Part shown: one piece after another, positions 1-42,616 of the stretch
How positions within the stretch are numbered: position 1 is the stretch's first letter
Layout of the letters: each line of letters starts with the position of its first letter
Source: an uncultured Oscillospiraceae bacterium
Lineage (GTDB): Bacteria; Bacillota; Clostridia; Oscillospirales; Oscillospiraceae
NCBI GenBank assembly: GCA_944385395.1
Contig: CALWXA010000056.1
Coordinates: 1-42,616, forward strand
DNA length: 42,616 bases
Direction of reading: 5' to 3'
Program-made: the position numbers and the translations under genes
Notes under the pieces: generated by a model
What the model saw: the letters and a program-made list of their open reading frames with translations, nothing else
What the model was told of the DNA's origin: nothing
The model's database searches: none

Positions 1-237
1 CGGCAGGCCGTAATAGAAGAAGAACAACGGAATGAGGAACGGTGAGTTGCGGAGCACATCCACACAGACGGGGGAGATGAGGCGCAGTACACGGTTCTGG
101 GAGGGCTGGAGAAGCGCCATGCCCAGACGGATGAAAAAGCCAAGGATCATGGACAGAACCACGATCTCCAGGGTGGTGATCCACCCGTCGATGATCATGT
201 CCTGATACTTGGTGATAAAATTAAAATTCAGTACCAT
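1..237 (-). CDS. Amino-acid ABC transporter permease, N-terminal part (cut by window edge)
   Basis: Inner-membrane permease of a polar amino acid ABC importer (His/Glu/Gln/Arg permease family). Only the first 79 codons are present; the frame stays open to base 1. The start ATG (complement of CAT at 235-237) is preceded by a GGGAG ribosome site. The residues give a short N-terminus, a hydrophobic segment (WITTLEIVVLSMILGFF) and the start of a second one (DVLRNSPFLIPLFFFYYGLP), including the family's typical 'R-N/G-S/T-P' motif before the second segment. It lies 146 bases downstream of the solute-binding lipoprotein on the same strand, so it very likely forms a transporter with it. The ATPase should lie to the left of the window. 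Confidence 0.85.
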   Translation of the reverse strand, partial: MVLNFNFITKYQDMIIDGWITTLEIVVLSMILGFFIRLGMALLQPSQNRVLRLISPVCVDVLRNSPFLIPLFFFYYGLP

Positions 238-313
238 CGGCAGAATCTCCCACTTCCCCTGCGGTGTCGTACCGCAGGTCATTCTTTTGCCGTCAAAGAC
301 GCATCGGATAGGC

Positions 314-346
314 GGATACCGGCCGGCCAGAGGCCGGCCGGTATCC
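314..346 (-). other. Perfect 15-bp hairpin between binding-protein and permease genes
   Basis: The arms 314-328 and 332-346 are perfect inverted repeats of GGATACCGGCCGGCC around a 3-base loop. No T-run follows on either strand, so it is not a standard intrinsic terminator. Its position just after the binding-protein gene fits an mRNA-stabilising or partial-termination hairpin that keeps the binding protein in excess over the permease. That role is inferred from other ABC operons. Confidence 0.7.
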
Positions 347-383
347 TGTCAAAACACTTAGATTGTTCCGGGTTTCTTATGAT

Positions 384-1208
384 TTACCAGGGAGCGCTGA
401 GGTCGCCGGTGTACTCGGTGCCCCACCACTTCAGATAGGTCTCAGCCTGGAAGCCGCTGCTGATCTGCCAGGAAACGAACATATCCAGGTAACGCACGAA
501 GTCGGCATCGCCCTTGGCCGTACCAATGCAGATAGGATCGGAGGTGTACACGGTGGGCTGAGCTACCATGCCTTCTCTGGTACCTGCCACGTAGTCGATG
601 AGGGTGCCGTCCTCAAAGGTGGCATCGATCTTGCCCTGCTCCAGCTGCAGGAACTGCTCTTCGGAACCAGCGGTATACACGATCTGGGCCTGAGGAGCAC
701 GCTCCAGCACCAGGGACTCACCGGTGGTACCGCGGGTCACGGCTACCTTCACGCTGGGATCATTCAGATCATTCACGGTGGTGTAGGCGGAGCCTTCACG
801 GGTCAGCATCTTGATACCGGTACGCAGGTAGGGAATGGAGAAGTTGACGCTCTGCGCACGCTCCAGGTTGCCGGTGATATTGGCAAAGATCACATCCACC
901 TGGCCGGACTGCAGGGCAGAGATACGGGTCTCGCCGTCCACGGGGACCAGTTCCACTTCCACGCCCAGGACTTCGCCCAGCTTCATGGCCCAGTCTACAT
1001 CGTAGCCCACCATTTCGCCGTTGTCATCATAGTAGCAGATAGGCACACCGCCGGGGTTGACGCCGATCTTGATCTTGCCGTCCTGCAGGATCCGATCCAG
1101 ACGGGACACGCCGCCGTCACCGCTGGTGGGGGCCGCTGCGCAGCCTGCCATGACGCCAACGATCATCAGCAGAGCCAGTACAGTCGCCAATACTTTTTTC
1201 ATCTTCAT
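384..1208 (-). CDS. Amino-acid ABC transporter substrate-binding lipoprotein
   Basis: Extracytoplasmic binding protein of family 3 (SBP_bac_3), 274 residues, the usual size. The N-terminus is Met-Lys-Met-Lys-Lys, a hydrophobic stretch, then a lipobox (VMAGC) with Cys23 as the lipid-attachment residue. The body shows family landmarks: 'KIKIGVNPGGVPICYYDDNG', 'GYDVDWAMKLGEVLGVEVE', the 'SALQSGQVDVIFANIT' block and 'RGTTGESLV'. A GGAGGT ribosome site precedes the ATG. It follows the asparaginase gene by 88 bases on the same strand and precedes the permease, suggesting an operon for uptake of an amino acid or amide. The ligand cannot be read from the sequence; Asn, Gln, Asp or Glu would fit the asparaginase neighbour. 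Confidence 0.9.
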   Translation of the reverse strand: MKMKKVLATVLALLMIVGVMAGCAAAPTSGDGGVSRLDRILQDGKIKIGVNPGGVPICYYDDNGEMVGYDVDWAMKLGEVLGVEVELVPVDGETRISALQSGQVDVIFANITGNLERAQSVNFSIPYLRTGIKMLTREGSAYTTVNDLNDPSVKVAVTRGTTGESLVLERAPQAQIVYTAGSEEQFLQLEQGKIDATFEDGTLIDYVAGTREGMVAQPTVYTSDPICIGTAKGDADFVRYLDMFVSWQISSGFQAETYLKWWGTEYTGDLSAPW

Positions 1209-1296
1209 TCTTTTTTACCTCCATTGCTTTATTTTATCTCTTTGCCCCACCGGACAAAGGAAGATACTTCTGTCTGTCAAAGGAGAAAAACCAGGG

Positions 1297-2298
1297 TCAA
1301 TCCAATGAAAATGCGCAGTGCTTTTGGCCTACCACTTCCCGGTTGTCGTTGATGACCACATCCGGGTAGGCCTGTTCCAGCTCTTCCATCACCCGGTCGC
1401 TGCAGCCCAGCTGCCGGCAGATGTAGAGAGCAATAGATCCGAATTCATCATTGCTGCCGTCCATGATCTTGGCCACCACGCCCACCTGCCGGGAACGGCT
1501 GGCCAGTACATACACGCCCTTGGCGCCGCTCTTGCCCAGGAGATCCGGGTCCGACGCCAGAATGGAGCACACCACATTCTCCCCGGCAATGGTATTGGGA
1601 TAGCGGTGGATCATGGCGGCATTCCGCCGTGCAGCTTCCGCCAGGGCGTCATCGGCGATGAGCTCCGGGCACTGCAGGCGCAGGAACGATGTGGCAATGG
1701 CATGGAATGGTACGGCATACACCGGCACGCCGCAGCCGTCCACGCCTACGGCAATCTCACCGGCGGGCACATCCGTCATGCCCTCAATGGCCCGGAGGAT
1801 CTCATGCTGGGCCAGGGAGTCCCGGCGCCAATAGTCCTCCGTTTTGCCTCCCAGTTCCCGCTGCAGCAGCATCATGCCAAGATGCTTACCGGAGCAGTTA
1901 TGGTAGATCTTCCGCCGGGGCTTTCCCGCCAGCATCAGGGTCTCCGCCGCTTCCGGGCGGTTGGGATAGGTGGGGAGCATGATCATCTGCTCTTCCCGCA
2001 GTCCGGTCTTCTCCATCACCCGCTCCAAAAGCCCCACATGGTACGGATCGCCCCAGTGGGAGGCGGAGAAGATGGCCGCTTCCTCTTCCGTCAGACCGTA
2101 TTTGCGGTCCAGCTCCAGCTGAATGATGGGCAGCGCCTGGATGGGTTTGGAACAGCTGCGGTAAAAGCACCGCCAGTTGGGATCGCCTATGGCTTTCCGG
2201 ACCCCCTCCGGCCCCACAACACAAACCATTCCTTCATGCACGCACTCCAGTACCCCTTCCCGGTACTCCTCAATCAGTGCCTGCGTCTCCAACCGCAT
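1297..2298 (-). CDS. Asparaginase, Rhizobium-type (asparaginase II / ReAV family)
   Basis: Predicted L-asparaginase (Asn to Asp plus ammonia), 333 residues, of the class unrelated to E. coli AnsA/AnsB. The residues I recall as catalytic or zinc-binding in Rhizobium etli ReAV occur here at the same numbers: Ser48 and Lys51 in 'RSCSKP', Ser80 in 'FSASHWGDP', Cys135 and Lys138 in 'HNCSGKH', and Cys189 in 'DGCGVP'. No signal peptide, so cytosolic. It is the first gene of a minus-strand unit with the binding lipoprotein and permease. The ribosome site before the ATG (GAGGCGG, about 7 bases away) is weak. A strong terminator-like hairpin lies about 80 bases upstream in the leader. Activity on another amide cannot be excluded. 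Confidence 0.88.
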   Translation of the reverse strand: MRLETQALIEEYREGVLECVHEGMVCVVGPEGVRKAIGDPNWRCFYRSCSKPIQALPIIQLELDRKYGLTEEEAAIFSASHWGDPYHVGLLERVMEKTGLREEQMIMLPTYPNRPEAAETLMLAGKPRRKIYHNCSGKHLGMMLLQRELGGKTEDYWRRDSLAQHEILRAIEGMTDVPAGEIAVGVDGCGVPVYAVPFHAIATSFLRLQCPELIADDALAEAARRNAAMIHRYPNTIAGENVVCSILASDPDLLGKSGAKGVYVLASRSRQVGVVAKIMDGSNDEFGSIALYICRQLGCSDRVMEELEQAYPDVVINDNREVVGQKHCAFSLD

Positions 2299-2379
2299 GT
2301 TTGTCGCCGCCTCTCTATGATCGTTAAAAAATCTTCAAATCTTGTTTACAGCCCTTGTATCTTGTGGTATAGTGAGTAG

Positions 2380-2404
2380 AAAAAAGGCGCACCAAAAGTG
2401 CGCC
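2380..2404 (-). terminator. Intrinsic terminator in the asparaginase leader (attenuator candidate)
   Basis: On the minus strand the sequence reads GGCGCAC, a 5-base loop, GTGCGCC, then a T6 run, which is a textbook intrinsic terminator. It sits about 80 bases before the asparaginase start, with no gene upstream that would need terminating. An overlapping hairpin (2402-2408 with 2412-2418, GCCGGAA/TTCCGGC) shares its bases, so the two folds exclude each other. This is the geometry of a conditional terminator. Confidence 0.6.
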
Positions 2405-2477
2405 GGAAACCTTCCGGCAAACGTCATTTTCAACGATATAGTCCGGATCATCTCAATACTTTTTGTGCTTTTTTCCT

Positions 2478-2492
2478 TACACCTACGGTGTA
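2478..2492. promoter_or_regulatory. Palindrome TACACCTACGGTGTA in the divergent promoter region
   Basis: A perfect 6-bp inverted repeat with a 3-base centre lies between the divergent asparaginase and AraC-type genes. It could be an operator. I could not fit an unambiguous -35/-10 pair on either strand here, so the link to a promoter is open. The rest of 2299-2568 holds the leader terminator, AT-rich stretches and the AraC gene's ribosome site. Confidence 0.35.
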
Positions 2493-2568
2493 GTATAGCT
2501 TCCTCAAAATGTAAATCCTTTTTTTAGGTCTTAAAATAGCACTATGTTGCTGAAAGGAGGACAATCCC

Positions 2569-3513
2569 GTGAAGCATTGTGTGAACATTGACATCCACGC
2601 CCTGCAGTCCCCCCTTTCCCCGCAGCTGACCACCTATGAGCTGGATGTGTCACCCGATTCCCGGTGGGTGATCCCCCTTTGCAGCCAGAAAATGCATCCC
2701 CACTTCGTCTATATGCAGGAGGGCGGCGAGTTCTGGGCCAGAAAGAACTATTTCACCAGACGCTCCGGACTGCGGTCCTATATGATGGTCTTTACCACCA
2801 GCGGCAGCGGTACACTGACCTATGACGGCACCACCCACGCCCTGGAGCCGGGGGATCTGTTCTGGATCGACTGTTCCCGGTCCCACGAATTCCGCACTGC
2901 GCCGGACCAGCAGAACTGGCACATGGTCTGGATCAATTTCTGGGGCGGCAACGCAGAGAGCTATTACAGCCAGATGATGGAGATCACAGAAAACTGTCCC
3001 GTTATCGCCACACCTCCCTGTTCCGGCATTCCCAACCGCATCCGGGAGATCACCGATGCCTATCGGGTGAATCTGAATCATCTGGAAACGGACATCACCA
3101 TTTCCGCACGGCTCACCACCCTGATGGCCGAGGCCATCAGCGCCGCCATCGCAGAAAGCTCTCCCATGCTCTATGCGGAAAATGCGCCGGACTATGTGGT
3201 ACAGGCCTATGAGTTCCTGACCAAAAATTATATGCACCGGCCTACTCTGGACACCATCGCCGATCTTTGCTCGGTGAACAAATTCTATCTGCAAAAGCAG
3301 TTCAAGCTCTATACCGGGCGGACCCCCAACGAGCTGCAGAATATCCTGCTCATCGGCGCCGCCAAGTCTCTGCTGCGCAAATCCGCCACTCCCGTCAACG
3401 AGATTGCCGCCTCTCTGGGCTTTGATAACGTCAGTTACTTCATCCGGCTGTTCAAGAAGATTGAGGGCGTCACGCCCTACAAGTATCGGGCCAACTGGGC
3501 CAAAACGTCATAA
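2569..3513 (+). CDS. AraC-family transcriptional regulator (cupin plus two HTH)
   Basis: DNA-binding regulator of 314 residues. The N-terminal half is a cupin-like ligand domain ('GSGTLTYDGTTHALEPGDLFWIDC' region, residues about 75-110). The C-terminal 100 residues hold two helix-turn-helix units: 'PTLDTIADLCSVNKFYLQKQF' and 'PVNEIAASLGFDNVSYFIRLF', ending with the family signature 'F-K-K-x-x-G-V-T-P-Y-K-Y-R'. The start is GTG, chosen because AAAGGAGG (2553-2560) lies 8 bases upstream. It is divergent from the asparaginase-transporter unit and may control it, or itself. Cupin AraC proteins often sense sugars or small acids; the effector here is unknown. Confidence 0.92.
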   Translation: MKHCVNIDIHALQSPLSPQLTTYELDVSPDSRWVIPLCSQKMHPHFVYMQEGGEFWARKNYFTRRSGLRSYMMVFTTSGSGTLTYDGTTHALEPGDLFWIDCSRSHEFRTAPDQQNWHMVWINFWGGNAESYYSQMMEITENCPVIATPPCSGIPNRIREITDAYRVNLNHLETDITISARLTTLMAEAISAAIAESSPMLYAENAPDYVVQAYEFLTKNYMHRPTLDTIADLCSVNKFYLQKQFKLYTGRTPNELQNILLIGAAKSLLRKSATPVNEIAASLGFDNVSYFIRLFKKIEGVTPYKYRANWAKTS

Positions 3514-3528
3514 CATGCTTTTTGCGGC

Positions 3529-3563
3529 AAAAAAAGGACCGACCATCAGGTCGGTCCTTTTTT
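3529..3563. terminator. Bidirectional intrinsic terminator
   Basis: The stem GGACCGACC (3536-3544), loop ATCA and GGTCGGTCC (3549-3557) is flanked by an A7 run on the left and a T run on the right. It ends the AraC-type gene on the plus strand and the surface-protein gene on the minus strand. Confidence 0.92.
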
Positions 3564-3574
3564 ATTGCATGGCA

Positions 3575-5356
3575 TCAGCCAAAAATCTTTTTCCGATTCA
3601 GCCACACAGCGCCGCCAGTCAGGGCGCACAGTGCCAGCACGGCAGCCCACAGCGCAGGCTGTCCGGCATCGCCGGTCTCCGGTGCAGAGACCTTATCCGT
3701 GTAGCCCAGGGCATAGGTAGAGAAGCGGTCCGTCTGGAAGCTGAAGATCTGATCGTCTCCCGCCTGAACAGGCAGCTTTTCAGCCTTACCGTCATGGATG
3801 CGCAGCACGAAGAAGGTTCTGCCTTCCGCCTGCAGCTGGGCAGGCACAGCCATACGCACCGTCACCGGCTGAGCCAGCTCCTGCACGGTGCCCAGAACTT
3901 CGCCGTTGGCCTTGAGCAGCACGCTCAGATCGAAATAGGCCGCCAAGGTGTCAGCATCGCCCAGCACCTTCTCTGCCAGAGCTGCATCCGCCTGGCTCAT
4001 CTTATCCATAGCCTGGATCACCAGCTGGGCAGAAATATCTGCGCCAGCGGCAATGGCGTCGCTGACCTTTTCGGCCGTCTCAGCACTGACAGCATCGCTC
4101 GTGCCGGCAGTAATACCATCCACCACTTCCGCAATGGCCTGGTTCAGCTCCTCGGTGCCCTGGGCATCCATGCCCATCTGAACCGAATCGGCAGGGGCGG
4201 AAGGATCCAGCTCCGGCACTTCTGCTTCGATCACACCACCGCAGACCGTGCACACGCCATTCTCATAGTGATGGCTGTGCGTCACAGAGCCGTCTTCGTT
4301 CTGCTCATAGCCCTCAGGCATCCACTGAGCTGCATCCGTGGCAACGGAACCGTTGTTCAGCAGATAGGTGCCGCCGGTGATCTCCAGATCGCCCAGGGTA
4401 CCGTCCACATAGATGGCCACATCCGACCGGCCGGATTTGAAAGTGCCGCCCTTGAAGGTGGCAATGGCATCCTGCTTATCGCCGCCGTCATTGCTGTTGC
4501 CGATAAAGGCAGCATACTTGCTGGCAGAGGTAAAGGTGCCGCCGTACACGGTGGTGGACACCTGGCCGGACTCGCCGGCTACATACAGAGCGTACCAGGC
4601 GCTGTTCACTCCATGCTTATCGCAGCCCACCGTGGTAAAGGTCCCGTCATGGATCTCAGAGGTACCGGCGGAGGTAGAGAAGGCGCCCTGGACGCCGATG
4701 ACCGTGCCGTTATAGAAATAGAGCTCCGGTACGCAGCCGGCATCATTCATATGGCTCTGGATGGTATAGCCCCAGATGTCAGAATTGCAGGCAGAGCAGG
4801 AACGGCCGTCAAAGGTACCGTTATAGATCTTGGTAATACCGGCATTGTATACCGCCGTGGGGGTACCACCGAACCAGCCGTCATAGATGGTCACTTCACC
4901 ATAAGGACGGTTCTTGATGACGGCGCCGCCAGCATAGGTATAGCCGGTGAAGATACCGTTCTCAATGGCCAGGGTTCCGTAGTTGTCCACGGAGCCGTAA
5001 GCGGTAGTAGACGCAGAGGTATCCATGGTGCCCTCACCGGTAATGGTCAGGGTGCCGTTGTTGCAGATCGGCCGGCCCGTAAAGCCAGACGTCACCGTGA
5101 TGGTCTTGCCGCTGAGGTCCAGCGTGACGTCCTTGCCCTCGGCCAGCGTGATGACAGAATCCGCAACAAAGCTCTGCTCCAGCACCACCTTGGTGGCGGT
5201 GCCGGGCTCCACAGCGTCAAAAGCTTCCTGCAAGGAGGCATAGCCCTTGCCATCGATGGAAGCAATATCGCCTTCAGCGCCGTAGGCAGCTGCAGGCAGC
5301 AATGCCAGCAGCAGCGTCAAGCTCATCAGCCAGGCACACAAACGTTTGCTCTTCAT
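3575..5356 (-). CDS. Secreted beta-helix surface protein with C-terminal sorting signal
   Basis: A 593-residue exported protein of unknown function. A signal peptide (MKSKRL, hydrophobic core, cleavage near 'AAAYGAEG') is followed by a beta-helix-like region (about residues 40-340) with many repeats of the type I/V-x-x-G-T-F-x-x-G (ENGIFTG, YNGTFDG, HDGTFTT, YGGTFTS, KGGTFKS, TGGTYLL). Next come a Cys-x2-Cys knuckle (HYENGVCTVCGG), an Ala-rich helical region (about 395-470) and a domain with 'VTVRMAVPAQL'. The C-terminus has APETGD, a hydrophobic segment and NRKK, resembling a cell-wall sorting signal with Ala replacing Leu of LPXTG. It is probably anchored outside the cell as an adhesin-like or carbohydrate-binding protein. 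It has its own promoter and is not in an operon. Confidence 0.75.
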   Translation of the reverse strand: MKSKRLCAWLMSLTLLLALLPAAAYGAEGDIASIDGKGYASLQEAFDAVEPGTATKVVLEQSFVADSVITLAEGKDVTLDLSGKTITVTSGFTGRPICNNGTLTITGEGTMDTSASTTAYGSVDNYGTLAIENGIFTGYTYAGGAVIKNRPYGEVTIYDGWFGGTPTAVYNAGITKIYNGTFDGRSCSACNSDIWGYTIQSHMNDAGCVPELYFYNGTVIGVQGAFSTSAGTSEIHDGTFTTVGCDKHGVNSAWYALYVAGESGQVSTTVYGGTFTSASKYAAFIGNSNDGGDKQDAIATFKGGTFKSGRSDVAIYVDGTLGDLEITGGTYLLNNGSVATDAAQWMPEGYEQNEDGSVTHSHHYENGVCTVCGGVIEAEVPELDPSAPADSVQMGMDAQGTEELNQAIAEVVDGITAGTSDAVSAETAEKVSDAIAAGADISAQLVIQAMDKMSQADAALAEKVLGDADTLAAYFDLSVLLKANGEVLGTVQELAQPVTVRMAVPAQLQAEGRTFFVLRIHDGKAEKLPVQAGDDQIFSFQTDRFSTYALGYTDKVSAPETGDAGQPALWAAVLALCALTGGAVWLNRKKIFG

Positions 5357-5443
5357 CTTTCATGATCTTCCTTTCTTTTGGATGGTAGACAATCCCGCAT
5401 TTCCGGACAGCAGACAGCTGCGGCACGGAATATCTGCTCCTGC

Positions 5444-5471
5444 AGTATAGCACATCCCGCCGAAAATGCAA
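5444..5471 (-). promoter_or_regulatory. Promoter of the surface-protein gene
   Basis: On the minus strand: TTGCAT (5466-5471), a 16-base spacer, TATACT (5444-5449). The start codon at 5356 is about 80 bases downstream. Confidence 0.6.
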
Positions 5472-5567
5472 AGAGGGGATTCCATATTTTTCTCCCCTCT
5501 GCCGGTCTGTTGTCGGCAAAATGACACGGCAGCAGGCAAAAAAGTTTCATTTCCTCCACAAACAGCC

Positions 5568-5597
5568 TTGAATATATCATCCCACATGTGCTATAAT
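5568..5597 (+). promoter_or_regulatory. Promoter of the GntR regulator gene
   Basis: TTGAAT (5568-5573), an 18-base spacer and a perfect TATAAT (5592-5597). The expected start point near 5604 falls inside the TGTATACA palindrome, which suggests autoregulation. Confidence 0.65.
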
Positions 5598-5601
5598 GCT
5601 A

Positions 5602-5611
5602 TTGTATACAT
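5602..5611. promoter_or_regulatory. Predicted GntR operator (TTGTATACAT) at the regulator's own promoter
   Basis: It contains the 8-base palindrome TGTATACA (5603-5610), placed at the predicted transcription start of the GntR gene. The same 8-mer occurs at the dehydrogenase operon promoter and upstream of the TRAP promoter. FadR/FCD-type GntR proteins are known to bind short palindromes with GTnnnAC-type half-sites. The pairing with this protein is inference. Confidence 0.6.
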
Positions 5612-5665
5612 AAATAGAATCCCCAGGGTCGGATCGGCCTGTTCCGGGCAGACAAATCAGCAGGA

Positions 5666-6412
5666 ATGTGTGGTGGCAGTATGGCAACATATGACGAAAA
5701 GAACAAAGCGGAGCTGGCATATAACCAAATCAAGGAAAAGATCCTCTCCCTGGAGTTCCCGCCCCGGTATCCCCTGCGGGAGATCGAGCTGAGCCAGCTG
5801 CTGGACATGAGCCGTACCCCCGTCCGGGCCGCCATCGCACAGCTGATCTCCGATGGGTTCGTGGAGGAACTGGGACCCAAGCGCAATATCGTCAGCAGCG
5901 TTTCGGTGGACTCTTTCATGTCCATCCATCAGGTGCGGGAGGTGCTGGAGGATCTGTGCGTCTGGCTGGCCGCCTACGCTTGGAACGATCCGGTGGAGAT
6001 CGTCAAGATCCGCTCCCAGCTTCAGGAGCAGATCACCATGGCCGAGGAGCTGACCATTGATTCCCGGGCTTTCCTCCGGGCAGACCGGGCCTTCCACCGG
6101 GCACTGGCAGATCTGTCCCGGAATCCGCTGCTGGCCCAGGAGATGATGCGGGTATACGATCTCTACTGGCGCTACATCTTCTATTCCCTGCATATGGACG
6201 CTTCCCGGCAGATCGTGCAGGACCATCTGGACATTTTGGATGCCATCGAAAGCCGGGATACCGGCCGGGCCAAAACCCGGATGCGGGAGCATCTGACCCT
6301 GGCCAAGGACAGCATCCTCATGGGTCTGGCCAAGGGCTTTGAGCCGGTCCGGGAGCTGCCGCTGGTGAAGGGCGGCTACGCCCTGCGCACCGGAGAAAAT
6401 GCCGGAAAATAA
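5666..6412 (+). CDS. GntR-family regulator, FadR/FCD subfamily
   Basis: Transcriptional regulator of 248 residues (243 if Met6 at 5681 is used; neither start has a strong ribosome site: AGGA is too close to the first ATG and GGTGG precedes the second). The N-terminal winged helix reads 'LAYNQIKEKILSLEFPP' to 'LREIELSQLLDMSRTPVRAAIAQL'. The C-terminal FCD domain keeps the metal-binding Asp/His set (Asp and His in 'RADRAFHRALADLSRNPLL', His in 'QDHLDILDAIESRD', His in 'MREHLTLAK'), so it probably senses a carboxylate through a bound metal. Its promoter holds a TGTATACA palindrome repeated at neighbouring operons. It is the best candidate for regulator of the island 6480-15497. Confidence 0.92.
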   Translation: MCGGSMATYDEKNKAELAYNQIKEKILSLEFPPRYPLREIELSQLLDMSRTPVRAAIAQLISDGFVEELGPKRNIVSSVSVDSFMSIHQVREVLEDLCVWLAAYAWNDPVEIVKIRSQLQEQITMAEELTIDSRAFLRADRAFHRALADLSRNPLLAQEMMRVYDLYWRYIFYSLHMDASRQIVQDHLDILDAIESRDTGRAKTRMREHLTLAKDSILMGLAKGFEPVRELPLVKGGYALRTGENAGK

Positions 6413-6419
6413 TGATAGA

Positions 6420-6467
6420 AACAGGAAATTCCCCTTGCTTGAGAACAAGCAAGGGGAATTTCCTGTT
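6420..6467. terminator. Perfect 21-bp hairpin terminator between convergent genes
   Basis: The arms 6420-6440 and 6447-6467 are exact inverted repeats with a 6-base loop. The GC core CCCCTTGCTT/AAGCAAGGGG is followed by AATTT on both strands, so it can work as a bidirectional terminator for the GntR gene (plus) and the aminotransferase gene (minus). Confidence 0.85.
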
Positions 6468-6479
6468 AAAGGAGAATAT

Positions 6480-7655
6480 TCAGAACTCTGCGTCCAGCTT
6501 ATGGAGCAGATCGACTGCGTCTTTCAGCACTTCCATGGAGGAAGCATAGGACAGACGGGCATAACCCTCGCCGTTCTTACCGAAGGCGGAGCCGGGGATC
6601 ATGGCCAGGCGGTACTTGTCGATGGCATAGTTGCAGAAGTCCGCAGCGGTCATGCCGGTCTTTTTGATGTTCATGAAGATGTAGAAGGCACCCTCAGGCA
6701 TCTGGCAGCTGAAGTTCTTCATCTTGTTGATCTCCGCTACCAGGTAGTCACGGCGCCGCTTGAACTCCTGGCGCATCCGCTCAATGGAGCCGTCCTCTTC
6801 CTCCAGAGCGGTGACACCGGCATACTGCACGAATGTGGTGGCGCCGGCAGTCATATAGAAGGACAGGCGGTTCATGGGCTCGATCATATTCACCGGGGCG
6901 GCAATGTAGCCCAAACGCCAGCCGGTCATGGCCATGCTCTTGGAGAAGCCGTTGAGCACGATGCACCGCTCCTTCATGTCGGGCAGGGATGCGATGGACA
7001 CCAGCTGCTGTTCGTCGTCATAGACGAAATGGTCATAGATCTCATCGCTCAGCACGATCAGGTCGTGCTCCTTGGCGATAGCGGCAATGGCCTGCAGGGA
7101 CTCCATGCCCAGCACGCCGCCGGTGGGGTTGCTGGGAGAGACGATGACGATCATCTTGGTCTTGTCGGTAACCAGGGAGCGGATCTGGTCCACGTCCACC
7201 TGATAGTTGTTCTCCTCCAGCAGATCGTAGGCCTTCACCACAGCGCCGGCGATGTTGGGGATCTCATTGTACGTCAGATACACGGGATCCGGCACCAGCA
7301 CCTCATCACCGGGGTTCAGGGTGCTCATCAGCGCCACGAACATGGCCTGGGCCACGCCGGTGGTGACGGAGATCTCCGCAGGCTCGTAGTGCAGGCCGTT
7401 CTCCTTCTCCAGCTTGGCGCAGACCGCCTTTTTCAGCTCCGGGATGCCGTCGCCGTCGGTGTAGCGGGTATAGCCGGCGTCCAGAGCCTTCTTGCAGGCC
7501 TCTACGATGTACTTGGGGGTATCATAGTCGGGCTGACCTACCGTCAGAGCCGTGACCTTGATGCCTTCCCGGGCCAGCTGGCCGCATTTGCTGAACACCA
7601 CCCGGGTGCCGGAGGGGTGGAGATTTTCCAGTCGGTGTGCCTGTTCAAATTTCAT
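6480..7655 (-). CDS. PLP-dependent aminotransferase (class I/II, aspartate/aromatic type)
   Basis: Transfers an amino group between an amino acid and a 2-oxo acid in the cytosol; 391 residues, the normal size. The start is ATG at 7655, preceded by AGGAGGAACG; a longer open frame upstream is not needed. Landmarks: 'VGQPDYDTP' near the N-terminus, 'YTRYTDGDGIPELKKAV', 'VSPSNPTGG' (172-180), 'LSDEIYDHFVYD', the PLP lysine Lys239 in 'NGFSKSMAMTGWRLGY', and 'RLSYA' near the C-terminus. It is the second gene after the 2-hydroxyacid dehydrogenase (23-base gap), so it probably makes the 2-oxo acid that the dehydrogenase reduces. Substrate specificity cannot be read from sequence. Confidence 0.93.
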   Translation of the reverse strand: MKFEQAHRLENLHPSGTRVVFSKCGQLAREGIKVTALTVGQPDYDTPKYIVEACKKALDAGYTRYTDGDGIPELKKAVCAKLEKENGLHYEPAEISVTTGVAQAMFVALMSTLNPGDEVLVPDPVYLTYNEIPNIAGAVVKAYDLLEENNYQVDVDQIRSLVTDKTKMIVIVSPSNPTGGVLGMESLQAIAAIAKEHDLIVLSDEIYDHFVYDDEQQLVSIASLPDMKERCIVLNGFSKSMAMTGWRLGYIAAPVNMIEPMNRLSFYMTAGATTFVQYAGVTALEEEDGSIERMRQEFKRRRDYLVAEINKMKNFSCQMPEGAFYIFMNIKKTGMTAADFCNYAIDKYRLAMIPGSAFGKNGEGYARLSYASSMEVLKDAVDLLHKLDAEF

Positions 7656-7678
7656 GATCGTTCCTCCTGTCTGCTCAC

Positions 7679-8656
7679 TCAGCGGCCGGTATTGTCGCCG
7701 CCGGGGACAAAGTGGCATGCGTCGTAGTTGCCGGTGAAGTAATTGCGGATATCGGCACAGCAGTGCAGCCGTCCGTCACGCCCGGCTTCCTGGGAATAGA
7801 AGGCCACATGGGGGGTGATGATCACGTTGTCCCGGTTGGCCAGGGGATGGGTCTTGGGATCGGGGAACTCATCCACCAGCACATCCAGATAGGCCCAGGC
7901 CAGCTTGCCGCTGTCCAGCGCGTCGATGAGGTCCTGCTCCACCACTACGCCGCCCCGGGCAGCGTTGATGAACACAGCGTCCTCCTTCATGAGGTCAAAG
8001 AGGTGCTTGTCGATGAGGTTGGCCGTACCGTCGATCAGCGGGATATGCAGGCTCACATAGTCGGACTCACGGAACAGCGTCTCCATATCCACCATGGTCA
8101 CACCGTACTGGGCGCCGATGGACTGGTCAATGAAGGGGTCTGCCGCCAGGATCCGCACACCGAAACCGGACAGGTTCTTGGCCACCAGCCGGGCGATCTG
8201 GCCGAAGCCAGCCAGGCCCACCGTCTGGGTGTTGAACCGGCGGATCTCCGGGCAGACACCGAAGTCCCACTTCTTATCCACGCGAACGCTGCGGTCATAG
8301 GCAAACAGGCGCTTGTTGTGGGCCAGGATGCAGGCCGACACATAGTCCGCCACTTCGTGGACGCAGTAGTTGGTCAGATGGGTCACGGAAATCCCCCGCT
8401 CCTTGGCGGCTTCCAGATCCACATAGTTGTAGCCCATGCTCTTGCATGCAATGAGCTTCAGCTTGGGCAGGGACTTGATGACCCGGGCGGTCAGGGGCTC
8501 AAAAATGCCCATTACCGCATCGGCGTCCTTGCAGTATTCAATGATGTCTTCCTCGGTACTGCATACATGCTCCGTTACCTCGCAAAGACCCTTCAAAGCT
8601 TCCTGTTCCAGGCCCACGCCGTCGGCATAGTGGAACATACGTACTGCTTTATACAT
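7679..8656 (-). CDS. D-isomer-specific 2-hydroxyacid dehydrogenase, NAD-dependent
   Basis: Reduces a 2-oxo acid to a D-2-hydroxy acid (or the reverse). Length is 325 residues from ATG 8656, which follows GGGAGG; an in-frame upstream ATG at 8713 overlaps the predicted promoter and is rejected. The nucleotide-binding loop is 'VGLAGFGQIARLVAKNL' (147-162). The catalytic set is Arg234 in 'INAARGGVV', Glu263 in 'LDVLVDEFP' and His283 in 'TPHVAFYS'. It is the first gene of a two-gene operon with the aminotransferase. Its promoter has the AATGTATACATT palindrome over the -10 box, so it is probably repressed by the GntR regulator. It could recycle NADH during amino-acid fermentation. Confidence 0.93.
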   Translation of the reverse strand: MYKAVRMFHYADGVGLEQEALKGLCEVTEHVCSTEEDIIEYCKDADAVMGIFEPLTARVIKSLPKLKLIACKSMGYNYVDLEAAKERGISVTHLTNYCVHEVADYVSACILAHNKRLFAYDRSVRVDKKWDFGVCPEIRRFNTQTVGLAGFGQIARLVAKNLSGFGVRILAADPFIDQSIGAQYGVTMVDMETLFRESDYVSLHIPLIDGTANLIDKHLFDLMKEDAVFINAARGGVVVEQDLIDALDSGKLAWAYLDVLVDEFPDPKTHPLANRDNVIITPHVAFYSQEAGRDGRLHCCADIRNYFTGNYDACHFVPGGDNTGR

Positions 8657-8702
8657 GAATCCGACCTCCCGTATGAACATAAAATTTGTTGTGCTTTCGC
8701 TG

Positions 8703-8740
8703 AATGTATACATTATAGCGCCCTGTTTTTAGGCAGTCAA
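8703..8740 (-). promoter_or_regulatory. Promoter and overlapping operator of the dehydrogenase-aminotransferase operon
   Basis: Minus strand: TTGACT (8735-8740), a 17-base spacer, TATAAT (8712-8717). The perfect 12-base palindrome AATGTATACATT (8703-8714) overlaps the -10 box and the expected start point. A protein bound there would block RNA polymerase, so repression is the natural reading. Confidence 0.8.
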
Positions 8741-8947
8741 GCACATTTTTGTCCCACCCGCTATCCGCCCGCCATACGTCAACCGAACAGAAATGGTCAC
8801 AAATTCGTTCTATTTTTATGGAAAGTAACCTGTTTATTTGGCATAAATACATAAAAAATATTTTCCGCTTCGTAGCATTTCCTTTTTCAGGGAGAAAGTT
8901 TTGCCTTTCCCACAAAAGCGAGGGCCGAAATTGTACGAAAATGATAA

Positions 8948-8976
8948 TTGCATGCAATATTTGACGATGCTATAAT
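8948..8976 (+). promoter_or_regulatory. Promoter and overlapping operator of the amidohydrolase operon
   Basis: TTGCAT (8948-8953), a 17-base spacer and TATAAT (8971-8976). The -35 box lies inside the perfect palindrome TTGCATGCAA (8948-8957), which matches the TTGYATRCAA form of the other sites. The region 8718-8947 between the divergent promoters is AT-rich and holds no gene that I can support. Confidence 0.7.
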
Positions 8977-9011
8977 TTCTGTATCGCAGAAAAAAGCTTG
9001 GGAGGTACATC

Positions 9012-10655
9012 ATGAAAACGGCTGCGGATTCCATTTTTATCAACGGAAAGATCTACACCATGGTTTCCGAAAACGATACGGCGGAGGCTCTGTGTGTCAA
9101 AGACGGCGTGATTGTATACACCGGAACCACTCAGGAAGCTCTGGAGCGGTTCACCGCCCCGCAGGTGGTGGATCTGGAGGGCAAGACCATGCTCCCCGGT
9201 CTGGGCGACTCGCATCTTCACTTCTTCGCTTATTGCCAGACCCAGACCATGGTAGATCTGAGCGGCTGCAAGAGCAAGGAAGAGATGATCGCCGCTCTGG
9301 CGGCCAAGGCAGCCAAGACCCCCAAGGGCCAGTGGATCAAGGGCACCAATTTTGATGAATCCAAGTGGGTGGCAGACAATGACCATCTGCCCACCAAGGC
9401 GGATCTGGACCAGGCCAGCACGGAGCACCCCATCTTCATGAAGCGGGTCTGTCTCCACACCGCCGTGGCCAACTCCGCCGCTCTGGAGAAGGCCGGCATC
9501 GGACAAGGCTACGATTACGGCCCCGGCGGCCTGGTGGAGCTGGATGAGAACGGTATGCCCAACGGTGTGTTCCGGGAGCAGGCCACCAAGCTCTTTGACG
9601 CCCTGATCCCCGATCCCACCAAGGTGCCGGAGACCAAAAGACAGATCATGAAGGCCGCCCTGGCTGATGCAGCACGGGTGGGCATGACCACCATCCACAC
9701 CTATGCCGCCGAGATCTGGAAATATGAAGAGAATCCCGAGGATTATCTGGAGCTGGACCGTCAGGGCGAGCTGCCTTTGCGGGTAGTGATCTATCTGGAT
9801 ACCTTATATCATAAGCCCTACCTCACCTATAAGCAGATGGCCGATCCTTACCGCAAGGTTGGCTACGGCGGCTACAAGATCTTCTCCGACGGCTCGCTGG
9901 GCTCCCGTTCCGCCAAGCTGCTGGCGCCTTACAGCGACGATCCCAGCACCGACGGTATTCTGGTCCAGACCCAGGAGCAGCTCAACGAGCAGATGTACAC
10001 CGCCTACCGGATGGGCCTGCAGCCCGCCACCCACTGCATTGGCGACAAGGGTACCGACTGCGTGCTTACCGCCATTGAGTACACCCTGGCCAAGTGCCGG
10101 GAAGATGGCATGACAGAGCAGGAGCTGGCAGACCGGGATCCCTTCCGCATCATCCACGCCCAGATGGCCACCGACGAGATGGTGGAGCGCATGAAGAAGC
10201 TGCCGGTGGTGCTGGATATCCAGCCGGTTTTCCTGGAGACGGATATGCACTGGGTCATCGAGCGCATCGGACCGGAGCGTGCCGCTTACAGCTATCGCTG
10301 GAAGACCTACCGGGACGCCGGGCTCATCATGACCGGCGGCTCCGACTGCCCGGTGGAGCCCTTCTCCCCCTGGCTGAACATCTACACCGCCGTGGCCCGG
10401 AAGGATTTCCAGCATCAGCCCGCAGGCGGCTATCAGCCGGAGGAAAAGCTCAGTGTTTATGACGCCGTATGCCTGTTCACCAAGAACCTGCACTACGCCG
10501 CCGGTATGGACGCCTATCTGGGCACCCTGGAACCGGGGAAATTCGCCGACATGGTGGTCATCGACCGCAACATCTTTACCATCCCGGAAGACGACATTAT
10601 GGATACCCAGGTGGAAAAGACGTATCTGGCCGGCAAGGAAGTCTACAGCAAATAA
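9012..10655 (+). CDS. Metal-dependent amidohydrolase, YtcJ-like (amidohydrolase family 3)
   Basis: A 547-residue cytosolic hydrolase of the amidohydrolase superfamily; C-N bond hydrolysis is expected but the substrate is unknown. ATG follows GGGAGGTACATC. The N-terminal beta domain ('IFINGKIYTM', 'DGVIVYTG') leads into the first metal motif His68-x-His70 in 'GLGDSHLHFF'. Later come 'IFSDGSLGSRSA', His in 'ATHCIGDKG', 'RIIHAQM', the Asp of 'GGSDCPVEPFSPW', and the C-terminal return of the beta domain ('LEPGKFADMVVIDRN'). It is followed after 15 bases by the M20 hydrolase gene. A TGTATACA site inside its coding region (9113-9120) may be an auxiliary operator. Confidence 0.92.
   Translation: MKTAADSIFINGKIYTMVSENDTAEALCVKDGVIVYTGTTQEALERFTAPQVVDLEGKTMLPGLGDSHLHFFAYCQTQTMVDLSGCKSKEEMIAALAAKAAKTPKGQWIKGTNFDESKWVADNDHLPTKADLDQASTEHPIFMKRVCLHTAVANSAALEKAGIGQGYDYGPGGLVELDENGMPNGVFREQATKLFDALIPDPTKVPETKRQIMKAALADAARVGMTTIHTYAAEIWKYEENPEDYLELDRQGELPLRVVIYLDTLYHKPYLTYKQMADPYRKVGYGGYKIFSDGSLGSRSAKLLAPYSDDPSTDGILVQTQEQLNEQMYTAYRMGLQPATHCIGDKGTDCVLTAIEYTLAKCREDGMTEQELADRDPFRIIHAQMATDEMVERMKKLPVVLDIQPVFLETDMHWVIERIGPERAAYSYRWKTYRDAGLIMTGGSDCPVEPFSPWLNIYTAVARKDFQHQPAGGYQPEEKLSVYDAVCLFTKNLHYAAGMDAYLGTLEPGKFADMVVIDRNIFTIPEDDIMDTQVEKTYLAGKEVYSK
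9112..9121. promoter_or_regulatory. Intragenic TTGTATACAC palindrome, possible auxiliary operator
   Basis: A fourth TGTATACA (9113-9120) lies about 100 bases into the amidohydrolase gene, in the codons for Val-Ile-Val-Tyr-Thr. Its nearness to the operon promoter suggests a second operator, but chance codon choice can explain it. Confidence 0.3.
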
Positions 10656-10670
10656 GAGAAAGGATGTTGC

Positions 10671-12335
10671 ATGATGAAACTGGATTGTTTTGAGGAGGTC
10701 AAGCGCCTGACCTCGGAGATGGTGGCCATCCCCAGCATCAACAAGGAGCCCGGCGGCGAATCCGCCGTGGCCCGGTATGTATACGATTATTTCAAGTCCC
10801 TGCCCTATTTCCAGGCCCATCCCCAGCAGGTGATGTGCTTCCAGACCAAGGACGACTTCGTGGAGCGCCACTCCACCCTGGCCTATGTCAAGGGCACCAA
10901 GGGTCACTCCAACCGCACGGTGATCCTCATCGGCCACATCGACACCGTGGGTGTGGACGACTACGGCACCATCCGGGAATACGCCTTCCGGCCCCAGGAG
11001 CTGCCGGAGAAGCTGAAGGAGACCTTCTCCCTGTCCCCGGAAGTGCTGGCGGACATCGAGTCCGGCGAGTATCTCTTCGGCCGGGGCGCTCTGGACATGA
11101 AGTCCGGCGTGGCAGGCCACATGTACCTCATCAATTACTTCTCCCAGCATCCCGAAGAGCTGGACGGCAATCTGGTACAGATCGCCGAGTGCGATGAGGA
11201 GGATAACTCCCACGGCATCATCACCGCTGTGGACGTACTGCTGGAGCTGAAGAAAAAGGAAGGCTTCGAATATGTAGCCTGCATCAACGCCGACTATTCC
11301 ACCAACTATATGCCCGGCGACGAGAACCGCTACATCTATTACGGCAGCATCGGCAAGCTCCTGCCCACCTTCGTGGCTTTCGGCAAGGAGTCCCATGTGG
11401 GTTCGGCCTTCAGCGCCTTCGATCCCAACCTGCTTATCGCCGAGGTCACCCGTGGCATGTCCCTGAACACCGATCTTTGCGATATCGCCCAGGGCGAAGT
11501 CACCATGCCCCCCATCTCACTGAAGCAGGCAGACACCAAGGTGGGCTATACCGTTCAGACGGCCCTGAGCGCCATGTCCTACTACAACTTCTTCACCCAC
11601 GGCATGAGCCCCGATGTGGTGCTGGAAAAGTGCAAGGTCGTTGGTCAGACCGCCTTTGAGAACGTCATTGACTACCTTAACGACCAGTATCAGAAGTACT
11701 GCAGCCTCAGCAAGGTACCTTACAACAAGCTGCCCTGGCAGCCTCGGGTCTACACCTGGAAGGAGTTCTATGAAGAGGCCGCCGCCAAGCACGGTCAGCC
11801 CTTCCGGGACGCCATTGCCGCCTTCGCCGAGAATCTCCAGAAGGAGCAGCCCGCCATGGATCTGCGGTACTTCAGTCTGGCGGTGGTAGAGGAGGTCTGG
11901 AAGTGGTACGAGGATAAGTCCCCGGCCCTGATTCTGTTCTTCGGCTCTATCTTCAGCGCCCGCATTGAGATGACCGGCAAGACCGCCAAGGAAAAGGCTC
12001 TGCTGGATGCCGTGGAGCAGGCCGTGGATACCATCCGGCCCGACGCTCAGCGTCAGATCAAGACCCGGATGTTCTATCCCTACATCTCCGACTCCAGCTT
12101 CATGGCCCTGTGCGACACCCGGGAATCCTTCAACGCCGTGGCGGAGAATATGCCTTCCTGGAAGGTGAAGTACTTCCACGACGTGGATAAGATCCTGGAG
12201 ATCAACGTTCCCGTGGTAAATATCGGCGCTTTTGGCCGGGACGGTCACATGCTCACCGAGCGGGTGGACATGGTGCAGACCTTCCGCAACGTGCCCAACA
12301 TCTCCTACGAGACCATCCGGCAGCTGCTGGATTGA
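10671..12335 (+). CDS. M20-family metallohydrolase, RocB-like
   Basis: A 554-residue zinc peptidase/deacylase-type enzyme. Its length and large insertion resemble Bacillus RocB, the arginine-utilisation protein of unproven activity. Metal-binding motifs: 'LIGHIDTVG' (His89, Asp91), 'FGRGALDMKSG' (Asp142) and 'AECDEEDNSHG' (Glu176/Glu177). The insert around residues 100-130 and the long C-terminal half exceed a normal M20 enzyme of about 400 residues. Two adjacent ATG codons (10671, 10674) follow AGAAAGGA. It is cotranscribed with the amidohydrolase and precedes the TRAP operon, so it probably cleaves an imported amide or a product of the amidohydrolase. No signal peptide, so cytosolic. Confidence 0.88.
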   Translation: MMKLDCFEEVKRLTSEMVAIPSINKEPGGESAVARYVYDYFKSLPYFQAHPQQVMCFQTKDDFVERHSTLAYVKGTKGHSNRTVILIGHIDTVGVDDYGTIREYAFRPQELPEKLKETFSLSPEVLADIESGEYLFGRGALDMKSGVAGHMYLINYFSQHPEELDGNLVQIAECDEEDNSHGIITAVDVLLELKKKEGFEYVACINADYSTNYMPGDENRYIYYGSIGKLLPTFVAFGKESHVGSAFSAFDPNLLIAEVTRGMSLNTDLCDIAQGEVTMPPISLKQADTKVGYTVQTALSAMSYYNFFTHGMSPDVVLEKCKVVGQTAFENVIDYLNDQYQKYCSLSKVPYNKLPWQPRVYTWKEFYEEAAAKHGQPFRDAIAAFAENLQKEQPAMDLRYFSLAVVEEVWKWYEDKSPALILFFGSIFSARIEMTGKTAKEKALLDAVEQAVDTIRPDAQRQIKTRMFYPYISDSSFMALCDTRESFNAVAENMPSWKVKYFHDVDKILEINVPVVNIGAFGRDGHMLTERVDMVQTFRNVPNISYETIRQLLD

Positions 12336-12342
12336 CGCCCCT

Positions 12343-12356
12343 TTGCATGTATGCAA
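12343..12356. promoter_or_regulatory. Inverted repeat TTGCAT-GT-ATGCAA upstream of the TRAP operon
   Basis: A perfect 14-base palindrome with the same half-sites as TTGCATGCAA at the amidohydrolase promoter, but with the half-sites 4 bases further apart. It lies just after the M20 stop codon, about 250 bases upstream of the TRAP start point. Confidence 0.4.
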
Positions 12357-12361
12357 TTATT

Positions 12362-12420
12362 TTCAAATATAAATTCTATACATACCAACTGTGCAAAGTA
12401 CAGGAAAGTTTATATTTGAA
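12362..12420. repeat. 12-bp inverted repeat with 35-base spacing
   Basis: TTCAAATATAAA (12362-12373) is repeated exactly in inverse as TTTATATTTGAA (12409-12420). It is AT-rich and lacks the GC stem of an intrinsic terminator. It may be a paired binding site or a weak fold that ends the M20 transcript. The rest of 12336-12686 is the TRAP regulatory region and leader; I see no gene in it. Confidence 0.6.
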
Positions 12421-12534
12421 TGGTTTCCGGCGATTAACTCCTATCTAATCTATAAAAAATCGGTTTTTTCCTGTAATACGGCTGGAAATTGCCGGCTTCC
12501 TTTGCTTCGTTATTTCGCCGAAATACTTTATGCG

Positions 12535-12544
12535 TTGTATACAA
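12535..12544. promoter_or_regulatory. Predicted GntR operator TTGTATACAA upstream of the TRAP promoter
   Basis: A perfect 10-base palindrome centred about 55 bases before the expected TRAP start point, upstream of the -35 box. The position differs from the other sites, so it may act in activation or together with the 12343 site by looping. Confidence 0.6.
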
Positions 12545-12559
12545 AATCCCCCTGGCTTG

Positions 12560-12588
12560 TTGACACGTATTTTGTCGACTGCTATAAT
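12560..12588 (+). promoter_or_regulatory. Consensus promoter of the TRAP operon
   Basis: TTGACA (12560-12565), 17 bases and TATAAT (12583-12588): an exact consensus housekeeping promoter. A leader of about 90 bases follows before the GTG start. Confidence 0.88.
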
Positions 12589-12686
12589 TTTTACGTCCTT
12601 TACGGCAGGATCGGGATCTGAGGGAGGTCCCGTCCCCGTTTGGGAAACCATATCATGCATATTTTAGGAAGAACGGAGGAAACGCA

Positions 12687-13727
12687 GTGAGCAAAAGTGC
12701 AAAACGAATTTTTGCCCTGATCCTGGTGATTGCTGTGGCGGCTACGGCTGGTTTATTTGCCAAGATGAACTACAACAGCACCCACAACACCCAGGATACC
12801 ATCGTGGTCCGGCTGGCCCACGTGGTTGCAGAAGACAACCCCATTCACCAGGCTTCCCTGATTTTCCAGGAGGAGCTGGAGCGTATCTCCAACGGCAGGT
12901 TTGAGGTCCGCATCTATCCCAACTCCGCCCTGGGCGGAGACCGGCAGCAGGTGGAGAGCACCATCCTGGGCTATATCCAGGGCTGTGTTCCCCCCAGCGG
13001 AACCCTGTCCGCCTTTGACCAGCGCCTGATGGTCATTGACCTGCCCTTTGTCTTTAAGTCCGGCGAAGCCGCTACGGCTACCCTCAACGGCGAGCTGGGC
13101 GAGGTTCTGGATCCCATTCTGGAAGAGCTGGGCATCTATCCCATGGGCTGGACCGAGTCCGGTTTCCGTCACATCACCACCAACGACAACCCCGTGACGT
13201 CCCCCGATGACCTCAAGGGCCTGTCGGTGCGCACCATGGAGAACCCCATCCATGTGGCCTCCTTCCGGGCCTGGGGCGCCAACCCCACTCCCATGGCCTT
13301 CTCTGAGCTGTTCACCGCTCTGCAGCAGGGCACTGTGGACGCCCAGGAAAACCCCATCATGGTCACCATGTCCAACCGTCTTTTTGAAGTGCAGAATACC
13401 CTGTCTCTGACGGGTCACTTCTTCTCTGCCGGCTGCATCTCCTTCAACAAGGAGTTTGTGGACAGCCTCACCGAGGAGGAGAAAGCCTGGTTTGACGAGG
13501 CCGGCCAGCACTTCGTGGATAACCTGACCCGTCTGGTGCGGGAGCAGGAGCAGGATTACATCCAGCAGGCCCGTGACGAAGGCATGAACGTAGTGGAACT
13601 GACCAGCGAGCAGAAGGACGCCTTTATCGAGGCTGCCGCCGATGTGTATGATCTCTTCATTGAGCAGTACAACGGTTCTCAGGAGCTCATCGACCTGGCC
13701 ATGCTCTACAATGATGAATTGGGTTGA
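12687..13727 (+). CDS. dctP: TRAP transporter solute-binding protein, DctP family
   Basis: Extracytoplasmic binding subunit of a sodium-driven TRAP importer for organic anions; 346 residues. The GTG start is chosen because CGGAGGAAA lies just upstream. A basic N-terminus (MSKSAKR) and one hydrophobic segment are present, but no lipobox cysteine, so it is either secreted after cleavage or held by an uncleaved anchor. Family landmarks: 'VRLAHVVAEDNPIHQ', 'VRIYPNSALGGDRQQVE', and the ligand-contact block 'GLSVRTMENPIHVASFRAWG' followed by 'FSELFTALQQGTVDAQENP', where the Arg normally binds the substrate carboxylate. It is the first gene of dctPQM. The ligand is unknown, but the neighbouring hydrolases suggest an acylated or amide-containing acid. 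Confidence 0.93.
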   Translation: MSKSAKRIFALILVIAVAATAGLFAKMNYNSTHNTQDTIVVRLAHVVAEDNPIHQASLIFQEELERISNGRFEVRIYPNSALGGDRQQVESTILGYIQGCVPPSGTLSAFDQRLMVIDLPFVFKSGEAATATLNGELGEVLDPILEELGIYPMGWTESGFRHITTNDNPVTSPDDLKGLSVRTMENPIHVASFRAWGANPTPMAFSELFTALQQGTVDAQENPIMVTMSNRLFEVQNTLSLTGHFFSAGCISFNKEFVDSLTEEEKAWFDEAGQHFVDNLTRLVREQEQDYIQQARDEGMNVVELTSEQKDAFIEAAADVYDLFIEQYNGSQELIDLAMLYNDELG

Positions 13728-13741
13728 GAGGAGGGGCTGAC

Positions 13742-14230
13742 ATGACTGCATTGAAATGGATCAATGAGCATCTGGAAAAATGGTTCCTGATCCTCTCCCT
13801 GATCGTTATGGTGCTGGTTACCACCATGCAGGTAGTGCTGCGTGAGTTCGGCAGCGCCACCGTCTGGGCTGAGGAGCTGTGCCGCTATATCATGCTCTAT
13901 CAGGTGTGGGTTGGCGCCTCTTACGCCATCCACGAGGACGCACACATCCGCATCACCGCTCTGACCAACATCCTCAAGGAAAAGAACAAGCTGAAGGTGG
14001 AGCTGGTTGTGCTCACCGTCTGGCTGATCTTCGCCCTGTGGCTGATGATCGAGGGCTGCGTGCTGGTGAACAAGGTGGCCATCATGGGCCAGCTGTCCCC
14101 GGCTATGCAGATCCCCATGGAGGTCCCCTACGCTTCCGTACCCCTGGGCGGCCTGCTGATGGCCATCCGGCTGGTGCAGAAGATCATTGTGACCCTGAAG
14201 AAACTTTCTGCAGAGGAGGAGGCGGCATAA
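13742..14230 (+). CDS. dctQ: TRAP transporter small membrane subunit, DctQ family
   Basis: A 162-residue membrane protein with four hydrophobic segments, the usual DctQ layout: 'WFLILSLIVMVLVTTMQVVLR', 'ELCRYIMLYQVWVGASYAI', 'VELVVLTVWLIFALWLMI' and 'YASVPLGGLLMAIRLVQ'. The motif 'WAEELCRYIMLYQVWVGAS' is typical of the family. The start is ATG 13742 with GAGAGGAGGGG before it; an upstream in-frame TTG overlapping the dctP end is less likely. It sits 14 bases after dctP and 1 base before dctM, so it is in the same operon. Confidence 0.92.
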   Translation: MTALKWINEHLEKWFLILSLIVMVLVTTMQVVLREFGSATVWAEELCRYIMLYQVWVGASYAIHEDAHIRITALTNILKEKNKLKVELVVLTVWLIFALWLMIEGCVLVNKVAIMGQLSPAMQIPMEVPYASVPLGGLLMAIRLVQKIIVTLKKLSAEEEAA

Positions 14231-14231
14231 C

Positions 14232-15497
14232 ATGTTAGTGATTCTGTTTATTGCGCTGATCGTGCTCAGTGCCATCAGCCTGCCCATCGGCATCAGCATG
14301 GGCATCGCCACCATGCTCTGCCTGATCTTCGCCACCAACATTGATCCCATCATGATCGCCCAGTGCGCCTTTACCGGCATGGACAGCTTCCCCCTGATGG
14401 CTATCCCCTTCTTCATGCTGGCCGGTAACTTCATGCGCTACGGCGGTATCTCCAAGCGCCTTCTGAACCTGGCGGACAACATCGTCGGCTTCTTCACCGG
14501 CGGTCTGGGCGCCATCACCACCGTGACGGCCATGTTCTTCGCCGCCATCTCCGGTTCCGGCCCCGCCACCGTGTCTTCTATCGGCGCTTTCATGATCCCC
14601 GAAATGGAAGCCAAGGGCTACGATAAGGGCTATGCTACCGCTCTGTCCTGCGCCGCCGGTACCATCGGCGTCATCATCCCGCCCTCCATCCCCTTCGTGA
14701 TCTACGGCGTGGCCACCGGCACCTCCATCAGTGACCTGTTCAAGGCCGGTATCCTGCCCGGTATCCTGATGGGCATTGCCATCATCATTTACAACTACAT
14801 CCGGGCCAAGAAGTACGGCTGGAAGGGTAACGGCCGCCGGTTCCAGTGGAAAGCCCTGGGCAAGAGCTTCATCGATTCCTTCTGGGCCATCCTCAGCCCC
14901 GTGATCATCCTGGGCGGTATCTACTCCGGTAAGTTCACCCCCACCGAGTCCGCCGCCATCTCCTGTGTGTACACCTTCATCATCGGTACCTTCGTCTATA
15001 AGGAAATCCGCTGGAAGGAATTCATGGACTGCATGAAGGATACCGCCATCATCGCCGGTGCTACCTCCTTCATCGTAGGTATGTCCACCAGCTTCTCCTA
15101 CGTGCTGACTCTGGAAGAGGTGCCCGCCACGGTGTCCACCTTCATCCTGGGCCTTACCGACAACAAGATCCTGGTGCTGCTGATCATCAACATCTTCCTG
15201 CTGATCGTGGGCTGCTTCATGGACAACATCTCCAGCTGCACCATCCTGGCTCCCATCCTGCTGCCCATCGTGGTGGCCCTGGATGTCAGCCCCGTGCAGT
15301 TCGGTATCGTGATGACCATGAACCTGGCCATCGGCTTCATCACTCCTCCCTACGGTGCCAACCTGTTCATCGGTTCGTCCGTGGCACGGCTGCCCTTCGA
15401 GAAGGTAGTGAAATGGATCTGGGGCTTCATCGCCACCATCATCGTGGTGCTGATGCTCACCACCTATATCCCCCAGATCTCCCTGCTGCTGGTGTGA
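14232..15497 (+). CDS. dctM: TRAP transporter large membrane subunit, DctM family
   Basis: The main transport subunit, 421 residues with about a dozen hydrophobic segments. Family landmarks: 'FPLMAIPFFMLAGNFMRYGGISKRLLNLA', 'ISGSGPATVSSIGAFMIPEM', 'GTIGVIIPPSIPFVIYG', 'FTPTESAAISCVYTF', 'GCFMDNISSCTILAPILLPI' and 'ITPPYGANLFIGSS'. It carries the sodium and substrate path. The ATG is one base after the dctQ stop, with GAGGAGGAGG upstream. It is the last gene of the operon and is followed by a clear terminator. Confidence 0.95.
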   Translation: MLVILFIALIVLSAISLPIGISMGIATMLCLIFATNIDPIMIAQCAFTGMDSFPLMAIPFFMLAGNFMRYGGISKRLLNLADNIVGFFTGGLGAITTVTAMFFAAISGSGPATVSSIGAFMIPEMEAKGYDKGYATALSCAAGTIGVIIPPSIPFVIYGVATGTSISDLFKAGILPGILMGIAIIIYNYIRAKKYGWKGNGRRFQWKALGKSFIDSFWAILSPVIILGGIYSGKFTPTESAAISCVYTFIIGTFVYKEIRWKEFMDCMKDTAIIAGATSFIVGMSTSFSYVLTLEEVPATVSTFILGLTDNKILVLLIINIFLLIVGCFMDNISSCTILAPILLPIVVALDVSPVQFGIVMTMNLAIGFITPPYGANLFIGSSVARLPFEKVVKWIWGFIATIIVVLMLTTYIPQISLLLV

Positions 15498-15516
15498 TGG
15501 TCACATCCCGCATTCC

Positions 15517-15549
15517 AAACGCTCCCGGTGTCACCCACCGGGAGCGTTT
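15517..15549 (+). terminator. Intrinsic terminator of the TRAP operon
   Basis: A 14-bp perfect stem (15517-15530 with 15536-15549, core CGCTCCCGGTG) with a 5-base loop, followed by TTTCCTTTCT. Confidence 0.85.
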
Positions 15550-15575
15550 CCTTTCTCTCCCCTCACCCGCAGCAG

Positions 15576-15604
15576 TTGCCGGTTGGGCAGCAGCGTGCTA
15601 TAAT
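15576..15604 (+). promoter_or_regulatory. Promoter of the DUF5662-like gene
   Basis: TTGCCG (15576-15581), 17 bases and a perfect TATAAT (15599-15604), with the ATG at 15641. Confidence 0.65.
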
Positions 15605-15640
15605 GGAGCAGATCTATCCGGCAAAGGAGACGGTTTGTCT

Positions 15641-16192
15641 ATGCACGTTTGGGCACATCTGCGTACCGTGGGGCGGCACCGCCGGCTGGTGCGGCGCTAC
15701 TGCTTCCGGCTGGGGCTGTACGCCCAGGGCCTCACCCACGACCTCACCAAATACAGCCCCACGGAGCTGCTGCGCAGCGTCCGGTATTATCAGGGCTACC
15801 GCAGCCCCAACGACCAGGAGCGCCTGGAAAACGGCGTGAGCCTCTCCTGGCTGCACCACAAGGGCCGCAACCGCCATCACTTTGAATACTGGATCGACTA
15901 TTGCCTCAAGCCGGAAGGCGGCGTCTATATGGGCGGATGCAAGATGCCCATGAAATACGTGGCGGAGATGTTCTGCGACCGTATTGCCGCCTGTCGTGTC
16001 TATCAGGGTAATGCCTATACGGACGCTTCCCCCTATGACTACTATCAGCACTCCAAGGATCATATCCTGATCCATCCGGACACCGACGCCCTCATCGACC
16101 GCTGGCTTCTGCTGCTGAAGGAACAGGGAGAGGACGCCGCTTTCGCCCAAATCCGCAGCGAGCTGCGCCAAAACCGCCGTCAAAAGCGGTGA
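15641..16192 (+). CDS. DUF5662-like protein of unknown function
   Basis: A 183-residue soluble protein common in Firmicutes, without a known activity. ATG 15641 follows AAAGGAGA. Conserved polar motifs resemble metal ligands: 'GLTHDLTKYSPTE' (His-Asp pair), 'LHHKGRNRHHFEYWID' (four His), and 'MPMKYVAEMFCDRIAA'. I recognise these as the DUF5662 pattern from memory. An HD-like metal hydrolase fold would fit but is inference. It has its own promoter and is flanked by the TRAP terminator and the radical SAM promoter, so it stands alone. Confidence 0.75.
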   Translation: MHVWAHLRTVGRHRRLVRRYCFRLGLYAQGLTHDLTKYSPTELLRSVRYYQGYRSPNDQERLENGVSLSWLHHKGRNRHHFEYWIDYCLKPEGGVYMGGCKMPMKYVAEMFCDRIAACRVYQGNAYTDASPYDYYQHSKDHILIHPDTDALIDRWLLLLKEQGEDAAFAQIRSELRQNRRQKR

Positions 16193-16259
16193 TCATAACT
16201 TCTGCTCCCTTTTTTTGCCAGCTCGTTAATAAAAAAACAGTCTTTTTCGTACATATTCC

Positions 16260-16288
16260 TTGCATTTTCTTTTTCGTTGTTATACAAT
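16260..16288 (+). promoter_or_regulatory. Promoter of the radical SAM gene
   Basis: TTGCAT (16260-16265), 17 bases and TACAAT (16283-16288), about 40 bases before the ATG. Confidence 0.55.
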
Positions 16289-16327
16289 AATATTTGGACA
16301 CTTTATTGGAAAGCTGGAGAGATCGGA

Positions 16328-17215
16328 ATGAGCGTTCCCTACAAGACTCGGGAAGGCGGCGCCACGGTTACCGTGTTTGTACCGTATGACTGCGGCAACA
16401 ACTGCCCCTTCTGCATCAATAAAAAAGAATACGCTGACTGCAGCGGTTTTTCTCTGGAGAAAATTATTGAGAGCATCCGCACCATGGACGCCATCACGCC
16501 CCGGTGCGACTTTGTTTTTACCGGCGGTGAGCCCCTGGCGGATCTGGAATCCCTGCAGAAGATGCTGGATGTGATTCCCGCCACCCACAAAATCTATATC
16601 AACACCACTTTCCCGGTGCAGAAGCGGTATTCCGCCCAGGAAATGCTGGCCTTTACGGAGAAGAACAAGGATAAGATCACCTGCATGAACATTTCCCGTC
16701 ATCTGGTGAAGTACGTGGAGGAATCTCCGGACGAGGTGCTGGGCCAGATCGCCTGCCCCACCCGGATCAACTGCGTGCTGTATAAGAACTATCCCGCCAA
16801 CAAGCTGGTGGACTATGTGGAGCGGTTCCTGCCCTATGGCATCCCCATTCAGTTCCGCTACGACTATACCGAGACGACGCCGGAAAACCTGTACGAAGAG
16901 GACAGTGACAAGATCCTGCAGGATCTCAAGCGCCTGTTCACCTACAAGGGCCTGGACGGCTGCCGGATGCGCAACGGATTCCACTTTGAATACAAGGGCC
17001 TGCATATGACGTATCACAAGACCCTGCCCTACTCCACCATCGTGGAGACGGACAGCAACGGCGTCACCTATGAGATCCTGTATGACATCCTCATCAAGCA
17101 GACCGGCGAGATCCATTCGGACTGGACCGGCGTGGTGATGGATCTGGACCGCTACCACAATGCCGTCTACGAGCCGTATGACCTGAAGGTCATCAACGGC
17201 GTTGTGGATTTCTGA
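16328..17215 (+). CDS. Radical SAM enzyme, unassigned function
   Basis: A 295-residue [4Fe-4S]/S-adenosylmethionine enzyme. The cluster motif is Cys22-x3-Cys26-x2-Cys29 in 'DCGNNCPFC', and the SAM-binding 'GGEP' is at residues 66-69 ('FTGGEPLADLE'). No SPASM-type Cys-rich tail or second cluster motif is visible, which argues against the multi-cluster peptide-modifying enzymes. ATG 16328 is chosen because CTGGAGAGA precedes it and the upstream frame overlaps the promoter. It is a single-gene unit with its own promoter and terminator. I cannot name the substrate; no precursor peptide gene is visible nearby. Confidence 0.85.
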   Translation: MSVPYKTREGGATVTVFVPYDCGNNCPFCINKKEYADCSGFSLEKIIESIRTMDAITPRCDFVFTGGEPLADLESLQKMLDVIPATHKIYINTTFPVQKRYSAQEMLAFTEKNKDKITCMNISRHLVKYVEESPDEVLGQIACPTRINCVLYKNYPANKLVDYVERFLPYGIPIQFRYDYTETTPENLYEEDSDKILQDLKRLFTYKGLDGCRMRNGFHFEYKGLHMTYHKTLPYSTIVETDSNGVTYEILYDILIKQTGEIHSDWTGVVMDLDRYHNAVYEPYDLKVINGVVDF

Positions 17216-17223
17216 AACAACCG

Positions 17224-17260
17224 AAAACCCCTGAAGCTCACAGGCTTCAGGGGTTTTTCT
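17224..17260 (+). terminator. Intrinsic terminator after the radical SAM gene
   Basis: Stem 17224-17237 with 17244-17257 (core CCCCTGAAGC/GCTTCAGGGG), 6-base loop and a T-rich tail TTTTTCTTTTTC. The A-run on the left lets it also serve the minus-strand remnants. Confidence 0.92.
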
Positions 17261-17300
17261 TTTTCTGCCGGAGTACGGGCCGCTGTCGGCAGGCCGTCCC

Positions 17301-17758
17301 TCAGCTTTCGTTGGCAGGCAGATAGGACCTCCTGCGGCCAGTAGCATTACTGGTCTTTCCCGTCCGATTGGCCAGGATGACGCCCCAGACCACAGCCACC
17401 ATGCCCACCACCGTCTGCCAGCCATAGGAATCCTGCAGCACCACAATGCCGGCGATGACGCCGGTGACACAAATGATGCTGATCTGCAGCTGGGCTGCCT
17501 TCTCTTCCGGTATCCTGGCCACGGTGTAGTGGAAGGCTATATAGCACAGGCAGGAACCCACGGCGCCCAGATACAAAACGCTCCAGCCCGCTTCCGGTAC
17601 GGTGAAATAGGTGCTGTACCAGCCAAAACCTCCTGCCTGCAGCCCCGCTGCCGCATTGAAGACCACAGCACCCAACGCCGACTGGATCAGCGTCAGCTCC
17701 ATGGGCGAAAAATCCTTGGAACAGCGACTGGAGCCCAGTACGAAGATAGCGCCGCAAT
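17301..17758 (-). pseudogene. EamA/DMT-family exporter, C-terminal fragment
   Basis: The second EamA half of a drug/metabolite transporter of about 290-300 residues. About 150 residues remain, with four to five membrane segments and the motifs 'CSKDFSPMELTLIQSALGAVVFN', 'SVLYLGAVGSCLCYIAFHYTVARI' and 'EKAAQLQISIICVTGVIAGIVVL'. The N-terminal half is absent. Upstream, its frame runs into the 3' end of the GPH symporter remnant in another frame (junction about 17740-17770). There is no start codon with a ribosome site, so it is not expected to make a working transporter. Confidence 0.75.
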
Positions 17759-18690
17759 AGCCGCCATTTTTCTCTGCCGGATCTGGTCTACCTGCTCTTC
17801 GGACAGGGAATAGGTCAGGAAAATCAGGAACGCAATGGCAAAAGCGATGAGATACGAGGTAACATTCAGATGCCGCAGGCCTTCCAGAGTCTCTTCCGTC
17901 TTCTGCTGGTTGGGCACATACTTGATGGCCTTGATGGCAAAACCGCAGATGGCAGTACCCACACCGGAGCCGATCTTGGAGAAGAGGGTGTAGGAGGTCA
18001 TGGTCAGGGCTTCGGCGCGGATGCCGGTCTTTTCTTCGCCGTATTCCACGGAATCGGCAAACAGCGGGATCAGGCACACAGAATACATACCTGCCGCCAT
18101 GGTCAGCACCACCTGCATGGCCAGGAACACCGGAACGCTGGTATCCTTGGTGATGAGGCGGACGATCAGCGAGAACATGGAGATGGCCATAGCCAGCAGC
18201 GCCGTCTTTTTCTTGCCGAACTTCTTGATGATGGCACCGGTGGCCAGCACGGTGATGATGGAGGCAGCAAAGGAGATGGGCTGCACCACAGAGAACAGGT
18301 TGCCGTTGCCCATATAGTCCGTCAGGAAGTACAGCGTAGAGCCACCTACCACGCCGCCGCCAACCGCCACGAAGAAGTTGCCGATGGCGATCTTCATGCA
18401 GTGGGGATTGCCGAACACCGTCCGGATCTGGTCTACCAGCCGGATTTTCTTCTTATGGACAGCCAGCTGATCGTAGTCGATCTCCTTGCTGTTGAAGAAC
18501 AGGATCAGCATGCACACCACAAAGCCTGCACCGAAGACGATGGCGGTGCCCATATAGCCCACACCGGCCACCAGCTTCATGGAGACAGCGGAGACCACGA
18601 TGCCCAGCACCGTGTTGCCGATCATTCTGGCCTGGTTGAGCCGGACGCTGGGAAGCGTCCTGGGTCATCAGCGGCACCAGGGCCATCATG
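17759..18690 (-). pseudogene. GPH-family (MelB-like) sugar:cation symporter, truncated and frameshifted
   Basis: The C-terminal two thirds of a glycoside-pentoside-hexuronide:cation symporter (normally about 450 residues). It shows 'LNQARMIGNTVLGIVVS', the loop with 'PHCMKIAIGNFFVAVGGG', 'IIKKFGKKKTALLAMAISM', 'CLIPLFADSVEYGEEKTGIRAEALTMTSYTLFSKIGSG' and the C-terminal 'YSLSEEQVDQIRQ'. The first four membrane helices are missing. Upstream of 18645 the family-like 'LVPLMTQDASQR' continues in a different frame, consistent with a 2-base loss in a CG-rich spot. The gene is fused at its left to an M20 fragment and at its right to an EamA fragment. Confidence 0.75.
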
Positions 18691-19007
18691 GCCGCAAAGA
18701 GATTGTGTCCGCAGCCGTGACCATTGCGCTTTCCCTCACGGTCCCCCAGTCCCGGCAGCGCATCATACTCACTGAGCAGCCCGAATACCGGGCCGCCGGT
18801 ACCGTGCGCAAATACGGCCACAAAGCTGGTGGGATATCCGGCCACGCCCCGTTCTACGGAGAAACCCGCCCGGGCAAGAAGCTCGGTCAGATAGTTGGAG
18901 GAGCGGTACTCTTCCAGACTCAGCTCGGCATATTCCCAGATGGCATGGGCCGTCTCCCGCACCGTTTCCTGAATGCCAGCGCAGACCTCTTCAATGTACG
19001 CTTTCAT
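18691..19007 (-). pseudogene. M20-family amidohydrolase (AbgB-like), N-terminal fragment
   Basis: The first 105 residues or so of an M20 peptidase/aminoacyl hydrolase of the AbgB type (full length about 430-480). It includes 'ETAHAIWEYAELSLEEYRSS', 'FGLLSEYDALPGLGDR' and the metal motif 'NGHGCGHNLFAA'. After this the reading changes to symporter-like sequence (about 18690) and the catalytic remainder is gone. The start is ATG 19007, 2 bases after the D-aminoacylase stop, so it was the second gene of that operon. Confidence 0.78.
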
Positions 19008-19009
19008 CG

Positions 19010-20731
19010 TCAGATCTCCCTGTCACGCAGCAGCACCCGGCCGCTGCGTGCGCCGGTGAACTGTCCTTTTTCCACGGTCACCGCACCATTGACCAGCACA
19101 TAGTCAATGCCTTTGGGGAAACGCCGGGGCTCGGACACATCCTCGTTGGGGTCCAGCTTGCCCAGATCCAGAATCACAATATCGGCGAAGTTGCCCTCCT
19201 GCAGCACGCCGCGCCGGGAGATCCGGAACCGCTGGGCCGGCAGGCCTGTCATGGCATAGATGGAATCCTCCAGGCTGCTGCGCCGGTAATCCTTCAGGTA
19301 GCGCACCGCATAGGTGTAGGCGTTGTTGTGTGCCGTCATGCCCAGCGGCGGGGCAAAGCCCAGCTCCGAATCCTCATTGGCGGCGAAGCTGTCGGAGCAG
19401 GGGATGGCATGGTCGTAGTCAAAAAGCTCCCGCACTGCCAGCTTTGCATCTTCCTGAGGCGGACGGCCATATTTGATCTTGGTCATGGGATCGGCACGGA
19501 TCACCGCAATAAAGGTATCCTGATAGCTCATGCCGGTCTCTTCCATGATCTGCTGGAAGTTCTTGCCCACATAGCGGCTGTCCTGATGCTGTGTGATCAG
19601 GATAGCCTCTTCCACGCCGGGCAGAGCCTTTTCATTGGTAAAGTACCAGCGGGAGTCTGTCATTTCCCGCTTCATCATCTTCACGTAATCCGGGTCCTCC
19701 AGATTCCGCACCAGCTGCTCCGGGCTTCCCGCCGCCAGGTACCAGGGCCGCAGCAGATACATGAGATGGGAGAAAATGGCCCCGCCGCCGGTGACATTGG
19801 CGATGACGTCATAGGATACGTCTACCCCTTCCGCCAGTGCCTGGTCAAAGAGTTCCTGGATCTTGCGGGGATGCTCCTCATGCAGCACATGGGATACATT
19901 CACCCGCACACCTTGGCGGCTGATGTCCAGCGCCTCGGCGATGCCCCGCTCCTGATGGAAGCCGGGCTTGCCATCTACAAACATGGTGCGGCTGCGGACA
20001 TGGGAGGCATAGATCCCGTCAAAATCCTTCAGCTGCTCTGCCAGCTCCCGCACTTCCTCTTTGGAAGCAAAGGTACCGGGCAAATAGTCCAGACCGGTGG
20101 ACATACCGCCGATGCCGCTGGCCAGGATTTCCCGCAGCAGTCCCTTCATCTGCTCCACTTCTTCCGGGGTGGCCCGGCGGTTGCAGTCCTTGTCCATCAC
20201 CATCTTGCGCAGATTGTTGTGTCCTACCAGGGGATAGTAGTTGCAGGAAATGCCGCTTTTCCGGATTTCCTGGAAATATTCCGGGAAGGTCTCAAAGGAT
20301 ACATCCACGCCGTAGGCTTCCCGGTATTCCCGGATGGCCGTTTCCCGGTCCATGGACGGCGGTGTCTGGTCGTAATACAGGGGCCGGATGCTCTTGAGCT
20401 TGCCGAAATGCTGCGTGGCCATATCCCAGTTCTCCCGGGATACCGGCACCGGCGAGTCGCCGCAGTTTCCGCCCACAAAGGTGGTGACGCCCTGCATGAT
20501 GTTGGCTTTGTTTTCCGGGGCAAACAGCAGGTCCATATCTGCGTGGGAGTGGGGATCGATGAATCCCGGACAGACGATTTTGCCCTGTGCGTCAATCTCC
20601 ATCTCCGCTGCCGCTTCTATGTGTTCCGCAATTTTCACAATGGTGTCCCCGGCAATCTGAATGTCTCTGGTAAATGCTGCGCGCTTCGTTCCGTCAATGA
20701 TGGTTCCGTTGCGAATGATGATGTTCTTCAT
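19010..20731 (-). CDS. N-acyl-D-amino-acid deacylase (D-aminoacylase family)
   Basis: A 573-residue amidohydrolase-superfamily enzyme expected to remove the acyl group from N-acyl-D-amino acids in the cytosol. The start is ATG 20731; an in-frame TTG at 20755 is the alternative, and the ribosome site is weak for both. Motifs: 'CPGFIDPHSHADMDLL' (His61, His63), 'TTFVGGNCGDSPVPV' with the family Cys90, 'SHVRSRTMF', 'VNVSHVLHEEHP', 'SDSFAANED' (metal Asp) and the C-terminal 'EGNFADIVILD'. The downstream genes (M20, symporter, exporter) are broken, so this is the only intact gene of its former operon. The divergent neighbour is an XRE/TPR regulator. Confidence 0.9.
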   Translation of the reverse strand: MKNIIIRNGTIIDGTKRAAFTRDIQIAGDTIVKIAEHIEAAAEMEIDAQGKIVCPGFIDPHSHADMDLLFAPENKANIMQGVTTFVGGNCGDSPVPVSRENWDMATQHFGKLKSIRPLYYDQTPPSMDRETAIREYREAYGVDVSFETFPEYFQEIRKSGISCNYYPLVGHNNLRKMVMDKDCNRRATPEEVEQMKGLLREILASGIGGMSTGLDYLPGTFASKEEVRELAEQLKDFDGIYASHVRSRTMFVDGKPGFHQERGIAEALDISRQGVRVNVSHVLHEEHPRKIQELFDQALAEGVDVSYDVIANVTGGGAIFSHLMYLLRPWYLAAGSPEQLVRNLEDPDYVKMMKREMTDSRWYFTNEKALPGVEEAILITQHQDSRYVGKNFQQIMEETGMSYQDTFIAVIRADPMTKIKYGRPPQEDAKLAVRELFDYDHAIPCSDSFAANEDSELGFAPPLGMTAHNNAYTYAVRYLKDYRRSSLEDSIYAMTGLPAQRFRISRRGVLQEGNFADIVILDLGKLDPNEDVSEPRRFPKGIDYVLVNGAVTVEKGQFTGARSGRVLLRDREI

Positions 20732-20790
20732 AAGTCCACTTGCCCACCCTTCCAAAAGTTAAGCTATATTTACCTATGTTTCTTGCGATG

Positions 20791-20820
20791 ATAATACAAC
20801 TAAATATTCTTCTACGTCAA
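20791..20820 (-). promoter_or_regulatory. Promoter of the D-aminoacylase gene
   Basis: Minus strand: TTGACG (20815-20820), 18 bases, TATTAT (20791-20796). It faces away from the regulator promoter in the same AT-rich region. Confidence 0.55.
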
Positions 20821-20859
20821 GTGGTATAATCTTAAAAAAATTAAATTTTATTTAACTTG

Positions 20860-20888
20860 TTTACTTTCCCGTTTTATTGTTGTACAAT
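20860..20888 (+). promoter_or_regulatory. Promoter of the XRE/TPR regulator gene
   Basis: TTTACT (20860-20865), 17 bases and TACAAT (20883-20888), 25 bases before the ATG. Confidence 0.55.
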
Positions 20889-20913
20889 ATAACAAAAACC
20901 ATGTGAGGGGCTT

Positions 20914-22266
20914 ATGAAAAACACATTTGGTGCACAAATCCGGGCTTTGCGAAAGCAGGCTGGCATCACCCAGGAACAGTTGGCTTCCGGCATCATCACC
21001 AAGTCCATGTTAAGTCAAATTGAAAACGGGAACGCCGCACCGTCCTTAAAGACCCTTACTCAGCTGGCCGGACGGTTGGGCGTACCGGTCTCGCAGTTTA
21101 TGGCAGCGGAAGGTCAGCCTTCGCCCGACAGCGCTCTGGGGGCTGTTTTTTTCCGGCGGATCTGTGACGAGCTGGCCTCGGTGGATGCCATTTCGGCAAA
21201 TGACCGGGAAGGTGCCCGGCCGCTGCTGGATCAGATCGTCCAGGAGATCGGCCTGAATACCCAGGCACTGTCTTCGGCGGAGCTGCTGCGCAAGGCCGGC
21301 AGCTGCTATCTGGATATACCGGATTTTGAAGCGGCAAGCACCTGCTTTGCTGCCTGCCGCCGTCTGTATGAAACCAATAAGCTGTTTGTCCAGGCGGCCC
21401 AGGCGCATCTGGAAACCCGGCATTTATACATGGACCGGTACGATGTAGCCGGGAGCTTTGCCGTGCTGGATGAGGCCCAGGCCATCTATGCCCAGGCTCC
21501 CAATCCTGACATCTCCTTTGAAGTTGAGCTGCTGTACTACCGGGCCTGCTTCGCCCTGGCCTTTAACGCAGGTCCCATCTCCGCCATGCAGAGCCTTTCC
21601 CAGGCCCTGGAGCTCTCGTCCAAGGGGAACCTCATTTATTATGATGAGCTGCTGCGCATCAAGGCCCAGATATTCCTGGACAGCGGCAATTTTCAGGAAT
21701 TCGACCAGTGCATTCAGGATGCCCTGCTGTTTTCCAAGGTCTCTCACTCCCCCATCTATCCCCGGATCATCGCCATGCAGATCGCAGGGGAAAACAAGAA
21801 GGGCAACGGCAAGCAGGCATTGGAGCTGCTGGCGCAGCACCAGCAGCTGCTGACCAGTGACGATACCATGCCCGTCAACCGGCAGCGGAATCTGCGGCTG
21901 TTCCTGGCGGCAGAGGCAGCCACCGCCTACTATCTGGAAAAGGACTTTGCCCAGGCCCTCCGGGTCCTGGACGATGTGGATCTGCTGGGCTACCATCGGT
22001 ATCTGCAATACGGGCCGGACCTGGCCTTCTGGTGCGAGCGCAAGGCCCTCTATGGCCAGATCCTCACCGCCTCCGGGTCCCGGGAGGCAGGCATCGACAT
22101 CATCCGGCAGGCCTTGGCAAAGCTGCAGGAGCTGGGCGCTTTCCGGGAACAGGCCGCTACATACGAGCGGTTGTCGTCGGTCTATGAAAGCATCGGATGC
22201 TATCAGGAGTCCCTGGACTGCCTGCGCAAGGCCTCCCAGCTGTTCAAGTGTCCCCTCTATCATTAA
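20914..22266 (+). CDS. XRE-family regulator with C-terminal TPR-like helices
   Basis: A 450-residue DNA-binding protein. Residues 1-66 form the HTH ('GAQIRALRKQAGITQEQLASGIITKSMLSQIENGNAAPSLKTLTQLAGRLGVPVSQF'). The remaining roughly 380 residues are all helical, with tetratricopeptide-like pairs ('YLDIPDFEAASTCFAACRRLYE', 'YDVAGSFAVLDEAQAIYAQA', 'YESIGCYQESLDCLRKASQLF'). This layout resembles RRNPP-type peptide-sensing regulators and related XRE-TPR proteins. No short exported peptide gene is visible next to it. It lies divergent to the D-aminoacylase gene and ends at its own terminator, with an MFS gene behind, so it may control either. Confidence 0.88.
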   Translation: MKNTFGAQIRALRKQAGITQEQLASGIITKSMLSQIENGNAAPSLKTLTQLAGRLGVPVSQFMAAEGQPSPDSALGAVFFRRICDELASVDAISANDREGARPLLDQIVQEIGLNTQALSSAELLRKAGSCYLDIPDFEAASTCFAACRRLYETNKLFVQAAQAHLETRHLYMDRYDVAGSFAVLDEAQAIYAQAPNPDISFEVELLYYRACFALAFNAGPISAMQSLSQALELSSKGNLIYYDELLRIKAQIFLDSGNFQEFDQCIQDALLFSKVSHSPIYPRIIAMQIAGENKKGNGKQALELLAQHQQLLTSDDTMPVNRQRNLRLFLAAEAATAYYLEKDFAQALRVLDDVDLLGYHRYLQYGPDLAFWCERKALYGQILTASGSREAGIDIIRQALAKLQELGAFREQAATYERLSSVYESIGCYQESLDCLRKASQLFKCPLYH

Positions 22267-22270
22267 GCCC

Positions 22271-22300
22271 AACGCACGCCGGAAACCGGCGTGCGTTTTT
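22271..22300 (+). terminator. Intrinsic terminator after the XRE/TPR gene
   Basis: Stem AACGCACGCCGG (22271-22282), loop AAA, CCGGCGTGCGTT (22286-22297) and a T-run. Confidence 0.92.
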
Positions 22301-22319
22301 GTTTGCGCAGCGCTTTCCG

Positions 22320-22348
22320 TGGACAAATCACCGTCGGCAGGGTATAAT
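22320..22348 (+). promoter_or_regulatory. Promoter of the MFS gene
   Basis: TGGACA (22320-22325), 17 bases and TATAAT (22343-22348). Confidence 0.7.
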
Positions 22349-22376
22349 GGATCACACCATCGGAGGTGTTTTTCAC

Positions 22377-23561
22377 ATGTCCCTTACCCAAACGGCATCG
22401 TACCAGTCTACCATGCGGGTCTCGTTTCTGTCCTACATGGTGCAGGCTGTCATCAATCACTTTGCGCCGCTGCTGTTTCTCACCTGGCAGCGTTCCTTCG
22501 GCATCCCCCTGCATCAGATCACACTGCTGATCACCTGCAATTTCTGCATCCAGCTGCTGACGGATCTGGTGAGCCCCCGGATCGTGTCCCGACTGGGCAC
22601 AAGGGGGACCATGGTCTTTGCCCATCTCTGTGCTGCTGCCGGGCTCATGGGGCTCACCGTATTGCCGGGCATTCTCCCCTTCCCGGGACTGCTGCTCTCT
22701 ACCGGCATCTGCGCCGTAGGCGGCGGATTGCTGGAGGTGCTGGTAAGCCCCATTGTGGAGGCCTGTCCCACAGACCATAAGGAAAGCGCCATGAGCCTGC
22801 TGCACTCCTTCTACTGCTGGGGCTTCGTGATGGTGGTACTGGGCAGTACGGCGTTTTTCACTTTCTTCGGTATGGAGCGCTGGCCCATTCTGGCTGTTAT
22901 ATGGGCCCTCTTCACCCTGTGCAACGGCTGGGCCTGGACAAGAGTTCCCCTCTTTCCGCTGCCCGGCGGCCAGCAGGGACTGAATCTGGCACAGCTGGGA
23001 CGGCGGCCCCTGTTCTGGCTGCTGGTACTGCTGATGGTCTGCGCCGGCGCATCGGAGCAGGCGGTGAGCCAATGGTCCTCCGCCTTTGCCGAGGCAGGGC
23101 TCCAGGTGGACAAGGCGATGGGTGACCTGTGCGGACCCATGCTCTTTGCCCTGTGTATGGGCACCGCCCGGCTGCTGTACGGCAAGTGGGGTGAGCATCT
23201 GGCTCTGGGCAAAGCCATGGCCGGCAGTGCAGGGCTGTGTATCGTCAGTTATCTTCTGATGATCTTTTCCCCCTGGCCGGCGCTGGGCCTGGCGGGCTGC
23301 GGATTGTGCGGCTTTTCCGTGGGCATCCTGTGGCCCGGCACCTTCAGCATCGCTGCCCGTGCCATTCCCCAGGGCGGAACGGTGCTCTTTGCCATGCTGG
23401 CAGTAGGCGGCGATCTGGGCTGCACCCTGGGGCCCACGGTGGCGGGCATGACCTCCACCCTGATGCAGGATGACCTGCGGTGGGGATTGCTGGCGGCGGC
23501 CCTGTTTCCCATCGGGATGCTGGTGGGCAGTCTCCTGCTGCGGCGGCGCAGGATCGCATAG
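22377..23561 (+). CDS. Major facilitator superfamily transporter
   Basis: A 394-residue membrane protein with about 12 hydrophobic segments. ATG 22377 follows CGGAGGTG; an earlier in-frame ATG at 22347 overlaps the -10 box. Landmarks are 'FLSYMVQAVINHFAPLLFLTW', a loop with 'SRLGTRGTMV', 'LEVLVSPIVEACPTDHKESAMSLLHSFYCWG' (a fucose-permease-like helix 5 motif) and 'GFSVGILWPGTFSIAARAIPQGG'. It most resembles FucP/YfkF-like sugar or metabolite carriers, but the cargo is not assignable. It has its own promoter and terminator. Confidence 0.85.
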   Translation: MSLTQTASYQSTMRVSFLSYMVQAVINHFAPLLFLTWQRSFGIPLHQITLLITCNFCIQLLTDLVSPRIVSRLGTRGTMVFAHLCAAAGLMGLTVLPGILPFPGLLLSTGICAVGGGLLEVLVSPIVEACPTDHKESAMSLLHSFYCWGFVMVVLGSTAFFTFFGMERWPILAVIWALFTLCNGWAWTRVPLFPLPGGQQGLNLAQLGRRPLFWLLVLLMVCAGASEQAVSQWSSAFAEAGLQVDKAMGDLCGPMLFALCMGTARLLYGKWGEHLALGKAMAGSAGLCIVSYLLMIFSPWPALGLAGCGLCGFSVGILWPGTFSIAARAIPQGGTVLFAMLAVGGDLGCTLGPTVAGMTSTLMQDDLRWGLLAAALFPIGMLVGSLLLRRRRIA

Positions 23562-23584
23562 AGAGAAATCCAGAAGAAAACAAG

Positions 23585-23616
23585 AAAAAAGACGAGCCTT
23601 CCGGCTCGTCTTTTTT
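23585..23616. terminator. Bidirectional intrinsic terminator
   Basis: Stem GACGAGCC/GGCTCGTC with loop TTCC, flanked by A6 and T6. It serves the MFS gene (plus) and nfnB (minus). Confidence 0.93.
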
Positions 23617-23632
23617 CTCATGCTATGTAGGG

Positions 23633-25024
23633 TTACTTGGCGGACAGGTACTCGTCGATGGATTTGGCGCCCAGCTTGCCGGCACCCATGGCCAGGATCA
23701 CCGTGGCGGCGCCGGTAACGGCATCGCCGCCGGCATACACGCCCTGACGGCTGGTGAGGCCCTCCTCGTTGACCACGATGCCGCCCTTTTTGTTGATCTC
23801 CAGGCCCTTGGTGGTGGACTTGATGAGCGGATTGGGGCTGGTGCCCAGCGCCATGATGACGCAGTCCACGTCGATGTCGAACTCGCTGCCCTGCACCTCA
23901 ATGGGACGGCGGCGGCCGGAGGCATCCGGCTCACCCAGCTCCATCCGGATGCAGCGGATCTTGTTGACGTTGTCGTTCTCATCGGCAAAGATCTCCACCG
24001 GATTGTTGAGGGTCTTGAAGATGATGCCCTCTTCAATGGCGTGCTCCACCTCTTCGCGGCGGGCAGGAAGCTCCTCCATGCCCCGGCGGTAGACGATATA
24101 GACCTCGGCGCCCAGGCGCTTGGCACAGCGGGCAGCGTCCATGGCCACGTTGCCGCCGCCCACCACGGCCACCTTCTTGGGCCGGATGATGGGGGTGTCG
24201 GAATCGGGCTTGTAGGCCTTCATCAGGTTGATCCGGGTCAGGAACTCGTTGGCGGACAAAACCCCCTTGTAGTTCACACCGGGAATATCCATGAACATGG
24301 GCAGACCGGCGCCGGAGCCGATGAACACAGCCTCAAAGCCCATCTCATCCATCAGCTCGTCCACGGTGATGGTGCGGCCCACCACGGTGTCGGTGACCAC
24401 CTTCACACCGAAATACTCCAGGCGGGAGACCTCCTTCTGGACGATGGCCTTGGGCAGACGGAATTCCGGGATGCCGTAGACCAGCACGCCGCCGGCCAGA
24501 TGCAGCGCCTCGAACACCGTGACATCGTAACCCTTGCGGGCCAGGTCGCCGGCGCAGGTGAGACCGGCAGGGCCGGAACCCACGACCGCCACCCGGTGGC
24601 CGTTCTTCTCAGGCTTGGCAGGTGCGCCGCCCCGGTGGCCCTGGGCGTTGTGATAATCCGCCACGAACCGCTCCAGGCGGCCGATGCCCACCGGCTCACC
24701 CTTGATGCCGCGGATGCACTGGCCCTCACACTGGTTCTCCTGGGGGCAGACACGGCCGCAGATGGCGGGCAGACTGTTGGTGGAGGTGATGACGCCGTAG
24801 GCCTCATCGAACTTGCCCTCCGCCACCTTGCCGATAAACTCCGGAATACGCACGTTGACGGGGCAGCCGTTGACGCATTTGGGATTCTTGCAGTTCAGGC
24901 AGCGCTTGGCCTCATCGATGGCCATTTCCTCCGTGTAGCCCAGTGCCACCTCATCGAAGTTCTTATTGCGGACATCGGGGGCCTGGTTGGGCATGGGATT
25001 CTTCTTCAAACTCATATTCGGCAT
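23633..25024 (-). CDS. nfnB: NADH-dependent ferredoxin:NADP+ oxidoreductase, large subunit (NfnB / GltA-like)
   Basis: A 463-residue flavoprotein related to the glutamate synthase small subunit. The N-terminus carries two Cys-rich [4Fe-4S] motifs, 'CLNCKNPKCVNGCP' and 'CGRVCPQENQCEGQC'. A first FAD/NAD loop is 'VAVVGSGPAGLTCAGDLARKG' with 'VFEALHLAGGVLVYGIPEFRLPK'; a second nucleotide-binding site is 'KVAVVGGGNVAMDAAR'; the FAD C-terminal motif is 'GVYAGGDAVTGAATVILAMGAG'. No glutamate synthase large subunit is nearby. The gene starts 1 base after the nfnA stop, which identifies it as the bifurcating transhydrogenase subunit: it couples NADH and reduced ferredoxin oxidation to NADPH formation. 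Cytosolic. Confidence 0.92.
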   Translation of the reverse strand: MPNMSLKKNPMPNQAPDVRNKNFDEVALGYTEEMAIDEAKRCLNCKNPKCVNGCPVNVRIPEFIGKVAEGKFDEAYGVITSTNSLPAICGRVCPQENQCEGQCIRGIKGEPVGIGRLERFVADYHNAQGHRGGAPAKPEKNGHRVAVVGSGPAGLTCAGDLARKGYDVTVFEALHLAGGVLVYGIPEFRLPKAIVQKEVSRLEYFGVKVVTDTVVGRTITVDELMDEMGFEAVFIGSGAGLPMFMDIPGVNYKGVLSANEFLTRINLMKAYKPDSDTPIIRPKKVAVVGGGNVAMDAARCAKRLGAEVYIVYRRGMEELPARREEVEHAIEEGIIFKTLNNPVEIFADENDNVNKIRCIRMELGEPDASGRRRPIEVQGSEFDIDVDCVIMALGTSPNPLIKSTTKGLEINKKGGIVVNEEGLTSRQGVYAGGDAVTGAATVILAMGAGKLGAKSIDEYLSAK

Positions 25025-25025
25025 C

Positions 25026-25868
25026 TTACTTTACCTCCTGCTTGAACAGATTGCAAGCTTCCTCGTACTTATGGGCCTCAAAATCACGGTACATCTGGTT
25101 GCGCTTGACCGCCAGGTCCCAGTCCACCTTGTGGCCGTCAAAGTCGGGGCCGTCCACGCAGGCAAACTTCATCTCACCGCCCACGCTGAGGCGGCAGCCG
25201 CCGCACATACCGGTGCCGTCGATCATGATGGGGCTCATGGACACGGTGGTGGGGATGCCATAGGGCTCCGTGGTCTTGCTGACGAATTTCATCATCACCA
25301 TGGGGCCGATGGCAAAAATCTCATCATACACATTGCCTGCATCCAGCAGCTCCTGCAGCGCCTGGGTCACCAGACCCTTCTGGCCGTAGGAACCATCGTC
25401 GGTGCAGATCTTCAGCACGCTGGCTGCGGCACGGAACTTGTCCTCCAGGATCACCACGTCCTTGCTCTTGAAGCCTACCACGGCATGGACCTCGGCGCCG
25501 CTGTCATGGAACTTCTTGAGCACGGGATAAGCAATGGCGCAGCCTACGCCGCCGCCTACCACGCAGACCTTCTTTTTGCCCTCGGTCTCAGTGGGCTTGC
25601 CCAGGGGGCCTACAAAGTCCTGCAGATACTCGCCGGCCTGCTTGTGGCTCAGCTTCTCCGTGGTGGCGCCCACGGTCTGCACGATGATGGTCACCGTGCC
25701 CTTCTCCCGGTCATAGTCATGGATGGTGATGGGGATGCGCTCGCCATTCTCGTCCACCCGCAGGATGATGAACTGGCCCGGCTGGGCCTTCTTGGCCACC
25801 ATGGGGGCCTCGATCTCATACAGAATCACCGTGGGTTTCAACGCTTCCTTGTTCACAATACGATACAT
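25026..25868 (-). CDS. nfnA: NADH-dependent ferredoxin:NADP+ oxidoreductase, small subunit (NfnA)
   Basis: A 280-residue ferredoxin-NADP reductase-type subunit related to dihydroorotate dehydrogenase electron-transfer proteins. It has the flavin domain 'AQPGQFIILRVDENGERIPITI', an NAD loop 'KVCVVGGGVGCAIAYPVLK', and a [2Fe-2S] motif 'DGTGMCGGCRLSVGGEMKFACVDG'; the Asp here is a known unusual cluster ligand in NfnA. The start at 25868 is favoured because AGAGGG lies 8 bases upstream; an ATG two codons earlier (25874) is too close to it. It is the first gene of the nfnAB pair. Confidence 0.92.
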   Translation of the reverse strand: MYRIVNKEALKPTVILYEIEAPMVAKKAQPGQFIILRVDENGERIPITIHDYDREKGTVTIIVQTVGATTEKLSHKQAGEYLQDFVGPLGKPTETEGKKKVCVVGGGVGCAIAYPVLKKFHDSGAEVHAVVGFKSKDVVILEDKFRAAASVLKICTDDGSYGQKGLVTQALQELLDAGNVYDEIFAIGPMVMMKFVSKTTEPYGIPTTVSMSPIMIDGTGMCGGCRLSVGGEMKFACVDGPDFDGHKVDWDLAVKRNQMYRDFEAHKYEEACNLFKQEVK

Positions 25869-25941
25869 AAGCATTTCCCTCTTTCTTCATCTTTGCCTTT
25901 TTCCTGCCATCAGGGGGAGGCATTTCTGCCACATTGCTTTT

Positions 25942-25970
25942 ATCATACCATATGGCCGTATCTGCGTCAA
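25942..25970 (-). promoter_or_regulatory. Promoter of nfnAB
   Basis: Minus strand: TTGACG (25965-25970), 17 bases, TATGAT (25942-25947). Confidence 0.75.
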
Positions 25971-25991
25971 TCGGCCCGTGTCTTTTTCCCG

Positions 25992-26021
25992 TTGCGTCCG
26001 GGGCAGGTTCTATATTATACT
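25992..26021 (+). promoter_or_regulatory. Promoter of the trigger-factor-like gene
   Basis: TTGCGT (25992-25997), 18 bases and TATACT (26016-26021), with the ATG at 26055. Confidence 0.55.
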
Positions 26022-26054
26022 ATTGGTACATATCTGAAAAAAGGAGCGCATCCT

Positions 26055-27320
26055 ATGACTCTTATCCAACGTGAGGATCTGGAAAACCGCCGGGTCCGGC
26101 TGACCATCGCCATTGACCGGGAGGCCTGGCAGGCGTCTCTGGGCCGGATGTACCAGCAGAACAAGGCATTTTTCCCTGTGGAGGGCTATGCCCCGGGCGC
26201 TGCGCCCCGTGAGGCGCTGGAAGCTGCTTACGGGCAGGACGTGCTGTATCAGGAGGCAGTGAACGACACCTTCCCTGCCGCTCTGGTGGAAGCCATCCAG
26301 AGCCAGCAGCTGCAGATCGCCGGCACCCCTGCTCTGGAGGTGGGCACCATCGGGCCGGAGGGCTATACCTTCCACGCCACGGTGGAGCTGTACCCGGAGG
26401 TAAAGCTGGGGGCTTACAAGGGGCTCCGGGCACCCCGGGAAAATGTGGAGCTGTCGGACGATGACGTCACTGCCGCTCTGGAGGAATACCGCCGGGCACA
26501 TCTGCGGGAGATTCCCCAGGAGCGTGCCGCCATGGGCGACGAAGTGACCCTGGATTTCGAAGGCTTTGTGGACGGCGTGGCCTTTGCAGGCGGCAAGGGG
26601 GAAAACTATCCTCTGGTGCTGGGCAGCGGCACCTTCATCCCCGGCTTTGAAGAACAGCTGGCCGGTATCTCCGTAGGCCAGCAGCGGGATGTGCATGTCA
26701 CCTTCCCCCAGGCCTATGTGCCGGAGCTGGCCGGCAAGGACGCCGTATTCCAGGTAACTGCCCGCCAGATCCTGCGCCGGGAGCTGCCGGAGCTGGATGA
26801 CGCTTTTGCCGTCAGCCAGGGCTTTGACGATATTGCCCAGCTGCGCCGGCAGGTGATGGCCGACGCTCTGGCAGTCAAGGAAGCCCAAGCTCAGGGGGCC
26901 TACAGCGATGCCCTGATCCAGCAGGTGCTGGCGGGCATGGAGGTGAAGATCCCCGACTCCATGGTGGAAAACCAGCTCCAGGGCATTCTCGGTGAGCTGG
27001 AACGGCAGCTGGCCGCCCAGGGCATGGAGCTGCAGGCATATCTGGAAGCCGCCGGGCTGCAGATGGATGATCTGCGGCAGCACGCCCGGGAAACAGCTCT
27101 GCAGGGCGCACGGTATGAGCTGGCCATGACGGAGATCGCCCGGCTGGAAGGCATCGAGATCACTGATGAGGAGCTGGAGCAGGAGTACCGCCGGATCAGC
27201 GGACAGGCCGGTATGGATCTTACCCAGCTGCGTCAGCAGCTGCCGGAACCCCGGCTGCGGCACGACATGAAGCTGGCCCGGGCCAGAGCGCTGGTGGTGG
27301 AGAGCGCCGCACAGAATTAA
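26055..27320 (+). CDS. Trigger-factor-like chaperone/peptidyl-prolyl isomerase with degenerate ribosome-binding loop
   Basis: A 421-residue homologue of trigger factor in the usual three-part order: N-terminal domain (1-120), FKBP isomerase domain (about 160-240, 'GDEVTLDFEGFVDG' to 'LVLGSGTFIPGFEEQLAGISVG') and a long helical C-terminal domain (245-421). The N-terminal loop that normally reads G-F-R-x-G-x-x-P and docks on ribosomal protein L23 is here 'GYAPGAAP' (44-51), so the basic residues are gone. ATG 26055 follows AAAGGAGCG. It is not next to clpX or clpP, as the housekeeping tig often is. I infer a paralogue used off the ribosome, or a divergent tig if it proves to be the only copy. 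Confidence 0.88.
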   Translation: MTLIQREDLENRRVRLTIAIDREAWQASLGRMYQQNKAFFPVEGYAPGAAPREALEAAYGQDVLYQEAVNDTFPAALVEAIQSQQLQIAGTPALEVGTIGPEGYTFHATVELYPEVKLGAYKGLRAPRENVELSDDDVTAALEEYRRAHLREIPQERAAMGDEVTLDFEGFVDGVAFAGGKGENYPLVLGSGTFIPGFEEQLAGISVGQQRDVHVTFPQAYVPELAGKDAVFQVTARQILRRELPELDDAFAVSQGFDDIAQLRRQVMADALAVKEAQAQGAYSDALIQQVLAGMEVKIPDSMVENQLQGILGELERQLAAQGMELQAYLEAAGLQMDDLRQHARETALQGARYELAMTEIARLEGIEITDEELEQEYRRISGQAGMDLTQLRQQLPEPRLRHDMKLARARALVVESAAQN

Positions 27321-27326
27321 CCAAAC

Positions 27327-27363
27327 AAAAAAGCCCATCATCCCGAGGGATGATGGGCTTTTT
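27327..27363. terminator. Bidirectional intrinsic terminator
   Basis: Stem 27331-27343 with 27348-27360 (AAGCCCATCATCC/GGATGATGGGCTT), 4-base loop, flanked by A and T runs. It serves the trigger-factor-like gene and the minus-strand lipoprotein gene. Confidence 0.92.
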
Positions 27364-27373
27364 ATCGAATCGT

Positions 27374-28975
27374 TCAGTTGCTCTGATGCACCACGCCGGT
27401 GAAATAGTAAAGTCCCGTGCCGCTGCCAAAGAGGCCCGTCAGGCCGCTGCGCAGCAGCCAGGTGGTAGTATGGCAATACACCGGGATCACCTGGCCGTTG
27501 TCCAGCAGCAGGCGTTCTGCGTCCACCAGGTAGGCGTCCCGGGCTTCGGCATTATCCGAATTTCCGATAATCCGCAGCAGCAGGTCATAGGCCGTGCTGT
27601 GGATGTGGCCCACGTTGCTCTGAGAATCGCTGGTCCAGTCGTCCAGGAACGCGGAGGCGTCGTTGATCTTGCTGCTGAGGGTGGTCAGGGCCACGGTAAA
27701 GTCGCTCTTGCTCAGTGTGGTAGCCAGGTCCCCTGCACTCAGAGGCTGCAGCGTCACACTCAGGCCCAGTTCCTGCTCCCAGGCATCCCGGATCTGCTCT
27801 GCCGCTGGGGCCATACCGCTGTCGAAGGTCAGGGTGATACCGGAAGAAGGCAGCGTCTGGCCGGCGATCAGCTCTCTGGCCGCCTGGCAGCAGGCGTCGT
27901 ACAGCTCCGGGTCCACTTCCAGCATGGGACCGGCGGCAGTGCGGTAGTCCGCACCGGCGGTATTGCGGATGCCGTAAGGGATCAGGCCCTCTGCCGGCCA
28001 ATACCGCTGGGCACCCAGCTCCTGGGTAATGGCACTGCGGGGGATCACCAGAGACATGGCCTGGCGCAGCTTTTCACCGATGGTACTGTCGGACATCTGG
28101 TTGACGATCAGCACCGTCACCCGGGCCAGAGGGTCGGCCAGGTAATTTTCGCCCTGCTGGGCGATCATCTCATCGCTGAGGCCCAGGACAAAGTCCACTT
28201 CCCCGGATTCATAGAGCTCCATGGCCGCCTGGGTATCCGGCTGGAACCGGAATTCCAGCACGTCCGGACCCAGGCGCCGGGCATCATAATAATCCTCTGC
28301 CACAGAGGCGGTCAGCACATCGTCCTGCCACTGCTGCACCCGGTAGGGGCCGTTGGTCAGCAGCGTCTGAAGGTTCAGAGACCAGCCCTCCTGGCTGACG
28401 GCATCGGCACGCACCGGCATGGTAGCCGCCGCCGTGCAGATCTCGTCCAGGAAATAGCTGGTGGGCTGGGAGAGCACCACCACAAAAGTATTCTCATTGG
28501 GAGCCGATACCTGCAGCTTGGACACATCACCGGTGCTGCGCACCTGGTCATAACCCGCCACCATGCTCAGAAGCTGGGCATTGGGCGAACCGGTAGCCGG
28601 ATCGGCCAGGCGCTGCCAGGCATAGACGAAATCTGCCGCCGTTACCGCCTGACCGTCGGACCAGGGGAGGCCGCTGCGCAGGGTGAATGTATAAATCTGC
28701 TGGCCGTTGCTGTCCGTCTCCACCTGATGGCTCCGGGCAGCGCCGTTGGTGGTTTTATAGCCGCCGCTGCCATCGCTGGTGCGCTTCATCAGGTTTTCAA
28801 AGAGATGGCTCACCACTATCTGTTCCGTCTGGGTGGTGACCATGGCCGGGTCCAGGGTAGACGGGACTTCCGGCAGGCAGGTCCGCAGGGTATAGGTATC
28901 CTCTCCGCCGCAGGCAGGCAGCAACAGCAGCATGCACAGCGCCAGCAGCAGAGCCAATGCTTTGTGTCGATTCAT
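27374..28975 (-). CDS. Oligopeptide/solute-binding lipoprotein (SBP family 5), orphan
   Basis: A 533-residue extracytoplasmic binding protein like OppA. The signal peptide ends in the lipobox LLPAC with Cys22. Family landmarks: 'TLDPAMVTTQTEQIVVSHLFENLM', 'YTFTLRSGLPWSDGQAVTAADFVYAWQRLADP', 'NGPYRVQQW' and 'AMSLVIPRSAI'. No permease or ATPase gene is adjacent. The gene starts 22 bases after the DEAD-box helicase stop with AAAAAAGGAG before the ATG, so both are probably on one transcript, an unusual pairing. It may serve a permease encoded elsewhere. Confidence 0.9.
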   Translation of the reverse strand: MNRHKALALLLALCMLLLLPACGGEDTYTLRTCLPEVPSTLDPAMVTTQTEQIVVSHLFENLMKRTSDGSGGYKTTNGAARSHQVETDSNGQQIYTFTLRSGLPWSDGQAVTAADFVYAWQRLADPATGSPNAQLLSMVAGYDQVRSTGDVSKLQVSAPNENTFVVVLSQPTSYFLDEICTAAATMPVRADAVSQEGWSLNLQTLLTNGPYRVQQWQDDVLTASVAEDYYDARRLGPDVLEFRFQPDTQAAMELYESGEVDFVLGLSDEMIAQQGENYLADPLARVTVLIVNQMSDSTIGEKLRQAMSLVIPRSAITQELGAQRYWPAEGLIPYGIRNTAGADYRTAAGPMLEVDPELYDACCQAARELIAGQTLPSSGITLTFDSGMAPAAEQIRDAWEQELGLSVTLQPLSAGDLATTLSKSDFTVALTTLSSKINDASAFLDDWTSDSQSNVGHIHSTAYDLLLRIIGNSDNAEARDAYLVDAERLLLDNGQVIPVYCHTTTWLLRSGLTGLFGSGTGLYYFTGVVHQSN

Positions 28976-28997
28976 GGATGGCTCCTTTTTTCCGTTT

Positions 28998-30161
28998 TTA
29001 CTTGGCCGGATCGGGAATCACATGACCCGCCTCGTCCACATGGGCCGGCAGGATCTGGCTGCGGGTATTCCGGGCGATATCGTCCAGCCGCATCCGGGAG
29101 GGGAAATCCGACAGCAGGTTATACGCCACGCCGTGGCGCTTGGCACGGCCGGTACGGCCGATGCGGTGGATATAATACTCGTTCTCCTCCGGCATCTCGA
29201 AGTTGAACACGGCGTCTACGTCGTCTACGTCGATGCCCCGGCTGGCCACATCCGTGGCCACAAACACATGGAGCTCACCGGCACGGAATTTGGCCATGAC
29301 CGCCTCCCGCTTCTTCTGGGGGATATCGCCGTGGATGCACTGGGCATCGATGCCCCGCAGCTGCAGGAACTTGGTGAGCCGCTCGGTGGAGCCCTTGGTG
29401 TTGCAGAAGGCCATCACACGCTCCAGGCCCTCGCCGGCGATGATCCTGGCCACGGTGTCCACCTTCTTGTCGGCGTCCACTTCGATGCGGTACTGAAGGA
29501 TATCGGGCTTATTCTCCTTGGTGGCCTGGACGGTGATCTCCTCCGGGTCACGCTGGTATACCCAGGAGATATCCATTACCTCACGGGAGATGGTGGCGGA
29601 GAACATGCCCAGGTTCCGGCGGTGGGGGATCTTGTCCAAAATGCGGGTGACGTCATGGATGAAGCCCATGTCCAGCATCCGGTCGGCTTCGTCCAGCACC
29701 ACCGTCTGTACCTCCCCCAGCGTCACGGTGCGGCGCTTCATATGGTCGCTGAGACGGCCGGGAGTAGCCACCACCACCTGGGGGCGGCGCTTGAGGGCCT
29801 CGATCTGCTTGCCGATGGGCTGGCCGCCGTACAGGCATACCAGCCGCACGCCCTCGTGGTACACGGCAATCTCACGCATTTCCTCGGTGATCTGCATGGC
29901 CAGCTCACGGGTGGGGGCCAGGATCACCGCCTGCACCGCCTCTTTGGCGGGATCGATCTTTTCAATAATGGGGATGCCGAAGGCCATGGTCTTGCCGGTG
30001 CCGGTGGGGGCCTTGGCGATGACATCCTTCCACGCCATCATAGGCGGGATGCAGCCTGCCTGAACGGGAGTGCTGATTTCATAGCCTTTTCTGGCGATAG
30101 CACGCATGGTGGCCTGGGACAGCCCGAAGCTGTCAAACCGAGCGCCCTGGGTGAATTCCAT
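28998..30161 (-). CDS. DEAD-box ATP-dependent RNA helicase
   Basis: A 387-residue helicase core with all standard motifs: Q motif ('FDSFGLSQATMRAIARKGYEISTPVQ'), I 'APTGTGKT', Ia 'PTRELAMQ', Ib 'TPGRL', II 'LDEADRML', III 'FSATISREV', IV/V 'VATDVASRGID', VI 'HRIGRTGRA'. It stops soon after motif VI, so it lacks the basic or RNA-binding tail of CshA, DeaD or DbpA. The role is remodelling of RNA, for example in ribosome assembly or mRNA decay. It is transcribed from its own promoter together with the downstream lipoprotein gene. Confidence 0.95.
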   Translation of the reverse strand: MEFTQGARFDSFGLSQATMRAIARKGYEISTPVQAGCIPPMMAWKDVIAKAPTGTGKTMAFGIPIIEKIDPAKEAVQAVILAPTRELAMQITEEMREIAVYHEGVRLVCLYGGQPIGKQIEALKRRPQVVVATPGRLSDHMKRRTVTLGEVQTVVLDEADRMLDMGFIHDVTRILDKIPHRRNLGMFSATISREVMDISWVYQRDPEEITVQATKENKPDILQYRIEVDADKKVDTVARIIAGEGLERVMAFCNTKGSTERLTKFLQLRGIDAQCIHGDIPQKKREAVMAKFRAGELHVFVATDVASRGIDVDDVDAVFNFEMPEENEYYIHRIGRTGRAKRHGVAYNLLSDFPSRMRLDDIARNTRSQILPAHVDEAGHVIPDPAK

Positions 30162-30201
30162 ATCGTATATCCTCGTTTTTCTCTATTTTCAGTCACTCTT
30201 T

Positions 30202-30230
30202 ATTATAACACGGCTGTCAATATGAGCCAA
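30202..30230 (-). promoter_or_regulatory. Promoter of the helicase gene
   Basis: Minus strand: TTGGCT (30225-30230), 17 bases, TATAAT (30202-30207). Confidence 0.7.
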
Positions 30231-30291
30231 GAGCCTGTCCCAAAACAGACTGCACTTGAAAAGATGCATAAAAACTTGGCAGGAAAAGTGT

Positions 30292-30416
30292 GAAAGGGGC
30301 GGCCATGAGCCCCTTTCGCATCCAATCACCCGCCCGCAGGCGGCGCAAAATGCCCAACTCCGGAGCGGGAGTTGGGCATTTTGCCAGGGGATACTGCATT
30401 TTGCAGCATCCCCTGG
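30292..30416 (-). terminator. Three successive hairpins after glgP
   Basis: In transcription order on the minus strand: stem 30384-30392/30408-30416 with an inner CTGCA/TGCAG pairing; then a perfect 15-bp stem 30347-30361/30368-30382 followed by TTTTGCG; then stem 30292-30300/30309-30317. The middle one is the likely intrinsic terminator of the glg genes. No gene is supported in 30162-30425. Confidence 0.7.
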
Positions 30417-30425
30417 GTGTTGTTT

Positions 30426-32849
30426 TTATTTGCGATAGGGCACGTGCCAGATGGTATCGGCGTACTCGGCAATGGAGCGGTCGGCGGCAAAAATGCCGGA
30501 GCGTGCAATGTTGCAAAGGCTCATGCGGTTCCACTGAGTACGGTCATGATAGGTCTGGGTCATGCGCTGCTCGGCCGTAGCATAGGAGGCCAGATCCGCC
30601 AGCAGCAGGTACTGGTCTGCCGGGCAGTTCACACCGAACAGCAGACGCTGGTACAGATCCTCGTAGGAAACGCCGTCCCGGAAGCCAACCTTCAGCTGGT
30701 CCACCACCCGGCGCAGGATGGGATCCCGGCGATAGACCAGGGTGGGATCATAGGACTCGGACAGCCGGGCCGCTTCCGCAGCGGTGAGGCCAAAGAGGAA
30801 GATGTTCTCATCTCCCAGCACCTCGTGCATCTCCACGTTGGCGCCGTCCAGGGTACCCACCGTCAGCGCACCGTTCATCATGAACTTCATGTTGCCGGTA
30901 CCGCTGGCTTCCTTGCCGGCGGTGGAGATCTGCTGGCTCACCTCACTGGCGGGCATCAGAGCCTCGGCCATGGAGACACGGTAGTTCTCCAGGAACACCA
31001 CCTGCAGCTTATCCCTGCAGATGGGGTCGGCGTTGATCTGGTCGGCCAGGGAGTTGATGAGGTGGATGATCCGCTTGGCCACCGCATAGCCGGGTGCGGC
31101 CTTGGCGCCGAAGAGGAAGGTATGGGGCGTCATCTCCATCTGGGGACGATCCTGCAGCTGCTGGTAGAGGTAGATGATATGCAGCACGTTCAGAAGCTGC
31201 CGCTTATACTCATGCAGACGCTTCACCTGGACGTCGAAGATGCCGTCGGTGTTCAGCACCACGCCCTGCTGCCGCTTGGCAAAGGCGGCGAAGGACACCT
31301 TGTTGGCCTTCTTGATCTCCTCCAGACGCTGCAGCACGGCGGCGTCATCGGCATAGGCCTCCAGTTCCCGGAGCTTCAGGGGTGCGGTGAGGTATTCATC
31401 GCCGCCGGTGAGCTCACGGATGAGGGCGTCCAGACCGGGGTTGATCTGAGAGAGCCAGCGGCGATGGTCGATGCCGTTGGTGACGTTCTTGAACTGGTCC
31501 GGCCGCATCTGGCAGGCATCGTGGAACACGTCCTTGCGCAGGATCTCAGAATGCAGAGCGGATACGCCGTTGACGCTGCTGCAGCCGGCGATGCACAGAT
31601 TGGCCATGCGCACCGTGCCGCCCCAGATGATGGCCATTTTCTCCACCTTCTGGTTGTCGCCGTGGTAATACTCCTCCACCCGGCGCTGCCAGCGGTGGGC
31701 GATCTCCTTGATGATCTGCCACACGCGGGGCAGCAGGGATTCCATCAGGCTCTGGGGCCAGCACTCCAGGGCTTCGGCCAGCACCGTATGGTTGGTATAG
31801 TTCATGGTATGCGTGGTGATGTGCCAGGCCTCATCCCAGTCCAGTCCGGCGTCGTCCACCAGGATCCGCATCAGCTCCGGGATGGCCAGAGCCGGATGGG
31901 TGTCGTTGATCTGCACCACGTTCTTCTCATGGAAGTTCTTCAGCGTGCCGTACTGCTGGATGTGCTGGCGGGTGATGGACTGGATGGTGGCGGAAACGAA
32001 GAAGTACTGCTGCTTCAGGCGCAGGGACTTGCCTTCATAGTGATTGTCCTCGGGATAGAGCACCATGGAAATGGCATCGGCCATGGCCTGCTCCTCACCG
32101 GCCTGAAGGTACCGGCCCTGCCGGAACAGCTGCATATCGATGGGCACCGGAGCCTTGGCGTCCCACAGCCGCAGGGTATTGACATGATCCGTGCCGTAGC
32201 CCGCCACCTCCATATCGCAGGGGATGGCCACCACACGGGTATAGTCCTCATGGACCACCATCAGGTGTCCGTTGTCCCAGCGGCTGCGGACCTTGCCGCC
32301 GAAGTGGACCTCCTCCGCCTCCTGGGGCTTGGGCAGCAGCCAGGCGTCGCCCAGGCCTTTCCAGTCGTCGGGCAGCTCCACCTGCTGGCCTTCCACGATC
32401 TTCTGCTTGAAGATGCCCAGCTCATAGCAGATGGAATAGCCCGTGGCGGGGATATCCAGGGTGGTCATGCTGTCCAGATAGCAGGCGGCCAGACGGCCCA
32501 GACCGCCATTGCCCAGACCTGCATCCGGCTCCATATCAAAAATATCAGCTGCCTTGAAGCCCAGCTCCTCGATGGCCTCCTGCAGAGGCTGGATGAGGCC
32601 CAGGTTATAGGCATTCTTCATCAGGCTCCGGCCCATGAGAAATTCCATGGACAGATAGTGCACCTTGCGCTTTTCATCGCTGTCGGTTTCCGAGCGGGTC
32701 TGTACCCCACGCTCGGCCAGGATGTCACGCAGCACCATGGCGCAGGCCTTCATCATCTCACCGTCGCTGGCCTGCTGTTCCGTGCAGCCGTAGTTCAGCC
32801 GCAGCTTCTGGACGATGGCTTCTTTCAATGCTTGCTTCTGATCGGTCAT
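30426..32849 (-). CDS. glgP: Glycogen phosphorylase
   Basis: Releases glucose-1-phosphate from glycogen or other alpha-1,4-glucans; 807 residues, GT35 family. The ATG at 32849 follows GGAGGAACC; a longer open frame upstream runs into glgA and is rejected. Landmarks: 'VHYLSMEFLMGRSL', 'DAGLGNGGLGRLAACYLDS', 'GYSICYELGIFKQKI', 'HTMNYTNHTVLAEALE', 'RLHEYKRQLLN' and the PLP-lysine block 'KEASGTGNMKFMMNGALTVGTLDGAN'. It is the last gene of the glg cluster, 25 bases after glgA, placing breakdown and synthesis genes together. Confidence 0.97.
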   Translation of the reverse strand: MTDQKQALKEAIVQKLRLNYGCTEQQASDGEMMKACAMVLRDILAERGVQTRSETDSDEKRKVHYLSMEFLMGRSLMKNAYNLGLIQPLQEAIEELGFKAADIFDMEPDAGLGNGGLGRLAACYLDSMTTLDIPATGYSICYELGIFKQKIVEGQQVELPDDWKGLGDAWLLPKPQEAEEVHFGGKVRSRWDNGHLMVVHEDYTRVVAIPCDMEVAGYGTDHVNTLRLWDAKAPVPIDMQLFRQGRYLQAGEEQAMADAISMVLYPEDNHYEGKSLRLKQQYFFVSATIQSITRQHIQQYGTLKNFHEKNVVQINDTHPALAIPELMRILVDDAGLDWDEAWHITTHTMNYTNHTVLAEALECWPQSLMESLLPRVWQIIKEIAHRWQRRVEEYYHGDNQKVEKMAIIWGGTVRMANLCIAGCSSVNGVSALHSEILRKDVFHDACQMRPDQFKNVTNGIDHRRWLSQINPGLDALIRELTGGDEYLTAPLKLRELEAYADDAAVLQRLEEIKKANKVSFAAFAKRQQGVVLNTDGIFDVQVKRLHEYKRQLLNVLHIIYLYQQLQDRPQMEMTPHTFLFGAKAAPGYAVAKRIIHLINSLADQINADPICRDKLQVVFLENYRVSMAEALMPASEVSQQISTAGKEASGTGNMKFMMNGALTVGTLDGANVEMHEVLGDENIFLFGLTAAEAARLSESYDPTLVYRRDPILRRVVDQLKVGFRDGVSYEDLYQRLLFGVNCPADQYLLLADLASYATAEQRMTQTYHDRTQWNRMSLCNIARSGIFAADRSIAEYADTIWHVPYRK

Positions 32850-32874
32850 AGGTTCCTCCGTGTTTCCGTGGGGA

Positions 32875-34308
32875 TCACCCCACCAGACTTGCGTAGAGAT
32901 CCCGGTAGGTCCGGGCGCTGGCGCCCCAGCTGAAATCATCCTCCATACCCCGCCGCTGCACCACCTGGAAGTCTGCACGGCAGCCGTGGTACAGGCCGAT
33001 GGCCTGCTGGATGGTATGGAGCATATCGTAGGCGTTATAATTGCTGAATACATAGCCGTTGCCGTCGGCCTGCCCCACCTGGCACGAGCGCACCGTATCC
33101 GCCAGGCCGCCGGTCTGCCGCACGATGGGCACAGCGCCGTAGCGCATGGCGATCATCTGGGAAAGGCCGCAGGGCTCGCTCTTGGAGGGCATCAGGAACA
33201 GATCCGCACCGGCATAGATCTGCCGGGCCAGTGCGTCGGAATACGTGATCTGGGCACTGAGGCGGCCGCCGTAACGCTGCTGGGTGTCACGGAAGAAGCA
33301 CTCATAGCCGTAATCGCCCTTGCCCAGCACCACCAGCTGCGCCCCGGTATCCATGATGCCGTCCAGCACCTGGCACACCAGATCCATGCCCTTGTGGCCC
33401 ACCAGGCGGCTGACGATGGCCAGCAGCGGAGCGTCCGGCGCCTCCTGCAGACCCAGGGTCTTCTGCAGCCAGGCCTTGCACACGGCCTTGCCGCTGAGGT
33501 CCTCCGGGGTATAGTTCTCCTGCAGGCAGGGGTCCGTGGACGGATCATAGCTCTTCACATCCAGGCCGTTGAGCACGCCGCTCATCTTACCGCTGCACAG
33601 ATCCACGATCTGCTCCAGGCCGTGGGCGTAATAGGCGTTATGGAGCTGACGGGCATAGGTGGGGCTGACGGTGGTGATCCAGTCGGCGCACAGCATAGCG
33701 CCCTTGAGGAGATTCACGCAGCCGTTCCATTCCAGCGTACCGCCGGAATACCAGCCGAAGTCCAGGCCGAAAAGGTCCGTCACCGTATGCTCGCCGAACA
33801 TGCCCTGGTACTCGATATTATGGATGGTCAGCACCGTTTTGATGCTGCGCACCGCATCCCAGCGCACGGCGTAGTCCTTGAGGTAAATGGGCACCAGCGC
33901 GGTCTGCCAGTCGTTGCAGTTGACCACGTCCGGCATATCCCCCATCATGGGCAGCAGATCCACCACCGCACGGCTGAAGAAGGCGAAACGCTCTCCGTCG
34001 TCGTATTCCCCGTACAGCTGGCCCCGGAGGAAATAGTGCTCATTATCCACGAAGTACCACGTCACACCCTGATATTCCAGGGAAAAGAGGCCGCAGTACT
34101 CATGGCGCCAGCCCAGATCCACATAGATATAGCCCAAAAAGGTCATCTGATCCTTCCACTCCTGGGCAATGAGCCCATACCGGGGCAGGATCACCGATAC
34201 GTTGTCGCCCTGGGCCGCCAGGGCAGGAGGCAGGCTGCCGGCCACATCCGCCAGGCCGCCGGTCTTGCAAAAGGGGGCCGCTTCGCTGGTCACGTACAAA
34301 ATCTTCAT
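32875..34308 (-). CDS. glgA: Glycogen synthase (ADP-glucose-dependent)
   Basis: Transfers glucose from ADP-glucose to the growing alpha-1,4-glucan; 477 residues, GT5 family. The N-terminal donor motif is 'CKTGGLADVAGSLP' (Lys15-x-Gly-Gly-Leu), with 'VNCNDWQTALVPIYL' and the C-terminal 'FLMPSKSEPCGLSQMIAMRYGAVPIVRQTGGLADTV', which holds the catalytic Glu. ATG follows GAAAGGAGCT. It is separated from glgD by 146 bases that include a strong minus-strand terminator, so its level may be set apart from glgBCD. Confidence 0.97.
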   Translation of the reverse strand: MKILYVTSEAAPFCKTGGLADVAGSLPPALAAQGDNVSVILPRYGLIAQEWKDQMTFLGYIYVDLGWRHEYCGLFSLEYQGVTWYFVDNEHYFLRGQLYGEYDDGERFAFFSRAVVDLLPMMGDMPDVVNCNDWQTALVPIYLKDYAVRWDAVRSIKTVLTIHNIEYQGMFGEHTVTDLFGLDFGWYSGGTLEWNGCVNLLKGAMLCADWITTVSPTYARQLHNAYYAHGLEQIVDLCSGKMSGVLNGLDVKSYDPSTDPCLQENYTPEDLSGKAVCKAWLQKTLGLQEAPDAPLLAIVSRLVGHKGMDLVCQVLDGIMDTGAQLVVLGKGDYGYECFFRDTQQRYGGRLSAQITYSDALARQIYAGADLFLMPSKSEPCGLSQMIAMRYGAVPIVRQTGGLADTVRSCQVGQADGNGYVFSNYNAYDMLHTIQQAIGLYHGCRADFQVVQRRGMEDDFSWGASARTYRDLYASLVG

Positions 34309-34398
34309 GGCTCCGAGCTCCTTTCACACCATCAGTTCTCTTATATTCTCTCATATTTTACCATATGATGCAACAGAAAACGTTACCGGTCCGCATTT

Positions 34399-34441
34399 TT
34401 TCAAAAAATAACGGAGAGTTCCTGTCCCTCCCCGTTATTTT
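34399..34441 (-). terminator. Intrinsic terminator between glgD and glgA
   Basis: On the minus strand a 14-bp stem (34428-34441 with 34405-34418, loop 34419-34427) is followed by a T6 run. One inner pair is a G-U wobble only in the minus-strand RNA; on the plus strand it is an A-C mismatch, so the fold suits glgD-to-glgA transcription. It may cause partial termination inside the cluster. A weak glgA promoter may lie in 34330-34400, but no clear -35/-10 pair is visible. Confidence 0.75.
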
Positions 34442-34454
34442 CTGGTCACTATGT

Positions 34455-35570
34455 TTACACCACGCTGCCCCGGCCCAGCACCATGGGATAGTGCTCGTGG
34501 CCCATGAGCATACAGCCTTCCCGGAACACCACATACTTATCGGCGATGACGTTGCGCAGCACGGCGTCCTTCTTCACCACCGTGTTCTTAAAGAGGATGC
34601 AGCCGTCCACCTGGGCGCCCTTTTCCACCTGTACGCCACGGAAGATGATGCTGTTGCGGACGCTGCCCTGGATATCGCAGCCGTCGGCGATGAGGGAGTT
34701 GACGCACACGCCGGTGGGGTCGATATAGGTGGAGCCGGCGTCGTTCTCCTTGGCATAGATGGGACGCTGAGGGCAGAAGAGCTGGGCACGTACCTGGGGG
34801 TCCAGCAGCTCCATGCTGCGCTCATAATAGCCCCGGATGGTATTGATCCGGGCGGCGTAGCCTTCCCAGATATAGGCGTGGAGATGCAGTTCCTTCCCCA
34901 TGCCCTGCAGCACGTCACGGCGCAGGCTATAGAGGTTATGGGCGGCGCAGTGCCGCACCAGACGAATCAGCAGCTCCTTGCTGAGCACGAAGATGCTCAG
35001 GCCCGCACTGCCCTGGGGCTGCTGCAGATCCGACATGGTATCCACGATACGGCCGGTTTCGTCCAGGATGAAGCAGGTATCCCCCATCTCCCCGGCCCGG
35101 GCGGTACATACGCAGGTGATATCCGCACCGGTGGCGATATGCTGCTCCAGCACATCGTCCAGGGGCAGGTTCACCATGAGGTCGCTGTCTGCCAGTACCA
35201 CGTAATCCTGGCGGATATCCTCTTCCAGATAGTTCAGCACGCCGCTGAGGGCCTCCATCTTGCCACGGAACTTCCCGGGGCCGCCACGGCCTTCCATATA
35301 GGCAAAGGCGGGCAGCAGCGTCAGGCCGCCGCGTTTGCGGCTGAGATCCCAGCTCTTGCCGGTGCCCAGATGGTCCAGCATGCTCTGGCATTTGCCCTGC
35401 ATGATGATGCCCACATCGCTGATGCCGGCGTTGACCATATTGGAGAGCATGAAGTCCACCATCCGGTACTCGCCGCCGATGGGAATGGAGCCGTGGATGC
35501 GGTGGTCGATGAGCTCCCGCAGGCCCGTTTTCTTTTCATAGGAAAAAATGATCCCGTGCATCCCTTTCAT
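34455..35570 (-). CDS. glgD: GlgD, non-catalytic/regulatory subunit of ADP-glucose pyrophosphorylase
   Basis: A 371-residue relative of glucose-1-phosphate adenylyltransferase found in Firmicutes, acting with GlgC. The N-terminal nucleotide loop of GlgC (GGxGxRL) is absent; the protein begins '[20 protein letters not shown]', while the later '[15 protein letters not shown]' region and C-terminal left-handed beta-helix ('[30 protein letters not shown]') remain. This agrees with a modulating subunit. Its ATG overlaps the glgC stop by 4 bases (ATGA), which suggests coupled translation and a fixed ratio. Confidence 0.95.
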
Positions 35571-36778
35571 GCTTTCACCCCCTGATGCGTTTTATCCAGC
35601 ATGGTTTTGGCCGGTACCGTCTCCTCCGGCGCCACATGGGTGCCGGGGCCCAGCACGGCGATGCCCCACTGGTCCGGATCCGATGCCGTATCCGGCGGTG
35701 CACCCACGGAGGCGTTCTTGCCCACCACGGCGTTTTCGCCGATGATGGCATACTGCACCTGGGCGCCTTCCCCGATGACGGCGCCGGGCATCACCACGGA
35801 ATAGGATACCTTGGCGCCGGGCGCCACGGTGACGTTCACCGACAGCACGGAGTTTTTCACTTCGCCTTCGATGCTGCAGCCCTTGGCCACGGCGCTGTTG
35901 CCCACATCCGACTGGGGACCCAGGAAGGCCGGCGGGCAGGAGGGGCTGCGGCCGTAGATGGGCCAGCTCTTATCCAGCAGGTTCAGTCCGGAACCGGGAG
36001 AGAGCATATCCATATTGGCGTCCCACAGAGAGTCCAGGGTACCCACGTCCTTCCAGTACCCTTCAAAGCGGTAGGCCGCCATCCGCTCGCCGGCACGGAG
36101 CATGGCGGGGATCACATTCTTGCCGAAGTCATTGGCGGAGTTGGGGTCCGCCTCGTCGGCGATGAGGTACTCACGCAGCTTCTGCCAGGTGAAGATATAG
36201 ATGCCCATGGAAGCCAGATTGCTCTTGGCGTTTTTGGGCTTTTCCTCGAATTCCAGCACCATATCGGCATCGTCTACATTCATGATGCCGAACCGGGACG
36301 TATCGCTCCAGGGCACCTCCATCACCGAGATGGTGCAGGCGGCATCCGCCTCCTTGTGGCGCTGGAGCATCCGGGAGTAGTCCATCTTATAGATATGGTC
36401 GCCGGAGAGCACCGCCACATAGTCCGGGTCATAGAGATCCACAAACCCGATGTTCTGGTAGATGGCGTTGGCCGTGCCCTTATACCAGGAGGCGCCGGTA
36501 GCGCTCTGGTACGGGGGCAGGATATGTACGCCGCCCTGCATCCGGTCCAGCTCCCAGGGCTGGCCGCTGCCGATATAGGCATTGAGCTCCAGCGGGCGGT
36601 ACTGGGTCAGCACGCCCACGGTATCAATGCCGGAATTGGTACAGTTGGACAGCGGGAAATCGATGATGCGGAATTTCCCGCCGAAGGGCACCGCCGGCTT
36701 TGCCATGTCGCCGGTGAGCACATACAGCCGGCTGCCCTGGCCGCCGGCCAGCAGCATGGCTACACATTCTTTCTTCAT
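35567..36778 (-). CDS. glgC: Glucose-1-phosphate adenylyltransferase (ADP-glucose pyrophosphorylase)
   Basis: Makes ADP-glucose from ATP and glucose-1-phosphate, the committed step to glycogen; 403 residues. Motifs: '[15 protein letters not shown]' (the position after RL is Tyr, where Gly/Lys is common), '[20 protein letters not shown]', '[12 protein letters not shown]', '[11 protein letters not shown]', '[20 protein letters not shown]', 'YWKDVGT', and a C-terminal beta-helix domain. It overlaps glgB by 4 bases upstream and glgD by 4 bases downstream, so the three are translationally linked. Confidence 0.97.
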
Positions 36779-38679
36779 TTACTGCTTCCTCCGTTTGTCT
36801 TTTTGGGCTTGGCCAGCCGGCCCTTACCCTGCAGGATCACGCCGCCCAGAGGCGGGATCCGCAGCGTAATGGAGCAGGGTTTGCCGTGACAGGGCTCCCA
36901 CACCGGCTTCATTGGCTCCGGATTGCACACACCGCTGCCGCCCCACTGGGGATCATCGGTGTTGAACAGCTCATAGTAGGCGCCCTTGGGGGGCACGCCC
37001 AGAATATAATCCTCCCAGGCCTCGGTGGAGAAGTTCACCACTGCCACCAGCTCCTTGCCCGTCCGGTCACGGCGGATGAAGGACACCAGGTTCCGGGTGT
37101 TGTCATCCACCACCAGCCATTCAAAGCCGTCCCAATCCCGGTCGTTGTCCCACAAAGGCTTGTGCTTGCGGTAGAAATGGTTCAGGGCCCGGATGCACTC
37201 ACCGGTGGCATGGTACTGGGGATGGTCCTTCAAATACCAGTCCAGCTGACCGTTGAAGTCCCATTCGTGCCACTGGGCCAGCTCAGCGCCCATGAAGTTC
37301 AGAAGCTTTCCGGGATGGGCGATCATATAGGTATAGAAGCCGCGGACACCCGCCAGGGCCTTCCACTCGTCACCGGGCATCTTGCCCCGGAGGGAGCCCT
37401 TCATATGTACCACTTCATCGTGGGACAGGGGCAGCACATAGTTCTCCGAGAAGGCATACATCATGGAGAAGGTGATGTCCTTATGGTTATACTGCCGGAA
37501 ATACGGGTCCATCTTCAGGTAATGGCACACGTCGTTCATCCAGCCCATGTTCCACTTCAGGTTGAAGCCCAGGCCGCCGGTCTCCGGAGGATAAGTCACC
37601 TGGGGCCAGGCGCTGGACTCCTCGGCCACCATCAGCACCTGGGGATTGACGGCAAAGGCCGTGCGGTTGAGATCCTGCAGGAAAGAAATGGCCTCCAGAT
37701 TCTCCCGTCCGCCGTGGATATTGGGCCGCCACCAGCCGTCGCCCCGGTCATAGTCCAGGTACAGCATGGAAGCCACCGCATCCACCCGCAGTCCGTCGAT
37801 ATGGAATTCCCGCAGCCAGAAGGCCGCAGAGGACAGCAGGAAGCTGCGCACCTCGTTCTTGCCGAAGTCAAAGACCCGGGTGCCCCAGGCACCGTGCTCC
37901 CGCTTGAGCTCGTCGGCATACTCGTACAGGCTGGTGCCGTCGAAATCCGCCAGGCCGTGATCGTCCTTGCAGAAGTGGGCGGGCACCCAGTCCAGGATCA
38001 CGCCGATTCCCGCCTGGTGCAGCTGATCCACCAGATACATGAAGTCGTGGGGCGTGCCGTACCGGGAGGTAGCGGCAAAATAGCCGGTGCACTGGTAGCC
38101 CCAGGAATCGTCCAAAGGATACTCGGTGACGGGCATCAGCTCCACATAGTTGCAGCCCAGATCCTTCACGTATTCCGGCAGCTGCTGGGCGATCTCCCGA
38201 TAGCTGAGGAACCGACCGTTGTCCCCCCGGCGCCAGGAGCCCAGGTGGACCTCATAGATGTTTACATACCCTTCCGCCGGATTCTTCTGGGAACGGCTGC
38301 GGTACCATTTGGCATCCTGCCACTCATAGCCGTCCAGCCGGTAGAGCTTGCTGTTGGTGTCCGGCCGGGTAGCGGCGTGGAAGGCAAAGGGGTCCGCCTT
38401 CCAGCGCACCTTGCCGTCGGCTCCCTCCACGATATATTTATAGCTGTCATATTCCCGGGCGCCGGGTACAAACAGTTCCCACACGCCCTGCTCATTGCCC
38501 TGCATGGGGGACTGCACCCACTGGGCCCAGTCACCGGCCAGCATCACCGACTTGGCGTGGGGCGCCCACAGCCGGAAAAAGTAGCCTTCTTTCCCGTCAC
38601 GTTCCATGGGGCGGGCGCCGAAATATTCATAGGCCCGGTTCCACATGCCGTCATAAAACAACTGCATTTCCTGATCCAT
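36775..38679 (-). CDS. glgB: 1,4-alpha-glucan branching enzyme
   Basis: Introduces alpha-1,6 branches into glycogen; 634 residues, GH13. An N-terminal carbohydrate-binding (CBM48) domain ('[21 protein letters not shown]') precedes the catalytic barrel: 'ILDWVPAHF', nucleophile Asp in '[16 protein letters not shown]', acid/base Glu in 'VAEESSAWP', and Asp in '[13 protein letters not shown]'. The C-terminal beta domain ends in a Lys-rich tail. GTTACCTCC-type ribosome site (AGGTAAC) precedes the ATG. It is the first gene of the glgBCD(AP) cluster and has its own promoter region. Confidence 0.97.
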
Positions 38680-38797
38680 CTTTTGTTACCTCCATTGATG
38701 CTGCAAAAAGCATATCACCGCCGGACCGTGAAATCCGTCGACCGGCGGCGAAATGAGGGCAGCCGGGATCCATTTCCCTCCTGTACGCTTTGGCACC

Positions 38798-38826
38798 ATT
38801 TTACTGCACTAATGCACAAACGTCAA
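38798..38826 (-). promoter_or_regulatory. Promoter of the glg cluster
   Basis: Minus strand: TTGACG (38821-38826), 17 bases, TAAAAT (38798-38803), about 120 bases before glgB. Confidence 0.7.
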
Positions 38827-38911
38827 GGCAAACGCCCCTGTTTCTTCCATCAATTTCTACAAATTTGACGTTTTCCTGACAGGGGTTTGACATCGTATCC
38901 CATATGTCAAA
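38820..38911. promoter_or_regulatory. Cluster of four TTGACRT half-sites upstream of glgB
   Basis: The heptamer TTGACGT/TTGACAT occurs in 38820-38826 (minus; it includes the glgB -35), 38865-38871 (plus), 38887-38893 (plus) and 38904-38910 (minus). The last two form the inverted repeat TTTGACAT/ATGTCAAA with a 10-base gap (38886-38911). This may be a regulator-binding region for the glycogen genes or the divergent nitrilase. The rest of 38680-39120 holds leader and promoter sequence only. Confidence 0.4.
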
Positions 38912-39047
38912 TTTCTTTGCTCCGTGCAAAAATGTCCATTTCTGCCCTTCCGCCTGCAAATCCCGGGAAAACAGGAACAATTGCAGGAAAAAGGAATGTT
39001 CCTATCCATTCCGGTGGTCTATTCCCGAAGCAGCCGCTGTGTTTCTC

Positions 39048-39076
39048 TTGTCAGATGCCGCCGCATGTGTTATGTT
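39048..39076 (+). promoter_or_regulatory. Promoter of the nitrilase gene
   Basis: TTGTCA (39048-39053), 17 bases and TATGTT (39071-39076), with the ATG at 39121. Confidence 0.55.
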
Positions 39077-39120
39077 GGAGCAAAGCTTCCCTTTCCCAAT
39101 CGCTGCTACAGGAGGAACGT

Positions 39121-40044
39121 ATGAAGGATCTGCAAAACACCTGCCGCATCGCCGTGGTGCAGGCTGCACCGGTGATGTTCGACAAAGAAAAGGGCGTAGC
39201 CAAAGTGCTCTCCCTGATCGAGGAATGCGCCGCCAACGGGGCGCAGCTCATCGTATTTCCGGAGCTGATGATCCCGGGATACCCCTACGGCATGACCTAC
39301 GGCTTCACGGTGGGCAGCCGCACAAGCGCCGGGCGCCGGGACTGGAAGGTCTATTACGACAATTCCCTGCTCTCCCAGGGCGTCGAGATGCAGCGCATCA
39401 TCCAGTGCGCCGTGGCCCACAAGGTGTATGTGAGCCTGGGCTACTCGGAGCGGGACAGCGTCACCGGAACTCTGTACAATTCCAATATGATGATCGCTCC
39501 CGACGGCCAGGCCCTGAACCACCGGAAGCTGAAGCCTACCGGCTCGGAGCGGGTGGTCTGGGGCGACGCCGACCGGGACTATTTCCCCGTGATGGAGACC
39601 CCCTGGGGCCCTATGGCCAATCTCATCTGCTGGGAAAGCTATATGCCTCTGGCCCGGGTGGCGCTGTATCAGAAGGGCGTGTCCCTCTACCTCTCCCCCA
39701 ACACCAATGATAATCCGGAATGGCAGAACACCATCCGCCACATCGCCATCGAGGGGCACTGCTACTTCGTCAACTGCAATATGTATTTCACCCGCAGCCA
39801 TTATCCCGAAACCGCCGGCGCAGAAGAGGAAATCGCCAGACTGCCGGAAGTGGTCTGCCGGGGCGGCAGCTGCGTCATCGATCCCTTCGGCCACGAGGCA
39901 TCGGAAACCGTCTGGGACCGGGAAGCCGTGATCTACGCAGATCTGGACATGCAGCAGGTACCCGCCAGCAAAATGGAGCACGACGTCTGCGGCCATTACG
40001 CTCGCAACGACGTGCTGCATCTGACCGTGCAGCAGGAGCCGTAA
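39121..40044 (+). CDS. Nitrilase / carbon-nitrogen hydrolase
   Basis: A 307-residue cytosolic enzyme of the nitrilase superfamily, closest in motif to true nitrilases (nitrile to acid plus ammonia). The catalytic triad is visible: Glu48 in 'IVFPELMIPGYP', Lys136 in 'NHRKLKPTGSERVVWG' and Cys170 in 'NLICWESYMPLAR'. 'HRKLKPT-x-x-E-R-x-x-W-G' is the nitrilase-branch version. ATG 39121 follows ACAGGAGGAACG; the frame is open further upstream but lacks a ribosome site and overlaps the promoter. It is a single-gene unit ending at a terminator. Amidase activity on another substrate is the alternative. Confidence 0.9.
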   Translation: MKDLQNTCRIAVVQAAPVMFDKEKGVAKVLSLIEECAANGAQLIVFPELMIPGYPYGMTYGFTVGSRTSAGRRDWKVYYDNSLLSQGVEMQRIIQCAVAHKVYVSLGYSERDSVTGTLYNSNMMIAPDGQALNHRKLKPTGSERVVWGDADRDYFPVMETPWGPMANLICWESYMPLARVALYQKGVSLYLSPNTNDNPEWQNTIRHIAIEGHCYFVNCNMYFTRSHYPETAGAEEEIARLPEVVCRGGSCVIDPFGHEASETVWDREAVIYADLDMQQVPASKMEHDVCGHYARNDVLHLTVQQEP

Positions 40045-40062
40045 CGACCTTTTTCCATACAG

Positions 40063-40102
40063 AAAAAATCCTGTCCCGCCTTGTGCCGGACAGGATTTTT
40101 TT
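40063..40102 (+). terminator. Intrinsic terminator of the nitrilase gene
   Basis: Stem 40063-40076 with 40088-40101 (core TCCTGTCC/GGACAGGA), 11-base loop, A6 on the left and T7 on the right. Confidence 0.92.
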
Positions 40103-40133
40103 GTTCTTCCCCTCCCGACTGCAAAAAAAGCTC

Positions 40134-40175
40134 TTGACAAACTGTTATAACTGTATATACTGTAGCTATACAGTT
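40134..40175 (+). promoter_or_regulatory. Promoter with overlapping 9+9 inverted-repeat operator
   Basis: TTGACA (40134-40139), 16 bases and TATACT (40156-40161). The inverted repeat AACTGTATA (40149-40157) / TATACAGTT (40167-40175) with a 9-base gap covers the -10 box and start point. This fits autorepression by the YtrA-type GntR protein encoded just downstream. Confidence 0.75.
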
Positions 40176-40190
40176 TACGGAGGTGACGGC

Positions 40191-40562
40191 GTGGAGATCT
40201 ACATTGACAACAAGAGCGGCGCGCCCATTTACGATCAGATCTATACGCAGATCAAGAATCAGATTCTCAGCGGGGCGCTGCAGGAGGATCAGGCGCTGCC
40301 CTCCATCCGCAATCTGGCCAAGGATCTGCGGATCAGCGTCATTACCACCAAGCGGGCCTATGACGAGCTGGAACGGGACGGGTTTATCTATACCCTGCCG
40401 GCCAAGGGCTGCTTTGTGGCGCCCAAGAATCTGGAGCTGGTACGGGAAGAGCATCTGCGCCAGATCGAGGACTACATGCACAAGATCGCTCAGCTGGCCG
40501 CCGTCTGCTCGCTGAGCAAGGAAGAACTCATGGAAATGCTGCAGATCAGTCTGGAGGAGTAA
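40191..40562 (+). CDS. GntR-family regulator, YtrA subfamily
   Basis: A small (123-residue) repressor: winged helix ('APIYDQIYTQIKNQILSGALQEDQALPSIRNLAKDLRISVITTKRAYDELERDGFIYTLPAKGCFV') and a short C-terminal dimerisation helix region, as in YtrA, which lacks a large effector domain. The GTG start is set by TTTACGGAGGTG just upstream. It is followed by ABC ATPase (4-base gap) and permease genes, the standard YtrA context, usually linked to cell-envelope stress or antibiotic response. Confidence 0.93.
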   Translation: MEIYIDNKSGAPIYDQIYTQIKNQILSGALQEDQALPSIRNLAKDLRISVITTKRAYDELERDGFIYTLPAKGCFVAPKNLELVREEHLRQIEDYMHKIAQLAAVCSLSKEELMEMLQISLEE

Positions 40563-40566
40563 GCAC

Positions 40567-41409
40567 ATGAACGCATTGGAAATCAAAGGCCTTACCAAGG
40601 ATTACGGAAGCTTTCGGCTGCAGGGTCTGGATCTGACGCTGCCATCCGGCTGCATCCTGGGACTTATCGGAGAAAACGGCGCCGGAAAAAGCACCACCAT
40701 CAAGCTGATTCTGGACATGATCCACCGGGACGGCGGCACCATAACGCTGCTGGGCCGGGACAACCGGGAGCAGCTCCAGCTGACCAAGCAGGACCTGGGG
40801 GTGGTGCTGGACGATGTGGGAATCCCGGGCTGCCTGACGGCCAGGCAGGTGGGCAACGTCATGGCCCACACCTTTGATCGCTGGGATCCGGCGCTGTACC
40901 GGGAATATCTGCAGCGGTTTTTCCTGCCGGAGGCAAAGCCCTTCCGCACCTTTTCCCGAGGGATGCAGATGAAGCTGGGCATTGCCGTGGCCCTGTCCCA
41001 CCATCCCAAGCTGCTGATCCTGGACGAGGCCACCGCCGGACTGGACCCGGTGGTGCGGGAGGAGGTGCTGGACATTTTCAACGAATTCACCCGGGATGAG
41101 AGCCATGCGGTGCTGATCTCCTCCCACATCGTCACGGATCTGGAAAAGATCTGCGACTACATCGCCATCCTGCATCAGGGAAAGCTGCTGTGCTGCGAGG
41201 AAAAGGACGCACTGCTGGAACGCTTCGGACTGGTGCAGTGCTCCCAGGAGCAGCTTGCACAGCTGCCGGCAGGGGCCGTACAGGGGCAGCGCAGCTCTCC
41301 CTACGGCGTCCGGGCACTGGTACTGCGGCAGCTGGTGCCGCCGGAACTCCACATCAGTCCGGTGAATCTGGAAGAGCTGTTCGTATTTTTGGTAAAGGAG
41401 CGTGTCTGA
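40567..41409 (+). CDS. ABC transporter ATP-binding protein (YtrB-like)
   Basis: A 280-residue ATPase of an export-type or envelope-function ABC transporter. Walker A 'GENGAGKST' (35-43), signature 'FSRGMQMKLGIAVAL' (Ser-Arg-Gly replacing the usual Ser-Gly-Gly), Walker B 'LLILDEATAGLDP', and the H-loop His in 'LISSHIVTDLEKI'. It lies between the regulator and the permease, 1 base before the permease start, so the three form one operon. The cargo is unknown. Confidence 0.93.
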   Translation: MNALEIKGLTKDYGSFRLQGLDLTLPSGCILGLIGENGAGKSTTIKLILDMIHRDGGTITLLGRDNREQLQLTKQDLGVVLDDVGIPGCLTARQVGNVMAHTFDRWDPALYREYLQRFFLPEAKPFRTFSRGMQMKLGIAVALSHHPKLLILDEATAGLDPVVREEVLDIFNEFTRDESHAVLISSHIVTDLEKICDYIAILHQGKLLCCEEKDALLERFGLVQCSQEQLAQLPAGAVQGQRSSPYGVRALVLRQLVPPELHISPVNLEELFVFLVKERV

Positions 41410-41410
41410 T

Positions 41411-42037
41411 ATGAAAGGCTTGCTGCTGAAAGATCTCTATATGGCCGCCAGCTATTGCCGGTCCTTCCTGCTGCTGGTGGTGGTGTTCCTGGCGGTGTCC
41501 TTCTTCGGTGATGACAGTCTTTTCTTCATCGTCTACCCTACCCTGATTGCCAGCATCATCCCCGTGACCCTCATCTCCTACGATGAGCGGGACAGCTGGA
41601 CCCAGTGCAGCGGCACCCTCCCCTATTCCCGGGGGCAGCTGGTGTCTGTGAAGTACCTCATAGGGCTTCTCTTTGGCTGCGTATCCCTGGTGCTGTCCCT
41701 GATCGCCTCGGTGGTGCGGATGCAGCTGCGCCACAGCTTCTCCCTGGAGGAGCTGTGCTTCCTGGCGTCGGCGCTGCTGGTATTGGGTGTGCTGGGTCCA
41801 GGACTGCTGCTGCCCTTCATCTTCAAGTTCGGAGCGGAAAAAGGACGCATCGTGTTCTTTGTGATGGTGGGCTTTCTTTGTGTCATCAGCATTGTGGCCG
41901 CCGGTCTGGGCGTACAGACGGCGCTGCCGGCCATGGGCTACACCTGGACGCTGGCTGTAGTGGCGGCGGTGGCTGCGGCACTGTACGCCCTATCCTGGAT
42001 GCTCTCCATCCGGTTTTACGAAAAACGAGAACTTTGA
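41411..42037 (+). CDS. ABC-2 type transporter permease
   Basis: A 208-residue membrane protein with about six hydrophobic segments, partner of the preceding ATPase. It matches the ABC-2 permease layout ('MKGLLLKDLYMAASYCRS' at the N-terminus, 'SYDERDSWTQCSGTLPYSRGQLVSVKYL' in a cytoplasmic loop, typical of this family). ATG 41411 follows AAAGGAGCG; the GTG three codons earlier overlaps the ATPase gene. It ends at TGA 42035-42037 and the same frame then remains open to 42376 (see next entry). Confidence 0.9.
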   Translation: MKGLLLKDLYMAASYCRSFLLLVVVFLAVSFFGDDSLFFIVYPTLIASIIPVTLISYDERDSWTQCSGTLPYSRGQLVSVKYLIGLLFGCVSLVLSLIASVVRMQLRHSFSLEELCFLASALLVLGVLGPGLLLPFIFKFGAEKGRIVFFVMVGFLCVISIVAAGLGVQTALPAMGYTWTLAVVAAVAAALYALSWMLSIRFYEKREL

Positions 42038-42376
42038 AAAGCAAGCGGCGTCACCGTTTCTGTGTCTCAGCCATGGGTGGACAAGACGCTGCACAAGGAG
42101 GTGGACGACGCCGCCGGGATCACGGCTGTAGCAGACGCAGTCCGGCAGCTCCGCTATAACCGGGGCAGCCGTCATTCTGAGATTCTGGGAGGCGGCTGGT
42201 CCATCGAGATCGTGTTTTCCATGAATGACGGTACATCCGTCCCGGTCTGCGCATCCGCTTCCGGCTCGGGGGATTCTGTGGAGGTGCTTTTTCCTGATGG
42301 GGAAAAATACTACGGTACCTGGCCGGGCATCCAGCTGCTTTGGGACTCCCTGAATTATCCGGTACAGGAGGGCTGA
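42038..42376 (+). pseudogene. Orphan in-frame coding fragment after the ABC permease
   Basis: After the permease stop codon the same frame stays open for 112 codons (to TGA 42374-42376) and looks protein-like: 'QPWVDKTLHKEVDDAAGITAVADAVRQLRYNRG', then a beta-rich part 'GGGWSIEIVFSMNDGTSVPV' and 'VEVLFPDGEKYYGTWPGIQLLWDSL'. No start codon has a ribosome site (a GTG at 42062 is the only early candidate). It is soluble in character, unlike the permease. The likeliest reading is the 3' remnant of a lost gene; a weakly translated small protein is the alternative. I do not recognise the family. Confidence 0.45.
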
Positions 42377-42454
42377 AAAGCCGTGCGCTGACAGATGCCG
42401 CCTGTCGCTGTTGGACGCAGCGTCCATCTGATTTTGCAAAAAGCGGGAACTGAG

Positions 42455-42493
42455 AAAAAAGAAAGAGCCTGCGGACAAAGATCCGCCGGCTCT
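42455..42493 (-). terminator. Minus-strand intrinsic terminator near the right edge
   Basis: On the minus strand the stem AGAGCC/GGCTCT continues with GCGGA/TCCGC after one mismatch (42464-42475 with 42482-42493) and is followed by TTTCTTTTTT. It points to a minus-strand gene entering from the right of the window. 42377-42454 holds no supported gene. Confidence 0.6.
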
Positions 42494-42542
42494 GAGTCTG
42501 TCGATAAACCTTCCCGCCGAAGGTTTCGGAGGGAAAGATAGT

Positions 42543-42616
42543 GTGAAAGAAAACCGTCAGGGTTGTCTTTCACGTCCAGTCAAACCACTTTTTGAAACTT
42601 TTTTGAAGTTTCAAAA
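42543..42616. repeat. Hairpin-rich right end, possibly the tail of a minus-strand gene
   Basis: Two inverted repeats: GTGAAAGA/TCTTTCAC (42543-42550, 42566-42573) with an inner AACC/GGTT, and an 11-bp perfect repeat TTTTGAAACTT/AAGTTTCAAAA (42590-42600, 42606-42616). One minus-strand frame reads 'FKKWFDWT' then TGA at 42572-42570, so 42570-42616 could be the last codons of a gene to the right. Too little is visible to decide. Confidence 0.3.

Follow-up and report, generated by a model that had tools for sequence, protein, structure and literature searches.

TTGYATRCAA palindromes as candidate operators of an FCD-type GntR regulator in an uncultured Oscillospiraceae bacterium

A short palindrome recurs around a GntR regulator gene and the genes next to it in a 42,616-nucleotide stretch of DNA from an uncultured Oscillospiraceae bacterium (contig CALWXA010000056.1; the whole stretch is called the window below). 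An original prediction had tied four transcription units into one regulon through this TGYATRCA palindrome. Are these palindromes the operators of the neighbouring regulator and, if so, which of them form the core of the system?

Gene content of the locus

The regulator gene (5666..6412, plus strand), whose start codon is possibly at 5681 instead of 5666, encodes an FCD-type (FadR subfamily) GntR protein with an N-terminal GntR domain (Pfam, 4.4e-10) and a C-terminal FCD domain (6.2e-24), both above the Pfam cut-offs. The minus strand carries a unit made up of a D-2-hydroxyacid dehydrogenase (first gene, 7679..8656; 2-Hacid_dh_C, 8.9e-51) and a class I/II aminotransferase (second gene, 6480..7655; Aminotran_1_2, 1.5e-76). 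Divergently from this unit, the plus strand encodes an amidohydrolase of the Amidohydro_3 family (9012..10655; 1.1e-116), an M20-family metallopeptidase or deacylase-like protein of 554 aa (10671..12335; Peptidase_M20, 7.6e-11) and the dctP, dctQ and dctM genes of a TRAP transporter (12687..15497; DctP 1.5e-81, DctQ 5.1e-28, DctM 4.2e-118). No published account of this gene cluster was found among the literature matches listed. No Rfam family is present in the window at or above its gathering score, and the folding stability of the regulator and TRAP leader RNAs is ordinary (z of 1.58, -0.97 and -0.98).

Palindromes and their positions

The window contains eight TGYATRCA palindromes, all between 5603 and 12543, and they include every palindrome named in the original prediction. 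Across the whole window the excess is mild (mean of 3.27 in 100 shuffles, two of which reach eight), so that the rarity claimed for the 8-mer holds only weakly at this scale. Nevertheless, it holds strongly between the genes: the cluster's three intergenic stretches (5357-5665, 8657-9011 and 12336-12686; 1015 bp in total) contain five copies against a mean of 0.06, a count reached by none of 5000 dinucleotide-preserving shuffles. The suggested genome scan was run on 1.985 Mb in 104 contigs. TGYATRCA occurs 61 times and WTGYATRCAW 20 times, whereas their reversed controls occur 22 and five times; six of the 20 WTGYATRCAW sites fall within the 7 kb between 5602 and 12544. The palindromes exist, in numbers that chance does not account for.

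The four promoter-associated sites lie at or close to promoter-like hexamers. At the regulator gene (TTGAAT-18-TATAAT), TATAAT ends at 5597 and TTGTATACAT, a candidate autoregulatory operator at 5602-5611, begins 4 bp later. At the dehydrogenase promoter (TTGACT-17-TATAAT, minus strand) lies AATGTATACATT (8703-8714), whose 10-mer core ATGTATACAT (8704..8713), hereafter O1, is a candidate operator overlapping the -10 by 2 bp. The candidate operator O2, TTGCATGCAA (8948..8957), covers the -35 of the amidohydrolase promoter (TTGCAT-17-TATAAT), the hexamer TTGCAT (8948-8953) being part of O2 and TATAAT lying at 8971-8976; this promoter was identified in the sequence itself, as its -35 is too weak to be listed by the promoter scan. 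The TRAP genes have a perfect promoter (TTGACA-17-TATAAT, 12560-12588), and TTGTATACAA (12535..12544) ends 15 bp before it, with its centre at about -55 if transcription starts 7 nt past the -10. Since the scan detected eight hexamer pairs against 4.7 expected in shuffles, promoter-like hexamers carry no evidential weight by themselves.

The remaining palindromes lie elsewhere. Immediately 3' of the M20 stop codon and 188 bp from the TRAP site, ATGTATGCAA (12347..12356) lies inside TTGCATGTATGCAA (12343-12356). The latter had been taken for a relative with wider spacing, which is unneeded because it contains the standard member TGTATGCA at 12348-12355. A further candidate operator, O3, lies within the amidohydrolase gene (TTGTATACAC, 9112..9121). 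It is conserved (see below) and was absent from the list of sites in the original prediction, as were two members within the dehydrogenase gene (8443-8450 and 8560-8567). The dehydrogenase-gene site at 8442 was considered as an operator and is probably incidental, since its codons spell a conserved I-A-C-K and the palindrome is kept in neither of the two relatives discussed below.

The regulator and its closest known systems

Pairing an FCD-type GntR protein with this class of palindrome is supported: beyond the domain composition of the protein, the TTGYATRCAA sites match the TKGT/ACMA operator class of the FadR subfamily, with its 2-nt centre (consensus in PMC4494728). Among 11 solved chains, the second best match to the regulator (E = 4e-14) is Atu1419, an FCD-type GntR protein of Agrobacterium fabrum (PDB 6z74, 6za0, 6za3, 6za7 and 6zab; PMC7797058). 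According to the published description, Atu1419 binds ATGTATACAT, which is exactly O1, as a dimer within a tetramer, and its Arg45 reads the G (PMC7797058). The SRTPVR recognition helix of the window protein aligns with Ser44, Arg45, Thr46 and Arg49 of Atu1419. Similarly, D135, H139, H182 and H204 (numbered from 5681), which are invariant across four proteins, align with the Atu1419 metal ligands Asn137, His141, His192 and His214, with Asp in place of Asn. The protein carries the Asp/Asn and three His residues that mark the metal-binding FCD group. The arrangement of the Atu1419 sites is also reminiscent of the window: they lie over -10 boxes, two of them are 190 bp apart, and a target gene contains one more site, which is degenerate and at a distance of 109 bp; DNA loops were visible by microscopy (PMC7797058). 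The two systems differ in that their overall similarity is modest, the pathway described for Atu1419 is that of hydroxycinnamic acids, the sites in the window are spaced by 244 bp and by 164 bp and include TTGCATRCAA variants. Tetramer and looping are features of Atu1419, whereas the window protein is known here from its sequence; its AlphaFold model, built from a two-sequence alignment, is poor (mean pLDDT of 52.7).

The locus also resembles the FadR-subfamily regulons described by Suvorova et al. 2015 (PMC4494728), in which divergent units can have paired sites at a constant distance, read there as cooperative action. Their constant-distance group is made up of divergons that include the regulator gene, unlike the window, where the divergent units contain only structural genes and the regulator gene lies outside. 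A single clostridial FadR-type factor is reported among the 634 of that set (PMC4494728); the locus offers a concrete small candidate FCD regulon for the thinly covered Clostridia side of the Firmicutes.

Conservation of the sites in relatives

Two relatives were found to have the cluster in this arrangement. The first, of the same genus (G316), has the TRAP, M20, amidohydrolase, dehydrogenase, aminotransferase and regulator genes arranged alike, with identities of 53-88%. The second (G764) is the only relative retrieved by a contig search for the regulator; the match is on contig L006, and the rest of the cluster is on contig L080, an end of which shares 55 identical bases with L006. The regulator orthologues are 53% (G316) and 56-58% (G764) identical to the window protein, the amidohydrolases 76% and 70%, and the M20 proteins 88% and 83%.

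The comparison of upstream regions gave a divided answer on the four-unit regulon, as the dehydrogenase and amidohydrolase sites are kept in both relatives and the regulator and TRAP sites are at chance level. O1 corresponds to TTGTATGCAA in G764 and, with one mismatch, to TTGTATCCAA in G316; in both it follows closely on the dehydrogenase -10, its distance from the hexamer exceeding that in the window by 4 bp. O2 is TTGCATACAA in both relatives and its distance to the amidohydrolase -10 is 17 bp in all three genomes. The G764 region between the dehydrogenase and amidohydrolase genes (331 bp) contains two sites, a result equalled by none of 1500 shuffles. The corresponding G316 region has a single exact site, and 76 of 1500 shuffles do as well, so that the evidence in G316 is one of position, not of count. 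By contrast, the best site at the regulator promoter has one mismatch in G764 (478 of 1500 shuffles as good) and two in G316 (913 of 1500), and the best in the M20-TRAP region has three in G764 (1500 of 1500) and two in G316 (621 of 1500). No counterpart of the 12347-12356 site was found in either genome. In both relatives the TRAP genes lie downstream of amidohydrolase and M20 on the same strand and could thus be transcribed from the amidohydrolase promoter.

O3 is kept as TGTATACA at nucleotide 102 of the amidohydrolase ORF in the window (9113-9120) and in G316, and at nucleotide 104 in G764, and is the single TGYATRCA of the gene in each. If only codon usage is considered, TGTATACA would be expected at this place with a probability of 0.015 in the window, 0.085 in G316 and 0.059 in G764. 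The first two values depend on each other, as both genomes share the protein and the codons ATT GTA TAC; in G764 the palindrome is built from different codons.

More distant genomes add to this picture. G643, a distant member of the same phylum, has M20, aminotransferase, dehydrogenase, FCD regulator (31-32% identical to that of the window) and TRAP genes together with two further M20 genes, and no amidohydrolase within the 14 kb examined. It has TTGTATACAT both 5' of the dehydrogenase and between the regulator and TRAP genes; none of 1500 shuffles contained two sites. No site adjoins the regulator homologues of G042, G094 and G015 (30-33% identity). G307 (81% complete) contains the amidohydrolase and M20 genes (60% and 74% identity); no regulator orthologue was found among its three FCD matches (best 35% over 51 residues), and no site was found 5' of its amidohydrolase gene.

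Spacing of the three core sites

The distance from O1 to O2 is 244, 242 and 244 bp in the window, G316 and G764, respectively, and that from O2 to O3 is 164, 162 and 163 bp. Other gaps of the cluster vary more: the dehydrogenase-amidohydrolase intergenic region measures 355, 328 and 331 bp, the dehydrogenase leader up to O1 47, 24 and 26 bp, and the M20-dctP gap 351, 94 and 279 bp. The O1-O2 spacer of the window is no more similar to that of G764 than to shuffled sequence, and its similarity to that of G316 falls inside the range of 50 shuffles. The spacers of G316 and G764 share a weak similarity that exceeds 50 of 50 shuffles, so that the equal spacing may be attributed in part to shared ancestry. 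The kept spacing is the point of interest of this locus, whose regulator and operators are of a known type, and its persistence in three genomes is no more than suggestive of cooperation between the sites.

Proposed regulation and alternatives

The sites, where they fall within the promoters, how far two relatives keep them and which domains the regulator has are direct observations; given the matches to the operator, recognition residues and metal ligands of Atu1419, repression through O1, O2 and O3 is proposed. The FCD-type GntR protein (5666-6412) would bind TTGYATRCAA operators and keep both divergent units, dehydrogenase-aminotransferase and amidohydrolase-M20(-TRAP), repressed. Repression would be lifted once a small carboxylic acid processed by the cluster entered the metal-containing pocket of the protein. 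Three sites, which may cooperate, possibly through a DNA loop, would form the operator core: O1 at the dehydrogenase -10, O2 at the -35 of the amidohydrolase promoter, and O3 in the amidohydrolase gene. The sites 5' of the regulator and TRAP genes are probably extra, lineage-specific operators. The association of a TRAP transporter with an amidohydrolase, an M20 protein, an aminotransferase and a D-2-hydroxyacid dehydrogenase narrows the search for the ligand, which may be a carboxylic acid with an amide or acyl linkage. Acid-relieved repression of both units from the O1-O2-O3 core is, on these sequence comparisons, the probable explanation of the locus. A point against it is that O1 is mismatched in G316 and has moved by 4 bp relative to its own -10.

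By analogy with Atu1419, looping at O1-O2-O3 is plausible. A stronger version, in which a clostridial FCD tetramer loops the three-operator array and silences both divergent units, and in which selection acts on the spacing (about 244 and 163 bp), can only be put forward tentatively and is somewhat doubtful. It would explain why the spacing is kept despite the drift of the O1-O2 sequence and the rebuilding of O3 from other codons. If the spacing does mean looping, the agrobacterial structural finding would extend to distant bacteria and an operator would be maintained within a coding sequence.

One alternative to control by the adjacent regulator is that several FCD paralogues share the operator and that the cluster is run jointly, or mainly, by another of them. 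The motif also occurs near other regulator genes: two other FCD genes of the same genome, on contigs C4 and C68, belong to gene clusters preceded by TTGTATGCAA. At C4:7636 it lies within a 28-bp palindrome 5' of an HMGL-like gene, which is followed by an FCD gene whose protein has the same SRTPVR helix. The C68 sites (18735 and 18796) are 5' of a family-5 solute-binding protein gene, at the opposite end of the gene string from the FCD gene, about 8 kb away. In G764, TTGTATACAA also occurs on contig C92, flanked by an FCD gene on one side and an M20 gene on the other. Sites elsewhere in the genome thus cannot be assigned to the window regulator, and cross-talk between FCD proteins is possible. 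Yet the motif is not a generic FCD site, since WTGYATRCAW was found in only three of 26 FCD loci (in G316, G643 and G764 C92, the G316 copy being 850 bp away and 5' of another ORF) and TGYATRCA in eight; the C4 locus of this survey, 3.4 kb long, ended short of the C4 palindrome. Moreover, O1 and O2 accompany the adjacent orthologous regulator in three of three genomes, and G307, which has no orthologous regulator, has no sites either. Control by a paralogue such as those of C4 or C68 is for these reasons unlikely.

Activation from these sites, most plausibly at the TRAP genes, appears less likely still. The TRAP site has its centre at about -55 and is followed by a perfect promoter, and the FCD protein CitO is described as an activator; nevertheless, this site is not conserved, and O1, which overlaps or touches the -10, and O2, which covers the -35, are in blocking positions. 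That the palindromes are chance products of AT-rich intergenic sequence, as the mild enrichment over the whole window and the single sites occasionally expected in other AT-rich regions might suggest, is very improbable in view of the intergenic shuffles and of site positions conserved in two relatives.

Distribution of the genes

The genes of the cluster were found in few of the genomes searched. With a cut-off of E <= 1e-20, regulator homologues were retrieved from four of 300 family genomes (the genome under study and three at 30-33% identity); with E <= 1e-25, they were retrieved from two of 398 phylum genomes (the genome under study and G643). The amidohydrolase is present in eight of 119 relatives, the only close ones besides that of the genome under study being those of G316 and G307; five other carriers, at 33-35% identity, were left out of the site test. 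Around G764 it is present in three of 41 genomes, with 46-52% identity in G796 and G765, where no dehydrogenase, regulator or promoter site was found in the stretches examined. The dehydrogenase was found in two of 391 class genomes, and that of G994 is without the rest of the cluster within the 18 kb examined. The G643 regulator was detected in one of the four genomes of its order, that of G643 itself.

Predicted operators elsewhere in the genome and in relatives

The two TGYATRCA-type palindromes upstream of TRAP (window 12343-12544) are spaced 188 bp apart, which is near the 190 bp between two sites of Atu1419, the FCD-type GntR protein of Agrobacterium fabrum that is the closest studied protein with the same operator (PMC7797058). 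This two-site arrangement before TRAP was looked for in G316 and G764, two relatives with the same gene cluster and an orthologous regulator, and was seen in neither.

Site pairs also occur on other contigs of the window's own genome. On C68 (18735-18803; L013:13736-13804), TTGTATGCAA and TGTATACA, spaced 61 bp apart, lie 5' of a family-5 solute-binding protein gene, at the opposite end of the gene string from an FCD regulator gene. On C32, a Glu/Leu/Phe/Val dehydrogenase gene is preceded by TTGTATACAA, itself within a longer palindrome, and TTGTATGCAA (24256 and 24429; L012:8257 and 8430), at a spacing of 173 bp; the search for FCD genes gave none on C32. The long palindrome GTTGTATAATTGTATGCAATTATACAAC of C4 (7622-7657; L011) precedes an HMGL-like gene and an FCD gene, and is probably the operator of the regulator encoded by that FCD gene.

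In G764, TTGTATACAATATACAAT (contig C92; L082:3329) separates an FCD gene from an M20 gene that is transcribed divergently from it, so that the same motif is seen at a second FCD-M20 pair. In G316, TTGTATACAT (L031:8739) is upstream of the regulator gene at a distance of about 850 bp, directly 5' of an ORF on the minus strand.

Surroundings of the regulator gene

The minus-strand ORF at window 3578-5356 (593 aa) matched no Pfam family at E <= 1e-5; its N-terminal stretch resembles a signal peptide. Upstream of the regulator, the leader segment GGATCGGnCTGnTCCGGG is similar in the window (5630-5655) and G316 (L031 7945-7975), has no match in Rfam and showed nothing unusual when checked for folding. 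The regulator and aminotransferase genes converge on a terminator-like element, a strong 20-bp hairpin with a T run (window 6422-6465).
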